Part shown: piece after piece, positions 1 to 64,000 of the stretch
How positions within the stretch are numbered: the first letter of the stretch is position 1
How the letters are laid out: the number at the start of each line of letters is the position of its first letter
Assembly (NCBI RefSeq): GCF_038561955.2
Contig: NZ_CP138333.2
Span: forward strand, 1,054,001-1,118,000
Source of the DNA: Salinicoccus sp. Bachu38
GTDB taxonomy: Bacteria; Bacillota; Bacilli; Staphylococcales; Salinicoccaceae
DNA length: 64,000 nucleotides
Direction of reading: 5' to 3'
The notes under the pieces: generated by a model
What the model was told of the DNA's origin: nothing
The model's database searches: none
Seen by the model: only the letters and a program-made list of their open reading frames with translations
Translations under genes and position numbers: made by a program

Positions 1-1
1 C

Positions 2-1399
2 TATCAGCCGGTCGCCCACAACTATACGAAGGAACTCTTCGGCGAGGATAAGGTCTTCCGTGCGGGTACGATCGGCACCGTTGCAGAGAAGACGGCTTTC
101 GGCTATGTCAAAGGATTCCTGAATGACAATGGACTCCACAGGCGGGGTGCCGAAATCGACCGCCTCGTCCTCGGATGCAGCGGGGTCAAGCGGACGACCG
201 GACAGCACCCGGGTGGCATCATCGTCGTCCCGGACTATATGGACATCTTCGATTTCACCCCGATCCAGTATCCGGCGGATGACACGGAATCCGAATGGAA
301 GACGACGCACTTCGATTTCCATTCCATCCATGATAATCTGCTCAAGCTGGACATACTCGGGCATGATGATCCGACGATGATCCGCATGCTGCAGGACCTC
401 TCAGGCATCGATCCGAAGACCGTGCCCGTAGACGACCAGGAGACGATGTCACTCTTCAATTCCCCGGAAGTGCTCGGGGTCACGGAAGAGGATATCGTAT
501 GCCGGACAGGAACGCTCGGCGTACCTGAATTCGGTACAGGATTTGTGCGGCAGATGCTCGAGGATACAAGGCCGTCGACATTTAGTGAGCTCGTCCAGAT
601 CTCAGGACTGTCCCACGGGACGGATGTGTGGCTCGGCAATGCCCAGGACCTCATCAGAAGCGGCACATGCGACCTCAAGAACGTCATCGGCTGCCGTGAT
701 GACATCATGGTCTATCTGATGTACCAGGGCCTGGAACCATCCCTCGCCTTCAACATCATGGAGAAGGTGAGGAAAGGGAAGGGGCTCTCAGAGGAGCATG
801 AATCGGCGATGCGCGAACAGGGTGTGCCGGGATGGTACATCGAATCATGCAAGAAGATCAAATACATGTTCCCGAAAGCCCACGCGGCCGCCTATGTACT
901 GATGGCCGTGAGGATTGCATACTTCAAGGTGCATTACCCGCTCTACTACTATGCAAGCTACTTCACCGTACGTGCCTCCGACTTCGACCTTCTGACGATG
1001 GTCAAGGACAGCACGACGATCAGACACAAGGTGAAGGAGATGAACCAGCGGTTCCAGGAGCTGACCAAAAAGGAGAAGGATACGCTCGTCGTACTGGAGC
1101 TTGCGAATGAGATGGCACAGCGCGGATACAAGATACTGCCGGTGGATGTCGAAAAGTCCGACAGCACCGAATTCAGGATCGAGGGGGATGCGCTCATCCC
1201 GCCATTCCTCGCTGTACCGGGACTTGGCGCCAGTGTCGCAAGGCGCATTGTCGAGGCGCGTGAAGAGGAGCCCTTCATTTCCAAGGAGGACCTGAACAAG
1301 CGTGCCGGCGTCTCTCCTAAGATCGTGGACTATCTGACCGAACTCGGCAGCCTCAACCATCTGCCGGACAAGGCCCAGCTGTCGATCTTCGACATGTAG
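2..1399 (+). CDS. polC: DNA polymerase III PolC-type, C-terminal part
   Basis: PolC is the replicative DNA polymerase of low-GC Gram-positives, with its own 3'-5' exonuclease. Only the last 465 codons are in the window; the reading frame is open from base 2, so the gene starts upstream. The motif [13 protein letters not shown] (from about base 200) and the following aspartate-rich segment [22 protein letters not shown] are typical of the C-terminal catalytic region of PolC, and the final 150 residues carry the helix-hairpin-helix type tail ([17 protein letters not shown]). It ends in TAG at 1397. As in Staphylococcus and Bacillus it lies just upstream of rimP-nusA, but a separate promoter follows, so rimP is not dependent on polC transcription. 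Confidence 0.95.
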
Positions 1400-1404
1400 C
1401 GTAG

Positions 1405-1433
1405 TTGCAGGCACAATGGCTCTGTGATATAAT
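1405..1433 (+). promoter_or_regulatory. Promoter of the rimP-nusA-infB operon
   Basis: TTGCAG at 1405-1410, 17 bases, then TATAAT at 1428-1433 with an upstream TGA giving an extended -10. It lies between the polC stop and rimP. Match to the vegetative consensus is seen directly; activity is inferred. Confidence 0.7.
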
Positions 1434-1462
1434 AGTTGTGATATTAAATACCCAGTCACAAG

Positions 1463-1490
1463 GAGAAGAACGGGCTAGCCCGTTCTTCTC
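1463..1490 (+). promoter_or_regulatory. Perfect 28-bp palindrome in the rimP leader
   Basis: A fully symmetric sequence with arm GAGAAGAACGGGCT, lying about 22 bases after the predicted transcription start and 27 bases before the rimP start codon. In RNA it would form a long GC-rich hairpin. It is followed by TTAGTTTTGA rather than a full T-run, so it is either a weak attenuator or a 5'-end structure that affects stability or RBS access. Confidence 0.6.
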
Positions 1491-1516
1491 TTAGTTTTGA
1501 AGGAGGGGAATGGACA

Positions 1517-1984
1517 GTGAACCGTACAGAACAGGATGTCATGACCCATGCACAGCCACTGATCGAGGAGATGGGGTACAAGCTCATCGAAGTGGAATAT
1601 GTGAAAGAGGGTCCTGACTACTATTTGAGGCTGTATCTTGACAAGAAGGGTGGTATCACGCTCGAAGATTGTGCTCAGGCAAGTGAAGTGCTGAGTGAAA
1701 AACTCGATGAGTGGGATATCATCAGGGGGGGCTACTTCCTCGATGTCTCTTCTCCCGGCGCCGAACGTCCGATCAAAGATGATGACGACCTGGAAATGAC
1801 ATTGAACCAGGGCATATATGTAAAGACGTATCAGCAGATCGACGGCAACAAGGAATGGACAGGCATCCTGCAGGATTATGACTCTGATACAGTGACAATC
1901 GACTACAAGGAAAAAACACGCACAAAGACGGTTACGATTGGCCGGGATAGGATTGCGACCATACGCAAAGCGGTAATATTATGA
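1517..1984 (+). CDS. rimP: Ribosome maturation factor RimP
   Basis: RimP assists assembly of the 30S subunit in the cytoplasm. The 155-residue product has the usual family length and layout: an N-terminal alpha/beta domain (GYKLIEVEYVKEGPDYYLRLYLDK) and, after the ISSPGAERP-like segment DVSSPGAERPIKD, a C-terminal SH3-like domain. The start is GTG at 1517, chosen because AGGAGG lies at 1501-1506. It is the first gene of a long run with nusA 16 bases downstream, the standard Firmicute arrangement. Confidence 0.95.
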   Translation: MNRTEQDVMTHAQPLIEEMGYKLIEVEYVKEGPDYYLRLYLDKKGGITLEDCAQASEVLSEKLDEWDIIRGGYFLDVSSPGAERPIKDDDDLEMTLNQGIYVKTYQQIDGNKEWTGILQDYDSDTVTIDYKEKTRTKTVTIGRDRIATIRKAVIL

Positions 1985-2000
1985 TTGGAGGCGCTTATTA

Positions 2001-3053
2001 GTGAACCAGGAACTACTGAATGCAATAGAATACCTTGAAAAGGAAAAGAGCATTCCCAACGAGGTGCTTGTCGAAACAATAGAGGCGGCACTTCTTACAG
2101 CCTATAAAAAGAACTACTCACAGCATAAGAATGTCAAAGTGGACCTGAATATGGAAAACGGCTCATACCGTGTCGTTTCCAGGAAAGATGTGGTGGAGGA
2201 GGTCGAGGACCCTACTGCGGAAATCGATCTTGAAACGGCCCGTACGGTCAACCCGGCATATGAAATCGGTGATCCTTATGACGAGGATGTCACACCGAAG
2301 GACTTCAACCGTGTCGGCGCCCAGGCTGCCAAGCAGGCAGTGATGCAGCGTCTCCGCGATGCAGAGCGGGGCATCCTGTACAATGAGTTCATCGACAAGG
2401 AGGACGAGGTCATGACGGGCCTGATCGACCGTGTCGACCATCGTTTCGTCCATATCCAGCTGGGACGGACGGACGCCGTATTGAGCGAAGCCGAAAGGAT
2501 GCCGAATGAGGTATACCGTCCGAATGACAGGATCAAGGTCTATGTCAACAAGGTCGAGCAGACCACGAAGGGGCCGCAGATCTTCGTGTCGAGAACGCAT
2601 CCGAATCTGCTGAAGCGCCTTTTCGAAAAGGAAGTGCCTGAAATCTTCGATGGGACTGTGGAGGTCATGAGCGTTGCAAGGGAAGCCGGAGAGCGTTCCA
2701 AGATCAGCGTCCATGCCCAAAACCCTGATGTCGACGCGGTCGGTTCCTGCGTCGGGGCAAGAGGTGCCCGGGTAGAGGCGATCGTCAATGAGCTTTCAGG
2801 CGAGAAGATCGACATCGTCCTGTGGAATGAGGACCCGAGAGTATTCGTCAAGAATGCCCTCAGCCCTTCCCAGGTCGTGGATGTCATCGTGGACGAGGAC
2901 AACCAGTCCACAATGGTGATCGTACCGGACAACCAGCTCTCCCTTGCCATCGGCAAAAGAGGGCAGAATGCCCGTCTGGCTGCGAAACTGACAGGGTGGA
3001 AGATTGATATCAAAAGCGAATCCGACGCACGTGAAGAAGGCGTCATCGAATAA
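2001..3053 (+). CDS. nusA: Transcription termination/antitermination protein NusA
   Basis: NusA binds RNA polymerase and nascent RNA and tunes pausing, termination and antitermination. The 350 residues cover an N-terminal polymerase-binding domain (about 1-130), an S1 domain (about 135-200, GLIDRVDHRFVHIQLG) and two KH domains, the second with LSLAIGKRGQNARLA near residue 315. Like other Gram-positive NusA it lacks the C-terminal acidic repeats of enterobacteria; at 350 residues it is somewhat shorter than the Bacillus and Staphylococcus proteins. GTG start at 2001 with GGAGGCG eleven bases upstream. Confidence 0.95.
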   Translation: MNQELLNAIEYLEKEKSIPNEVLVETIEAALLTAYKKNYSQHKNVKVDLNMENGSYRVVSRKDVVEEVEDPTAEIDLETARTVNPAYEIGDPYDEDVTPKDFNRVGAQAAKQAVMQRLRDAERGILYNEFIDKEDEVMTGLIDRVDHRFVHIQLGRTDAVLSEAERMPNEVYRPNDRIKVYVNKVEQTTKGPQIFVSRTHPNLLKRLFEKEVPEIFDGTVEVMSVAREAGERSKISVHAQNPDVDAVGSCVGARGARVEAIVNELSGEKIDIVLWNEDPRVFVKNALSPSQVVDVIVDEDNQSTMVIVPDNQLSLAIGKRGQNARLAAKLTGWKIDIKSESDAREEGVIE

Positions 3054-3072
3054 GACTTGTGGGTGATGTAGC

Positions 3073-3357
3073 ATGAAGAAGAAAGTACCGCTCAGAAAAT
3101 GTATCCTTACCAATGAAATGCATCCGAAAAAAGATCTGCTCCGTATCGTGGTGACGAAAGAGCGAGAGGTCTTCGTCGATCCGACGGGCAAGAAGAATGG
3201 ACGCGGGAGCTACGTGGTCAAAGATCTTGAGAAGGTCGAAGCCGCACGCAAAGGCAGAAAGCTTGAAAGCAGGCTTGGCTTCGACAGCGATACGCTCTCC
3301 CCGGTATACGATGAGATCATCCGTCTGATCTACCGCGAGGACATCCCGAAAAGATGA
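3073..3357 (+). CDS. rnpM: RNase P modulator RnpM (YlxR, DUF448)
   Basis: Small basic RNA-binding protein of the YlxR family, shown in Bacillus to bind and modulate RNase P. The 94 residues begin MKKKVPLRKCILTNE and carry the family hallmark KNGRGSYVVKD (GRGAY-type motif). Its stop overlaps the next start by four bases (ATGA), so the two are probably translationally coupled. Confidence 0.9.
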   Translation: MKKKVPLRKCILTNEMHPKKDLLRIVVTKEREVFVDPTGKKNGRGSYVVKDLEKVEAARKGRKLESRLGFDSDTLSPVYDEIIRLIYREDIPKR

Positions 3358-3662
3358 CGGACAGGATATTGAATCTTTTGGGGCTGGCCAAGCGCGCAGG
3401 CATGTTGACGACCGGGGAAGAGAAGACGATAGAATCCATCCAGCGCAATAGGGCCAAGATCGTCTTCATTGCCAGTGATGCAGGCAGCAGTACAGCAAAG
3501 AAAGTCAGAGATAAATGCAACTACTATGAAATACCATTGATTGATGATTATACCAACGAAGCCCTGAGCACGGCTACAGGCGCTTCGAACCGGGTTGTAT
3601 TGTCAGTTACAGATTCAGGTTTCAGCCGGAAGATGCTGCAGCTTAAAGAGAAAGGAAAGTGA
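3354..3662 (+). CDS. ylxQ: L7Ae-family ribosomal-like protein YlxQ
   Basis: A 102-residue L7Ae/L30e/S12e-Gadd45 family protein, predicted to bind kink-turn RNA. The fold is supported by the N-terminal [19 protein letters not shown] and the segment [16 protein letters not shown]. It lies between rnpM and infB as in Bacillus. The ATG at 3354 overlaps the rnpM stop. Exact RNA target is not known. Confidence 0.88.
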
Positions 3663-3666
3663 TTCG

Positions 3667-5823
3667 ATGAGTAAAATCAGAATCTACGAATATGCAAAAG
3701 AATGCGGAGTGCCAAGCAAAAAGGTGATCGAGTTCCTTCAGGCGAGGGATATCGAAGTGAAGAGCCACATGAAATCACTCGAAGACAGTGAGGTCAACCT
3801 CCTCAACAAGGAATTCAAGAAATCCGGTACTTCAGACAGCAGCTCCAGTAATAGCAGGCAGTCGAAAAGCCAGAACACCCAGAAGAGCAGTCAGGGCGGT
3901 CAGAACACCCAGAAAGGCGGCAAGGGCGGCCAGCAGAAGGGCGGTCAGAGTCCGCAGAGGAACAACAGGAACCACAAGCCCGGTGCAGGCAACAGGAACA
4001 AGAACAGCCGGAATCAGAAGCCCGGCAACAAGCAGAAGAACCAGAAGCCGGAGCCTGTCAAAAAAGAGGTGGAGCTTCCGAAGAACTTCACCTACCAGGA
4101 AGGCATCACAGTCGGTGAATTGGCAGAGAAGATCGGTGTGGATTCCTCAAAAATCATCAAAGATCTCTTCATGGTCGGCATCGTAGCGAACATCAACCAG
4201 GCACTGGACAATGATTCAGTGGAGCTGATTGCCAGTGACCATGGTTTCACTGCCGAACTCGAAGTCGTGGTTGATGATACGGACCTTGAGAATTATTTCG
4301 AACTCGGTGATGATCTGAACGAAGAAAGGCCAAGTGTCGTTACGATCATGGGTCACGTCGACCATGGCAAGACGACATTGCTCGATTCCATCCGCCACAC
4401 GAAAGTGACGGCAGGAGAGGCGGGCGGCATCACGCAGCATATCGGTGCCTACCAGATCGAGTCGGGCGGCAAGAAGATCACGTTCCTCGACACACCGGGG
4501 CACGCCGCATTCACGACGATGCGTGCACGCGGTGCACAGGTGACGGACATTACAGTACTTGTCGTCGCTGCTGATGACGGTGTAATGCCTCAGACGATCG
4601 AAGCGATCAACCACGCAAAAGCTGCGGAAGTGCCGATCATCGTTGCCGTCAACAAAATGGACAAGCCGACGGCGAACCCCGAGCGTGTCATGACGGAACT
4701 TGGCGAACATGGCCTCTATCCAGAAGACTGGGGCGGAGATACGATTTTCGTCTCCCTGTCGGCACTGAGCGGTGAAGGCATCGAAGACCTGCTTGAAATG
4801 ATCACGCTCGTCGGAGAAGTTGCAGAACTTAAGACGAAGAGTGACAGACCGGCAGTCGGAACAGTCATTGAAGCGGAACTCGACAAGTCAAGAGGTCCGG
4901 CAGCATCCCTGCTCGTCCAGCACGGTACACTGAAGGTCGGTGATTCCATCGTCGTCGGAAGTACTTTCGGCAAGGTCAGGGCAATGGTCGACGATCTTGG
5001 ACGCCGCATTCAGGAGGCGGGGCCATCCACACCTGTGGAAATAACCGGTCTGAACGCCGTGCCGCATGCAGGCGACCGTTTCGTCGTCTTCAAGGACGAC
5101 AAGACAGCACGCAGCATCGGTGAAGCGAGAAGTGAAGAACAGATCATGAAAGACCGTGAGCAGACATCTGCAGTAACACTCGACAACCTCTTCGAACAGA
5201 TGAAGGAGGGCGAAACGAAAGACCTCAATATCATCATCAAAGGGGACGTACAGGGTTCCGTCGAGGCACTGAGTGCATCCCTCATGAAAATTGATGTCGA
5301 AGGTGTCAACGTGCGCATCATCCATACGGGTGTCGGCGCCATCAACGAATCAGATGTCACACTTGCCTCCGCCTCCGAAGCGATCATCATCGGCTTCAAC
5401 GTCCGTCCGGATGTCAACGCCAAGAAGGCGGCGGAACGTGAGAAGGTCGACATGAGGCTCCACCGCATCATCTACAATGTCATCGAAGAGATCGAATCTG
5501 CGATGAAGGGCATGCTCGACCCTGAGTTCGAAGAGAAGGTCATCGGTAACGTGGAAGTCCGCCAGACATTCAAAGTGTCCAAGGTCGGCACGATTGCCGG
5601 CGCCTATGTGACGGATGGCAAAATCACCAGGGATTCAGGTGTAAGAGTCATCAGAGAGGGTATAGTTATCTATGAAGGTGAACTGGATACCCTCAAGCGT
5701 TTCAAAGATGACGCCAAGGAAGTGACTGCCGGATACGAATGCGGTCTCACGATCAAGAACTTCAACGACCTTAAAGAGGGAGACCAGATCGAACCTTATA
5801 TCATGGTTGAAATTGAAAGGTGA
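3667..5823 (+). CDS. infB: Translation initiation factor IF-2
   Basis: GTPase that places initiator tRNA on the 30S subunit and promotes subunit joining. The ATG at 3667 is chosen because it begins the conserved IF2 N-terminal domain ([19 protein letters not shown]) and follows an AAAGGAAAGTGA ribosome-binding region; an upstream in-frame start at 3595 would run into ylxQ. The 718 residues comprise the N-terminal domain, a low-complexity Gln/Asn/Gly/Lys linker (about residues 50-130), a second IF2_N domain, the G domain (GHVDHGKTT about 229-237, [12 protein letters not shown]) and C-terminal beta-barrel/IF2 domains. It is cotranscribed with rbfA, which overlaps its end or follows within a few bases. 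Confidence 0.97.
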
Positions 5824-5828
5824 TGACT

Positions 5829-6164
5829 ATGAGCAACAGACATGAAAGAGTTGCCGAAGAAATCAAGAAAGTGGTGAGTGAGACACTGCGCACAAAAGTA
5901 TCGGATCCGGATATCGGGATGATTACGGTGACGGATGTCGAGCTGACCAAGGAGATGGAGATTGCAACCATCTACTTCACTTCCCTGAACGAGAACCGGG
6001 AGGAAGTGGAAGCGGCGCTGGATCGTGCCAAAGGGATGGTCCGTTCCGAGGTGGCAAAGGAAATCAGAATAAGAAAAGCGCCGGAACTGCAATTCAAGTA
6101 TGATACTTCTATTGAATACGGCAATAAGATTGAGAATCTCTTGAATGAAATCAAAGATAAATAA
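5829..6164 (+). CDS. rbfA: 30S ribosome-binding factor RbfA
   Basis: Cold-shock-type factor needed for maturation of 16S rRNA 5' end. I chose ATG at 5829 (MSNRHERVAEEIKK) because AAAGGTG lies at a good distance; GTG 5820 and ATG 5823 are also in frame but sit inside that ribosome-binding sequence. The 111-residue product has the family features: basic N-terminal helix, LRTKVSDPDIGMITVTDVE, and C-terminal YDTSIEYGNKIE. Followed directly by an intrinsic terminator. Confidence 0.93.
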   Translation: MSNRHERVAEEIKKVVSETLRTKVSDPDIGMITVTDVELTKEMEIATIYFTSLNENREEVEAALDRAKGMVRSEVAKEIRIRKAPELQFKYDTSIEYGNKIENLLNEIKDK

Positions 6165-6197
6165 ACCTGAGGGGACTCCCCCCAGGTTTTTATTTTT
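6164..6197 (+). terminator. Intrinsic terminator between rbfA and truB
   Basis: Arms AACCTG (6164-6169) and CAGGTT (6183-6188) extended by GGGG/CCCC, followed by TTTTTATTTTTATA. It would end or attenuate the infB operon before truB; no clear new promoter is visible before truB, so partial read-through is likely. Confidence 0.75.
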
Positions 6198-6215
6198 ATA
6201 TGGAGGCGTACAGAT

Positions 6216-7124
6216 ATGCACGGTGTAATACCTGTCAATAAACCAAAAGGGCTGACAAGCCATGACGTCGTCATGCGCATGCGCAGAATACTACATATGA
6301 AAAAGGTGGGCCATACCGGCACTCTGGACCCGGAAGTCACGGGTGTCCTGCCGATCTGCATCGGGGAGGGGACGAAACTGACCGAATATCTGCAGACGAA
6401 GAAGAAACGCTATCATGCCGAGGTGACGCTGGGGTTTTCGACGGATACGGAAGACCAGACGGGCGAGGTCACCGGAAGAAGCGACAGTGTCGCCGGCATC
6501 TCAGATGAGGCGATCGACCAGGCAATAGACGCCTTCCGGGGCAGCTATCGCCAGAGGGTTCCCAAGTATGCCTCAGTCAGGGTCGAGGGCCGGAAGCTGT
6601 ATGAATATGCCCGAAAGGGCATCGAGGTGGAGCGCCCTGTGAGGGAAGTCTTCATCCATGAGATAGAACGTGCCGGCAAGGTCAAGAGGGAAGCGGGCCT
6701 CGTCCGGTTCAGCCTTGATGTAGTATGTTCGAAGGGAACCTATATCCGTACGTTGGCTGTGGATATAGGAAAGCATTTGGGCGTTGAGGCGCACATGTCC
6801 GCACTTGTCAGAACGGAATCATGCGGCCTGACGCTTGACCGGGCAGTGACGATCGAAGCGCTCGAAGCAGGGGAGCCGAAAGATGCCCTCGTGCCGATTT
6901 CAGAACTCATCGCGGATCTTCCGATGGTCGAAATCACCGATGAATCCTTCTTTTTCAAAATTCGTAATGGGCAGAAGATGGACAAATCTGATATCATTGA
7001 AAAAGTAGGGAAAGATGATGCCGATATGGTCGCATTCACAAAGGATGGTACACCGGTCGGCGTGTACTATGATCATCCCGAAAACACGGGTATAATGAAA
7101 CCATACAAAATGTTCAATATATAA
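6216..7124 (+). CDS. truB: tRNA pseudouridine(55) synthase TruB
   Basis: Converts U55 to pseudouridine in the T-loop of tRNAs. The 302 residues contain the catalytic aspartate motif HTGTLDPEVTGVL near residue 38 and the conserved N-terminus GVIPVNKPKGLTSHD, plus GTYIRTLAVDIG near residue 175. Start ATG 6216 with GGAGGCG upstream. ribF follows 11 bases downstream, the usual Firmicute pair. Confidence 0.96.
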   Translation: MHGVIPVNKPKGLTSHDVVMRMRRILHMKKVGHTGTLDPEVTGVLPICIGEGTKLTEYLQTKKKRYHAEVTLGFSTDTEDQTGEVTGRSDSVAGISDEAIDQAIDAFRGSYRQRVPKYASVRVEGRKLYEYARKGIEVERPVREVFIHEIERAGKVKREAGLVRFSLDVVCSKGTYIRTLAVDIGKHLGVEAHMSALVRTESCGLTLDRAVTIEALEAGEPKDALVPISELIADLPMVEITDESFFFKIRNGQKMDKSDIIEKVGKDDADMVAFTKDGTPVGVYYDHPENTGIMKPYKMFNI

Positions 7125-7135
7125 GAGGCGATGAG

Positions 7136-8077
7136 ATGAAAATTTACAGACTTCACTACCCACATGATCAGCAAGAACTCAATCTGGAACCTTCTGCAGT
7201 CGCAGTCGGCTTCTTCGATGGCCTTCACAGGGGACACGAGGATGTCATCGGCAGGATGGAGGACATTGCGGAAGCGGAAGGGCTGAAAAAGGCGGTGATG
7301 ACCTTCGATCCGCACCCATCGGTCGTGCTGAGTCCAAAGAAGCAGCGTACGACGTATTTGACGCCGCTTGACATCAAACTGGAAATGCTTGAGGAAAAGG
7401 GCATTGACTACTGCTTCGTCATCAATTTTTCAAGCGCCCTGGCGGGCCTTGAGCCCGACTTTTTCGTCCAGCAGTACATCGTGCGGATGAACGTCAGGGA
7501 AGTGGTCGCAGGTTTCGACTTTACATACGGCAGATATGGGAAGGGGAACATCCATACACTGTCGGAGTATGACGCATTCAATACGACGGGTATCGACAAG
7601 ATAACAGAAGACGGGGAGAAGATATCGACGACGCGCATCCGCGAGGATCTGGCGAAGAACGATCTGGAGCATGCCAATCTGATCCTTGGGCGCCCCTATG
7701 AAGTGAAGGGCGTCGTTGTACAGGGGGAGAAGCGCGGCCGTACGATCGGCTTTCCGACTGCCAACATCGAGCCGGAATACCGCTATCATCTTCCTGGAAA
7801 AGGCGTCTATGCCGTAACGTTGCGCCTCGATAATGAGGAGCCCCTCTACAAGGGTGTGTGCAATGTCGGGGTCAAGCCGACTTTCCACGACAATATGGAA
7901 CGCGTGTCGATCGAAGTCCACCTGTTCGATTTCGAACGCAGCATCTACGGGGAGAATGTGACCGTCTACTGGCACCATTTCATCCGCAGGGAACGGAAGT
8001 TTTCAGGCATCGAGGAACTGACCGGGCAGATTGCAAAAGATAAGCAAAAAGCCATCGATCTACTTGAAAACATATGA
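7136..8077 (+). CDS. ribF: Bifunctional riboflavin kinase / FAD synthetase
   Basis: Phosphorylates riboflavin to FMN and adenylates FMN to FAD. The 313 residues show the N-terminal nucleotidyltransferase domain ([17 protein letters not shown], about 22-38; later STTRIREDL) and the C-terminal riboflavin kinase domain ([14 protein letters not shown] about 200; [13 protein letters not shown]). ATG at 7136 follows AAGAGGCGATGAG. The promoter of rpsO is embedded in the last codons of this gene. Confidence 0.95.
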
Positions 8078-8092
8078 TCCATCCAGTATAAT
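8064..8092 (+). promoter_or_regulatory. Promoter of rpsO
   Basis: TTGAAA at 8064-8069, 17 bases, TATAAT at 8087-8092. It straddles the ribF stop codon and gives rpsO its own transcript with a leader of about 80 bases. Confidence 0.7.
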
Positions 8093-8098
8093 GAATCA

Positions 8099-8177
8099 AG
8101 TGCCCTACTCTTGGCAGAGCGAATCTCCGACATCTGCTCGGATAGTGGTGAACAATAATACAAGGAGGCGTTTATAC
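8099..8177 (+). promoter_or_regulatory. Probable S15 autoregulatory leader
   Basis: The leader holds two pairings in interleaved order: GCAGA 8114-8118 with TCTGC 8133-8137, and CCGA 8127-8130 with TCGG 8138-8141. Mutually exclusive or pseudoknotted helices in this position are known for S15 leaders that bind their own protein. This is inference from position and pairing; the exact class is not determined. Confidence 0.4.
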
Positions 8178-8447
8178 ATGGCAATTACACAGGAACGCAA
8201 AAACGAACTGATTCAGGAATACCGTACACATGAATCCGACACAGGATCCCCAGAGGTGCAGATCGCTGTACTGACTGCTGAAATCACAGCACTCAACGAT
8301 CACCTGCGCATCCACAAGAAAGACCACCACTCAAGAAGAGGTCTTCTCAAAATGGTCGGACGCAGAAAACACCTGCTGACTTACCTGCGTAACAAAGATA
8401 TTCAGAGATACCGTGAACTGATCAAAAGACTCGGTCTCCGTCGATAA
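8178..8447 (+). CDS. rpsO: 30S ribosomal protein S15
   Basis: Primary 16S rRNA-binding protein of the 30S platform. The product is 89 residues, the standard length, starting [16 protein letters not shown] and containing the conserved HDSGSPE-like [14 protein letters not shown] and [23 protein letters not shown] end. The ATG at 8178 follows AAGGAGGCG; an open frame upstream of it belongs to the leader. A strong terminator follows. Confidence 0.97.
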
Positions 8448-8457
8448 GAAATGGCAA

Positions 8458-8485
8458 GGCATATCCTCCGGATATGCCTTTTTTT
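8458..8485 (+). terminator. Intrinsic terminator after rpsO
   Basis: Perfect stem GGCATATCC / GGATATGCC (8458-8466 and 8470-8478) with a TCC loop and seven T residues after it. Confidence 0.9.
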
Positions 8486-8552
8486 ATGTATATTTTTTTA
8501 CAAAAGTGATATGATTGAATCAAGTAGCCTTACTAAGGAGAGTAGACAAATT

Positions 8553-10664
8553 ATGATAGAATCAGCGAAAAAAGTGTACGAAACAGAATGGGGCAGGCAT
8601 AAGCTTACTGTCGAATATGGAGAAATGGCGAAACAGGCGAATGGTGCCGTACTCGTCCGCTACGGGGAGACTGTAGTGCTGAGTACAGCCACAGCATCAA
8701 AAGAGCCGAGAAATCTGCCTTTCTTCCCACTTACAGTGGCCTATGAAGAGAAGCTGTATGCAGCAGGAAAGATCCCCGGCGGCTTCAACAAGCGGGAAGG
8801 CAGGCCGAGTGAGGAAGCAACACTTACAAGTCGCCTGATCGACCGCCCGATCCGCCCCCTGTTCCCGGATGGCTACAGGAATGATGTACAGGTCATGTCC
8901 ATCGTGCTCTCTGTAGATCCGAACGCTTCACCGCAGATGGCAGCGATGCTCGGCTCATCCCTGGCACTCAGCGTGAGCGATATTCCTTTCGATGGTCCGA
9001 TTGCAGGTGTCACTGTGGGACTCATCGACGGGGAATTCATCATCAACCCGTCGACTGATGAACTCGGCCACTCCGAAATCGAACTCCAAGTGGCCGGTAC
9101 AAAGGATGCCGTCAACATGGTGGAAGCCGGCGCGAAGGAAGTGTCGGAGGAGACGATGCTCAAAGCGATCATGTTCGGCCATGAGAGCATCAGGAAAATG
9201 GTGGCTTTCCAACAGGAGATCCTCGACGAACTGAGCGTTGAGAAGCGCCCCTTCGAACAGCCGGAGAAGGACGCGGATCTGAAGCAGGACATGGAGGAGA
9301 AGGCGCAGTCCATGGGTCTTTACGATGCCATCCAGGATCCGGACAAGCAGTCGCGTGAAGATGCAATCAATGAAGCCAAGGAGCGCATCCTTGGGACGCT
9401 TGACGAGACGGATGAGAACCATGAAGAAATCCGTTCCGAGGCATCTGCGATCGTTGAAGGCCTGCTGAAGGAGGAGGTCCGCCGTCTCATCACAGAAGAG
9501 AAGGTGCGTCCCGACGGGCGTGAACCTGCTGAAATCAGACCGTTGAACTCGCAGGCGGGCATCCTGCCGAGAGCCCATGGTTCCGGTCTGTTCACAAGGG
9601 GCCAGACGCAGGCGCTGTCGATCTGTACACTGGGCGCACTTGGTGAACACCAGATCATCGATGGCCTGGGTGTAGATGAGAACAAACGCTTCATGCACCA
9701 CTACAACTTCCCGAATTTCTCCGTGGGTGAAACCGGACCGATCAGGGGGCCTGGCCGCCGCGAAATCGGTCATGGTGCACTCGGTGAACGGGCGCTGTAC
9801 CAGGTCATTCCGAACGAAACGGAATTCCCGTATACGATCCGCCTCGTCTCGGAAGTGCTGGAGTCCAACGGCTCGAGCTCCCAGGCATCAATCTGCGGGT
9901 CCACACTGGCTTTGATGGACGCAGGAGTGCCGATCAAGGCGCCTGTGGCTGGAATCGCGATGGGTCTCGTCATGAAAGGCGACCAATACACGATCCTCTC
10001 GGACATCCAGGGTATGGAAGATGCACTCGGTGATATGGACTTCAAGGTTGCCGGTACCGAAAACGGCATCACTGCAATACAGATGGACATAAAAATCGAG
10101 GGTCTGAGCGAAGACATCCTGAGGGAGGCACTCGGACAGGCAAAAGAGGGACGTCAGGAAATCCTCGCCAACATGCTGGCGACAATCAGCGAACCCCGTG
10201 CAGAGCTCAGCAGATATGCACCGAAGGTTGAAGTCATGCATATCAAACCCGACAAGATCCGCGATGTCATCGGCCCCGGTGGCAAGAAAATCAATGAGAT
10301 CATCGACGAAACAGGTGTCAAACTGGATATCGAGCAGGATGGCACGGTGTTCATCGGCCATAGTGACGCATCCATGATAGAGCGGGCGAAGCAGATCATC
10401 AAAGATCTGACACGCGTCGCCGAAGTGGGAGAAATCTATATGGCAGAAGTCAGACGCATTGAAAAGTTCGGTGCATTCGTCCAGCTGTTCCCTGGCAAGG
10501 ACGCCCTCGTCCATATCTCCCAGCTGGACACATCCAGGGTGGGCAAAGTTGAAGACGTTGTCAAAATCGGGGACAAATTCCTGGTCAAGGTGACGAACAT
10601 CGACAACCAGGGCAGAGTAAACGCCTCACGCAAAGTGTTGCTGGAGGATGAAAAAGGAGAGTAA
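8553..10664 (+). CDS. pnp: Polyribonucleotide nucleotidyltransferase (PNPase)
   Basis: Phosphorolytic 3'-5' exoribonuclease. The ATG at 8553 ([14 protein letters not shown]) matches the usual family start and follows AAGGAG; an open frame further upstream crosses the rpsO terminator and is not coding. The 703 residues hold two RNase PH domains separated by an all-alpha linker, a KH domain ([15 protein letters not shown], about 570) and a C-terminal S1 domain ([18 protein letters not shown], about 628). A promoter is likely at 8507-8515 (TGA plus TATGAT, extended -10). Followed after five bases by a small unknown gene. Confidence 0.96.
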
Positions 10665-10669
10665 TAAAA

Positions 10670-10927
10670 TTGATTTTTAACAGGGTTGAACTCAATGATA
10701 CAACGTATGACATCACCGGCCAATTGAGGATCAAGGAAGATGACGAAGTGAAAATCATTTTTGAAGACCTGATGTTTGGAAACAACCTCAAGGATCTCAA
10801 TACGAAGGAAGAAACCATCAGACATCTTGTCATCAAGAACAGCGATGAAACAAGATACGATACGAAGAATGTAAAAGTATCCCATATCACGATTGATGGG
10901 AAGTTCTACCATGCCACTTTCAAGTAG
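10670..10927 (+). CDS. Small conserved-looking protein of unknown function between pnp and rnjB
   Basis: An 85-residue ORF starting with TTG at 10670, preceded by AAAAAGGAG at a good distance. It fills the gap between pnp and rnjB with 5 and 18 bases to spare, which argues that it is translated. The sequence is rich in beta-prone and charged residues (YDITGQLRIKEDDEVKIIFED); I see no signal peptide, membrane segment or known motif. I do not recognise a family. Its place between two RNA decay enzymes suggests but does not show a link with RNA turnover. Confidence 0.65.
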   Translation: MIFNRVELNDTTYDITGQLRIKEDDEVKIIFEDLMFGNNLKDLNTKEETIRHLVIKNSDETRYDTKNVKVSHITIDGKFYHATFK

Positions 10928-10945
10928 GCTTTAGGAGGAAATATT

Positions 10946-12616
10946 TTGAACGAAGCAAAAAAAGAATCGAAAGTAAAAATCATACCGCTGGGTGGCGTCG
11001 GCGAGATTGCAAAGAACATGTATGTTGTAGAGGTCGAGGATGAGATGTTCATCCTTGATGCAGGCCTCATGTTCCCGGAAGATGAGATGCTCGGTGTCGA
11101 CATCGTCATTCCGGACATAACCTATATCCAGGAGAACAAGCAGAAGCTGAAAGGCATCTTCCTCTCCCATGGGCATGAGGACTCCATCGGTGCGATTCCC
11201 TATATCATCGAATCACTGAACGTACCGGTCTACGGTTCGAAACTGACACTTGCACTCGTCAAAGACCGCCTCAAGGCGAAAGGCGTCAATAAGAAGGTAA
11301 AGTTCTATACGATCAACAGCCAGTCCCGCATGAAGTTCAAAAATGCGGAAATGGTATTTTTCGAAACAAGCCACAGCATTCCCGATTCCTATGGTGTCAG
11401 CATTGAAACGAAATACGGCTCCATCGTGTACACGGGTGAGTTCAAATTCGACCAGAGCCTGACAGGGGAGTACGGCTACAACATGGCCAAGATGTATGAT
11501 GTTGCCAAGAAGGATGTGCTCGCGCTCATCAGTGACTCCACTGAAGCAGAGAGAAGAGGCTACAATACACCTGAAAACATCATCGAGGAGCATATCCTGG
11601 ACGGCTTTGCCAGGGCACGCGGCAGAATCATCGTATCGTGCTATGCATCTAACTTCGTACGCATCCAGCAAGTACTGACGAATGCTGCGAAAACGCGCAG
11701 AAAGGTTTCGTTCCTTGGACGCACACTCGAGAGCTCGTTCAAGGTGGCCCGCAACATGGGATATTTTGATATTCCTGAAGGCCTGCTCGTGCCGAGCCAC
11801 GAAATCGGCGACTATCCCGATAACGAAGTGGTGATCATCGCAACAGGGTCGCAGGGCGAGCCGATCGAAGCACTCGGCAGGATGTCACGGGGGCAGCATG
11901 AGGTGACCAACATCAAGGAAGGCGACATCGTCTATATACTGACGACACCATCTTCAAGCATGGAAGTCATCCTCTACAGCACGATGAACGAACTTGTCAA
12001 AGCAGGGGCACATGTCGCTACACCGGAGCAGAATATCCACGCATCCGGCCACGGCATGAGCGAAGAGCTCAAGACGATGCTCAACGTCATGAAGCCGAAG
12101 CACTTCATCCCCGTCCAGGGCGAATTCAAGATGCAGATTGCACACGCAAAGCTTGCAGCCGAGACGGGTGTGGAGCCTGAGAACATCTTCCTCCTGGAAA
12201 AAGGGGACATCGTCTCCTACGATGGAGACAAGATGATCAGTGCAGACAAGGTGACTGCCGGCAATGTACTGATAGATGGCAGCGGTGTCGGAGATGTCGG
12301 CAACATCGTCCTCAGGGACCGCAGGCTGCTCAGTGAAGATGGAATCTTCATCGCAGTGGTGACCATCGATCCGAAAAAACGCAAGATCATGGCAGGGCCC
12401 GAAATCCAGTCGAGGGGCTTCGTGTATGTAAAAGAAAGCGAAGACCTCCTGAAAGAGGCGGAACAGCGCGTGTACAACATCGTGCTTGAATCCATGGATG
12501 AGAAAAAGCTCGAGTGGAGCACACTCAAACAGAGCATCCGTGATGATCTCGGCAAGTATCTGTACGATAATACGAAGCGCCGCCCAATGATTATCCCGAT
12601 CATATCCGAAATATAA
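10946..12616 (+). CDS. rnjB: Ribonuclease J2
   Basis: Metallo-beta-lactamase/beta-CASP ribonuclease, partner of RNase J1 in 5'-3' RNA decay and processing. TTG start at 10946 behind AGGAGGAAAT. The 556 residues show [10 protein letters not shown] (about 75-84), SDSTEA, the beta-CASP segment and [14 protein letters not shown], ending [12 protein letters not shown] as in staphylococcal J2. The metal motif reads HGHEDS where active RNase J1 has HGHEDH: the last histidine is serine, consistent with the weakened catalytic site reported for J2 proteins. rnjA is not in this window. Confidence 0.92.
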
Positions 12617-12621
12617 AACAG

Positions 12622-12653
12622 CAATGAGACTGCCAATTCTGGCAGTCTCATTG
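12622..12653 (+). terminator. Strong hairpin between rnjB and ftsK
   Basis: Perfect 14-bp arms (CAATGAGACTGCCA at 12622-12635 and its complement at 12640-12653) with an ATTC loop. It is followed by TAAATAGGAGG, not a T-run, so it may act as a processing or stability structure just ahead of the ftsK ribosome-binding site as much as a terminator. Confidence 0.6.
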
Positions 12654-12674
12654 TAAATAGGAGGGAAGCATACG

Positions 12675-15083
12675 ATGGCAAAGAAGCAGAGGAAGACAAA
12701 GAAGAAAAAGAAGGATAACCGGTCCTATTATTCCATTTCCGCCTTCGTTCTCATCGTCATCCTGTTCATCACCATTTTCCAGCTCGGAGTCATCGGAACG
12801 TACATCGATGCATTTTTTGCCTACCTCTTTGGTACGAGCAGATACTTTACATATCTTATGCTGTTCCTGATGAGCATCTATCTGGCGGGAGAACAGAAGA
12901 TACCGCTCACACGCAGGATGGGCGGCTATATATTGCTGCAGTTCGGCATGCTGTTCCTCTTCCATACACTGCTCTATATATTGAACCGTGGACGCATCGA
13001 GGATTTCTATACGTTCAGTGAAACGGTCGAAGCGATAGAGGCGAATGGAATCATGGAATTTTTCGGGGGCGGCATCATCGGCCAGGCCCTGTTTTCCTTC
13101 TCCTCGACCGGCATCTCCATGGTGGGCACACTGCTGCTCGGACTGATATTCCTTTATTTCAGCTATCTGCTGATTACATCGAAAGATATCGAGCAGTCGA
13201 TCTCACATGATCTCATAAAGGTTTCGGAACTGATGAAGCAGCTCGGCAATGCCCTCATGAAGGGTTTGAAAGAGACCGGCAGCCAGCTTGCGAAGCTGTC
13301 CTCACTAATGTCCAACAAAGTATCGGACCGCAACAGGCCAGCAGTTGCAAAGGCAAAGCCGGAGAAGAAGGCACAAGCCAAGCCAGCCAGCAGCACTGGG
13401 GAAGAACAGCCCAAGCCAAAACAGCTTGCGGACTTCGAAGCGGATGAATCCATCATCGAAACGATGCATGAATATGACAGGGTCGAAAAGGAAACGGAGA
13501 AAGAGACCGTGACGAAGCAGGAAAGCGGCATGGACAACGCAGCCAAAATAGAGACCGGAAACGGCGAAGTCAAGGAAATAGAATATGAAACGGATGAATT
13601 CGGCAATGAAACGGATGTGCCGGTCGGCACTTCGGATGAAGAGACCGAACTGGATACATTCGACGATGAAGAGATCGACCAGCTGAAGCAATACGAACTG
13701 CCGCCGATCACGATGCTCAAGGATGCCGAGGTGACCGAATCAGTCAGCAACAAGGAAGTGCTTAAACAGGGTAAGATCCTTGAAGAGACGCTCAAAAACT
13801 TCGGCGTGAATGCCAAAGTGTCAAAAATCCGCATCGGTCCTGCCGTCACCCAGTTTGAAATCCAGCCGGACATCGGTGTGAAAGTAAGCAAGATCATCAA
13901 CCTGCAGAATGACATTGCGCTCAGCCTGGCTGCAAAGGACATACGTATAGAGGCACCAATACCGGGCAAATCCGCTGTCGGCATCGAAGTTCCGAATTCG
14001 GTGATCAGCATGGTGACCCTGCGTGAAGTGCTCAAGCGCAAAACTTCGGACAATCCGCTCGAAGTGGCCCTTGGAAAGGACATTTCAGGCAGCCCGATCA
14101 CGGCAGAGCTCAACAAGATGCCCCACCTGCTTGTCGCAGGTTCCACAGGAAGCGGAAAGTCCGTATGCATCAACGGCATCATCATCAGTCTGCTGATGAA
14201 GGCAAAGCCTCATGAAGTCAAGCTGATGATGATCGATCCGAAGATGGTGGAACTGAATGTCTATAACGGCATTCCGCACCTTCTGAGTCCGGTCGTCACC
14301 AATCCGCAGAAAGCAAGTGATGCACTGAACCGGATCGTCAGTGAGATGGAGCGCAGGTACGACCTGTTCTCCCATTCGAACACACGGAATATAGAGGCAT
14401 ACAACCAGTACCTGGAGCGTGAAAGTGAAGACCCCGAAAAGGTGCAGAAACTGCCCTATATCGTCGTGATCATCGATGAGCTCGCCGACCTGATGATGGT
14501 GGCGTCTAAAGATGTCGAGGCATCGATCACGCGGATCGCCCAGATGGCACGTGCTGCAGGCATACACTTGATCATAGCGACACAGAGGCCATCCGTCGAT
14601 GTCATCACCGGCATCATCAAGGCGAACATTCCGTCGAGAATCGCATTCAGCGTCAGTTCCCAGACGGACTCCAGAACCATTCTGGATGGCCAGGGGGCGG
14701 AGAAACTGTTGGGCCGGGGGGACATGCTGTTCCTGCCATCCGGCAAATCCAAGCCGATTCGTGTCCAGGGGGCGTTCCTCTCGGATAATGAAGTCGGTGA
14801 TGTCGTTCATCACATCACAAGTCAGATGAAGGCGAACTACGAAAAGTCGATCATGAACAAACCGGTCCAGAAGGAACAGAAAGAGTCGGAAGATGAACTC
14901 TATCCGGACGCGAAATGGTTTGTCATCGAAGAGCAGCGTGCCAGCGCCTCACTTCTGCAGCGCCAGTTCAGAATCGGATACAACCGTGCTGCACGATTGG
15001 TCGATGACCTGGAGGCGAACGGCGTCATAGGTCCGAGCAGCGGAAGCAAACCGAGAAACGTACTTGTACAGAATGAAGAATAA
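12675..15083 (+). CDS. ftsK: DNA translocase FtsK/SpoIIIE
   Basis: ATP-driven DNA pump at the division septum that clears chromosomes. 802 residues: basic N-terminus, about four membrane segments (between residues 18 and 175), a charged, poorly conserved linker (about 185-360), then the motor domain with Walker [10 protein letters not shown] (about 489-497), Walker [12 protein letters not shown], and the C-terminal winged-helix gamma domain ([19 protein letters not shown]...) that reads KOPS/SRS sites. ATG at 12675 with AGGAGGG upstream. The ymfF-like gene begins 11 bases after the stop. Confidence 0.95.
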
Positions 15084-15093
15084 GGAGTCCTAT

Positions 15094-16359
15094 ATGTATA
15101 AAGTGAAAAACAGTGAAGTCAATCATATCCCGACAGCCATTATAGAGACAGACAAATTCAAGACCATAACGGTCCAGCTCCAATTCAGGAGCAGGATGGA
15201 ACGGGAACGTGTGACAAAGCGGAACATCCTGTCGAAAATGATGGTCAAAAGGACGGTTGGTTTCCCAAAGGAAGCGGATCTTCTCAAATATCTTGCACAC
15301 TATTATGGTGCACATCTGACATCGAATGTCAGCCGCAAGGGGCAGGATCATATCGTGAGCTTCAGTATGGAATTTGTAAATGACCGTTTCATCAGGGAAG
15401 CGCTGGATGTCATCGGTGAAATGTGCCGGCTGCTCCATGATGTCCTCGACACACCCTCACATTATGACAGTTCCTACCAGGATTTCTTCATCAAGGAGAA
15501 GCGCCTCTACAGAAACCGCCTCAGAAGCATGAAGGACAACAGGGCGCAGGCAAGTTTCCAGGCGATGCTTGATGTGATGTTCGAGGGGGAGGACTACAAA
15601 TATCTGCCGCACGGTGTGCTGGAAGATGTGGAAGACATCACGCTTGATGAAATAAAGGAAGAACATGCGCGGATGATGGCGGATGACGACATTGCCATAC
15701 TTGTCGTCGGCGCTGTGGACGACAGCATCAAGGATGACCTTAAGAGGATTGCGGCACGCAATGAAAATACAGAGGCCGCACACCGTTCCTATCCATACAG
15801 AGCAGTCGAAGATGTCAGAAGAAGCAATGATACGCAGCAGATCGAGCAGGCCAAACTGAATATGGGATTCCGAACGGATGTCAGGAATCTTCAGGAGCAG
15901 ATGGCATTCAATGTCATGAACCAGATGTATGGCGGCTCCGCCTCATCCCTCCTCTTCATGAACATCAGGGAGAAGCTGAGCCTGGCATACCAGATCCATT
16001 CCCAGGTCGATGTGAGGAATGGCTATATGTTCGTCATGGGTGGCGTCGATCCCGGCAATGTGGAAACTGCAGAAAATGCAATACTCGGGGAACTGGAAGT
16101 ATTGAGAAAAGGGGAATTCGACACGGAGTTCGTCGAAGAAGTGAAGCGTATGATGAAGGTGAACAGGCAGGAAGTGATGGACAAACCGAAAGGGCTCATC
16201 ACCCTGGAGTACAACCGTATGATTCAGGAGGCGCATCCACTTTCCTGGGAGGAGCGTCTCGAAGCGGTGGACAGGGAAATGATCATGGAGATCAGCCGGA
16301 AAACAGCATTGGACACCGTATATGTCCTTACAAGGAGTGATGAAGATGAAAAGAATTGA
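15094..16359 (+). CDS. ymfF: M16-family inactive peptidase homologue YmfF
   Basis: Insulinase (M16) family protein; in Bacillus YmfF is needed with YmfH and YmfI for the 5-aminopentanol modification of EF-P. ATG at 15094 is preferred because AAGGAG is placed correctly; an in-frame ATG at 15064 lies inside ftsK. The 421-residue product has M16 folds (LLKYLAHYYGAHLTSNVSRKG; LFMNIREKLSLAYQIHS) but no HxxEH zinc motif, so it is probably the non-catalytic half of a pair with the next gene. Confidence 0.85.
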   Translation: MYKVKNSEVNHIPTAIIETDKFKTITVQLQFRSRMERERVTKRNILSKMMVKRTVGFPKEADLLKYLAHYYGAHLTSNVSRKGQDHIVSFSMEFVNDRFIREALDVIGEMCRLLHDVLDTPSHYDSSYQDFFIKEKRLYRNRLRSMKDNRAQASFQAMLDVMFEGEDYKYLPHGVLEDVEDITLDEIKEEHARMMADDDIAILVVGAVDDSIKDDLKRIAARNENTEAAHRSYPYRAVEDVRRSNDTQQIEQAKLNMGFRTDVRNLQEQMAFNVMNQMYGGSASSLLFMNIREKLSLAYQIHSQVDVRNGYMFVMGGVDPGNVETAENAILGELEVLRKGEFDTEFVEEVKRMMKVNRQEVMDKPKGLITLEYNRMIQEAHPLSWEERLEAVDREMIMEISRKTALDTVYVLTRSDEDEKN

Positions 16360-17629
16360 TTATCCGGAGATAGACGAAAGCGTATATCGGCACCAGTGTG
16401 ACAACGGCCTTGATGTCTTCGTCATCCAAAAACCCGGCTACAGCAAGAAGTTTGTCACATACACGACGAAATATGGTTCGATGGACGACCATTTCAGGAT
16501 TGATGGGGAAGCATTCAATGTGCCTGACGGCATCGCGCACTTTCTCGAGCATAAGATGTTCGAGAAGGAGGATGGGGATGTATTCAACCTGTTTTCGAAA
16601 TATGGTGCCAACGCGAATGCATTCACCTCCTACGACCGGACATCCTATCTGTTCAGCACGACGGAATCCTTCGAGAAGAATCTGTCCCTACTGATGAACA
16701 TGGTGGAGCAGCCCTATTTCACGGATGAGACCGTGGCCAGGGAAGTGGGCATCATTAATGAGGAAATAAAGATGTACCAGGACAATCCGGGATACAAGCT
16801 CTATTTCGAGACTCTGAACCAGATGTACCACAACCTGCCCGTCAAGACCGACATCGCAGGTACGGAATCCTCGATCAGCGAGATTACAAGCGATCATCTG
16901 TTCCTGTGCCATCGGACGTTCTACCACCCATCCAATATGGTGCTGATCCTTGTCGGGGATTTTGATGTCGAGCCCCTGATGCAGTATATCGACCAGCATC
17001 AGGGCGGACGCGATGTCGATGCCCGGCCGGAGATAGAGCGGGCCCTGCCCGAGGAACCAAGGGATATCGTAAAACCCCACAACGTGCTAGAGATGGATGT
17101 TGAGGAGACGCGGGTGATGCTCGGATTCAAGCATCACCAGGATAGGACGGATGCATCAGCGCGCCTCGTACGGGACCTGTCGATGATGTTTGCGCTCGAC
17201 ATGGTGTTCGGCGAGCAGTCCGAATACTATTATGAACTCATGGAAAAAGGACTGATCGATGATTCGTTCAGCTTCAGCCATATCGAAGAGGCCGCATTTT
17301 CGCATGTACTGTTTGCTGCAAACACGGAAGAGACAGAAGCATTCACAGAGGAAATCAGGCGCATAAGCGAGGCGGTCAAGGACAGTGGTTTCTTTACCCA
17401 GGAGAAACTCACGGTCCAGAAAAGGGAAATCATAGGGGACTACCTGTCCAGCCTGAATTCGCCGGAATATATCGCCAATCAATATACCAAATACTACCTG
17501 GATGGCTATGATCTGTACCGCCTTCCTGAGGTGATCGATGAAATCACAATTAATGATGTGGAGAAGCACTTTATCGATGTGATGGACAGCAGATACATGG
17601 TAGAGTGTATATTGAAACCCCATGCCTAG
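16346..17629 (+). CDS. ymfH: M16-family zinc peptidase YmfH
   Basis: Active M16 peptidase partner of YmfF. The HxxEH zinc motif is present as HFLEH near residue 67, with the downstream glutamate in ETVAREVGIINEEIKMYQ. 427 residues. ATG at 16346 follows AAGGAG at 16332 and overlaps the ymfF end by 14 bases, suggesting translational coupling. Role in EF-P modification is known for Bacillus and inferred here from the ymfF-H-I neighbourhood. Confidence 0.88.
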   Translation: MKRIDYPEIDESVYRHQCDNGLDVFVIQKPGYSKKFVTYTTKYGSMDDHFRIDGEAFNVPDGIAHFLEHKMFEKEDGDVFNLFSKYGANANAFTSYDRTSYLFSTTESFEKNLSLLMNMVEQPYFTDETVAREVGIINEEIKMYQDNPGYKLYFETLNQMYHNLPVKTDIAGTESSISEITSDHLFLCHRTFYHPSNMVLILVGDFDVEPLMQYIDQHQGGRDVDARPEIERALPEEPRDIVKPHNVLEMDVEETRVMLGFKHHQDRTDASARLVRDLSMMFALDMVFGEQSEYYYELMEKGLIDDSFSFSHIEEAAFSHVLFAANTEETEAFTEEIRRISEAVKDSGFFTQEKLTVQKREIIGDYLSSLNSPEYIANQYTKYYLDGYDLYRLPEVIDEITINDVEKHFIDVMDSRYMVECILKPHA

Positions 17630-18311
17630 GTATGTCATCGCTGGAAGTACTGGAGATATCGGCAGCGCAATCCATGGGGGTCTGAAGGATGGGGCGGAAA
17701 TCATTTCATTTTCAAGATCCCGGGCTCCGGTTCATGATGGCATCCACCATTTCCTGGATCTGGCTAAGCCTCTGGACCAGGATCAGGTCGCAGGCCTCTT
17801 CAGTGGCATCGACAGTGCTGATGCACTGGTATGGTGTCCTGGGGAGACGCTCTTCGGACTGCTTCAGGAAACACCGATGGAGGGAATTGATCGGCAATAT
17901 AACATATCCATACGTTCGCTGATCACTTTCATCAATGTCCTTCTGCCGAAGCTCAAAAGAAGCGGGCAGGGCCGCATCATCATCGTCACTTCCGTATGGG
18001 GCCGCCACGGAGCCAGCTATGAAAGTGTCTATGCATCCATGAAAGGCGCGCAGGAATCACTCATCAAATCGCTTGCGAAAGAATTTGCAAGCACCGATGT
18101 AACCGTCAATGGTATTGCCCCGGGCGTCGTCGAAGGGGAGATGACACAGGAGCTTCCTCCGGAGGAGCAGGCTTTCCTGCTCGAAGAGCTGCCCCAGGCG
18201 AGATTCATCCGGCCCGAGGAAGTTCTGCATGCGGTCAAATATCTGCTCGCTCCCGAGGCGCAGTCCGTTACAGGTGAAATAATGAATATCAATGGGGGAT
18301 GGTATACATGA
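17622..18311 (+). CDS. ymfI: Short-chain reductase YmfI (EF-P 5-aminopentanone reductase)
   Basis: NAD(P)H-dependent short-chain dehydrogenase. The Rossmann motif is GSTGDIGSAI at the N-terminus, catalytic serine lies in TSVWGRHG, and the YxxxK pair is YASMK near residue 137. 229 residues. In Bacillus the orthologue reduces the 5-aminopentanone group on EF-P to 5-aminopentanol; the gene neighbourhood supports that function over fatty-acid synthesis. It overlaps ymfH by eight bases. Confidence 0.85.
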   Translation: MPRYVIAGSTGDIGSAIHGGLKDGAEIISFSRSRAPVHDGIHHFLDLAKPLDQDQVAGLFSGIDSADALVWCPGETLFGLLQETPMEGIDRQYNISIRSLITFINVLLPKLKRSGQGRIIIVTSVWGRHGASYESVYASMKGAQESLIKSLAKEFASTDVTVNGIAPGVVEGEMTQELPPEEQAFLLEELPQARFIRPEEVLHAVKYLLAPEAQSVTGEIMNINGGWYT

Positions 18312-19138
18312 GCACGACAGAGAATAAAAGGCCGATGTATCCCGAGCGGAACATCGAACAGTATATGGAATATGAAATATTGAACAACCGTCCCGGTCTG
18401 CTGGGGGATATTTCCTCACTTCTCGGCAACCTCGGCATCAGTATCGATACGATAAACGGGGTAGAGAATAGGAGACGGGGGCTGCTCCTGAGGACTGATG
18501 AGCTGAACAAGCTGAAACGTTTCGAGTATATGACCAAGTATATCGATGACATCAATATCCTGAAGATCCGTAAGCCCCAGGTGCGGGACCGCCTAGCCGT
18601 CAGGCATGGCCGGTTCATCAAAAGGGACGAGGAAGACAAGAAGCTCTTCCGCTTCACCCGCCAGGAAATCGGCATACTGGTGGACTTCCTGGCGGAAGTA
18701 TTCCAGGAAAAAGGGCATCAGCTCATAGGCATCCGGGGCATGCCGCGCGTAGGAAAGACGGAATCGATCGTCGCCGCCAGTGTCACTGCGAAGAAGAAAT
18801 GGCTCTTCCTGTCCTCTACACTGATCAAGCAGACCGAGCGTACCAGCCTGCTTAAAGGGGAGTATGACCAGAATAATGTCTTCATCATCGATGGTGCGGT
18901 GACGAGCAATTCGACTGATGAGGCGCATAAACAGCTGATCCGTGAAATCATGAGCTTTCCTGCCATCAAGGTCATCGAACACCCGGATCTTTTCATCGAA
19001 GGCATGCAGTACAAACTTGAAGATTTTGATTACATCATTGAACTCAGGGAAGATGAGAACCAGGAGATCACTTATGAAAAGCATAGGAAGCAGCACTGGT
19101 TCGAAGACGAAGATATGAATTTCTTCGGTGGAATGTAG
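18308..19138 (+). CDS. DUF3388 protein (YmfK-like)
   Basis: A 276-residue protein of the YmfK/DUF3388 family, function unknown. The N-terminus resembles an ACT-type regulatory domain (EYEILNNRPGLLGDISSLLG) and a P-loop-like motif GMPRVGKTES occurs near residues 143-152, with a possible acidic Walker B strand VFIIDGAV. ATG 18308 is preferred over 18299 because GGGGGA lies eight bases before it; it overlaps the ymfI stop. It always sits between ymfI and the ymfM-like gene in this neighbourhood, which suggests a linked role, but none is established. Confidence 0.8.
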   Translation: MSTTENKRPMYPERNIEQYMEYEILNNRPGLLGDISSLLGNLGISIDTINGVENRRRGLLLRTDELNKLKRFEYMTKYIDDINILKIRKPQVRDRLAVRHGRFIKRDEEDKKLFRFTRQEIGILVDFLAEVFQEKGHQLIGIRGMPRVGKTESIVAASVTAKKKWLFLSSTLIKQTERTSLLKGEYDQNNVFIIDGAVTSNSTDEAHKQLIREIMSFPAIKVIEHPDLFIEGMQYKLEDFDYIIELREDENQEITYEKHRKQHWFEDEDMNFFGGM

Positions 19139-19147
19139 GGAGGTCCC

Positions 19148-19963
19148 ATGAAACTCGGCGCATATTTGAAAAACAAAAGAGAACAATCGGGAATTACGCT
19201 TAAGGAAATGCAGGAGAGGTCCGGTATCCGGAAAGACATCATCAAGATGATCGAGGACGGAGATCTGAATGCCCTTCCCGAGCCCCGTCACGCGCCATTC
19301 CTGCTGCGTCAATATACAGAGGCGGTCGGACTGGACTACGATGGGCTGGCGGAGCGATATTCAGATGAGATACCTGATGAGAGCCCGAACGAAAGAAAAA
19401 GGCAGCAGTCGGAAGATGGGGACTACCAGTATTTCAAAAGGGTGCTGGTCAGCTTTCTGGTCCTGGTGGGCGTACTTTTCGCAGGTTGGATGATACTGCT
19501 CCAGATTGGTTCCCAGACGGACATCTTCGAGGAAAAGCCCATATATGAAGTGGACGAAGAGGTGGTTTCCCCTCCGGAGGACAGTGAAGAAGAGACGGAG
19601 GAACCTGCGACGGTGGAGGAGACGGCAGAGGAGCCGACGGAAGAGCCGGTGACGGACTATGCTTTCAGCGGCTCCGATGGCAGCACATTCTATTATGACC
19701 TCCACGTGGAAGCTCCGCTCACCATATCGTTGGCCGGCAGCAGTGCGTCCTGGGTGGCCCTGACTGATGACGCAGACAATACCTACGCATACGAAAGCCT
19801 GACCGAAGGGGAGTATGAAATTTCGCCGGATGCGGATATCGTCTATCTGACCTTGGGCAATGCGACTGATTTTGAGGTGTCGATCGACGGCGAGCCACTT
19901 GAGAACCCGGGGCAGGGCGAGTCCGTCACCGTCTATTACGAATTCAATTTGATAAAGGAGTAG
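19148..19963 (+). CDS. ymfM: RodZ-like helix-turn-helix membrane protein (YmfM)
   Basis: 271 residues with a cytoplasmic HTH_25 domain (residues 1-70, [20 protein letters not shown]), one membrane segment (about 98-120, [20 protein letters not shown]), an acidic Glu/Thr-rich stretch, and an extracytoplasmic beta domain (DUF4115, about 180-271). This is the RodZ architecture, a cell-shape protein linking MreB-type elements to the membrane; in cocci its role is less clear. pgsA starts four bases after its stop. Confidence 0.85.
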
Positions 19964-19967
19964 GACC

Positions 19968-20555
19968 ATGAATATACCAAATCAGCTGACTGTTTTCAGA
20001 GTGATTCTGATTCCGGTCTTCCTCGTATTCATACTTGTCGATTTCGGCTGGGGCACCACTTCCTTCCTGGGGAGCGAACCGATTGCCGTGAGTCAGTTGA
20101 TTGGTGCCATCATCTTCGTGGTGGCAGCATTGACCGACTTCCTCGATGGATACCTGGCAAGGAAATGGAACCTGATCACCAATATGGGGAAATTCCTCGA
20201 TCCGCTGGCAGATAAGCTGCTTGTGACTTCCGGCCTGATCGTCCTTGTGGAGCTGCAGATGATATCGTCATGGATTGCGGTCGTCATCATCGCCCGCGAA
20301 TTCGCTGTGACCGGCCTGAGATTATTGCAGATAGAACAGGGGTATGTAAGTGCTGCAGGACAGCTCGGAAAAATCAAGACGGTGTGTCAGATGATTGCAC
20401 TGGTGCTTCTCCTGTTCGGTGACATGTTTACACAGTATCTGCCTTTTTCACCCGGAATCGTCATGATGTACATTGCAGTATTCTTTACGATCCTGTCCGG
20501 CATAGAGTATTTCTACAAGGGCAGGGCTGTCTTCCAGGCGGAGGGCAGGGAATGA
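19968..20555 (+). CDS. pgsA: CDP-diacylglycerol--glycerol-3-phosphate 3-phosphatidyltransferase
   Basis: Integral membrane enzyme that makes phosphatidylglycerol phosphate. The CDP-alcohol phosphotransferase motif is complete: [18 protein letters not shown] followed by KFLDPLADK. 195 residues with several membrane segments. ATG 19968 lies just after GGAGTAGGACC. In Staphylococcus and Bacillus cinA follows; here the next gene is recA. Confidence 0.95.
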
Positions 20556-20653
20556 TTTCTGTCTCCGTCTCAAGCGTTTATTCCGTAATTGGCAGCACGC
20601 GCATACAGCAATCGGATAGCTGCGAACAGCAGTGGGAAAACAGACATGAAAAG

Positions 20654-20667
20654 CGAACATATATTCG
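20654..20667 (+). promoter_or_regulatory. LexA (SOS) box of recA
   Basis: CGAACATATATTCG is a perfect palindrome that fits the Gram-positive LexA box CGAACN4GTTCG except T for G in the right arm spacer. It overlaps the -35 region of the recA promoter, so LexA binding would block transcription. Confidence 0.85.
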
Positions 20668-20693
20668 CTTTTTGGTGCCGATTATGCTACAAT
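20664..20693 (+). promoter_or_regulatory. Promoter of recA
   Basis: TTCGCT at 20664-20669, 18 bases, TACAAT at 20688-20693 with TGC in front (extended -10). The -35 lies inside the SOS box. Confidence 0.6.
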
Positions 20694-20724
20694 ATACTAC
20701 GAAGCGAATTAATGGAGGGTAATT

Positions 20725-21780
20725 ATGGACGAAAGACAAAAAGCGATAGATACAGTGATAAAGAACATGGAGAAGTCATTTGGCAAAGGCGCAGTCATGA
20801 AGCTTGGGGACGATGTTGGGCGCAAAGTATCCACAGTATCCTCAGGCTCCATCACTTTGGACAAGGCGCTTGGTGTAGGCGGATATCCGAAAGGACGGAT
20901 CATAGAGATCTACGGCCCGGAATCCTCCGGTAAGACGACCGTGGCACTGCATGCGATAGCTGAAGCACAGAGGAATGGCGGCATTGCAGCATTCATCGAT
21001 GCAGAGCATGCACTGGATCCCGACTATGCGAAAAATCTTGGCGTAGATATCGAGAACCTCTATCTTTCCCAACCGGATACAGGTGAGCAGGCACTGGAAA
21101 TCACCGAGGCATTTGTAAGAAGTGGTGCAGTGGACATCGTGGTCGTCGACTCGGTTGCAGCACTGACGCCGAAGGCGGAAATCGAAGGCGAGATGGGCGA
21201 CGCCCACGTCGGCCTCCAGGCGAGGCTCATGTCCCAGGCATTGAGGAAGCTTTCCGGTGCGATTTCCAAAAGTAATACGACAGCCATGTTCATCAACCAG
21301 ATCCGTGAAAAGGTCGGTGTCATGTTCGGTAATCCTGAAACGACATCCGGCGGCCGTGCACTCAAGTTCTACAGCTCCGTACGTCTTGAAGTCAGACGTG
21401 CCGAACAGCTGAAACTCGGACAGGAGATCGTCGGCAACCGCACCAAGATCAAAGTGGTCAAGAACAAGGTCGCACCGCCATTCCGGGTCGCAGAAGTCGA
21501 CATCATGTATGGTAAGGGCATCTCCAAGACAGGAGAGATGGTCGACCTTGGCGTAGAGTACGACATCGTTGAAAAGAGCGGTGCCTGGTACTCCTATGAA
21601 GGCGAACGGCTTGGACAGGGCAAGGAGAACGTAAAAGAGCATCTTGCCAATAATCCGGCACTGCTCGAAGAGATCGAAGGCAAGCTGCGTACCGCCCTCG
21701 GTTTCGGCGGAGAGAAGAAGGAAGAGGATGCCAAAGAGGAAGCGGCTGGAGACAAGCTGTTTGACGAGGACGAAATCTAA
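20725..21780 (+). CDS. recA: Recombinase RecA
   Basis: Strand-exchange ATPase for homologous recombination and co-protease for LexA. 351 residues with Walker [10 protein letters not shown] near 67-75, [11 protein letters not shown], and the acidic C-terminal tail. ATG 20725 follows GGAGGGTAATT. SOS control is supported by the LexA box at 20654 and by lexA itself at the other end of the window. Confidence 0.98.
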
Positions 21781-21800
21781 CCGAATAGCGTCATACCTTT

Positions 21801-21844
21801 CAAGCACCGGAATGCAATTAAGACGTTCTGGTGCTTGCGTTTTT
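21801..21844 (+). terminator. Intrinsic terminator after recA
   Basis: Arms CAAGCACC (21801-21808) and GGTGCTTG (21830-21837), helped by GAA/TTC inside, then GCGTTTTTATA. Confidence 0.8.
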
Positions 21845-21869
21845 ATATGATTATCTTTAGAATTGGGTG

Positions 21870-21901
21870 TATATAATATTGAATTCGAATAATATTATAT
21901 A
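21870..21901 (+). repeat. 11-bp AT inverted repeat upstream of rny
   Basis: TATATAATATT (21870-21880) and AATATTATATA (21891-21901) are perfect complements around GAATTCGAAT. The left arm contains a TATAAT, the best -10 candidate for rny, so the repeat could be an operator or a hairpin near the transcript start. No convincing -35 is seen. Confidence 0.5.
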
Positions 21902-21937
21902 AAACAATAGCTAGAGCCTGTTAGGGAGGTGTTTATT

Positions 21938-23497
21938 GTGGACATGATAGACATTTTCTTAATCTTGCTTGGCATTTTTCTAGGTGTTGTTATCGGATAT
22001 TTTATCGTCAGAAACACTTTGACTAAACGGCAGCAAGAGGCGCGGACTTCTGCTGAGCACATTATCAATGAAGCGAAGAAGCAGGCGGAGAGCCTCAAGA
22101 AAGAAAAGCTGCTCGAGGCAAAAGAGGAAAATCAAAATCTCAAGGATACATTCGAACGTGAATCCAATGAGAAAAGAGATGAACTCAAGGCACAGGAATC
22201 CAGATTGCTGAACAGGGAACAAGTTCTTGATAGAAAGAGCGAAGTTCTCGACAAGAAAGATGAAGCGCTGGATCAAAAGGAAGCCAAAATTGAAGAAAAA
22301 CAGCAAATGGTTGATGCCGAGGATCAGAAGATTAAAGAAATTATCAGTCGGCAAGAAGAAGAACTCACTCGCATCTCCGGACTTACGCGCGAAGAGGCGC
22401 GGGAGGAAATTTTCGCAGAAGTAGAGCGGGAACTGTCACACGATATGGCTGTAATGGTCAAAGAGAAAGAGAATCAGATGAAGTTGGAAGTGGACAAGAA
22501 AGCGAAAGAACTGCTTGCTGTTACTGCACAACGCTATGCAGCGGAATATACAAGTGAATCGACAGTATCGGTCGTTACATTACCGAACGATGAGATGAAA
22601 GGGCGCATCATCGGCAGGGAAGGCCGTAACATCCGCACCCTTGAAACGTTGACGGGCATAGACCTGATCATCGATGATACACCTGAAGCCGTCATCCTTT
22701 CCGGTTTCGATCCGATTCGCCGATCGATCGCCAAAAATGCTCTGGAAGCGCTCGTACAGGATGGAAGAATCCATCCGGGCCGCATAGAGGAAATGGTGGA
22801 CAAGGCGAAGCGCAACATGGAAACGAACATCCGTGATGCAGGGGAAGCAGCGGCATTTGAACTTGATATCCACAACTTGCACCCTGAACTCATCAAGCAT
22901 CTTGGTAAAATGAAATATCGACTCAGTTATGGACAGAATGTACTGAAGCATTCCGTTGAAGTGGGCTATCTTGCAGGCATGCTTGCAAGTGAGCTCGGGG
23001 AAGATGTCCAGCTGGCAAGGCGGGCAGGTCTCCTGCACGACATCGGAAAGGCGATCGACCATGAGGTCGACGGCAGCCATGTCGAAATCGGGGTCGAACT
23101 CGCAAAGCGCTATAAGGAGCATGGAACAGTGATCAATGCGATCCATTCCCATCACGGTGATGTTGAACCGACAAGTATCATTTCGATACTCGTTGCGGCA
23201 GCCGATGCGCTGAGTGCAGCAAGACCGGGCGCACGCAGGGAGACGCTTGAGAACTATGTAAAACGTCTTGAACGTCTTGAATCGATCGCCGAAGGATATG
23301 ATGGTGTCGAGAAGACATTCGCCATCCAGGCGGGCCGTGAAATACGCGTAATGGTCAAGCCGGATGAGCTGGATGATCTGAAGGCCCACCGTCTTGCACG
23401 CGATATCAAGAAACAGATTGAAGAGGAACTGCAATACCCTGGACATATCAAAGTGACAGTCGTCCGAGAAATGCGGGCAGTGGAATATGCCAAATAG
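21938..23497 (+). CDS. rny: Ribonuclease Y
   Basis: Membrane-anchored endoribonuclease that starts bulk mRNA decay. GTG at 21938 is chosen: GGGAGGTG lies six bases before it, and it gives 519 residues, the length typical of staphylococcal and Bacillus RNase Y. One N-terminal membrane helix (about 3-24), a long coiled coil (about 30-200), a KH domain ([15 protein letters not shown], about 222) and an HD domain ([12 protein letters not shown], about 365). Followed by a bidirectional terminator. Confidence 0.96.
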
Positions 23498-23529
23498 AAA
23501 AACCAGCAGGATATCCTGCTGGTTTTTCT
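23496..23529. terminator. Bidirectional terminator between rny and the minus-strand small gene
   Basis: A perfect 34-bp palindrome with arm AGAAAAACCAGCAGGAT. It offers a GC core and a T-run on either strand, so it can end both convergent transcripts. Confidence 0.9.
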
Positions 23530-23541
23530 CATGCCTATATA

Positions 23542-23754
23542 CTAGAGGTTGAGGTCGATGTCACGGATGCTTTTGAAAGCCTCGCTCGTCTCCTGGGCGC
23601 TGTTCGAATACCTCTCGTATTTCTCGGCAAGCTTATAGGCGCTCAGGTAGAGTTCAAGGCTGTCTTTCGCTTTGTCCTCAACGGATTCGCTCGTCGAAGG
23701 ATTGGCCATGAGCGTCAGCTTCGCAAACTCTTTGGGATCGATGGATAGTGTCAA
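23542..23754 (-). CDS. Small helical protein of unknown function
   Basis: A 70-residue product read on the minus strand, ending just before the shared terminator. I chose TTG at 23752-23754 because AGGAG lies eight bases upstream of it; the longer open frame would overlap ymdB. The sequence is mostly helix-forming and charged (KAKDSLELYLSAYKLAEKYER) and ends SIRDIDLNL. No membrane segment or known motif. It is divergent from ymdB and convergent with rny, with its own RBS and terminator, so it is probably real. Function unknown to me. Confidence 0.65.
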   Translation of the reverse strand: MTLSIDPKEFAKLTLMANPSTSESVEDKAKDSLELYLSAYKLAEKYERYSNSAQETSEAFKSIRDIDLNL

Positions 23755-23842
23755 ATTATTCACTCCTAGATATTTTATAAAATATAGATTCCCCAAAACA
23801 TGTATAATAAACATCAAATTGAAAATCAAAGGATGAGAATGA

Positions 23843-24601
23843 ATGCGCATTTTATTTATCGGAGATATCGTTGGAAAAATCGGCAGAAGGATGCTGCAGG
23901 AGCATCTGCTTGAATTGAAGCGCCAGCACGGGGCACAGGTGGCGATCGTCAATGGTGAAAATGCCGCACATGGCAAAGGCATCACCGAGAAGATATACAA
24001 GGAGCTGCTGACTGCAGGTGCAGATTTCATCACGCTCGGCAATCATGCATTTGCAAAGCGCGATGTGTATGAATTTCTGGATGAGGACATACGCATGGTC
24101 CGTCCTGCAAACTTCCCGGAAGGCGCTCCCGGCAAAGGTTACGGGGTAGTGAATGTGAACGGCGTAAAGCTGCTGATCATGAACTTGCAGGGACGCAGTT
24201 TCATGGATGCGATCGACTGTCCATTCAGGAAGGCTGACGCGATTCTGGATGCGGTCGACGCCGATGAAATATTTGTCGATTTCCACAGTGAGACGACAAG
24301 CGAGAGCCTGGCGATGGGACACTATCTCGATGGCCGGGTGGATGCTGTCGTCGGCACCCATACACATGTGCAGACGAATGATGAACAGGTGCTGCCGGAA
24401 GGGACGAAATATATAACGGACGTGGGCATGACCGGCTTCAGGGATGGCATACTCGGCATCAGGAAAGAGGAGGTCATCGAACGGTTCCTCCACCAGCTGC
24501 CTGTCAGGCACAATGTGCCGGAGGAGGGGGCGGGCATCCTCTCCGGTGTAATCATCGACACGAAGACCAATAAAATAGACACGATCCGCATCAGGGAATA
24601 G
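23843..24601 (+). CDS. ymdB: YmdB-family metallophosphoesterase
   Basis: TIGR00282-type dimetal phosphodiesterase; the Bacillus enzyme hydrolyses 2',3'-cyclic nucleotides and affects biofilm and motility decisions. 252 residues with the metal motifs in order: GDIVGKIGR (8-16), NGENAAHG, GNHAF, DFHSETTSE and GTHTHVQTND. ATG 23843 follows AAAGGATGAG. Position after rny is conserved. Confidence 0.93.
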   Translation: MRILFIGDIVGKIGRRMLQEHLLELKRQHGAQVAIVNGENAAHGKGITEKIYKELLTAGADFITLGNHAFAKRDVYEFLDEDIRMVRPANFPEGAPGKGYGVVNVNGVKLLIMNLQGRSFMDAIDCPFRKADAILDAVDADEIFVDFHSETTSESLAMGHYLDGRVDAVVGTHTHVQTNDEQVLPEGTKYITDVGMTGFRDGILGIRKEEVIERFLHQLPVRHNVPEEGAGILSGVIIDTKTNKIDTIRIRE

Positions 24602-24646
24602 CGGTCGTCCAATAGGCTGATTTTCTGTGAATCGGTGCACTGATCA

Positions 24647-24675
24647 TCGAAAATTACCTCGAATTTTGGTATATT
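24647..24675 (+). promoter_or_regulatory. Putative promoter of korA-korB
   Basis: TCGAAA at 24647, 17 bases, TATATT at 24670-24675 preceded by TGG (extended -10). Confidence 0.4.
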
Positions 24676-24700
24676 AGATAAGGACAAGGAGGCAATGTGT

Positions 24701-26440
24701 ATGAATGAACAATTGTCATGGAAAGTCGGTGGCCAACAGGGTGAAGGCATTGAATCGACTGGAGAAATCTTTTCAACAACACTGAACCGTATGGGATACC
24801 ACCTTTACAGCTATCGGCATTTTTCGAGCCGTATCAAAGGTGGACATACTAATAATAATGTAAGAATTTCAACTAAAGAGGTCAGGGCGGTCAGCGACAA
24901 CATCAATATTCTTGTTGCGTTCGACCAGCAGACGATAGATATCAACAGCCATGAGCTTGTTGCCGGAGGCATCATTCTCGCCGACAGCAAATTCAAGCCG
25001 GAGAAGGATGAGGACCTGGATGTGCAGCTCATATCCATCCCCTTCACTGCCACGGCCAAAGAGCTCGGCAGCCAACTGATGAAGAACATGGTGGCGATCG
25101 GAGCAAGTGCCAGACTGATGAACCTGGAGCTCCAGCCCTTCAAGGACATGATTTATACGATGTTCATCAAAAAGGGCCAGGAGATCGTCGACTCTAACCA
25201 TGAAGCACTGCTGCAGGGCTATCAGCTGATGGATGATGAAATGGATACGATTGCGGGCGATTTCGAAATGCTGCCTTCCGACAGTGATCCCCGCCTGTTC
25301 CTGATCGGCAATGACGCGATCAGTTTCGGCGCACTGAATGCCGGGGTGAGGTTCATGGCGGCATACCCGATAACACCGGCAAGTGAAATCATGGAATATA
25401 TGATCAACCACCTGCCGAAAGTGGGCGGTACGGTCATCCAGACGGAAGATGAGATTGCTGCAGTGACGATGGCGATCGGTTCGAACTATGCCGGTGCCAG
25501 AAGCTTCACTTCTTCAGCAGGACCGGGCCTGTCACTCATGATGGAGTCGATTGGACTTTCAGGGATGACAGAGACACCGCTCGTCATCGTCGATACGATG
25601 CGGGGCGGCCCGTCGACCGGACTGCCGACAAAGCAGGAGCAGTCCGACCTGATGCAAATGATCTACGGTACGCATGGGGACATCCCGAAAATCGTCCTTG
25701 CGCCGTCAGACGTCGAGGATGCTTTCTATACTACGATAGAGGCATTCAACCTGGCAGAATACTACCAGGTGCCGGTCATCATGCTGTCGGATCTGCAGAT
25801 GTCCCTCGGCAAGCAGTCATCCGCGCCGTTTGACATGTCCCGGGTGGAAATCAACCGTGGCAAGACGATTACGGAAGATATCGAAGGGCAGGACGATGAA
25901 TACTTCGAACGCTACAGCGATGAAAAAGATGGCATTTCGCCACGTCCGATCCCGGGCATCAAAGGCGGCATCCACCACGTCACAGGGGTGGAGCACAGCC
26001 CGGCCGGCACGCCGAATGAAGGTCCTGAAAACCGTCAGATCCAGATGGACAAGCGCATGAGGAAGCTGAAGGACTTTACGATGGAAGAGCCATTCAAAGC
26101 CAGGGGTGGGGTGGAAAGCGAACTGCTCATCCTGAGCTTCCTGAGTGTCAACGGCGTCGCCAATGAGGCGGCCGAACGCATCGATGCGGATATCACGACG
26201 ATCAGCCTCAAGCAGATCCATCCGTTCCCGATCGATGCACTGAGACCATACCTTGATGGTGCAAAGGAAATACTTGTGATCGAGCAGAACTACAGCGCCC
26301 AGCTGCAGAGTGTGCTCAAGATGAACTACCATGGACATGACAGGATCCGTTCCCATGTCAAATACGATGGCACGCCTTTCAAACCCAATGAAATTGAAGC
26401 GCATATCAATTCAATTCTTAAAATAAAGGAAGTTATGTAA
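24701..26440 (+). CDS. korA: 2-oxoacid:acceptor oxidoreductase, fused gamma/alpha subunit
   Basis: One subunit of a ferredoxin- or flavodoxin-dependent enzyme that oxidises a 2-oxoacid (2-oxoglutarate or pyruvate) to the acyl-CoA. ATG 24701 is chosen because AAGGAGG ends eight bases before it; ATG 24695 is too close. 579 residues: N-terminal gamma domain (SWKVGGQQGEGIESTGE, about 6-185), then the pyrimidine-binding TPP domain (AAYPITPASEIMEYM, about 220; QTEDEIAA) and the C-terminal transketolase-like domain. Stop codon overlaps the korB start. Common in Staphylococcaceae downstream of ymdB. The true substrate is not readable from sequence. Confidence 0.9.
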   Translation: MNEQLSWKVGGQQGEGIESTGEIFSTTLNRMGYHLYSYRHFSSRIKGGHTNNNVRISTKEVRAVSDNINILVAFDQQTIDINSHELVAGGIILADSKFKPEKDEDLDVQLISIPFTATAKELGSQLMKNMVAIGASARLMNLELQPFKDMIYTMFIKKGQEIVDSNHEALLQGYQLMDDEMDTIAGDFEMLPSDSDPRLFLIGNDAISFGALNAGVRFMAAYPITPASEIMEYMINHLPKVGGTVIQTEDEIAAVTMAIGSNYAGARSFTSSAGPGLSLMMESIGLSGMTETPLVIVDTMRGGPSTGLPTKQEQSDLMQMIYGTHGDIPKIVLAPSDVEDAFYTTIEAFNLAEYYQVPVIMLSDLQMSLGKQSSAPFDMSRVEINRGKTITEDIEGQDDEYFERYSDEKDGISPRPIPGIKGGIHHVTGVEHSPAGTPNEGPENRQIQMDKRMRKLKDFTMEEPFKARGGVESELLILSFLSVNGVANEAAERIDADITTISLKQIHPFPIDALRPYLDGAKEILVIEQNYSAQLQSVLKMNYHGHDRIRSHVKYDGTPFKPNEIEAHINSILKIKEVM

Positions 26441-27306
26441 TGGCGACATTCAAAGATTTCAGAAACAATATCAAACCGAACTGGTGTCCCGGCTGTGGAG
26501 ATTTCAGTGTCCAGGCAGCCATCCAGAAAGCCTGTGCTGCGAATGGACTCGAACCGGATGAGCTGGCAGTCATCACCGGCATTGGCTGCAGCGGCCGTCT
26601 GAGCGGCTACATCAAGTCATACGGCTTCCACGCTACACACGGACGCAGCCTCCCCGTCGCACAAGGGGTAAAAATGGCAAATGACAACCTGACGGTCATC
26701 GCTTCCGGCGGAGATGGCGATGGTTTCGCAATCGGCATGGGACATACCGTCCATGCCCTGAAAAGGAACATCGACATCACCTATATCGTCATGGACAACC
26801 AGGTGTACGGCCTGACAAAAGGCCAGACATCACCATCATCCGATAAGGGATTCGTTACGAAGACGACGCCTGACGGTTCCAAGGAGACGCCAATCCAGCC
26901 GATCAAGACGGCGATGGCGAGCGGCGCCACATTCGTCGCCCAGAGTGTCAGTTCCGACATTAAACAGCTGACTGCCATCATCCAGCAGGCGATGGACCAC
27001 AAGGGCTTCAGCTTCATCAACGTATTCAGTCCATGTGTCACATACAACAAGGTGAATACCTACGACTGGTTCAAGGAAAATCTGATTCCCGTCGAGGATA
27101 TTGCGGACTATGATCATACGGATGCCCAGTCGGCGATGCAGAACATCATGGCGCATGAAGGCATGCTGAAGGGTATCATCTACCATGATGAGGAAGCGAA
27201 ATCCTACCAGGAGAACATCGACGGCTACCTCGACCAACCACTGGTCAAGAAGGAAATGACGATCGAAAACGATACGTTCGATGAACTGATGGCCGAATTC
27301 AGATAA
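26440..27306 (+). CDS. korB: 2-oxoacid:acceptor oxidoreductase, beta subunit
   Basis: Thiamine diphosphate-binding beta subunit, 288 residues. Conserved cysteines for a 4Fe-4S cluster occur in NWCPGCGDF (about 12-20) and FSPCVTYN; TPP-binding residues lie in SGGDGDGFAIGMGH. It starts on the last base of korA and forms the enzyme with it. The need for TPP fits the thiamine uptake genes nearby, though that is only context. Confidence 0.92.
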   Translation: MATFKDFRNNIKPNWCPGCGDFSVQAAIQKACAANGLEPDELAVITGIGCSGRLSGYIKSYGFHATHGRSLPVAQGVKMANDNLTVIASGGDGDGFAIGMGHTVHALKRNIDITYIVMDNQVYGLTKGQTSPSSDKGFVTKTTPDGSKETPIQPIKTAMASGATFVAQSVSSDIKQLTAIIQQAMDHKGFSFINVFSPCVTYNKVNTYDWFKENLIPVEDIADYDHTDAQSAMQNIMAHEGMLKGIIYHDEEAKSYQENIDGYLDQPLVKKEMTIENDTFDELMAEFR

Positions 27307-27318
27307 GATTCATTGCAG

Positions 27319-27357
27319 TACACCTGAAGTACAGAAGCTTCGGGTGTATTTTTTATT
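27319..27357 (+). terminator. Intrinsic terminator after korB
   Basis: Arms TACACCTGAAG (27319) and CTTCGGGTGTA (27338) with one G-U pair, followed by TTTTTTATTTT. Confidence 0.85.
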
Positions 27358-27360
27358 TTG

Positions 27361-27417
27361 TCTGTCAAAAAAGACAGAATTATGTCATAATTGACGTAAT
27401 ACTTCGGTAACCGAAAG
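27361..27417 (+). promoter_or_regulatory. Cluster of three inverted repeats ahead of the ABC exporter
   Basis: In 57 bases: TCTGTC/GACAGA around AAAAAA (27361-27378); TTATGTCA/TGACGTAA (one mismatch, about 27380-27399); and TTCGGTAACCGAA (27403-27415). A possible promoter TGTCAA, 17 bases, CATAAT (27363-27391) lies across the first two. These look like operators for a repressor, but no regulator gene is adjacent. Confidence 0.45.
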
Positions 27418-27433
27418 AAATGGGTGGGAACAA

Positions 27434-29155
27434 TTGCTAACAGTCTATAAATACGCGCTCAAATATAAATGGTTCATCGCAGTGGCACTGTTTTTCATGT
27501 TTATTGAACTGGCAGTGGAGCTGCTGCAGCCGTACCTCATCTCAAAGGTGATTGATGACGGTATCGTCGCCCAGGACATCGATACCGTATGGTTCTACCT
27601 GGCCGTCATGTTCGCCATCAGCATGGCCGCGTTCATCAGCGGAATCATCAATTCCTATTTTTCGAGCCATGTCGCCAACAGCTTCAGCTATGACATAAGG
27701 ACGGCCCTGTTCAGGAAGGTGCAGTACTTCACACTTTCCACCCTGTCCAAGTTTCCCACATCCAGCCTGATCACCCGCATGACACAGGATGTGCTGCAGA
27801 CGGAGATGCTCCTCTACATGTCGCTGCGCATCATCCTCCGGGCGCCGCTGCTCGTCGTCGGATCGCTCATCATGTCGTTCGTCGTCAATCCGACACTCGG
27901 ATTCTATCTGTCGTTCCTGACACCGCTGCTGCTGATTTTCCTCATCTTCACCGCCCGCAAAGGGGGGCAGGTGTTCCTGCGCGTCCAGAAGCGGCTGGAT
28001 AAGATCAACCGCTTCATCCAGCAGAACCTGGAGGCCGTAAGGCTGATCAAGGCGAATGACCGCGAACAGTTTGAAATCAGCAAGTTCAGCAAAGTCGCCG
28101 GCAGGCTCAGGGAAGATACAATCTATGCCCTCAGGCTGATGGAATCCATCATGCCCGTCCTGCTGCTCGTCATCAACGGGAGCCTGCTCATCGTCCTGTG
28201 GATGGCTTCCGACCTGCTGCAGAACAACACTGTCCAGGTCGGGGAAGTCGTCGCGGTCATCAACTATGCCCTGAGGATGCAGGGTGGATTCTCCATGTTC
28301 GCATTCATCATCATCGCTTTCAGCCGGTCGAAGGCTTCCAGTGAACGGATGGAGGAAGTCCTGAAGACACCGGTCAGTGTGAATGAGAATGACGTAATAA
28401 AGAAGGAGGACCGTGCGGGCACCGTGAAGTTCGACAATGTCTCCTTCAAATATCCGGGCTCCACACGCTATGTGCTCCGGGATATCAATTTCGATATCAG
28501 GGAAAATGAAAAGTTCGTAATTATGGGCGGTACGGGGTCCGGAAAAAGCACGCTGCTCAGTCTGATACCGAAGATGTACGATGTCAGGGAAGGCGATGTC
28601 TATGTCAACGGCACCAATGTAAAGGACTGGAACGAAGATGATCTGAGGCAGACCATCGGCTATGTACCGCAATCCGCCGTCCTGTTCTCAGGCAGCATTT
28701 TCGAAAACCTGCTGTGGGGGGATTTGGAAGCCGGAGAGTCCGAGATTTTCACCTCCACACAGAAGGCGCAGATCCACCGTTCGATCGAGTCGTTCGACCA
28801 CCGCTATGACACGCGGGTCGGACAGCGGGGCGTCACGCTTTCCGGCGGGCAGAAGCAGCGCCTGTCGATTGCACGTGCACTTGTCAGGAAACCGGGTATC
28901 CTCATCCTCGATGACAGCACCTCCGCGCTCGACATCCGTACGGAATCGGCATTGTGGGAATCCATCAAGGATGAGAACACAACGCGCATCATCGTCACGC
29001 AGAAGGTCATCACGGCCAGGATGGCCGACCGCATCCTGCTCCTTGATAATGGGGAGATCAGTGCGCTCGGCTCCCATGAGGAGCTGATGGAGCAGTCTGC
29101 GCTCTATCGTTCCATCGTCGAATCGCAAACGGAAGGGGGTCAATTGGATGATTGA
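27434..29155 (+). CDS. ABC exporter half-transporter, degenerate-site subunit (YfiB-like)
   Basis: 573 residues: six membrane helices (about 15-305) and an ABC domain. Walker A is MGGTGSGKST, signature VTLSGGQKQR, but Walker B ends ILDDST, with Asp in place of the catalytic Glu, and the switch position reads TQKV, with Gln in place of His. The partner gene overlaps by eight bases and has the opposite pattern, so the two form a heterodimeric exporter with one degenerate and one working ATP site, like Bacillus YfiB/YfiC and other BmrCD-type pairs. Start TTG 27434 follows GGGTGGGAAC, a modest RBS. Substrate unknown; drug or lipid export is plausible. Confidence 0.88.
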   Translation: MLTVYKYALKYKWFIAVALFFMFIELAVELLQPYLISKVIDDGIVAQDIDTVWFYLAVMFAISMAAFISGIINSYFSSHVANSFSYDIRTALFRKVQYFTLSTLSKFPTSSLITRMTQDVLQTEMLLYMSLRIILRAPLLVVGSLIMSFVVNPTLGFYLSFLTPLLLIFLIFTARKGGQVFLRVQKRLDKINRFIQQNLEAVRLIKANDREQFEISKFSKVAGRLREDTIYALRLMESIMPVLLLVINGSLLIVLWMASDLLQNNTVQVGEVVAVINYALRMQGGFSMFAFIIIAFSRSKASSERMEEVLKTPVSVNENDVIKKEDRAGTVKFDNVSFKYPGSTRYVLRDINFDIRENEKFVIMGGTGSGKSTLLSLIPKMYDVREGDVYVNGTNVKDWNEDDLRQTIGYVPQSAVLFSGSIFENLLWGDLEAGESEIFTSTQKAQIHRSIESFDHRYDTRVGQRGVTLSGGQKQRLSIARALVRKPGILILDDSTSALDIRTESALWESIKDENTTRIIVTQKVITARMADRILLLDNGEISALGSHEELMEQSALYRSIVESQTEGGQLDD

Positions 29156-30971
29156 TTTTATCAGACGGCCTTTCGGCCATGAACCGGTCCTCAAAAAGAA
29201 GGAGATCGGCCGCAGGAAAAATAAGGAGGACCAGCGGGCCAATGACATCGGCGGCACCCTCAAACGGATGTGGCAGTTCATCTCAGAAGAGCGGGCCCTC
29301 CTGTATGGCATCATATTCCTTGTGACCCTGACCAGCCTGCTGAGCATTACAGGGCCTTTCCTCGTCGGCTACATCGTGGACAACTACTTCATACCGGGGG
29401 AGATGGACGGACTGTCCACCATACTGCTCTTCCTGCTTGTCGTCTATATCCTGCTGTCATCGACCCAGTATACCGCGGCCTTCTTCATGGTGGGCCTGTC
29501 CCAGCGGACGGTGTACAAGCTGAGAAGCCGGCTGTTCTCACATATGCAGAAGCTGCCGGTCTCCTTCTACGACAAGCGGCAGCACGGCGAGCTGATGAGC
29601 CGCATGACCAATGACATCGAGACGATTTCACAGACGCTCAATACATCATTCATCCAGTTCACGACAAGCATCGTCACACTAATCGGCACGATCAGTGTCA
29701 TGTTGTACCTGAGTCCGCTGCTCACCCTCCTCACCGTGCTGATCATTCCGGTGCTGATATTTGCTGTAGGCTTCATCACAAGGCGTACCGGACCGCTCTA
29801 CAAGAAGCGGCAGCGGGCGACCGGGGAGCTGAATGGCTATATCGAGGAGATGGTCTCCGGCCAGGAGATCGTCAAGGTGTTCTCCCAGGAGGAGACGGCG
29901 ATCCGCAACTTCAATGAAAAGGCGGGCAATCTCAGGGACATCACGTTCTGGGCATTCCTGTATGCCGGCTTCATCCCGAAGGTGATGAACATGCTGAACA
30001 ACGTCAGCTTCACCATCGTGGCCGGCGCTGGCGGCCTGCTCGTCTTCTATACGGACGGACTCGTCACCATCGGCACCATCGTCGTGTTCGCAGAGTACGC
30101 CAGGCAGTTCACGCGGCCGCTTGCCGACCTCTCCAACCAGTTCAATCAGGTGCTTTCGGCCATCGCCGGTGCAGAGCGTGTATTCGGCATCATCGATTCG
30201 GAGCCCGAAAAGGACGAGGGGACGATTGTGGACAGCACCATAAAGGGTGAGATTGAATTTGATGATGTCTCCTTCTCCTACGATCCGACGCAGAAAAACC
30301 CGACCATCAGAAACTTGAGCTTCAGGATAGATGCAGGCGAATCGGTTGCCCTGATTGGCGCGACCGGTGCGGGCAAGACGACCGTCATGCAGCTGCTGGC
30401 AAGATTCTATGAAACGGATTCCGGAGCGGTCAGGATTGATGGACAGAACATCCTCGACTACAGCCGTTCGACAGTCCGTTCGCAGACGGCTTTCGTGCTG
30501 CAGGATCCCTACCTGTTCGAATCGACGATCAGGGAAAACATCCGCTACGGCAAGCTCGATGCGACGGATGAGGAAGTGGTGGAGGCGGCGAAACTTGCCA
30601 ACGCACACGAATTCATCGTTGCACTCGAGGAGGGCTATGATACCGTGCTGGAAGCAGATGAAGGATTCATCTCCCAGGGACAGAAGCAGCTGATATCGAT
30701 TGCCAGGGCCCTGATCACGGATCCGGCCATACTGCTCCTGGACGAAGCGACGAGCAGCATCGATACGGTGACGGAGCTCAAAATCCAGGAGGCGCTCGAG
30801 CGGCTGATGAAGGATCGGACGAGCATCATCATCGCCCACAGGCTGAATACGATAAAGGCCGTGGACCGGATCTTCGTCATGGAGCTCGGTGAACTGGTCG
30901 AAAGCGGTTCTGAAGAGGAGCTCATCAGACAGCGCGGCCGCTACTACCAGATGGTCGCCGACAATAAATGA
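29148..30971 (+). CDS. ABC exporter half-transporter, partner subunit (YfiC-like)
   Basis: 607 residues with six membrane helices (about 45-340) and an ABC domain. Walker A IGATGAGKTT, Walker B LLLDEATSS with the catalytic Glu and the switch His in IIAHRLN are intact, while the signature is degenerate (FISQGQKQ instead of LSGGQ). Together with the preceding subunit this leaves one hydrolytic site built from this Walker region and the partner's intact LSGGQ. ATG 29148 lies inside the end of the upstream gene behind GGGGGTCAATTGG. Confidence 0.9.
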   Translation: MIDFIRRPFGHEPVLKKKEIGRRKNKEDQRANDIGGTLKRMWQFISEERALLYGIIFLVTLTSLLSITGPFLVGYIVDNYFIPGEMDGLSTILLFLLVVYILLSSTQYTAAFFMVGLSQRTVYKLRSRLFSHMQKLPVSFYDKRQHGELMSRMTNDIETISQTLNTSFIQFTTSIVTLIGTISVMLYLSPLLTLLTVLIIPVLIFAVGFITRRTGPLYKKRQRATGELNGYIEEMVSGQEIVKVFSQEETAIRNFNEKAGNLRDITFWAFLYAGFIPKVMNMLNNVSFTIVAGAGGLLVFYTDGLVTIGTIVVFAEYARQFTRPLADLSNQFNQVLSAIAGAERVFGIIDSEPEKDEGTIVDSTIKGEIEFDDVSFSYDPTQKNPTIRNLSFRIDAGESVALIGATGAGKTTVMQLLARFYETDSGAVRIDGQNILDYSRSTVRSQTAFVLQDPYLFESTIRENIRYGKLDATDEEVVEAAKLANAHEFIVALEEGYDTVLEADEGFISQGQKQLISIARALITDPAILLLDEATSSIDTVTELKIQEALERLMKDRTSIIIAHRLNTIKAVDRIFVMELGELVESGSEEELIRQRGRYYQMVADNK

Positions 30972-31020
30972 CTTCACAAAATTCGGAAAGTGTACTATCA
31001 TGGAACCAACCGAATAAATA

Positions 31021-31098
31021 ACCACCACTAGGGGTGTCCGCAAGGACTGAGAATTACCCTTATCACCTGATCTAGATCATACTAGCGTAGGGAAGTGG
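31021..31098 (+). promoter_or_regulatory. TPP riboswitch (THI element)
   Basis: The aptamer has the conserved parts GGGGTGTCCG, GACTGAGA, TACCCTTATCACCTGATCTAGATCAT split as usual, and GCGTAGGGAA (to 31093); P1 is CCACT 31025-31029 with AGTGG 31094-31098. It precedes ykoEDC and should switch transcription off when thiamine pyrophosphate is plentiful. Confidence 0.95.
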
Positions 31099-31118
31099 CA
31101 TATTTTACATATAATATG

Positions 31119-31148
31119 CACACCACTCCGCTAGTGGTGTGTTTTTTT
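31119..31148 (+). terminator. Riboswitch-controlled terminator
   Basis: CACACCACT (31119-31127), loop CCGCT, AGTGGTGTG (31133-31141), then a T-run. The 5' strand of the aptamer P1 region, CACCACTAG at 31023-31031, is fully complementary to CTAGTGGTG at 31131-31139 and can act as antiterminator when TPP is absent. Confidence 0.9.
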
Positions 31149-31179
31149 ATTTGGAAAATAATTTATGGAGGTTGGTAAC

Positions 31180-31758
31180 ATGGCAAAAAGAAAAGGGCTG
31201 ACCCTGACCGATGTGTTGATCACGGTCGTCGTCGCCCTGGTATTCTCGTTCATCTATTCGATATGGGGTGGGGTCTATACGGCGCTCGAACCGCTCGGAC
31301 TGCACCTCAATCAGCTGCTGTACGGCATGTGGTTCATCGCAGCGGTGGTCGCCTATCTCATCATAAGGAAACCCGGCGTGGCACTGATTGCGGAATTTGC
31401 AGCGGCATCCGGTGAAACGATCGTCATGCTGCAGTTCGATGTCATGCTGATCGTGTACGGACTCATCCAGGGGCTTGCATGCGAAATCGTATTCGCCATC
31501 GTGAAGTACAAAAGCACATCCCTGATGGTGGCGGTCATCGCCGGCATCTCAGCTGCGCTCGCGACGTTCCCACTCGACTGGTACTACGGCTACCTCGGCC
31601 AGCTGGCGACATGGAATCTGCTGTTGATGTTCGGTTTCAGGGTGCTGAGTGGTGCACTCATTGCCGGCTGGCTGGCGCACCTATTGTACCGTGCGCTGAA
31701 GGAGACCGGTGTGCTGAAACTCGTCGGCAATGGCCATGCTGCTGAAGAAGGGCTTTGA
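31180..31758 (+). CDS. ykoE: ECF transporter substrate-binding (S) component YkoE
   Basis: Membrane S-component of an energy-coupling-factor importer for a thiamine-related compound; in Bacillus YkoEDC is thought to take up the hydroxymethylpyrimidine part. 192 residues, about five to six membrane helices, with YkoE family segments IYSIWGGVYTALEPLG and RKPGVALIAEFAAA. ATG 31180 follows GGAGG at 31167. TPP riboswitch directly upstream. The stop overlaps the region just before ykoD. Confidence 0.88.
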   Translation: MAKRKGLTLTDVLITVVVALVFSFIYSIWGGVYTALEPLGLHLNQLLYGMWFIAAVVAYLIIRKPGVALIAEFAAASGETIVMLQFDVMLIVYGLIQGLACEIVFAIVKYKSTSLMVAVIAGISAALATFPLDWYYGYLGQLATWNLLLMFGFRVLSGALIAGWLAHLLYRALKETGVLKLVGNGHAAEEGL

Positions 31759-31760
31759 TC

Positions 31761-33164
31761 ATGTGCATCGAAGTGGAAAAATTGCGTCTGCGGTTCCCGG
31801 AATCAGAATCGCCTCTCTTCACCGATCTCGACCTGAAAATAGGGGAGGGTGAAAAGGTGCTCATCGTCGGGCCGAGCGGCTCGGGCAAGAGCACCCTGCT
31901 CAATGTGCTCGGGGGCCTCATACCGGATACGATCACCATACCGATGAAGGCGGATCGGCTCAAAATGCCCGCGTCCTGTGCATACGTCTTCCAGGATCCG
32001 GATTCCCAGTTCACGATGCCGACAGTCGCCGAAGAGCTCGCCTTTGTCCTCGAGAACAGGCAGGTGGCTGAGGAGGAGATGGAACCCCTGTTCACGGAAG
32101 CGCTCAGCATGGTCGGGCTTGATGTGGCCCCGGAGAGCGCCATCCAGACGCTGTCAGGAGGCATGAAGCAGAAGCTCGCCATCGCCTCGGCATTGCTCCA
32201 GCAGGCAGACACGCTGTTTTTGGATGAGCCGACAAGCATGCTGGACAGCAAATCGGCGGCTCATCTCTGGGATACCGTGAGGGCGATGTGGAATGATCTG
32301 ACCGTCGTCATCGTCGAACATCGTGTCGAAGAACTATGGCACACGGTCGACCGGGTGATACTGATGAATGATGACGGTGTAATCGTGTGTTCCGCCACAC
32401 CCGGAAAAATGCTGGACGAGCATCGCCGGCTGCTCGACCAATACGGCGTGTGGCATCCATGTTCGTGGCAGGACGCCCCTGTCCTCCCGAAAATTGCACC
32501 GGGGTCCGGTACACTGATGGAAGCAAGGGACCTCTCCATCAGAAGAGGGGGCAGGCGTCTTTTGACGATAGATGATCTGAGGATCGGAAAGGGTGAATGG
32601 ATTACACTCGAAGGGGACAATGGCACGGGAAAATCGAGCCTGCTGCTCGCATTGATGAAACTCATTCCCTCAGGAGGCAAGGTATTTTTTGGGGGCAGCC
32701 GGGTCGGCAGGACGCGGCATCTCGAGGGCAGAGTCTATCCGGTCTTCCAGAATCCGGAGCTGCAGTTCATTACGAACCGTGTGTTCGACGAAGTGTTCAT
32801 CAATCTGGAGATGCACCATGATGACAGGACGGCACGCCGGGAGACGGATGCACTGCTCGAACGCTTCGGACTCGGACATGTGTCTCATCTGCATCCGCTG
32901 GAAATATCCACCGGGCAGAAGCGGCGTCTGAGTGTCGCGACGGCGGCAGGCGGGGTGCCGGAAGTCATCATATTCGATGAACCGACATTCGGTCTTGACC
33001 AGCGTCATGCCTTCGGCCTGCTCACGATGATTCACGACATGGTGAAGCGGGGGACGAGCGTCATCATGATCACCCATGATGCGGAGATCATGAAGCGCTA
33101 TCCATCGAGACGCCTGCTGATTGAAGACGGACGCCTTGTCGAACGGGGGGATGGACATGCCTGA
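31761..33164 (+). CDS. ykoD: ECF transporter ATPase YkoD, two ABC domains fused
   Basis: 467 residues with two ABC domains in tandem. Domain 1: Walker A VGPSGSGKST (about 36), signature TLSGGMKQK, Walker B LFLDEPTS. Domain 2: Walker A EGDNGTGKSS (about 285), signature ISTGQKRR (Thr for the first Gly), Walker B IIFDEPTF. It energises uptake together with YkoE and YkoC. ATG 31761 is two bases after the ykoE stop; a TTG at 31755 is also in frame. Confidence 0.9.
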   Translation: MCIEVEKLRLRFPESESPLFTDLDLKIGEGEKVLIVGPSGSGKSTLLNVLGGLIPDTITIPMKADRLKMPASCAYVFQDPDSQFTMPTVAEELAFVLENRQVAEEEMEPLFTEALSMVGLDVAPESAIQTLSGGMKQKLAIASALLQQADTLFLDEPTSMLDSKSAAHLWDTVRAMWNDLTVVIVEHRVEELWHTVDRVILMNDDGVIVCSATPGKMLDEHRRLLDQYGVWHPCSWQDAPVLPKIAPGSGTLMEARDLSIRRGGRRLLTIDDLRIGKGEWITLEGDNGTGKSSLLLALMKLIPSGGKVFFGGSRVGRTRHLEGRVYPVFQNPELQFITNRVFDEVFINLEMHHDDRTARRETDALLERFGLGHVSHLHPLEISTGQKRRLSVATAAGGVPEVIIFDEPTFGLDQRHAFGLLTMIHDMVKRGTSVIMITHDAEIMKRYPSRRLLIEDGRLVERGDGHA

Positions 33165-33948
33165 AGCGGTGAAGCGCTACAGCACATTCGCCGACCGGGT
33201 CAATCCCCTCGTCAAAATCCTTGTGGCCGTCGGGCTGTTTCTGACCGTCATCCTCATCCATGACCCAAACCACCTTTTCCATCTGTCGGTCATCATGTTC
33301 ATTCTGCTTTTCATATTGAGCGGTGTGAAGTACGTCTATATCGCACTCCTGACAGGTATCATCCTGTTTTTCGGCTTCATTTCAAGCCTGTATATGATCC
33401 TCTACGGCGAAGGGACGACGACAGTCTTCCAGTTTGGAATCATCCATGTCACCGAAGAGAGTGCTGTACGCGGCCTGCATATCATGATGCGCGGCATCAC
33501 GCTCTCCTTCTTCGGAGCACTCATCGTCTTCACTACACGCATCACGGACGTCTTCTACAGTCTGATGCAGCAAGGGGGGCTGAAGCCGAAGTATGCCTAT
33601 TCGTTCATGGCGGCACTCCGCATGGTGCCGATCATTGCGGGTGAATATCTTGCATTGAGGCGTGCCCGCAAAGTGAGACGGGCACTGATCCACCGCAAGT
33701 ACATCAGCGGATTGCAGGGGTTCATATCGACGATCGTCACCCTGCTCAGCCAGAGCATCAGGCGGGCCTGGCGTCTCGGGGTCGCCATGGAATCCAAAGG
33801 GTTCGACGACGGACCGAGAACCTATTACCACCGCACCATCTATTCCATCCATGACTTCCACTTCATCCTGCTCATCCTTCTCGGTGTCATCCTCTCCTCT
33901 TTCCTCGGGGGATGGTTCAGCCCGTTTGACACTGTGGACGCGAGATGA
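33157..33948 (+). CDS. ykoC: ECF transporter transmembrane (T) component YkoC
   Basis: 263-residue integral membrane protein of the CbiQ/EcfT family that couples the ATPase to the S-component. Hydrophobic segments occur from about residue 20 onward; the coupling helix motifs of EcfT are seen as ALRRARKVRRALIH and RAWRLGVAMESKGF. It overlaps the ykoD end by eight bases; ATG 33151 is an alternative start but sits on the GGGGGG ribosome-binding run. Confidence 0.88.
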   Translation: MPEAVKRYSTFADRVNPLVKILVAVGLFLTVILIHDPNHLFHLSVIMFILLFILSGVKYVYIALLTGIILFFGFISSLYMILYGEGTTTVFQFGIIHVTEESAVRGLHIMMRGITLSFFGALIVFTTRITDVFYSLMQQGGLKPKYAYSFMAALRMVPIIAGEYLALRRARKVRRALIHRKYISGLQGFISTIVTLLSQSIRRAWRLGVAMESKGFDDGPRTYYHRTIYSIHDFHFILLILLGVILSSFLGGWFSPFDTVDAR

Positions 33949-33967
33949 ATTCCGGGGTCGAATAGTT

Positions 33968-33996
33968 TTGAAATATGGGAGAAAAACGTATATACT
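33968..33996 (+). promoter_or_regulatory. Promoter upstream of ricA
   Basis: TTGAAA at 33968-33973, 17 bases, TATACT at 33991-33996. It gives ricA a leader of about 95 bases independent of the thiamine operon. Confidence 0.6.
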
Positions 33997-34097
33997 GATA
34001 GGAGATTTCAGCAACCGTATCAGATTGCGGACAATGGATGAAAGTATAATGAATCATCTTATGGATGGTTTTAAAATAGGGAAAAGGTGGCAGTTCA

Positions 34098-34523
34098 ATG
34101 TATACGAAAGATGATATTGTGAAAGAAGCGAAAGGGCTCGGCAACATGATCGCCCAGACGGAACAGGTGGACTTCTTCAAGAAGGCCGAAGCCAAGATCC
34201 ATGAAAATAAGGATGTCAGGGAAAAGATGGCAAGTTTGAAAAGTCTGCAGAAGCAGGCGGTCAACTTCCAGAACTACGGCAAGGAACGCGCATATCAGAT
34301 GACCGAAGAGAAGATCAAGAAAGTCGAGGCGGAACTCGACGAAATGCCGATCGTCAACCAGTTCAAGGAATCCCAGGGAGAGGTCAACGAACTGCTTCAG
34401 ATGGTCTCCCATGCCATCAGCCAGACAGTGACGAATGACATCATCACTTCCACGGGCGGAGATCTGCTCCAGGGCGAGACCGGAGCGGCAATGAGGAATA
34501 TGCCGAACCAGGAAAATAAATAA
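34098..34523 (+). CDS. ricA: RicA (YmcA), YlbF/YmcA-family regulator
   Basis: Helical protein that in Bacillus forms the RicAFT complex with YlbF and YaaT, carries Fe-S clusters and directs RNase Y processing. 141 residues; strong family segments are EQVDFFKKAEAKIHEN, QMVSHAISQTVTNDIITSTGGDLL and GETG near the end. ATG 34098 behind AAAGGTGG. It keeps its usual place upstream of mutS, but miaB, normally just before it, is replaced by the ABC and thiamine genes. Confidence 0.92.
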   Translation: MYTKDDIVKEAKGLGNMIAQTEQVDFFKKAEAKIHENKDVREKMASLKSLQKQAVNFQNYGKERAYQMTEEKIKKVEAELDEMPIVNQFKESQGEVNELLQMVSHAISQTVTNDIITSTGGDLLQGETGAAMRNMPNQENK

Positions 34524-34539
34524 AAAACATTAAATTCAT

Positions 34540-34579
34540 AAGGGCTACGCATCCGTATAGGGATGCGTGGCCCTTTTTT
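34540..34579 (+). terminator. Intrinsic terminator after ricA
   Basis: AAGGGCTACGCATCC (34540-34554) pairs with GGATGCGTGGCCCTT (34561-34575) around GTATAG, with a T-run to 34579. thiW starts only 17 bases later. Confidence 0.9.
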
Positions 34580-34596
34580 CAAAGGAGAGTGATGGA

Positions 34597-35082
34597 ATGA
34601 CCAGAAAAATGACCATTACGAGTGTGCTCACCGCACTCAACGTCGTACTCAGCATGTTCATCATCATACCCGTAGGACCGATCAGGGCTGCACCTGTACA
34701 GCACCTCATCAATGTCCTCTCCGTCGTATTTACAGGGCCATGGGCCATCGTCCAGGCATTCCTGTCATCCACGATACGGATCATGATGGGGACGGGGTCC
34801 CCGTTCGCCTATCCAGGCAGCATGCTCGGGGCGCTCGTCGCGTTCATACTGTACAGGAAATTCAAAAAGCTCGGCGTCTCCGCCATCGGAGAGGTACTGG
34901 GTACGGGCGTAATCGGTTCGCTCGCCACTCTGCCGCTGATCATGATACTCGGTCTGGAGAGGGATTTCTTCTGGGTGCTGGCGCCGGCATTTCTCGTCAG
35001 CACGATGATCGGTTCGGTGGTCTCATGGCTTCTGCTCAGGCAGCTGGATGAAAAAGGGATCCTAAAGCAGTTCAACATTTGA
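34597..35082 (+). CDS. thiW: ECF transporter S component ThiW
   Basis: Membrane substrate-binding component, ThiW family, linked to uptake of the thiazole half of thiamine. 161 residues, about five hydrophobic helices, with the family segments PVQHLINVLSVVFTGPW and GTGSPFAYPGSMLGA. ATG 34597 follows AAAGGAGAG. It needs an ECF module for energy; ykoC/ykoD is 0.6 kb upstream but the general EcfAAT module could serve. No TPP riboswitch stands in front of it. Confidence 0.85.
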   Translation: MTRKMTITSVLTALNVVLSMFIIIPVGPIRAAPVQHLINVLSVVFTGPWAIVQAFLSSTIRIMMGTGSPFAYPGSMLGALVAFILYRKFKKLGVSAIGEVLGTGVIGSLATLPLIMILGLERDFFWVLAPAFLVSTMIGSVVSWLLLRQLDEKGILKQFNI

Positions 35083-35100
35083 AGGGCTGCATGATATAAT
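35071..35100 (+). promoter_or_regulatory. Promoter of mutS
   Basis: TTCAAC at 35071-35076, 18 bases, TATAAT at 35095-35100 with TGA in front (extended -10). It overlaps the end of thiW. Confidence 0.6.
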
Positions 35101-35131
35101 GCAGTTATATTTTAGTAATGGAAGTGTTTAG

Positions 35132-37651
35132 ATGGCTACTGTAACACCAATGATGCAACAATATCTGAATATCAAGGAGGCGCACCCGGGAGTGCTGCTC
35201 TTCTATAGACTGGGTGATTTCTACGAGCTGTTCTACGATGATGCGATTACAGCGAGCAAGGTTCTTGAAATCACCCTGACATCACGGGACAAGAAGAAGG
35301 ATCCCATCCCGATGTGCGGCGTCCCCTATCATTCTGCAAAGGGCTATATCGAACGGCTGATCGACCAGGGGTACAAGGTTGCCATTTGCGAACAGATGGA
35401 GGACCCGAAGCAGACGAAAGGCATGGTGAAGCGGGAAGTGGTGCGTATCATCACGCCGGGGACACTGATTGATGACTTTGGCATGGACGATGGCAGGAGC
35501 AACTATATCCTTGCATTGGATGAAAAATCCGGCCGTTTCACCGCCGCCTATTCGGATATTTCGACCGGGGAGATATTTGCATTTTCGACAGAGGACCTCG
35601 GTGTATTGAAGAGTGAAATAGACCGCATCCGGCCAAGGGAGATTGTGGTCGAGGAGGGCATCGAAGGCCTGCTGTCCGAACTCTATTCCGACCCGCCGGT
35701 GAATACACCGTTTTCTAACCAAACGCATTTTCCGCTCGAATACGGGGCAGATATCACGGAAGGGGAACGGGAGACGCTCAATCTGCTCGTGGCCTACATC
35801 CGCGCCCACAACATGAAGGACCTGAAACATTTCAGGACCGTGGAAAAGCACCGCATCAAGGAGACGATGCAGCTGAACTATGCGGCACTCTCCAATCTGG
35901 AGCTGCTTGAGAGCCTGCAGACGAAAAAGACGAAGGGCTCCCTGTTCTGGTATCTGAATCGGACGGAAACCCCGATGGGCAAGCGCAAGCTGAGGAAATG
36001 GATCGAGCGTCCGCTTCTCCGCCAGACGGCGATCGAAGAGCGCCATGAGGCGGTCGCGGTCCTCCTCGACCACTTCATCGAACGCGAGGATATGCGCAGC
36101 CTACTCAACAATGTATATGACATCGAGCGGCTTGTCGGCCGGCTGAGCTTCGGCAATATCGATGCAAAGGACCTCGTGCAGATGCGGGATTCCCTCCAGG
36201 GGCTTCCTGCCGTCGCTGAAATGCTCGAACGGATCGGGCTGCTCGGCACGCCGCTCTTCCGGTCCTTCGACATTCTCGATGATGTCCACGAACTGCTGGC
36301 GGACAGCCTCGATGATTCACCTCCGAAGACCATCCGCGAGGGCGGCATCTTCAGGGAGGGCTACAGCAACAGGCTCGATGAATACCGGTATATCTCAAAC
36401 AACGGCAGAGTGTGGCTCAATGACTACATCGAGCGGGAAAGGGAGCGGACCGGCATCAAAAACTTGAAGGTCGGCTTCAACAAGGTGTTCGGCTACTATA
36501 TCGAAATCTCCAAAGGCAACGCGGTGAACTTCGATGCCGAAAAGTTCGACTACCAGCGCAAGCAGACGCTGACGAATGCAGAACGCTTCATCACACCGGA
36601 ACTCAAGGAGATGGAATCGAAACTGCTCAGTGCGCAGGATGAAAGTATCATACTCGAGTACGAGCTGTTCGTCGCACTCAGGGAACATATGGAGCAGTTC
36701 ATACCGAGGCTGCAGACGACAGCGGATATCATCAGCACGCTGGACTGCCTTGTATCGTTTGCGACGGTGGCAAATGACTACCGGCTTGTACGCCCCGAGT
36801 TCAGCGGGGATGAACTGTCGATTACGGAAGGGCGCCACCCTGTTGTGGAGAAGGTGATTGGCGAGAACACCTATGTGCCGAACTCCCTCGACATGGACCG
36901 GGATACATTCATCTATCTGATCACAGGGCCGAACATGTCAGGCAAGAGCACCTATATGCGCCAGGTTGCAATCATCAGCATCATGGCCCAGATGGGGATG
37001 TATGTCCCGGCGGAGGCCGCGGTCCTGCCGATCTTCGACCAGATATTCACACGCATCGGGGCGAGCGACGACCTGGCCAGCGGGAAATCCACCTTCATGA
37101 TCGAAATGATGGAGGCGAATGACGCACTTCAGAATGCGACGGAAAACAGCCTCCTCATCTTCGATGAAATCGGGCGGGGCACCTCAACCTATGACGGCAT
37201 GTCCCTTGCTCAGGCGATGCTTGAATACATCCACCACCACATCGGGGCGAAGACGCTGTTCTCGACCCACTACCATGAGATGACGCGTCTCAGCACCGAG
37301 CTTGACCACCTGAAGAATGTCCATGTAAAGGCGACCGAGTACGACGGCAAACTGATATTCCTGCACAAGGTGAAGCCGGGGCCGGTGGAGCGGAGCTACG
37401 GCATCCATGTGGCGAAGCTTGCCGAACTGCCGGATGAAGTCACCCATCGGGCGAATGACCTGCTGAAGACGTTCGAACAGGACGGACGGGTGACCGGAAA
37501 CCAGCAGCTGGAACTCCCGCTTGATGATACGGAGACATTCGAAGTCCATCCCGTCATCGATCAGCTGAAATCGCTCGATCTCAACCGGATGACGCCGCTT
37601 GATGCGATGATGAAGCTGCAGGAACTAAAAAACGAGCTTGAAGGCGAGTGA
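35132..37651 (+). CDS. mutS: DNA mismatch repair protein MutS
   Basis: Mismatch sensor ATPase. 839 residues: N-terminal mismatch-binding domain with the Phe-x-Glu motif in GDFYELF (about 27-33), connector, lever/clamp, and ATPase with Walker [11 protein letters not shown] (about 610-619), [12 protein letters not shown] and STHYHE. ATG 35132. mutL begins four bases after the stop, forming the usual repair operon. Confidence 0.97.
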
Positions 37652-37655
37652 TGAT

Positions 37656-39515
37656 ATGAGTCCGATTAAAGTATTGGATAGTGCGATACAGAACAAGATA
37701 GCCGCAGGCGAAGTGGTCGAGCGTCCGAGCTCCGTGGTCAAGGAGCTGGTCGAAAACTCCATCGATGCCCATGCGACGCAGGTCGAAGTGTTCATCGAGG
37801 AATCGGGAATGAAGCAGATCCGTATCGTCGACAACGGGGACGGCATCCATCATACGGATGGCCCGCTGCTTTTCCAGCGGCATGCCACAAGCAAGATCGA
37901 TACGGACTACGACCTCTTTCAGATCCGCTCCCTCGGTTTCCGCGGGGAGGCGCTGGCAAGTATCGGTGCCGTGGCGAAAGTGACCGTGGAGACGAAGCAC
38001 AGTGCAGGCAATCCGGTCTTCATCCGTTTCGAAGGCGGAAGCCTGATCGAGCAGATTCCGGGCAAGGAGCGGCAGGGGACGGACATCACCATCACCGACC
38101 TCTTCTTCAACACCCCGGCCAGGCTGAAGTACATGCGCTCCATGCGGACGGAAAGCGGCAAGATCATCGACATCATCCAGCGCATGGCGCTTGCCAACCC
38201 GAACATCAGCTTCCGCCTCGTCCTGGATGGCCAGGAGAAGGTCATGACGAAAGGGAACGGCAACCTCAAGGAGGTCATCAGCGACATATACGGTCTGAAC
38301 GTCGCCCGCCATGCGGTCGAAATCGATGCGCACGATGCGGACTTTGAAATTCGGGGCTATGCCATCCGCCCGGAGATCAACCGCAGCAACAGGAACTATC
38401 TCAACATCTCCGTCAACCGCAGGTTCATCAAGAACTTCAGGCTTTCGCAGTCGATCGTGAACGGCTACCATACACTGCTGCCGAAGGACAAGTCTCCGAT
38501 CGTGGTCATCGACATCACGATGGATCCGAAACTGGTCGATGTCAATGTCCATCCGTCCAAAATAGAAGTCCGCTTCTCAAAGGAGCGCGAGCTGAACAGG
38601 CTGCTTGAATCGGCGATCGGGACGCATGTGAAAAATGAAATGCTCATCCCTGATGTATCACGGGAGAAGCCGCGGCGGCAGGAGAAGTCCACCCAGGAGG
38701 CGCTGGATTTCACTGCAGAGCGGTCCGTACCGCCAAAAGCAGAGCCATCCATACAGAAGACACCGGCAGCCCGTGATGATGAAAGCACACCGGGCGGCTA
38801 CAGGGTGGCCCCAGAGCGGACGGTGCTGAAGGAGGCGCGGGCACGGACACCGGAACCGTCCACTCCGCCGAAACGGCGGGATACACCAGCGCACATCCCA
38901 CATACGCACTCCGGGGAGGAGGAACGGGAGAAGCTGCCCTACCTTGAGATCGTCGGCCAGCTGCATGGCACCTACATCATCCTGCAGAACGACACCGGCA
39001 TGTATATGATGGACCAGCACGCCGCCCAGGAGCGGATCAAGTACGAATACTACTCGGAAAACATCGTCCAGGAGGAAACCGATGGCATCCCGCTGCTCAT
39101 CCCATATACATTCGAATTCCCGATGAATGATATAATAGCGATAGACGACAGGCTGAAAAGGCTCCAGTCCCTCGGTTTTGAAATTGAGAAGACCGGAATC
39201 AGACAGTACGCCGTGACGCGGTATCCAAGCTGGATCGATGAGAAGAATCCGGAAGCCGACATAGAGGACCTGATCCATTTCGTCTCCTCAAAGGAGGACT
39301 TCTCGGTCAGCCAGTACAAGGAGGAGATGGCCATCATGATGAGCTGCAAGCAGTCAATCAAAGCCAACCACTACCTGGACAGGCCGCAGACAGAAGCGCT
39401 GCTCGAATCCCTCAGGGCATGCAGGTCGCCCTACACCTGCCCGCACGGCCGGCCGGTCATCATCCATATGAGCACTTACGAAATCGAGCGCATGTTCAAC
39501 CGCATCATGAAATAG
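37656..39515 (+). CDS. mutL: DNA mismatch repair protein MutL
   Basis: GHKL ATPase and latent endonuclease that couples MutS to strand removal. ATG 37656 (MSPIKVLDSAIQNKIAAGE) is the conserved start. 619 residues: ATPase domain (ELVENSIDA, DNGDGI, GFRGEALASI), a variable Pro/Arg-rich linker (about 340-430) and a C-terminal dimer domain with the nuclease motifs DQHAAQERIKYE, SCKQSIKAN and CPHGRP, so it is the endonuclease type found in bacteria without MutH. Confidence 0.96.
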   Translation: MSPIKVLDSAIQNKIAAGEVVERPSSVVKELVENSIDAHATQVEVFIEESGMKQIRIVDNGDGIHHTDGPLLFQRHATSKIDTDYDLFQIRSLGFRGEALASIGAVAKVTVETKHSAGNPVFIRFEGGSLIEQIPGKERQGTDITITDLFFNTPARLKYMRSMRTESGKIIDIIQRMALANPNISFRLVLDGQEKVMTKGNGNLKEVISDIYGLNVARHAVEIDAHDADFEIRGYAIRPEINRSNRNYLNISVNRRFIKNFRLSQSIVNGYHTLLPKDKSPIVVIDITMDPKLVDVNVHPSKIEVRFSKERELNRLLESAIGTHVKNEMLIPDVSREKPRRQEKSTQEALDFTAERSVPPKAEPSIQKTPAARDDESTPGGYRVAPERTVLKEARARTPEPSTPPKRRDTPAHIPHTHSGEEEREKLPYLEIVGQLHGTYIILQNDTGMYMMDQHAAQERIKYEYYSENIVQEETDGIPLLIPYTFEFPMNDIIAIDDRLKRLQSLGFEIEKTGIRQYAVTRYPSWIDEKNPEADIEDLIHFVSSKEDFSVSQYKEEMAIMMSCKQSIKANHYLDRPQTEALLESLRACRSPYTCPHGRPVIIHMSTYEIERMFNRIMK

Positions 39516-39526
39516 GGAGGCAAAAG

Positions 39527-40402
39527 ATGAAAATCAGCGAACGCATGGTATACAACGAGGGCAGGGAAATACAGACCACAATCTTCTCGCCCGAAAGACC
39601 CATCTGCGCCATCCAGCTGCTCCATGGCATGGCCGAACACAAGGAGCGCTATACCGAAATGATGACATGGCTTGCGATGAACGACTGCATGGTCGTCATG
39701 CATGACCATCGGGGCCATGGGAAGGATACCGGAGATCCCGGACATTTTGACGATTTCAACCTGCTGATCGATGATGCGCGGGCGGTGTCCAGGCTGATTC
39801 CCCGGTCTCTGCCGAAATTCATCCTTGGCCACTCCATGGGATCCATCGTGGCCAGAAGGCTGCTCGAACACGGCATATATGATGGCGGCATCATCGTCGG
39901 CACCGGCAATAAGGATGCCATCACCGACCAGGTTGCGTCGAAACTGCTCAGAAAGGTGGCTGATGCCACACCAAAAGCGCGATCCAAGACGATCAACCGG
40001 CTGGCTTTCCTCGGATATGATGCATCTTTTGAAGGCATGCAGAAGAACAGATGGCTTTCAGCGGACGGGACGCATGTCAGGCAGTATAATGAGGATCCAT
40101 ACTGCGGATTCCTGATGAGCAACCGGGCACTTTCCGAAATACTTCGCCATGTCAGGCTCAGCCGGAAGCACCGGAGCCTGAAGAAGCTGGATCCGCAGGC
40201 GCCCATACTTCTGATCGGCGGCAAGGAAGACCCGTTCTCCAACAGGGGGGCCGACGTGAGGAAGCTTGCGCGCCGCTACAGGCAGTATGCGGATACGGTG
40301 ACCGTACAGCTGTATGATACCAGCCGGCACGAAGTCCTGTTTGAAAAGAATCGCGAACAGGTTTACAACAGACTACTGGAATGGGTGATGAGACATGTCT
40401 GA
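39527..40402 (+). CDS. Alpha/beta hydrolase, monoacylglycerol lipase-like
   Basis: 291 residues of the Hydrolase_4/lysophospholipase group. Oxyanion segment LLHGMAEHKERY (about 28-39), nucleophile elbow GHSMGS (about 104-109), a distal DxxxxxH pair with the His in DTSRHEVLFE. ATG 39527 follows AGGGAGG. It is between mutL and miaA, as in staphylococci. Substrate not predictable beyond an ester of a lipid or small acid. Confidence 0.85.
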   Translation: MKISERMVYNEGREIQTTIFSPERPICAIQLLHGMAEHKERYTEMMTWLAMNDCMVVMHDHRGHGKDTGDPGHFDDFNLLIDDARAVSRLIPRSLPKFILGHSMGSIVARRLLEHGIYDGGIIVGTGNKDAITDQVASKLLRKVADATPKARSKTINRLAFLGYDASFEGMQKNRWLSADGTHVRQYNEDPYCGFLMSNRALSEILRHVRLSRKHRSLKKLDPQAPILLIGGKEDPFSNRGADVRKLARRYRQYADTVTVQLYDTSRHEVLFEKNREQVYNRLLEWVMRHV

Positions 40403-41336
40403 AAAGAAGAAACTGCTTATACTCGTGGGACCCACAGCCATCGGGAAATCCAAGCTCGGTGTTGAAATCGCAAAGCGGTTCAACCTCGAAATCATCAGTG
40501 GCGACTCGATGCAAGTCTATCAGGGAATGGATATCGGCACAGGGAAGATCACCGACGAGGAGATGGACGGCGTGCAGCATTATATGATCGACGTCATGCC
40601 CCCGGATACCACATTTTCAGTGCACCAGTTCCAGAAACATGTGGACGAAATCATAGACGAATTCCACGAAGACGGCCGTGTACCGTTCATTGTCGGCGGG
40701 ACGGGTCACTATATCCGGGCGCTCATCTATGGATATGAATTTGACGATGAGGACGACAAGGAGAAGCGGGCGTTGACAGAACGCCTCGAACAGCTGGGGA
40801 CGCCGATCCTCCACAGCCGCCTCAGATCCATCGATCCGAAGCTTGCCGAGGAGATCCATCCAAACAACCGCAAGCGTGTCATCCGCGCCCTGGTCAAGCA
40901 TGAACTGAGTGACAGGATCAGCAACAGAATAGGCCCCGGCTACACAGATGAGTTGAAATATGATACATTTATAGTAGGATTGACACGTGATAGGAAGTCG
41001 ATTCACAGCAATATCAACGCACGTGTCGAAAAGATGTTCGAGATGGGGCTCGAGGATGAGGTGAGGAACCTGTTCCAGCGCCGGTCACTATCGAAAACAG
41101 CGGGCGCGGCTATCGGCTATAAGGAATTTCTCCCGTACTTCGAAGGGGAGGCATCCCTCAATGATGTGAAGGAAACGATCAAGCAGCATACCAGACAGTA
41201 TGCCAAGCGGCAACTGACCTTCTTCAGAAACCAGCTCCCCGTAAAGTGGTATGATCTTGATTCAGTGAATATGGATATAATATTTGAGGATATATATCAA
41301 TTCCTACAGATGAAGGAGAGAAAGAAAAATGACTAA
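40395..41336 (+). CDS. miaA: tRNA dimethylallyltransferase MiaA
   Basis: Adds the dimethylallyl group to A37 of tRNAs reading UNN codons. 313 residues with P-loop VGPTAIGKSKLG (10-21), SGDSMQVYQGMDIGTGK and the insert/anticodon-binding domain RRSLSKTAGAAIGYKE. It overlaps the hydrolase by eight bases and hfq by eight bases. MiaB, which acts next on the same base, is not in the window. Confidence 0.96.
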   Translation: MSEKKKLLILVGPTAIGKSKLGVEIAKRFNLEIISGDSMQVYQGMDIGTGKITDEEMDGVQHYMIDVMPPDTTFSVHQFQKHVDEIIDEFHEDGRVPFIVGGTGHYIRALIYGYEFDDEDDKEKRALTERLEQLGTPILHSRLRSIDPKLAEEIHPNNRKRVIRALVKHELSDRISNRIGPGYTDELKYDTFIVGLTRDRKSIHSNINARVEKMFEMGLEDEVRNLFQRRSLSKTAGAAIGYKEFLPYFEGEASLNDVKETIKQHTRQYAKRQLTFFRNQLPVKWYDLDSVNMDIIFEDIYQFLQMKERKKND

Positions 41337-41523
41337 TGGCGATCTACAGGATAAGTTTCTCAGCGAATTCAAGGAGTCCGAAGTCGAGGTTACCGTATTT
41401 CTGGTGAATGGTTTTCAGATGAGGGGCACTGTCATCGATTTTGATAAATTCGTTATCCAACTCCATTCCGGCGGCAAGAACCATCTGATCTACAAGCATG
41501 CCATCAGCACATTTACAAAATAG
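41329..41523 (+). CDS. hfq: RNA chaperone Hfq
   Basis: Ring-forming Sm-like RNA-binding protein. Only 64 residues, the short form without a C-terminal tail. Sm1 segment VTVFLVNGFQMRGTVIDFDKF and Sm2 IYKHAISTFTK are clear. ATG 41329 overlaps miaA, the classic miaA-hfq pair; GGAGAGAAAG gives the RBS. Confidence 0.95.
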   Translation: MTNGDLQDKFLSEFKESEVEVTVFLVNGFQMRGTVIDFDKFVIQLHSGGKNHLIYKHAISTFTK

Positions 41524-41524
41524 C

Positions 41525-41556
41525 AAAAAGCATCCCATCGCAATGGGATGCTTTTT
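41525..41556. terminator. Bidirectional terminator between hfq and the peroxidase gene
   Basis: Arms AAAAAGCATCCCAT and its exact complement around CGCA (41525-41538, 41543-41556). T-runs exist on both strands. Confidence 0.92.
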
Positions 41557-42041
41557 TAGCCTCTCAGCACCTTTTTAACGTCCTCTTCAAGTGCCATGGG
41601 CGATTTCTGCGGAGAAAACCGGTTCACGATCCGGCCTTCCCTTGAAATGAGGAACTTGGTGAAATTCCATTTCACAGTGTTGGTGAACAGGCCGCTTCTG
41701 CCCTCGGTCAGATATTTGAACAGGGGATGGATCCGGTCGCCTTTGACCTCCGTCTTCTCCATGACCCGGAACGTCACGCCGTATTCGTTACGGTAGTGGG
41801 TCTTGGCGGCGGTGGCATCAAGCGGTTCCGAATTCATGAAATCATCGGAAGGGAAGACGAGTATGACGAGCCCCTCATCCCTGTATTTCTGATAGAGAAA
41901 TTCAAGTTCCGAAAGCTGGTTGCGGAAACTGCATTCGCTTGCTGTGTTGACGATAAGTATGACTTTGCCCGCAAAGTCCGCCATACGCATCGGTGTACCG
42001 GTGTCATCATGGACTTCTATATCATATAGATGCGTCTTCAT
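41556..42041 (-). CDS. Glutathione peroxidase-family thiol peroxidase
   Basis: 161-residue thioredoxin-fold protein of the GPx family; bacterial members usually reduce peroxides with thioredoxin or bacillithiol. Minus-strand ATG at 42041 follows AAAGGGG. The peroxidatic Cys lies in NTASECSFRNQ (about 35) and the Trp-Asn pair in WNFTKFLI, but the Gln-containing motif FPCNQF reads FPSDDF, so the Gln of the catalytic tetrad is Asp, and CGFTPQ reads CSFRNQ. It may therefore be a divergent or weakly active enzyme. Position between hfq and hflX matches staphylococcal bsaA. Confidence 0.82.
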   Translation of the reverse strand: MKTHLYDIEVHDDTGTPMRMADFAGKVILIVNTASECSFRNQLSELEFLYQKYRDEGLVILVFPSDDFMNSEPLDATAAKTHYRNEYGVTFRVMEKTEVKGDRIHPLFKYLTEGRSGLFTNTVKWNFTKFLISREGRIVNRFSPQKSPMALEEDVKKVLRG

Positions 42042-42180
42042 GATTTTGGACCCCTTTCTAAAAGCGAGAAACACAAATATATAACTTATTTAGACAAAAT
42101 ACTCCCATGCTAAACAAAAACATCTCTATCCGTTCAGCAAAAAGGGTATGATATATTAAAGTAACGTAGGAGGTGCTCAA

Positions 42181-43419
42181 GTGTCAAACACATATAGAGG
42201 TGTCATCATCGCAGTGAACACACCGAAAAGAAAAGACATTCAGACAGAAGTGGAGGAGCTTCGGAGCCTTGCAGAATCGGTCGGCATCGAAATCATCGGT
42301 GTCCATATCCAGAACCGTACGACAAAGGATCCGAGGTCCTATGTCGGTACCGGATTCCTCTCGGAAACACGTGAAAGCTATGATGTGGATGAGGAGATAG
42401 ACTATACGATTGTCAATGACGAGATTACGGCCAGCCAGAACCGTGCAGTAGAGGCGGTCATGGATACGAAGGTCATCGACCGTACACAGGTCATACTGGA
42501 CATATTCAGCCTGAGGGCACAATCGAAGGCCGGGCAGCTGCAGGTAGAGCTTGCCCAGCTGCAGTATCTCGTACCGCGTCTGAAAGGCCAGGGCATCAAC
42601 CTGTCCCGCCTCGGGGCCGGCATCGGCACAAGGGGGCCGGGAGAGACGAAGCTCGAAACCGACCGCAGACACATCAACCAGCGGATAAAGGAGATAAAGA
42701 AGCAGCTCAAAGTCGTGGAATCCCATCGTGAGAGATACCGTGAAAAGAGGAACCGCAACCAGGTTGTCAAAATTTCGCTGATCGGCTATACGAATGCCGG
42801 GAAGTCGTCTCTGTTCAACACGATGGCGAAAAGTGATACGTATGAGGAGAATGCCCTGTTCGCCACACTCGATCCGAAAACAAGGCAGATTACACTGCCT
42901 TCCGGATTCGAATGCATTCTGTCCGATACCGTCGGATTCATCCAGAACCTGCCGACGACATTGGTCGAAAGCTTCAAGTCCACGCTTGAGGAAGCGGCCG
43001 ACAGCGACTTTCTGATCCATGTCATTGACAATAGCTCGGAAAATCTGGAAACCCATTACGATACCGTGAAGAAACTTGTGGCCCAGCTCAACATGGAGCA
43101 CATCCCTTCCATCGTCTTCTTCAACAAGACGGACATCGATGACGGACGGTACTACACACCAGGTGAGCCGCATGCCTATGTCAACAAGGACATGCCGCCC
43201 CAGGATATCCTGGAGGTGCTCGAAGGGTTCATGAAGGAATATATGGAGGAATATGAAGCCGAGCTGCCCATGTCCGAACCCCAGAAGATCTACGACCTCA
43301 AGCGGTATACCATCGTCGATGAACAGGAGCTTGATGAAGAAGCGGGGACATACAGGCTGAAAGGCTACGAACCACCCGGTTCATGGAGCCGGAGAATTTC
43401 AGAAAGAAACGAGGCATGA
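42181..43419 (+). CDS. hflX: Ribosome-associated GTPase HflX
   Basis: GTPase that rescues or splits stalled and stressed ribosomes. GTG 42181 behind AGGAGGTG. 412 residues: N-terminal HflX domain (TKDPRSYVGTGFL), a coiled-coil helix pair with GAGIGTRGPGETKLE, the G domain with GYTNAGKSSLFN (about 202), DTVGFIQNLP and NKTD, then a C-terminal domain. Divergent from the peroxidase gene. Confidence 0.95.
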   Translation: MSNTYRGVIIAVNTPKRKDIQTEVEELRSLAESVGIEIIGVHIQNRTTKDPRSYVGTGFLSETRESYDVDEEIDYTIVNDEITASQNRAVEAVMDTKVIDRTQVILDIFSLRAQSKAGQLQVELAQLQYLVPRLKGQGINLSRLGAGIGTRGPGETKLETDRRHINQRIKEIKKQLKVVESHRERYREKRNRNQVVKISLIGYTNAGKSSLFNTMAKSDTYEENALFATLDPKTRQITLPSGFECILSDTVGFIQNLPTTLVESFKSTLEEAADSDFLIHVIDNSSENLETHYDTVKKLVAQLNMEHIPSIVFFNKTDIDDGRYYTPGEPHAYVNKDMPPQDILEVLEGFMKEYMEEYEAELPMSEPQKIYDLKRYTIVDEQELDEEAGTYRLKGYEPPGSWSRRISERNEA

Positions 43420-43423
43420 CCGC

Positions 43424-44680
43424 GTGGAGTATACAGAAACAGATATCAGTCGCCTGATTGAGGAAGCAATCGAAGAGATCGATCCGATCATCAGGGAAAA
43501 CAAAAAGATCGCAAGAAAAAATTTTAAGAAAGTCATGCATGCCTTCCATGAGAATGGGGTGGCCGAAAGCGACTTTTCCGGCACGACAGGCTATGGATAT
43601 GATGATGTTGGACGGGACAAGCTTGAAGAGATCTACCGTATGGTCTTCAGGAGTGAGGATGCGCTCGTCAGAAGCCAGATCATCTCAGGCACCCACGCCA
43701 TCAGCCTGGTCCTGCTCTCACTGCTCGAGGCGGGTGATGAGCTCATCTATATCAGCGGCGAACCCTACGATACGCTTGCCAAGGTCATCGGCAGTTCCGA
43801 TCGGGACGTCGGCAGCCTGCGGGAGAAGGGGGTAGGCTGCCGGTCCATCGATCTCGTGGATGACCGGTTTGATGAAGCGGCGATCATGGATGCCATAACA
43901 GATCGGACGAAGATGGTCGCCATCCAGCGCTCCCGCGGATACAGCATGCGCAAGTCGCTGACCATCAGTGAAATGGAGGCGATGATCAGCAGGATAAAAG
44001 CGGAATATCCGGACATCATCGTCTTCGTCGACAACTGCTACGGCGAGTTTGTAGAGACCCGCGAACCGGTCGAGGCCGGCGCGGATGTCATCGCCGGGAG
44101 TCTAATCAAGAATCCTGGCGGCGGACTCGCCCGGATGGGCGGCTACATCGCAGGGGATCAGGACCTCATCACGCGGATCAGCTACCGACTCACCGTGCCC
44201 GGCATCGGCAAGGAGATGGGGGCGAGTTTGAACGCCAACACTGACATGTACCAGGGCTTTTTTATGGCGCCGCATGCGGTGGTGGAGAGCCTGAACGGAG
44301 CAGTACTGACGAGTCACCTGCTGTCGAAGGCGGGGCTTGCGACAGATCCGGCACCGGATGCAGAACGGACTGATCTGATCCAGAGCGTGTCCTTCAATAC
44401 GGAGGCGGAGATGGTCACCTTCACCCAGATGATACAGAAGGCCTCGCCCGTCAATTCACAGTTTCTTCCCGTGCCAAGCGACATACCGGGATATGAGGAT
44501 CCGGTCATCATGGCCGCCGGAACATTCGTCCAGGGCGCCTCCCTCGAACTCAGCGCAGACGGGCCGATCAGGGAACCCTACACTGTATTCGTCCAGGGCG
44601 GCCTCGTCTTCGAGCATGTCGTCCATGCGCTCGAAACGGCTCTTCTCGAAATGCGGGAGAAGGGCATGATACAGGTATAG
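43424..44680 (+). CDS. Cys/Met metabolism PLP lyase, YnbB / aluminium-resistance family
   Basis: 418 residues of the COG4100 (methionine gamma-lyase-like) fold type I PLP family. ISGTHAISLVLLSLLEAGDEL holds the cofactor-binding glycine region, FVDNCYGEFVE the PLP Asp, and SLIKNPGGGLARMGGY the Schiff-base lysine (about 225). GTG 43424 follows hflX by four bases. True reaction unproven. In Staphylococcus glnR-glnA follow; here they do not. Confidence 0.85.
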   Translation: MEYTETDISRLIEEAIEEIDPIIRENKKIARKNFKKVMHAFHENGVAESDFSGTTGYGYDDVGRDKLEEIYRMVFRSEDALVRSQIISGTHAISLVLLSLLEAGDELIYISGEPYDTLAKVIGSSDRDVGSLREKGVGCRSIDLVDDRFDEAAIMDAITDRTKMVAIQRSRGYSMRKSLTISEMEAMISRIKAEYPDIIVFVDNCYGEFVETREPVEAGADVIAGSLIKNPGGGLARMGGYIAGDQDLITRISYRLTVPGIGKEMGASLNANTDMYQGFFMAPHAVVESLNGAVLTSHLLSKAGLATDPAPDAERTDLIQSVSFNTEAEMVTFTQMIQKASPVNSQFLPVPSDIPGYEDPVIMAAGTFVQGASLELSADGPIREPYTVFVQGGLVFEHVVHALETALLEMREKGMIQV

Positions 44681-44690
44681 AAACACCGAT

Positions 44691-44745
44691 AAGCGTCCTT
44701 CAAAGGAGCCACGGAAGATGTGGAAACTTTGAAGGGCGCTTTTTT
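44691..44745 (+). terminator. Intrinsic terminator after the ynbB-like gene
   Basis: AAGCGTCCTTCAAAG (44691-44705) pairs with CTTTGAAGGGCGCTT (44727-44741), one G-U, with TTTTTT after it. A second small hairpin may form in the 21-base loop. Confidence 0.85.
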
Positions 44746-44883
44746 GTGTCTAAAATATCTCGCAATAGCGAAAAAAATGTTAACGATTTGAAACAGGCGG
44801 TACCGGGAGGGGGAAATGTCATATAATAGATGTATTGATGATACATGTTTAAAAGGAAGAGAAAAATTTGAAGGGGTGATTGC

Positions 44884-46101
44884 ATGTCCATGGCAACAAC
44901 GGACGTCAGCAAAGTAAGATCTCTGCTGCTCAGGATGAACCGGGGAGAGCCGGTGGAGAGCGTGATGGCTGATTTCAGCGCGGCATTGGAGGAAATGGAA
45001 CCGGGTGAAATGCTTGGTGCGATAATGGAAGTGAAGTATGTGGAAAAGGAGGTTTCCATATATGATGTCAGGGAATTTCTCGATATCCATGAACACATCC
45101 ATCGTAAATCATTGACTGATATCCATGTATCAAAAGATGGCAGTCATCCACTTCGCATACTGAAGAAGGAAAACAGGCTGCTTTCCGGATCGCTGGAAAT
45201 CATCGGCCACCTTCTCGAGTGCTACGAGGCAGGGGAGCGGACGATGGTGGACACGCTCATCGCAGAAGTCATTCGGTTCGAGGATATCAACTGCCACTTC
45301 AACAGGAAGGAGAAACTCTATTTTCCACTTCTCGAGCGCCGCGGCATCTATACACTCCCGCGGAAGATGTGGGCGCAGCACGATACCATCCGCCTTCTGC
45401 TCCGGGCTTTGAGGAAACGGACGGAAAAGATCGACGACATCAAATTCCGTCATGTAAGAAGATCGTTTGATGACCTGAAGGACGCGTGTGAGGAAATGAT
45501 GCTCGAGGAAACATACCTCCTCATACCGTTGACACAGTCCCTGTTCAAAGAGCGGGATTGGACGGCGATTGCAGCGGAGAGCAGGGCATTCGGATATGCG
45601 ATAGATTCCGTGGGCAAGTATCAGAATGGAAGTGGATACGACAGGCGGAATCAGTCCGAGTCCCTGGATGATACGGTCCACATGCAATTTGGCGGGGGCT
45701 ATCTGACAGCGAAGGAAGCGAACCTGATACTGAATCATCTTCCTGTCGAAATCACGTTTGTCGATCGGAATGGACTCTTCAAATACTTCAATGACATTGT
45801 GGAATCAGGTGAGATGATGTTCATACGTACACCACTGTCCATCGGCAGGAACGTTGCCAACTGCCATCCGCCGAAAAGTACGAAGAAGGTGATGCACATC
45901 ATCCATGACCTGAAAAAGAGGAAAAAGGAATCAGAAACGATGTGGTTCAGAAAGAAGGACAAGTATGTCCATGTCACATATAAGGCTGTATTCGATGAAA
46001 GTGGCGACTTCATGGGCATTCTCGAATACGTGCAGGATATCCAGCCGTTCTTCGAATTGCCGAGGGAAGTAAAACGCGGCCCGAGTCCAAAACGGAGGTG
46101 A
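44884..46101 (+). CDS. DUF438 / hemerythrin-like / PAS domain protein
   Basis: 405 residues in three parts: DUF438 (about 10-80), a hemerythrin-like four-helix domain (about 85-230; histidines in LEIIGHLLE, NCHFNRKEKLYFPLL, WAQHDTIR), and a C-terminal PAS-like domain (about 275-395, LNHLPVEITFVDRNGLFKYFND). This is a known architecture of cytoplasmic sensors of oxygen, NO or redox state, but partner and ligand are unknown. ATG 44884 follows AAGGGGTGA. A TATAAT occurs at 44822-44827 without a good -35, so expression may need an activator. It stands alone between two terminator regions. Confidence 0.82.
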   Translation: MSMATTDVSKVRSLLLRMNRGEPVESVMADFSAALEEMEPGEMLGAIMEVKYVEKEVSIYDVREFLDIHEHIHRKSLTDIHVSKDGSHPLRILKKENRLLSGSLEIIGHLLECYEAGERTMVDTLIAEVIRFEDINCHFNRKEKLYFPLLERRGIYTLPRKMWAQHDTIRLLLRALRKRTEKIDDIKFRHVRRSFDDLKDACEEMMLEETYLLIPLTQSLFKERDWTAIAAESRAFGYAIDSVGKYQNGSGYDRRNQSESLDDTVHMQFGGGYLTAKEANLILNHLPVEITFVDRNGLFKYFNDIVESGEMMFIRTPLSIGRNVANCHPPKSTKKVMHIIHDLKKRKKESETMWFRKKDKYVHVTYKAVFDESGDFMGILEYVQDIQPFFELPREVKRGPSPKRR

Positions 46102-46171
46102 TGGGGGCTGACGTCCGTCTCTTCCCCTCATGGATATATCCCATGGAACTAAAATATTTAAAAATTTGAAT

Positions 46172-46200
46172 TTGACAGAAAATTATATAGCTGATATCAT
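46172..46200 (+). promoter_or_regulatory. Promoter of the SAM riboswitch transcript
   Basis: TTGACA at 46172-46177, 17 bases, TATCAT at 46195-46200 with TGA in front. The riboswitch begins about 28 bases after the -10. Confidence 0.75.
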
Positions 46201-46227
46201 AGCTTTTAACTCTAAATTGAATATATT

Positions 46228-46335
46228 CCTTATCAAGAGCCAGGGGAGGAAATTGGTCCTGAGATCCTGCGGCAACCCCACTTTCAAAAGTTGAACGGTG
46301 CCAATTCCAACAAGCGTCATGCTTGGAAGATGAGG
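46228..46335 (+). promoter_or_regulatory. SAM-I riboswitch (S box) aptamer
   Basis: Conserved elements in order: CTTATCAAGAG (46229-46239), GGCAACC (46271-46277), GGTGCCAATTCC (46297-46308) and GATGAGG (46329-46335). P1 is CCTTATC (46228-46234) with GATGAGG. The downstream gene should be off when S-adenosylmethionine is high. Confidence 0.95.
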
Positions 46336-46352
46336 AGGAGCGTCTCTTGCCT

Positions 46353-46386
46353 AATACCTCTTCCTCATTGGATGGGGTATTTTTAA
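46353..46386 (+). terminator. S-box terminator
   Basis: AATACC (46353-46358) pairs with GGTATT (46376-46381) and a short T-run follows. The competing antiterminator pairs ATGAGGAGGAG (46330-46340) with CTCTTCCTCAT (46358-46368), which uses the 3' strand of P1. Confidence 0.75.
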
Positions 46387-46442
46387 TTTCCTACTTTTTT
46401 GATGGGTTTTTTCGATGAATACTGTAAAGGGAGAGATGATCT

Positions 46443-47828
46443 ATGAAGAAGCAGATTCGGCTGAATGGTTTTACGATGAACACTGTCGCCCCGCATTCCC
46501 CGGGATTATGGAGGCATGAAGCGGACCAGGGGGTGCGTCATGGAGATCTCGACTATTGGGTGGATCTTGCAAAGCTGCTTGAAGCCGGCAAGTTTGACGG
46601 AATGTTCCTTGCCGATGTGCTCGGCATATATGATGTCTATAAGGATGGCCCCGACACTTCAATTGAAAATGCCGTCCAGGTCCCCCTGCATAACCCCATG
46701 CTCCAGATTTCAGCAATGGCGGCAGCGACGGAACATCTGGGCTTTGCTGCGACATGTTCGGCTACATATGCCGAACCCTATAAACTGGCACGGGACTTCT
46801 CGACACTGGATCATCTGACGAAGGGACGTGTGGCATGGAATATCGTGACGTCGTATCTGAAGAGCGAAGCGGTGAATCTCGGCCTTGCGAATCAGATCGA
46901 GCATGACAGGAGGTATGAACGGGCGGATGAATACATGGATGTCGTCTATAAACTGTGGGAGCACAGTTGGGAGGAGGATGCAGTAAAAGCGGATGTCGAA
47001 ACCGGCGTCTATGCAGATCCGAAGAAGGTCCATCCGATCAGTCATGAAGGGGAGTTCTTCAGCGTCCCGGGGATGCATGTGGTCGAACCATCTCCCCAGC
47101 GTACACCGGTCCTCTTCCAGGCGGGAGCCTCCGAAAAGGGCAGGGCATTCGCCGCCAAGCATGCCGAGGCGCTCTTCACCACCATAGCGAGCAATCTGGA
47201 GGAGCTGAAATCATTCACATCAGATATCCGCAGACGGGCATCTGAAGCCGGGAGAAATCCTGAAGACATCAAAATATTCCCAGGCATCGTACCGGTTGTC
47301 GGCAGGACGGAAGCGGAGGCACAGGAGAAATATGAAACACTCCTTTCCCACGTCAGCTATGAAGGGACGCTGTCCATGCTGAGTGGCCATACAGGCATCG
47401 ATTTTTCCGGGTATGACCCCGACCAGTATGTGGAAAACATTAGAACCGATGCTTCCCATGGATTTCTGCAGAAATACACGGTGGCGAGTACGAGCAGGAG
47501 ATGGACGGTCAGGGAAGCGGTGCTGCATCACGGTCTCGGCATCGGGGCGACAAAAGTGGTCGGTACGCCGGAACAGGTCGCCGATGCACTCGAGTCGATG
47601 GCGAATGAAGGGGATGCAGACGGCTTCAATATCATCCAGGCCCACTCTCCCGGGACATTCGAGGATTTCATAGAACTCGTCGTCCCCGTCCTCCAGGAAA
47701 GAGGCAGCTTCAGGAAAGAGTACGAGGCGTCCACACTGAGGGAGAACCTGTTCGGGAAGGGAAGTCCAAGGATTCCCGAAAATCATCCTGCAAAGCGGCT
47801 GGCTTCGCTCTCACGATCCAGCATATGA
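46443..47828 (+). CDS. LLM-class flavin-dependent monooxygenase, NtaA/SnaA/DszA type
   Basis: 461-residue FMNH2-dependent oxygenase of the bacterial luciferase superfamily; relatives oxidise nitrilotriacetate, pristinamycin precursor, dibenzothiophene sulfone or S-substituted cysteines and sulfonates. Family segments: NGFTMNTVAPHSPGLW at the N-terminus, ATCSATYAEPYKLARDFSTLDHLTKGRVAWNIVTS (about 103-140), and VLFQAGASEKGR. ATG 46443 follows GGGAGAG. Control by a SAM-I riboswitch points to sulfur scavenging for methionine/cysteine supply, as for Bacillus ytnJ-type genes. No flavin reductase or transporter operon partner is adjacent. Confidence 0.85.
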   Translation: MKKQIRLNGFTMNTVAPHSPGLWRHEADQGVRHGDLDYWVDLAKLLEAGKFDGMFLADVLGIYDVYKDGPDTSIENAVQVPLHNPMLQISAMAAATEHLGFAATCSATYAEPYKLARDFSTLDHLTKGRVAWNIVTSYLKSEAVNLGLANQIEHDRRYERADEYMDVVYKLWEHSWEEDAVKADVETGVYADPKKVHPISHEGEFFSVPGMHVVEPSPQRTPVLFQAGASEKGRAFAAKHAEALFTTIASNLEELKSFTSDIRRRASEAGRNPEDIKIFPGIVPVVGRTEAEAQEKYETLLSHVSYEGTLSMLSGHTGIDFSGYDPDQYVENIRTDASHGFLQKYTVASTSRRWTVREAVLHHGLGIGATKVVGTPEQVADALESMANEGDADGFNIIQAHSPGTFEDFIELVVPVLQERGSFRKEYEASTLRENLFGKGSPRIPENHPAKRLASLSRSSI

Positions 47829-47830
47829 AA

Positions 47831-47862
47831 CAATCCCCGATGGACATGTCCATCGGGGATTG
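47831..47862. terminator. Convergent terminator hairpin
   Basis: A perfect 32-bp palindrome with arm CAATCCCCGATGGACA. T content after it is poor on + (CGTCTG) and better on minus (TTTC), so it probably serves the minus-strand MFS gene best. Confidence 0.7.
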
Positions 47863-47875
47863 CGTCTGTTGATAT

Positions 47876-49087
47876 TCAGTTTGCTTCTTCAAAATCAATC
47901 TTCTCAGGCCGTCCGGCATAGAGGCCGAGGAGTGCAACCATCACTGCCACACTCATCAGCACGATCAGCGGGATTGCCCAGCCATTCGCAAATTCGGAGA
48001 GGGTACCGAGGAACAGCGGTCCGGCCGCTGCGATGAGATAGCCGATGGATTGTGCCATTGCAGACAGCTGTGAAGACTGTTCGACAGTGCCGGTCCGCAT
48101 GACGAAGAATATCATCGCCAGACTGAATGTCGTGCCCGCCCCGATACCGATGATGATCAGGAAGGGGACGACCCAGTAGGATGAGGAAATCAGCGAGACG
48201 CCGAGCAGTCCGACGAAGAACATCATGCCTGATATGAAGGCGAGTCGGCTCTGGTTCTCCATCTTCGATGCAACGATCGGGGCGAGGAAAGCGATTGGCA
48301 GCAACGCGAGCTGATAGGTGGTCATGAGCCAGCCGGCTTCGCTTTCCGTGAATCCCTTGGTCGTCAGTATGATCGGCAGCCAGGCGAAAAGGCTGTAGGC
48401 AATCAGCGACTGCAGCCCCATGAACAGGGTCACCGCCCAGGCAAGCTTAGACTTCAACAGGCCTTTCCCGGGTCTGGCATCGATTTTGGCGAACACCTTC
48501 TTCCGGGTTGTGATGATCCCCGGCAGTCTCAGGAGGAGGACGATGACGGCCAGCGCCGGGATGATGCCCCAGATCTGCATCGCGAACCGCCAGTCATAGC
48601 CGGGTGACAGGGCGATGGAAACGGACAGTCCGGCGGACAATGCACTGACAAGGTTCATCGAAACGGAATAGAGCCCCGTCATCAGGCCGACCTTGAATGG
48701 GAATGTTGATTTGATCAGGCCGGGGGAGAGCACGTTGCCGACAGCAATGGACAGGCCGACCAGCAGTGTGCCGAATACCAGCATATACACGCCGTCCACA
48801 GCCCTCAGGGTGACGCCCATAAAGAGCACCGCCATGGACAGGAGCAGCGTCACTTCCATCCCGAGTTTGGATGATATTTTCGGTATGAATGGCGAGAACA
48901 GACCAAATGCCAGCAGCGGCAAAGTATTGAGGAAGCCCACTGTGGCATTTGTTATGCCGAGATCCTCCCTGAAAAATGGAACCAGAGGTCCAATGGACGA
49001 AATCGGAGACCTGAGGGTCGCCCCAATTAGGAGAATCGCCAGCACGAGTAGTGTGACATAGTATTTGCTTTTAGATATTTCTTCCAT
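47876..49087 (-). CDS. MFS transporter, CynX/NimT family
   Basis: 403 residues with about 12 membrane helices. N-terminal LLIGATLRSPISSIGPLVP is the typical opening of the CynX/NimT (cyanate/2-nitroimidazole) family, an MFS group with poorly known substrates. Start ATG 49087 on the minus strand; the upstream AAAGAAG is a weak RBS. It converges with the SAM-regulated monooxygenase and diverges from the AbgA-like gene across a 0.4-kb region. Confidence 0.85.
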   Translation of the reverse strand: MEEISKSKYYVTLLVLAILLIGATLRSPISSIGPLVPFFREDLGITNATVGFLNTLPLLAFGLFSPFIPKISSKLGMEVTLLLSMAVLFMGVTLRAVDGVYMLVFGTLLVGLSIAVGNVLSPGLIKSTFPFKVGLMTGLYSVSMNLVSALSAGLSVSIALSPGYDWRFAMQIWGIIPALAVIVLLLRLPGIITTRKKVFAKIDARPGKGLLKSKLAWAVTLFMGLQSLIAYSLFAWLPIILTTKGFTESEAGWLMTTYQLALLPIAFLAPIVASKMENQSRLAFISGMMFFVGLLGVSLISSSYWVVPFLIIIGIGAGTTFSLAMIFFVMRTGTVEQSSQLSAMAQSIGYLIAAAGPLFLGTLSEFANGWAIPLIVLMSVAVMVALLGLYAGRPEKIDFEEAN

Positions 49088-49499
49088 TTTTCATTCTTCT
49101 TTCTCTGTGTGATCGTTCTTTGCACAATGCACTAAATAATAACATATGTACATGCGCAACATAAGTATCATTCCTCAACAAAGCAAAAAGAAACATGAAA
49201 ATTTTTCATGCCTATTCAAAATTTCCGGTTGCCATGGAACGCTTCCAGCAACAGTTGAATTTCATGCTCCGAATGGACAAATCATGCATGAAAATTTCTA
49301 ATGCATGGCAGCGGGTAACGACTGAATGCCGTTTTCCGATATGGAGGGCAGCCTTACATATCCATTTTGTCAATTTAATGACTTTTCATGGTATATCACA
49401 ATAATCCCTATTATTTCAATATGATTAATGCTATCATTCTTATGTTTGGTTATACATTGGAAATGCATGCAGGAACATAAAAAGAAAGAAGGGCGAAAT
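49088..49499. other. 412-bp divergent intergenic region with CATGAAAA repeats
   Basis: No gene seen. It contains CATGAAAATTT twice (49194-49204, 49287-49297), the first being half of a 17-bp palindrome CATGAAAA-T-TTTTCATG (49194-49210), and TTTTCATG again at 49383-49390. ATGCAT also flanks the second copy. These could be operators for either divergent gene. Confidence 0.5.
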
Positions 49500-50816
49500 A
49501 TGGATATTGGGACGCTTCAGGACAGGGCAGTGGATCTGCGCAGGATGTTTCATAGGGTTCCGGAAGTGGGCTTTACAGAGTTCATTACGACTTATGAAAT
49601 CTACATAGTATTGAAAGAAATGGATTTCACACTTTCCATTGGAGGGGAGGCCATCAGCCGGGAGCACCGCTACGGGGTGCCTGATCAGGAGACGATAGAA
49701 GCTTCACGGCATCGGGCGTCCGAATACGGTGTGCCTGAAGAATTTCTCGAAAAGATGGCAGACGGGACCACTGGCCTGGTGGCGGTGCTTGACACCGGCC
49801 GGCCGGGACCGCATATTGCGATGCGTTCCGATATCGATGGGCTGCCGATAATGGAGGCGGAAGATGCGCCGCACGCGCCAGCTGCGGGCGGCTACAGATC
49901 TCTTCATGAAGGAGAGATGCATGCATGCGGACACGATGGCCATATCAGTATCGGACTTGCGGTCGCTGCATATATCAATCAGAACCAGGATCAGCTTTCC
50001 GGCCGCTTCACTCTCATTTTCCAGCCTGCTGAAGAAGGGGGGAGGGGTGCCAGAAGTATTGTGGAAAAGGGCTGGCTGGATGATGTGGACTATTTCATGA
50101 GCGGCCACCTCGGCATCAATGAACATGAAGCCGGTACCATCAGTGCAACGACGGACCAGTTTCTGGCCAGCACAAAACTCGATGTATCATTCAAAGGAAA
50201 ATCGGCACATTCCGGCGTAGAGCCGAACGAAGGGAAGAATGCGCTCCTTGCAGCTGCCTCCGCCTCATTGCATCTCCATTCCATTGCAAGACACCGTGAC
50301 GGTGCAACAAGAGTGAATGTCGGGACATTGAATGCAGGCAGCGGCAGGAATGTGGTCGCCGATCATTCAGAATTGAAAATGGAGACAAGAGGAGAGACGA
50401 ACGCCCTGAACGATTATATGCTGAGTGAAGCGGAGCGTATACTCAAGGCATCGGCACTGCTCTATGATGTGGAATATGGAACAGAGTTCATGGGCAACGC
50501 CATCGGTGCCGAATGCGATGAAGAATGGATGGACATCATCAAAACAGCGAACCGGGCAGGCGGGAATGGAATCAAGGTCATGGACGTCATGCCGCTCAAG
50601 GCGAGTGAAGATGTGACATATATGATCGACCATGTACAGAAAAATGAAGGCCTTGCCACATTCATGATATTCGCCAGTCCACTCGCAGCGGGCCATCACC
50701 ATCCATCATTCGATTTTGACGAACAGGCGATCAGAACAGCAGTATCCGTATACACCAGCATCATCCTACATCTTGCAAATATTCATCTGGAAAAGGAGAA
50801 TACATCTTATGAGTGA
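49500..50816 (+). CDS. M20-family amidohydrolase, AbgA-like
   Basis: 438 residues, close in length and sequence to E. coli AbgA, a subunit of p-aminobenzoyl-glutamate hydrolase. Metal ligands are seen in HACGHDGH (about 138-145) and PAEEGGRGAR (about 176), and the final His in AAGHHHPSFDFDE. The dimer insert contains KSAHSGVEPNEGKNALLAAA. ATG 49500 follows AAGAAGGGC. The next gene is an AbgT transporter, overlapping by eight bases, so the pair likely imports and cleaves an aminoacyl-aromatic amide. AbgB, the second E. coli subunit, is absent here. Confidence 0.88.
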   Translation: MDIGTLQDRAVDLRRMFHRVPEVGFTEFITTYEIYIVLKEMDFTLSIGGEAISREHRYGVPDQETIEASRHRASEYGVPEEFLEKMADGTTGLVAVLDTGRPGPHIAMRSDIDGLPIMEAEDAPHAPAAGGYRSLHEGEMHACGHDGHISIGLAVAAYINQNQDQLSGRFTLIFQPAEEGGRGARSIVEKGWLDDVDYFMSGHLGINEHEAGTISATTDQFLASTKLDVSFKGKSAHSGVEPNEGKNALLAAASASLHLHSIARHRDGATRVNVGTLNAGSGRNVVADHSELKMETRGETNALNDYMLSEAERILKASALLYDVEYGTEFMGNAIGAECDEEWMDIIKTANRAGGNGIKVMDVMPLKASEDVTYMIDHVQKNEGLATFMIFASPLAAGHHHPSFDFDEQAIRTAVSVYTSIILHLANIHLEKENTSYE

Positions 50817-52332
50817 AGCGAACGAAGAAAAGCGGAATGGCATTCTGGGAAAAATCGAACGGCTGGGAAACAAGCTCCCCGACCCGTTCTTCATCTTTGT
50901 GATACTTGCAGCGGCTGTCATGGTGCTTTCCATGATATTCAGCCTCACAGGCGCGACTGTCGAGCATCCGGGGACGGGGGAAACGCTTGAAATCAGGAGT
51001 CTCATTTCCTTTGAAGGGCTTGCCTACATGCTGTCCTCCATGCTTGATAACTTCACAGGCTTCGCGCCTTTGGGCCTTGTGCTCGGTATCATGCTGGGTA
51101 TCGGTGTAGCGGAAAAGACGGGACTGCTCTCCACTGCCATCAAGAAGTCGATCCTCAAGGCGCCGAAATCCGTCGTCACATATGCCATCATCATAGTCGG
51201 CATTACAGGCAATCTGGCTTCTGATGCAGCATTCGTCATCATTCCGCCGCTTGCTGCCATGGTATTCTATACCATAGGGAGGCACCCTCTGGCCGGACTG
51301 TCAGCCGGGTTTGCCGGTACCGGCGCGGGGTTCACGGCGAACCTGATCATTGCAGGTACGGACGCGACACTTGCCGGCATTACGACGGAAGCAGCTGCCA
51401 TGATCGATGATGCCGTCGTCGTGACTCCTGTGGACAACTACTACTTCATGCTGACTTCAGTACTCTTCATCGCCATCGCTGGTGGTCTGATTACGGATAA
51501 GATCATAGAGCCGCGCCTGGGTACATACAAGGATGAAACGGAAGGGGACAGGCAGCTGGAAGAAGTGACCGACATCGAAACGAAAGGGCTCAGGAACGCA
51601 GTGATTGCCGGGGTGATCTTCCTGGCGGTGCTTGCCGGACTGGTGTTCTTCCCTGGATCCACATTAAGGAACGAAGAGGGTGGGCTGGTCCCTTCGCCAT
51701 TCCTCGGCAACATCGTTCCGATTGTGCTGCTCTTCTTCGTCACAATCGGTGTCGTCTATGGCAGGACTGCCGGCACAATAGAAAAGATGGATGACATCCC
51801 GAGATTCATGGCGGAAGCCATGAAAGATATGGCCGGCTATATCGTATTGATTTTTGCCGCTGCCCAGTTCATCGCATACTTCAACTGGAGCAACCTTGGT
51901 ACGTGGCTTGCCGTAAACAGTGCAGAATTCTTTACAAGCATCGATATGACTGGGCTGCCACTGATACTCGGATTTTCAGTATTGGCAGCAATCCTCAACA
52001 TGATCATCTTCAGTGGCTCTGCGCAGTGGGCACTGATGGCTCCGGTGTTCATACCGATGTTCATGCTGCTGGATTACCATCCCGCCTTTATCCAGGCGGC
52101 TTTCCGTATCGCCGATTCTTCGACGAACATCATTACACCGCTGAACCCATATATCATGCTGGTGCTTGCTGTTATGAAGGATTACGATAAGAAGTCCGGT
52201 CTCGGCACCCTCATTTCCCTGATGCTGCCATACAGCATTGCCTTCTTCGCCATCTGGCTCGTGCTGCTTACGATCTTCTTCGTATTCGGCATCCCATTCG
52301 GTCCGGGCATCCAGGTCAATCTGGGAAGCTAG
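50809..52332 (+). CDS. abgT: AbgT-family transporter
   Basis: 507-residue membrane protein of the AbgT family (p-aminobenzoyl-glutamate uptake in E. coli; sulfonamide or PABA export in MtrF/YdaH). Family segments: KLPDPFFIFVILAAAVMV at the N-terminus, NLASDAAFVIIPPLAAMVF, and SGSAQWALMAPVFIPMF; about ten membrane helices. ATG 50809 behind AAAAGGAG, overlapping the hydrolase gene. Followed by a strong terminator. Direction of transport cannot be read from sequence; the hydrolase neighbour favours uptake. Confidence 0.88.
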   Translation: MSEANEEKRNGILGKIERLGNKLPDPFFIFVILAAAVMVLSMIFSLTGATVEHPGTGETLEIRSLISFEGLAYMLSSMLDNFTGFAPLGLVLGIMLGIGVAEKTGLLSTAIKKSILKAPKSVVTYAIIIVGITGNLASDAAFVIIPPLAAMVFYTIGRHPLAGLSAGFAGTGAGFTANLIIAGTDATLAGITTEAAAMIDDAVVVTPVDNYYFMLTSVLFIAIAGGLITDKIIEPRLGTYKDETEGDRQLEEVTDIETKGLRNAVIAGVIFLAVLAGLVFFPGSTLRNEEGGLVPSPFLGNIVPIVLLFFVTIGVVYGRTAGTIEKMDDIPRFMAEAMKDMAGYIVLIFAAAQFIAYFNWSNLGTWLAVNSAEFFTSIDMTGLPLILGFSVLAAILNMIIFSGSAQWALMAPVFIPMFMLLDYHPAFIQAAFRIADSSTNIITPLNPYIMLVLAVMKDYDKKSGLGTLISLMLPYSIAFFAIWLVLLTIFFVFGIPFGPGIQVNLGS

Positions 52333-52343
52333 CATATATATAC

Positions 52344-52383
52344 GAACCCCCATCAGCTGCTGCAGCTGATGGGGGTTCCTTTT
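52344..52383. terminator. Terminator between abgT and pbuX
   Basis: Arms GAACCCCCATCAGCTGC and exact complement (52344-52360, 52362-52378) around one T, then CTTTT on +. The convergent pbuX transcript can also use the hairpin. Confidence 0.85.
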
Positions 52384-52399
52384 GCCCATGGATATGGCT

Positions 52400-53712
52400 C
52401 TATGTCTGGTTTGTCACCTGTTCGCCCTTCAGCGAAGTCTGCTTCACCTTGTCTGTTCTGAAGTTGAACACGATATTGAGGACGATTGCCGTCAGACTGC
52501 CGAGGACGATGCCGCTTTCGGTGATGACGGCGAGGCTTCCGGGTACGATGGCGAAAAGGTCCGGTACGGCTGTGACACCGAGCCCCATGCCGATGGAGAT
52601 GGCGACGATCATCAGATTGTTCTGGTTATCGAAATCGACCCGTGACAGCATCTTGATGCCGTAGGAGATGACCATGCCGAACATGGCAAGCATGGCTCCC
52701 CCGAGTACGGGTGTCGGGATGGCCATTGTGACAGCACCAATCTTCGGTACAAGGCCAAGCAGGATCAGCATGACGCCTGCGATGTAGATGATCTGTCTGC
52801 TTTTCACACCGGACAGCTGCACGAGCCCCACATTCTGTGAATAGGTCGTGTACGGGAAGGCGTTGAACAGGCCGCCCAGGATGATGGCGAGCCCTTCGGC
52901 GCGGTAGCCGCGCTTCAGATCCCTGTCGTCGAGATCCTCTTCGCATATATCCCCGAGTGCGAAGTAGACACCGGTTGCTTCGACGAGGCTGACGACGGCA
53001 ACGAGCATCATCGTCAGGATCGGAATAAGATTGAACTCCGGCATCCCGAAGAAGAAGAGCTGGGGCAGGTGGAACCATGAAGCATCCCTTACCGGGGCGA
53101 GGTCGACCATGCCGAAAAATGAACTGACCAGGGTCACGATGACGATGCCGCTCAGGATGGCAATGGATTTGAGGAATCCTCTACCGAACCTGAACAGTAT
53201 CAGGATCACGGCCAGCGTACTGAACCCGAGTGCCAGATTGAGGCCGGAACCGTAGTCCGCGCTGCCCTGGCCGCCGGAAATGTCATGCATGGCCACGGGA
53301 ACCAGTGTGATTCCGATGGTTGTGACCACTGTCCCCGTGACGACCGGCGGGAAGAACCGGATCATCTTGCTGAAGTACTTGCCGATGAGGAGGACGAACA
53401 GTCCTGTTACGAGGATGGCCCCATAGATCGACGGGATGCCATATGTATTGCCGATGGCGATCATCGGGCCGACGGCTGTAAACGTACAGCCGAGCACAAC
53501 AGGCAGGCCGATGCCGGAGAACTTGTTTTTCCAAACCTGTAGTATGGTCGCAATCCCGCACATCATGATGTCGATGGCAATCAGGTAGGTCAGCTGGGCG
53601 GGTGTGAGACCAATCGCGCCCCCGACGATGAGTGGCACGACGACTGCGCCGGCGTACATTGCGAGTACATGCTGGAAACCGAGTGAGAGCTGCTTGGGCT
53701 TGGACATCTGCA

Positions 53713-53713
<1 letters not shown>
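52400..53713 (-). CDS. pbuX: Xanthine permease (NCS2 family)
   Basis: 437-residue nucleobase:cation symporter with about 12-14 membrane segments. N-terminal LGFQHVLAMYAGAVVVPLIVGG and the NCS2 signature around LFNAFPYTTYSQNVGLVQLSG (about 285-305) are clear. The minus-strand ATG at 53713 overlaps the xpt stop (TAATG) and GGAGGTGA lies upstream in xpt. With xpt it forms the guanine-riboswitch operon for xanthine salvage. Confidence 0.93.
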
Positions 53714-54315
<602 letters not shown>

Positions 54316-54325
54316 TTATTTTGAA

Positions 54326-54370
54326 ACAAAAAACTCGAAGCACACATCAATGAGATGAGCAGCTTCGAGT
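54326..54370 (-). terminator. Riboswitch-controlled terminator of xpt-pbuX
   Basis: Read on minus: ACTCGAAGC pairs with GCTTCGAGT (54362-54370 with 54333-54341), then a run of T residues. Confidence 0.88.
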
Positions 54371-54388
54371 CCGTCCACGAAAGTTACT

Positions 54389-54459
54389 CACTCATAGTCG
54401 GGACATTTACGGTACCCCGGTAGAAACTTGCAAGCCATATCCTTGCGATTATATGAGTG
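54389..54459 (-). promoter_or_regulatory. Guanine-type purine riboswitch
   Basis: Read on minus, P1 is CACTCATA with TATGAGTG; the core has TATAATCGC, GATATGG, AAGTTTCTACC and the loop ACCGTAAATGTCCCGACTA split as usual. The discriminating base before TATGAG is C, which selects guanine/xanthine-type ligands over adenine. The aptamer precedes xpt-pbuX. Confidence 0.96.
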
Positions 54460-54482
54460 CTTCAATATTTAAGATGTTTACA

Positions 54483-54510
54483 ATCATAACATAATAAACG
54501 AACCTTTCAA
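54483..54510 (-). promoter_or_regulatory. Promoter of the xpt-pbuX transcript
   Basis: On the minus strand TTGAAA (54505-54510), 16 bases, TATGAT (54483-54488). Confidence 0.5.
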
Positions 54511-54592
54511 GCTGATTTTCAATTAAAGTTCATCTTTTGTGATAAAACTACAATAAAAAATCCCTCATGTTCGGTTTATGGGGCTATAGAGA

Positions 54593-54621
54593 TAAAAAAA
54601 ACGCCCCTTGATTCAGGAGCG
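54593..54621 (-). terminator. Terminator after the CueP-like gene
   Basis: On minus, CGCTCCT pairs with AGGGGCG (one mismatch) around GAATCA, followed by eight T residues. Confidence 0.65.
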
Positions 54622-54631
54622 CCCCCTGGTG

Positions 54632-55126
54632 CTATTCCAGGCGTAAATCGGTCAGGCATGTGGGATCATCCTCAAACGTGGAGAATGTCCCTTCAGTCGA
54701 AAGGCCGTCATGGGTAATGGTGATTTCATATTCCCTGTCACGCGGAAGCCAGAAATCGAGGAACCCGTTTTCAAGTGTCGTCATCGTTTCGTCGACATGG
54801 ACATTGCCTGCTTCGTCAGTGATGCGGACATCCATCTCCTTTGAGGCAAGTTCACCTTCACAGCCGGTCAGGCTATGGAACTCACAAGGATGGGTATAGT
54901 TGATGAAGGGTGCAATGGAGACGAAGAATTCATCCTCCGGCAAGTCATGTCTTTCTTCCTGGTTTTCACCGATGATGAGCGCCGACCCAGTGATGGAAGC
55001 GGCTTCCGCTTCCTTATTGGCACTGTATTCGTCCACCAGCGCTTTGACGTCACCGGTCGTATCCTCTGATCCGCACCCGGCGAGCATGATGCTTAGAAGT
55101 ATGAAAGGCAGCAGCAGTCTTTTCAT
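54632..55126 (-). CDS. CueP-like copper-binding lipoprotein
   Basis: 164-residue lipoprotein with signal peptide and lipobox LAGC (Cys18). The mature part resembles CueP, the periplasmic copper-binding protein of Salmonella: FFVSIAPFINYTHPC followed by HSLTGCEGEL, and a C-terminal cysteine in PTCLTDL. The three cysteines (81, 89, 157) have the same spacing (8 and 68) as the metal-binding cysteines of Salmonella CueP. In a Gram-positive cell it would sit on the outer face of the membrane. No copper ATPase or CueR/CsoR gene is adjacent. Start ATG 55126 behind GGAGGGAATC. Confidence 0.78.
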   Translation of the reverse strand: MKRLLLPFILLSIMLAGCGSEDTTGDVKALVDEYSANKEAEAASITGSALIIGENQEERHDLPEDEFFVSIAPFINYTHPCEFHSLTGCEGELASKEMDVRITDEAGNVHVDETMTTLENGFLDFWLPRDREYEITITHDGLSTEGTFSTFEDDPTCLTDLRLE

Positions 55127-55204
55127 GATTCCCTCCTGATTTTTTCTTTATTGTATCAGAAAATTTCGGCGGGTGACCCGAAACGGGACAATGTCATAAA
55201 ACCT

Positions 55205-55867
55205 TCATCTTTTCGGTGGCTGCCATGCTTCTTTGACGCCTTCAATGATCCATACAAAAGTGTTCATCTGCATGAGCGAGACTGAGAAGCCGGCGTCATT
55301 GAACTGATGATATAGATCAGGAATCATTGGATAGTATTCCCGCTCCAGATCCGCTTTAAGACCATAAAAATGATTTCGGGCGGCTTCAGCGACCTTTTCT
55401 TCATAGAAGGCGTGGTCCATGAACATAGTATCTGCAAAAAGGACCTTTCCGCCGTCCTCCAGAAGGTCGAAATAGTGAGTGAGGACTTCCGCCTTTTCTT
55501 CGCGCTTCAGATGATGGAAGACATAGGAGCTGATGATGGTATCCACCTTGAACGGCGGTAATGGGAAATCCTGCATATCACCATCGATGATTTCGATATT
55601 TTCCGGGAGTTTGGCAGCTACCAGATAACGCATTTCTTCCGAAGGTTCGATGGGGTAGACCGTCCTGCCGGCGGCCAGAAGCTTCTTCGTCAGATTCCCT
55701 GTACCGATGCCGAATTCGATGACATGGCTGCCACTGCAGTCAGCGATCGTCTGGAGTATGCCATCATACCCTCTGAACACTTCCTTATACTGGTCGTCAC
55801 TGCCGGTTGTAAAAGTATCGTAGTCCTTGGCCCAGCCAGTGAAAATGTCGAGGAATTCCCTGCCCAT
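55205..55867 (-). CDS. yrrT: SAM-dependent methyltransferase YrrT
   Basis: 220 residues, class I methyltransferase. SAM motif I is VIEFGIGTGNLT (about 49-60); the N-terminus MGREFLDIFTGWAKDYD matches Bacillus YrrT, whose gene shares an operon with mtnN, mccA and mccB. Here it is the third gene after mccA-mccB, three bases after mccB. Its substrate is unproven; a role in methionine-to-cysteine recycling is inferred from this conserved context. Confidence 0.86.
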   Translation of the reverse strand: MGREFLDIFTGWAKDYDTFTTGSDDQYKEVFRGYDGILQTIADCSGSHVIEFGIGTGNLTKKLLAAGRTVYPIEPSEEMRYLVAAKLPENIEIIDGDMQDFPLPPFKVDTIISSYVFHHLKREEKAEVLTHYFDLLEDGGKVLFADTMFMDHAFYEEKVAEAARNHFYGLKADLEREYYPMIPDLYHQFNDAGFSVSLMQMNTFVWIIEGVKEAWQPPKR

Positions 55868-55870
55868 CGG

Positions 55871-57957
<2,087 letters not shown>

Positions 57958-57983
57958 TCTCTTTCTCCTTTCCAAATCAGGGT

Positions 57984-58094
57984 ACAAAAAAAGGCATGCA
58001 CGAGTAGAAGCTACTCATGCATACCTTGAGGTCATCATTTGCATTTACCTATACAGTCCCCGAAAGGGATGCAATATTACGCATATTCAGACAT
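57984..58094 (-). promoter_or_regulatory. Structured leader of mccA with intrinsic terminator
   Basis: Read on minus, the leader of about 110 bases holds: stem TTGCAT/AATGCAA-type (TTGCAT with ATGCAA) enclosing a CCC-TTTC-GGGG hairpin; AGGT/ACCT; then a strong 15-bp terminator stem (GGTATGCATGAGTAG with CTACTCGTGCATGCC) and eight T residues (57986-58022 region). TTGCATCCC can also pair partly with GGTATGCA of the terminator. It looks like a transcription attenuator or riboswitch, but it lacks T-box and SAM riboswitch core sequences. I cannot assign a class. Confidence 0.55.
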
Positions 58095-58100
58095 CTCTGC

Positions 58101-58128
58101 AGAATATATGGGAATGCACCGCTTTCAA
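58101..58128 (-). promoter_or_regulatory. Promoter of mccA-mccB-yrrT
   Basis: On minus, TTGAAA (58123-58128), 16 bases, TATTCT (58101-58106). Confidence 0.5.
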
Positions 58129-58140
58129 TAAAAAATCACT

Positions 58141-58365
58141 GTAGAAGGAGGGAATTGCGCAAACGAACCTTGTGTATGGCATGAGTATTTGTACAACAGC
58201 ACGCCAGACAGCAACAGTTCATTCTACGCATATGATTCTCTCCCTTCTTTGTCAGATAATTTCTTATTAGGGCCATCTTATATAACCCAGAATCTTCTGT
58301 CAATGCTTTTTGGCAAATTTCCTACTATTTCACTTGGAATTGTGATGTATAGCGGTTTCGTTCAT
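58141..58365. other. Intergenic stretch between the mccA promoter and panE end
   Basis: About 225 bases of lower G+C than the genes around. No convincing gene, and no clear terminator for the leftward panE transcript was found. An open frame on + starting near 58189 overlaps panE in antisense and is not supported. Confidence 0.4.
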
Positions 58366-59232
58366 CTATCTTTCGTACTGGTAAGCCTCAAGCAGGGTGA
58401 CGACGATATCGAGGATGGGCGTACGGATCTGCCCTTTTTGCTGCTGGAGATATTTCTGGATGAACGTGTATTCCGTCGGCACACCTGACATGACGTCGTA
58501 GTACATGCTTGTGCCCATCTCCCGGTTGTAGTCCTGGTACACCGAGAGCGCCTTGTCGACGAACGCGCGATCGATGATTTCCTCGTCCTGGTTGATGATG
58601 CTGAGGCCTTCCTCAAGGAGACCGCGCGTCAGCGCAGTGACGGCCTCCAGATCGTATATCTTTGCGGTGTTCCCGGACAGGGCGGTGAGGGAGTTGATGC
58701 CGAGGTTGATCAGCAGCTTCTCATAGCGGATGCGCCGGAATTCATCGGTCTTCCCGATTTCGAGTTCGACGCCGGTGGTATCTTCAAGGTCCGTGATGAG
58801 GCGGTCGATATACGCATAGGTCCTGTCCGCGATGAGCAGGCGTGCATCCTGGAAGTGCTCGATCCGGTCCTCATGCTTCTGGCCGCTGATATAGACGACT
58901 GCGGGCACCGGTGCATCAAAATATTCGTCGAATCCCATGCCATTTTCACAAAGGATGACTTCAGTATCCCGGTGGGCCATTGCAGGGATGATTCCGCTTA
59001 TGGACTTGAGCGCTGTGGCTTTCGTGGCGATGAAGATGATGTCGAAGGCGTCCCCTTCATATGCTGAGATGTCCTCGATGGTGTAGGGGTAATGCCGGCG
59101 TTCACCGTCTTCCTGTATGGTGAAGCCTTCCTTTCGTGATCTGCCAAAGAGTGTAATATCATGCGGCAGCATTTTCATTTCACGTGCAATGACACTGCCG
59201 ACGGCGCCGATGCCGATGACTGCAATTTTCAT
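58366..59232 (-). CDS. panE: 2-dehydropantoate 2-reductase
   Basis: NADPH-dependent reduction of ketopantoate to pantoate, step two of pantothenate synthesis. 288 residues; Rossmann motif IGIGAVGSVIA at the N-terminus, FIATKATAL, the catalytic-lysine region YEKLLINLGINSLTAL (about 168), and GVPTEYTFI near the C-terminus. Minus-strand ATG 59232 behind AGGAGGG. It is divergent from panBCD, so the whole pantoate route is present at one locus. Confidence 0.9.
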   Translation of the reverse strand: MKIAVIGIGAVGSVIAREMKMLPHDITLFGRSRKEGFTIQEDGERRHYPYTIEDISAYEGDAFDIIFIATKATALKSISGIIPAMAHRDTEVILCENGMGFDEYFDAPVPAVVYISGQKHEDRIEHFQDARLLIADRTYAYIDRLITDLEDTTGVELEIGKTDEFRRIRYEKLLINLGINSLTALSGNTAKIYDLEAVTALTRGLLEEGLSIINQDEEIIDRAFVDKALSVYQDYNREMGTSMYYDVMSGVPTEYTFIQKYLQQQKGQIRTPILDIVVTLLEAYQYER

Positions 59233-59261
59233 TTATTTCCCTCCTGGTTGGATGTAGCACT

Positions 59262-59290
59262 TTTAAATAATATGGTAAACTAATTATAAT
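59262..59290 (+). promoter_or_regulatory. Putative promoter of panBCD
   Basis: TTTAAA at 59262-59267, 17 bases, TATAAT at 59285-59290. The -35 is weak. The same AT-rich 70 bases must also hold the panE promoter on the other strand. Confidence 0.4.
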
Positions 59291-59321
59291 ATATTACTTT
59301 CGAATGGAAAGGGGCAGCATC

Positions 59322-60128
59322 ATGAAAGCTACAAGTGATTGGAAACGGATGAAAATGGAGGGGGAGCGGATCACGATGGTCACAGCCTACGACTATCCGA
59401 GTGCGAAGCAGAGTGAAGCGGCCGGACTGGACACCCTGCTCGTCGGCGACTCGCTCGGGATGACAGTCCTCGGCTACGACAGTACGGTGCAGGTGACGAT
59501 GGATGATATGATCCATCATGCGAAGGCGGTCAGACGCGGAGCACCGGATACATACGTCGTTGTGGATATGCCATTCGGATCCTATCATGGAAATGATGAC
59601 GACAGCGTCGGCAATGTCCTGAAACTCTATCAGCAGACAGGCGCCAATGCCGTCAAATTGGAGGGCGTGGAATGCGTCGATGTCATCCGCCGTTCCGTAG
59701 CCGCGGGTGTACCGATCGTCGCCCACCTCGGCCTTACGCCACAGTCGGTCGGTGTGACCGGCTTCAGGATGCAGGCCGGCACACAGGAAGCGGCGATGCA
59801 GCTGATCGAGGACACCAAGGCGGTCGAAGCGGCCGGTGCATGCATGGTGGTTCTCGAGGCCATCCCTTCCGACCTCGCCGGCAAAATCACCCGGACCCTC
59901 TCCATTCCGACGATCGGCATCGGTGCGGGGGCGGATGTGGACGGCCAGGTGCTCGTATACCATGATCTCCTGCAGTATGGAACCGACCGGCTGCCGAAAT
60001 TCGTCAAACCGTATGCGGATTTCAATACGGCCGGAGTGGAGGGACTCAGGGCATACGCCGAAGCGGTCAAGGCCGCCCGCTTCCCGGATGAGGATACAAC
60101 TTACAAGAGAAAGGTTTTTGAGGAATGA
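59322..60128 (+). CDS. panB: 3-methyl-2-oxobutanoate hydroxymethyltransferase
   Basis: First step of pantoate synthesis, using methylenetetrahydrofolate. 268 residues; MVTAYDYPSAKQSEAAG, LLVGDSLGMTVLGY with the metal Asp, and KLEG.... GHLGLTPQ-like AHLGLTPQS are present. ATG 59322 (MKATSDWKRMK) behind AAAGGGG. panC starts within its stop codon. Confidence 0.95.
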   Translation: MKATSDWKRMKMEGERITMVTAYDYPSAKQSEAAGLDTLLVGDSLGMTVLGYDSTVQVTMDDMIHHAKAVRRGAPDTYVVVDMPFGSYHGNDDDSVGNVLKLYQQTGANAVKLEGVECVDVIRRSVAAGVPIVAHLGLTPQSVGVTGFRMQAGTQEAAMQLIEDTKAVEAAGACMVVLEAIPSDLAGKITRTLSIPTIGIGAGADVDGQVLVYHDLLQYGTDRLPKFVKPYADFNTAGVEGLRAYAEAVKAARFPDEDTTYKRKVFEE

Positions 60129-60991
60129 TGAAGACAGCAGGTACAATAGAGGAAGTCCGCAATATACTGGAGGAACATCGCGGGGACAGCATCGCACTGG
60201 TGCCGACGATGGGCGCCCTCCACGAAGGGCATATGGCACTCGTCGATACAGCCAGAAGAAAAGGGGACATCGTCGCAGTCAGCATATTCGTCAACCCGCT
60301 GCAGTTCGGCCCGGATGAGGACCTCGACAGCTATCCGCGGAATCTCGAACGGGACCTTGAAATCTGCCGGGCGCACGGGGTGGATGTCGTCTTCCATCCG
60401 TCAGAGGATGAGATGTACCCGAAGGCACCGGAGCTTGAACTCCGCCTCCGGACGATGGCTTCCATTCTTGATGGGGTCAGAAGGCCGGGCCATTTCGAAG
60501 GTGTGGTGACGGTGGTGAACAAGCTGTTCAACATCGTCCGGCCGGATTTCGCCGTGTTCGGTGAAAAGGACCGCCAGCAGCTGATGATTATCCAGAGGAT
60601 GGTGGAGGACTTCAATCATGATATCGAAGTCGTGGGGGTGTCGACCGAACGGGAATCCGACGGACTGGCCAAAAGCAGCAGGAATGTCAACCTGTCCGAT
60701 ACGGAACGCGCCGAGGCGCCGGCGATCAACCAGGCGCTTGAGATGGGCCGCGGACTGATACAGGAGGGCGTTTCCGATGCCGGAGAAGTCAAGGAGCGTA
60801 TCGAAGCCCATGTCACGGACCATACTTCGGGCACAATAGACGACCTTCAGATATTCACACATCCCGATTTAAATCCTGTTCAAAACATTGATGGTGATGT
60901 TATAATATTCATTGCTGTTAAGTTCGCAAGAACACGGTTAATAGATAATATGATGGTGATAAAAAATGATCAGAACAATGATGAACGGTAA
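60125..60991 (+). CDS. panC: Pantothenate synthetase
   Basis: ATP-dependent joining of pantoate and beta-alanine. 288 residues with the HIGH-type motif [15 protein letters not shown] (about 24-38) and KMSKS-equivalent [10 protein letters not shown] (about 182-191). ATG 60125 overlaps panB by four bases. Its 3' end overlaps panD by 26 bases in another frame, which gives the last residues an unusual Asn/Asp-rich tail. Confidence 0.94.
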
Positions 60992-61358
60992 AATACATCG
61001 GGCGGTCGTTACAGAGGCCAACCTGAACTATGTGGGCAGCATTACAATCGACCCGGTACTGCTTGAAGCGGCGAACATACTGCCGAATGAACGGGTGCAG
61101 ATCGTCAATAACAACAATGGAGAACGCCTTGAGACATATGTCATCGAAGGGGAGAGGGGTTCCCGCGAAATCTGCCTGAATGGTGCCGCCGCGAGAAAGG
61201 TGCAGGTCGGTGATGTCGTCATCATAATCAGCTATGTCCAGCTGGATGACAGCGAGTTGGATGGTTTCGAGCCGAATGTAGTAATCGTCGATCAGGACAA
61301 CAATATCGTCGACCCCGAGTACATCGAAAAAAGACAAACCGAATACACACATCAATGA
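60966..61358 (+). CDS. panD: Aspartate 1-decarboxylase (pyruvoyl)
   Basis: Makes beta-alanine from aspartate. 130 residues; self-cleavage at Gly-Ser in NYVGSITID (about 24-25) yields the pyruvoyl group, and [23 protein letters not shown]-type segments follow. ATG 60966 behind GGTGAT lies inside panC; ATG 60978 is a possible later start. Supplies the second substrate of panC. Confidence 0.95.
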
Positions 61359-61390
61359 GTAATTAGACATCCGTTTAATTACTTTTTTTA
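61358..61390 (+). terminator. Terminator after panD
   Basis: AGTAATTA (61358-61365) pairs with TAATTACT (61376-61383), AT-rich, with a run of seven T residues. It overlaps the panD stop. Confidence 0.7.
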
Positions 61391-61415
61391 AACTTTTGTA
61401 AAAGGAGGTGCAGCC

Positions 61416-62405
61416 ATGTTCGGCAAACTGTTCTTCATCATTTTCGTCTATATCGTATCCACCATCCTCGCCCCGGCCGTGCAGTCCTATGATTTTAAGG
61501 AAGGCCTGAACGGGGAATACGCGACGGAATGGCTGGAAGCAAACGTATATCCGGCATATGACATGAGCGGCATACACGAAGTCAATAGTGCGCAGACGCA
61601 GGACGTTGAAGTGACCATGGAAAGTGAATATGACATCCAGGGTCAGGAAGTACTCGGAAGTGAGTATGCAGGGGATTTTGTCATCGAAGAGGACTATGGA
61701 AGATTCAGGATGGTGCTTGTCAATGAAGGGCAGGTGACAGGTGCCTATACGAACAGTGATGATGTATCAATCGACAACATAAACATTGAAGGCATGGACC
61801 GTGAGAGTGTCAGGAAGGTGTACGGGGAACCGGAGGACTCCATCAAAAAGGGATGGAAGCGGCTCAGGGTCGACAGCAATGAATATGCAGTATACGATCT
61901 GAAGGATAGATATGTCTATTTCTTCTATGATCTTCACGAAGAAGACAAGGTCAATGGGGCGCTCGTGGTGATGAAGGAGGAAGTCGAGGCGGGCGAGGCA
62001 CTATACAACCATCCGCCGGCAGAGGACAATTCAAGGATGAACCATCTTCTGGTCAATGCCACCCGCTTCGAATATGATGTGGAGCCCCTCGAGACGTATG
62101 ACAGGGCAGGCGTGGCGGCACAGGGCCACAGCGAGGATATGGCGGAACGCAACTACTTCGACCATGATTCGCCGGACGGGGAAACATTGAAGGACCGGGT
62201 CGAGGAGGCAGGGGTGCAGTACCGCATGGCCGGAGAGAACATCGCCATGGGACACACATCCCCGATATTCTCCCACCACAGCCTGATGAACTCCATCGAC
62301 CACCGTGTGAATACGCTGAAGCCGGCATTCACCCATCTCGGTACGGGAACCGCCTATAATGATGAAAATGTGCCATATTATACAGAAAATTATATACAAA
62401 AGTAG
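61416..62405 (+). CDS. Secreted or membrane-anchored CAP-domain protein
   Basis: 329 residues. Hydrophobic N-terminus (about 4-22) acts as signal or anchor; a CAP-associated N-terminal domain (about 60-200, with YGEPEDSIKKGWKRLRVDS) is followed by a CAP/SCP domain (about 205-325) with HSEDMAERNYFDHDSPDG and the paired AGENIAMGH, and SLMNSIDHRVN. Similar to Bacillus YlbC. Role unknown; likely extracellular. ATG 61416 behind AAAGGAGGTG. Confidence 0.85.
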   Translation: MFGKLFFIIFVYIVSTILAPAVQSYDFKEGLNGEYATEWLEANVYPAYDMSGIHEVNSAQTQDVEVTMESEYDIQGQEVLGSEYAGDFVIEEDYGRFRMVLVNEGQVTGAYTNSDDVSIDNINIEGMDRESVRKVYGEPEDSIKKGWKRLRVDSNEYAVYDLKDRYVYFFYDLHEEDKVNGALVVMKEEVEAGEALYNHPPAEDNSRMNHLLVNATRFEYDVEPLETYDRAGVAAQGHSEDMAERNYFDHDSPDGETLKDRVEEAGVQYRMAGENIAMGHTSPIFSHHSLMNSIDHRVNTLKPAFTHLGTGTAYNDENVPYYTENYIQK

Positions 62406-62422
62406 ATGGAATATTTGCCTTA

Positions 62423-62431
62423 TGGTATAAT
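62423..62431 (+). promoter_or_regulatory. Extended -10 promoter candidate
   Basis: TGGTATAAT at 62423-62431 right after the CAP gene, upstream of the interrupted small ORF. No good -35. Confidence 0.4.
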
Positions 62432-62479
62432 ATTATACAAATCAATGTGTTTGGAATCGTTTCTAAGGGGAATTTAAAA

Positions 62480-62644
62480 GTGAACGTCACGAATGCATTT
62501 TTTGACGATTATAACTTTTCCTACAGGCCCATCCTGATAGAATTGTAGAACGAGGGGATGCAGTTGATCAGTAAAACACAGGAAAATGAAACCAAAGATG
62601 CTAAAGATATTTTGGAACAAGTGAAAATAATACTTGGCAGATAG
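62480..62644 (+). pseudogene. Small ORF interrupted by one in-frame TAG
   Basis: GTG at 62480 follows AAGGGGA at good spacing. The frame reads 22 codons (MNVTNAFFDDYNFSYRPILIEL), TAG at 62546-62548, then continues without other stops through NEGMQLISKTQENE... to TAG at 62642, 54 codon positions in all. ATG 62558 could restart translation (28 residues), behind GAGGGG. A single C-to-T change (CAG to TAG) would explain the break. It lies between the CAP gene and lexA. I do not recognise the protein; it may be a decayed gene, two tiny ORFs, or chance. Confidence 0.35.
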
Positions 62645-62693
62645 TCGAATGAACCAGTCTAGCGTATGACAGGATGGCATGGGAAAAGCGATA

Positions 62694-62730
62694 ATAAAAA
62701 GGGCGCATACCAAAATGGTATGCGCCCTTT
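62694..62730 (-). terminator. Terminator of lexA
   Basis: AAAGGGCGCATACCA and complement (62698-62712, 62716-62730) around three bases; on the minus strand it is followed by a T-rich run. Confidence 0.88.
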
Positions 62731-62748
62731 AAATATGCCCGAACCTGG

Positions 62749-63363
62749 TCAGAAGGACCTGAACAGTCCGACAACCTTGCCGAGGACGGTCACACTATCC
62801 AGAATGATCGGTTCCATGGAAGAGTTTTCAGGCTGCAGCCTGTAGTAGCCATTTTCCTTGTAGAAGCGCTTGACCGTCGCTTCATCCTCTTCCGTCATTG
62901 CAACGATGATATCCCCATTGTGTGCGATATTCTGCTTCCGTACGATGACCCGGTCCCCGTCGTGTATGCCGGTTTCAATCATGCTGTCACCGACGACATT
63001 CAGCAGGAAGATTTCACTGTTATGGTTTGCCGTGAAATGTTCGGGAAGCGGGAAATATTCATCGATGTTCTCGACTGCTGTGATCGGAAGGCCGGCAGTG
63101 ACCTTACCAAGTACCGGAACATGGATGACGGCACCATGCTGCTCGTTTTCCTCCGTAATGATCTCAATTGCACGCGGCTTCGTCGGATCCCGCTTTATGA
63201 ATCCCTTCTCCTGCAGCTTCGCAAGGTGTCCGTGGACGGTCGAACTGGACTGGAGGCCGACCGCGTTGCCTATCTCCCTTACACTTGGCGGATAGCCCTT
63301 TTCGTGAACGGTAGTCTTTATAAACTGATATATCTGCTTCTGTCTATCTGTTAGCGGCTTCAT
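62749..63363 (-). CDS. lexA: SOS repressor LexA
   Basis: 204-residue repressor of DNA-damage genes. N-terminal winged helix ([37 protein letters not shown]), Ala-Gly cleavage site in VTAGLPI (about 89-95), catalytic Ser in GDSM (about 126) and Lys in ATVKRFY (about 165). Minus-strand ATG 63363. Its promoter (TTGTAA, 17 bases, TAAAAT on minus) is overlapped by a LexA box, so it represses itself. Confidence 0.97.
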
Positions 63364-63418
63364 ATATATACCTCCGGCTTATTATTGATTCAATTTTACC
63401 ATATATATGGATGTGTTA

Positions 63419-63432
63419 CAAACGTTTGTTCG
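63419..63432 (-). promoter_or_regulatory. LexA box 1 (lexA side)
   Basis: On minus CGAACAAACGTTTG, close to the consensus CGAACAAATGTTCG. It covers the -35 of lexA. Confidence 0.8.
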
Positions 63433-63440
63433 TAATCCTG

Positions 63441-63469
63441 TTGACCCGGAACAGATGTTCTGTTACCAT
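63441..63469 (+). promoter_or_regulatory. Promoter of sosA
   Basis: TTGACC at 63441-63446, 17 bases, TACCAT at 63464-63469. LexA box 2 fills the spacer. Confidence 0.6.
63448..63461 (+). promoter_or_regulatory. LexA box 2
   Basis: GGAACAGATGTTCT, symmetric core GAACAGATGTTC, between the -35 and -10 of sosA. Confidence 0.8.
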
Positions 63470-63476
63470 ATTGGTA

Positions 63477-63490
63477 CAAACACATGTTCT
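63477..63490 (+). promoter_or_regulatory. LexA box 3
   Basis: CAAACACATGTTCT, one arm degenerate, just downstream of the sosA -10. Confidence 0.65.
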
Positions 63491-63503
63491 GGAGGGGAAT
63501 ACC

Positions 63504-63752
63504 ATGACATTGAAGGAATTCAAACTATTGAGCGCCATTTTTGCATTTGCCCTGGCGGCCGGTCTTATATTCATGTTCGACTCCCATAATACAGAGAACG
63601 CCTATTCCGATATCGTTTATATAGATGAGTATGAAGTAGTGACAGAAGCGGATATTCTGGAACCTTCAGAGGAAACGCACGTTCCGGACGAACAGTATGC
63701 CGAACGGACACATATGGACCAGCTGATGGAAATGATCGGTTTTATAAAGTGA
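63504..63752 (+). CDS. sosA: SosA/YneA-type SOS cell-division inhibitor
   Basis: 82-residue membrane protein divergent from lexA under three LexA boxes, the position of sosA in Staphylococcus and yneA in Bacillus. One N-terminal membrane helix (about 8-25, LSAIFAFALAAGLIFMF) and an acidic extracytoplasmic tail (EYEVVTEADILEPSEE). SosA blocks septum progression after DNA damage and is removed by CtpA-type proteolysis. ATG 63504 behind GGAGGGG. Identification is mainly by context and topology. Confidence 0.82.
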   Translation: MTLKEFKLLSAIFAFALAAGLIFMFDSHNTENAYSDIVYIDEYEVVTEADILEPSEETHVPDEQYAERTHMDQLMEMIGFIK

Positions 63753-63766
63753 TTATAGTGATTATC

Positions 63767-63796
63767 AAGTATGGGAATGGTCTCATACTTTTTTTT
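63767..63796 (+). terminator. Terminator after sosA
   Basis: AAGTATGGGA (63767-63776) pairs with TCTCATACTT (63781-63790), one G-U, and T residues follow. Confidence 0.8.
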
Positions 63797-63833
63797 GTGT
63801 TAAATTATAGGTGAGTGGACAGGAGGTTTCGCA

Positions 63834-64000
63834 ATGCTTGAAAAGGAAAAACTGCAACGAATCAATGCACTGGCTGCCAAAAAGAAGGCGGGCAGCATCA
63901 AAAAGGAAGAGCTTGAAGAACTGAAGGGGCTGCGGGAAGAGTACCTTGAAAACTTTCGATCCTCCTTCAGAAAACAGGTGGAGCACACCAGGGTGGTCGA
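63834..64000 (+). CDS. DUF896 (YnzC-like) protein, 5' part
   Basis: The first 55 codons of a small DUF896 protein, cut by the window end. MLEKEKLQRINALAAKKKAG and LREEYLENFRSSFRKQVEH are typical of the YnzC family, a two-helix protein that sits next to lexA/yneA in Bacillus as well. ATG 63834 behind AGGAGG. Function not established. Confidence 0.88.
   Translation, partial: MLEKEKLQRINALAAKKKAGSIKKEELEELKGLREEYLENFRSSFRKQVEHTRVV

Follow-up and report, generated by a model that had tools for sequence, protein, structure and literature searches.

The window, the whole stretch of 64,000 nucleotides from Salinicoccus sp. Bachu38 that was analysed, harbours on its minus strand the operon mccA-mccB-yrrT. 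On this strand a promoter, a Shine-Dalgarno site, a 31-codon open reading frame (ORF), a spacer of ~108 nt and a terminator hairpin with its T run follow one another in front of mccA, which starts at 57957. The features are collected in Table 1.

Table 1. Coordinates of the mccA-mccB-yrrT operon and of the elements in its leader.
Feature	Position	Strand	Remarks
yrrT	55205..55867	minus	methyltransferase; 67% identical, adjacent in Desemzia
mccB	55871..57028	minus	Cys/Met metabolism PLP enzyme (PF01053); 84% identical, adjacent in Desemzia
mccA	57025..57957	minus	cystathionine beta-synthase type (PF00291); 74% identical in Desemzia
Intrinsic terminator hairpin, then T run	57991..58027	minus	17-pair stem, 3-nt loop
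Strand 3, GTATGCATGAGTA	58012..58024	minus	terminator 5' arm and predicted antiterminator partner
Leader peptide ORF	58136..58231	minus	31 codons plus stop, MRRMNCCCLACCCTNTHAIHKVRLRNSLLLQ; own Shine-Dalgarno site
Anti-Shine-Dalgarno strand, CAATTCCCTCCTTC	58144..58157	minus	predicted from fold; overlaps ORF end
Strand 2, TACTCATGCCATAC	58174..58187	minus	common to protector and antiterminator; inside ORF, directly after cysteine codons
Second cysteine run	58193..58201	minus	codons 11-13; from sequence
Strand 1, TGGCGTG, protector	58200..58206	minus	Leu-Ala-Cys codons; pairs with CATGCCA of strand 2 in folds
First regulatory cysteine run	58208..58216	minus	codons 6-8; from sequence
Shine-Dalgarno region of leader ORF, GAAGGGAGAGAAT	58235..58247	minus	sequence and fold
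Promoter TTGACA-17-TAAGAT	58275..58303	minus	10/12 consensus, sigma-70-type; hexamers and spacing identical in Desemzia

Promoter, leader ORF and terminator

Transcription would start near 58268, just 3' of TTGACA-17-TAAGAT. As this 10/12 promoter at 58303..58275 is kept in the homologous leader of Desemzia, the leader is ~280 nt long, instead of the ~110 bases that a first-pass annotation of positions 57984-58128 had proposed from a start near 58094. The promoter assumed for that start, TTGAAA-16-TATTCT (58128..58101), matches 9/12 consensus positions; shuffles give 1.3 such sites in the region and the Desemzia leader has no counterpart of it. Folded as a 310-nt sequence, the leader is far more stable than its shuffles (z -5.7).

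Behind the promoter lies a translatable short ORF with a good Shine-Dalgarno site 5' of its start. Six of its 31 codons specify cysteine, the product of the mccA-mccB-yrrT operon and hence a cognate signal, and they are arranged as CCC-LA-CCC; uORFs with CCC occur in 0.07% of shuffles. Both ORF and ribosome-binding site lie just outside 57984-58128 and were absent from the first-pass annotation, which covered the variable spacer and the terminator of a longer leader. The peptide has no family match in NCBIfam or Pfam. A search of 157 genomes from the same order gave no close match to the uORF other than in the genome itself, and among 398 genomes of the phylum the exact motif occurs in this genome only. 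A search of the leader DNA against plasmids gave no match.

The strong intrinsic terminator with which the leader had been said to end is indeed there (58027..57991) and precedes the first gene, mccA. Of the two layouts that had been suggested, attenuator or riboswitch, the former stands, whereas a metabolite-binding riboswitch for homocysteine, SAH or cysteine within 57984-58128 is extremely improbable. The compact hairpins 5' of the terminator would suit such a structure, and the words on which it was built are present: CCC-TTTC-GGGG is found literally at 58068..58058, TTGCAT and ATGCAA at 58074..58069 and 58044..58039, AGGT and ACCT at 58050..58047 and 58032..58029. However, neither the TTGCAT-ATGCAA stem nor the AGGT-ACCT pairing appears in the minimum-energy fold or in Desemzia, the closest homologous leader, and conservation across the leader is lowest in the spacer, in contrast to the retained uORF and terminator. 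When 57950..58360 was searched against Rfam at a permissive threshold, matches stayed at chance level, and no Rfam family matches the leader. The reported lack of T-box and SAM-I cores is confirmed, as the leader contains no specifier hairpin, T-box bulge or Rfam T-box match and no match to the SAM riboswitch (S-box, RF00162), whose only match in the window lies at 46227..46336 (plus). Further Rfam matches in the window are a purine riboswitch (54375-54476, minus) and a TPP riboswitch (31020-31110, plus).

Predicted alternative pairings and the position of the ribosome

Based on the predicted fold, the Shine-Dalgarno region also forms one strand of an outer helix with 58157..58144 as its partner, and the long hairpin closed by these two strands, the Shine-Dalgarno region and CAATTCCCTCCTTC, encloses the entire leader ORF. 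The Desemzia counterpart of CAATTCCCTCCTTC reads AATTCTCTCTTTT, and the outer-helix pairs are kept there, one of them through a change on both sides. The protector helix is likewise kept, with one two-sided and two one-sided changes (columns 107-112/142-147), as is the terminator, in which two pairs have changed on both sides. In total, 13 of the 84 consensus pairs have changed on both sides between window and Desemzia and still pair; besides the one in the outer helix, the one in the protector and the two in the terminator, they fall into less certain helices.

Nowhere in the leader does the terminator 5' arm find a better partner than strand 2. The duplex of strands 2 and 3 comprises 13 core pairs with one bulge and as a whole amounts to -19.2 kcal/mol. 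This pairing exceeds dinucleotide shuffles (p=0.006) and synonymous recodings (p=0.021), and pairing in the Desemzia leader also exceeds synonymous recodings (p 0.033). Complementarity at p<0.05 is found in 19/19 Carnobacteriaceae-type leaders including that of the window, which are related and therefore do not amount to 19 independent tests. Sequence and comparison establish the ORF, the cysteine runs, the terminator, the complementarity and their conservation.

To model the influence of the ribosome, a leader ending with the terminator 5' arm was folded while the ribosome footprint was blocked, using 12 footprints and equilibrium folds without kinetics. An A site placed on Cys6, Cys7 or Cys8 leads to ~16 predicted antiterminator pairs for all 12 footprints, as opposed to none when there is no ribosome or when it stands between about codon 12 and mid-ORF. 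The effect is lost from codons 11-12 onward, the exact codon varying with the footprint, and a ribosome exactly at the stop codon yields 0 or 13-15 pairs depending on the footprint. Masked folds of the Desemzia leader go in the same direction, and in both leaders protector and antiterminator are mutually exclusive in silico and switched by ribosome position. Stalls on non-cysteine codons before the cysteine runs also yield the antiterminator, and specificity therefore rests on the placement of the cysteine codons. Folds of the complete transcript favour the terminator over the antiterminator, also when a stalled ribosome is included; the model thus depends on the antiterminator arising before the terminator, the order known from classical attenuators.

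Taken together, the leader is very probably a cysteine-responsive, ribosome-mediated transcription attenuator with a cysteine leader peptide. Its predicted sensor, the ribosome on the cysteine codons 58216..58193, lies outside 57984-58128. From the modelled folds we infer the order of events. A ribosome would be at work on the 31-codon leader peptide as RNA polymerase synthesizes the remaining leader. With ample cysteinyl-tRNA the ribosome would clear all six cysteine codons, allowing strand 2 (58187..58174) to pair back with the Leu-Ala-Cys codons; with strand 2 held by this protector, the terminator 58027..57991 would form and mccA-mccB-yrrT would be switched off. When cysteinyl-tRNA is scarce, the ribosome would stall at the CCC codons 58216..58208 and cover strand 1, so that strand 2 could pair with 58024..58012 before the 3' arm of the terminator is made. 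With the antiterminator formed first, transcription would run on into the operon. If no ribosome is present, the hairpin of Shine-Dalgarno and anti-Shine-Dalgarno strands would hold strand 2 and the terminator would again form.

Distribution among mccA loci and probable transfer of the operon

We surveyed 395 Lactobacillales genomes, 74 of which encode MccA at E<=1e-85, and examined the 74 upstream regions. A CC-uORF together with a terminator is found at 67/74 of these loci. CC-uORFs preceded by a Shine-Dalgarno site are present in 70/74 leaders compared to 1.25% in shuffles, and CCC-uORFs in 54/74 compared to 0.07%. Outside Lactobacillales the combination of CC-uORF and terminator occurs at 1/136 mccA loci (L156), in a control set that includes L156 and was compiled once the loci had been inspected a first time. 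When the orders to which genomes G165 and G454 belong were searched for mccA, the result was L156, with the leader, and 38 other non-Lactobacillales genomes; in the loci fetched from these 38, the leader was absent from 30/30. Seven Lactobacillales loci (L211, L222, L224, L245, L261, L272, L280) do not have the full set of CC-uORF and terminator under the criteria applied, and L245, L261 and L280 among them contain a cysteine uORF.

Apart from their cysteine runs, the Lactobacillales leader peptides have almost no sequence in common. This bears on the alternative that the ORF product works as a small cysteine-rich protein, perhaps one that binds metals or thiols, and not as a sensor. While the cysteine content and the dedicated ribosome-binding site would agree with such a protein, the divergence of the peptides, the lack of an NCBIfam or Pfam family, the constant location ahead of a terminator and the RNA pairing beyond synonymous recodings in both window and Desemzia all argue against it, and we regard it as highly unlikely.

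The predicted pairings vary between groups. The stretch after the cysteines pairs with the terminator 5' arm in leaders of the Carnobacteriaceae type and of several lactobacilli, through sequences that differ by group. In enterococcal leaders the 60 nt that follow the cysteines are not significantly complementary to the terminator, with the exception of Enterococcus faecalis itself. The idea that all Lactobacillales leaders share one antiterminator geometry was therefore rejected, as the enterococcal ones do not fit. Among 72 distinct leaders, the antiterminator is clearly higher on stalling than at the stop codon in 28, and the reverse holds in 8. The enterococcal-type leaders (L228, L232, L252-L260, L266-L281) carry CCC or CCCC uORFs and terminators, and in some of them the cysteine codons are covered by an additional hairpin (GTTGTATGGTGC...GCAGCATAC). 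The 45-aa 'hypothetical protein' WP_002355203.1 of E. faecalis (MTKKQASPFLETESCCCMV..., L170:2274-2411) corresponds to the mccA leader uORF and, judged by position and content, is a cysteine leader peptide. Mobilizable Lacticaseibacillus plasmids (L171, L172, L236, L237) harbour an mccA-like operon with CCC leader peptide and terminator, neighboured by cystathionine-type and serine acetyltransferase genes, and are a possible vehicle for transfer of the operon.

In contigs sampled at one genome per species, the best match of MccA is that of Desemzia sp. RIT 804 (Carnobacteriaceae, L061), where mccA, mccB and yrrT have the same order as in the window. Promoter hexamers and their spacing, ribosome-binding site, uORF and terminator are all retained in its leader, and MNCCCL-CCC is kept in the homologous uORF, MRKMNCCCLVCCCCLNENKHSCLTPDSFA. 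Because MccA matches reach only ~42% in the 11 congeners searched and at most ~50% in the other families of the order, compared to 74% in Desemzia, the donor of the operon was probably Carnobacteriaceae-like. Operon and leader seem to have been acquired horizontally.

An apparently new arrival could still be governed from its promoter. CymR might control transcription as in Bacillus and Staphylococcus, with leader ORF and terminator persisting as donor relics of little effect: CymR acts directly on mccAB in S. aureus (PMC2869319), and TAGTAGGAAATT just 5' of the -35 hexamer (58327..58316) may, by resemblance only, be a CymR site. We consider this unlikely, as ORF, both cysteine runs, protector, antiterminator and terminator are intact, the changes relative to Desemzia keep the pairs, and a full terminator ahead of the first gene has to be handled somehow. 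The earlier doubt that CymR at the promoter is the whole story is upheld by a leader that is, in our reading, a cysteine attenuator.

Comparison with known control of cysteine genes

In Firmicutes, control by cysteine has been described via CymR, CysR and T-boxes, and to our knowledge amino-acid leader peptides have rarely been reported in this phylum. The mechanism proposed for the mccA leader is of a known, classical kind. No description of cysteine leader peptides in Lactobacillales was found in the open papers, to which the search was confined. Control of mccAB by a cysteine attenuator throughout Lactobacillales appears to be undescribed, in the sense of an absence from the searched sources that is no proof of novelty. 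We lean, with some reserve, towards the view that attenuation by cysteine leader peptides is the usual, undescribed control of mccAB across Lactobacillales (Carnobacteriaceae, Enterococcus, lactobacilli and mobilizable plasmids), in which fast-changing RNA strands surround fixed cysteine runs, and that it moved with the operon into Staphylococcales, in which these genes are otherwise under CymR. A family of this kind, present at most mccA loci sampled in Lactobacillales, would be an additional cysteine sensor of food and gut bacteria. It would also account for the annotated E. faecalis protein as a leader peptide and offer an example of an operon transferred along with its own RNA switch.

Individual elements have precedents. 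In clostridia a cysteine T-box precedes ubiG-mccBA (PMC2940859), with the same enzymes, the same signal (charging of tRNA-Cys) and premature termination; it senses the tRNA directly and without translation, while the mccA leader has no T-box match. Leader peptide attenuation in Firmicutes is represented by the histidine leader peptide on hisS/hisZ in bacilli (PMC2965389), which differs in amino acid and genes. The uORFC-8-2 motif of cysS in Rhodobacterales, for which attenuation by cysteinyl-tRNA shortage has been predicted (PMC8632094), also combines a uORF with tandem cysteine codons, an alternative stem and an intrinsic terminator; compared by description, it differs from the mccA leader in belonging to Alphaproteobacteria, in having two cysteine codons and in preceding a cysteinyl-tRNA synthetase gene. 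In Actinobacteria, leader peptides with a run of cysteine codons are located 5' of cysteine genes, namely cys operons and cbs (PMC1262725). No terminator hairpins were found in these leaders and Rho was suggested, whereas the mccA leader has a strong intrinsic terminator and a defined predicted antiterminator.
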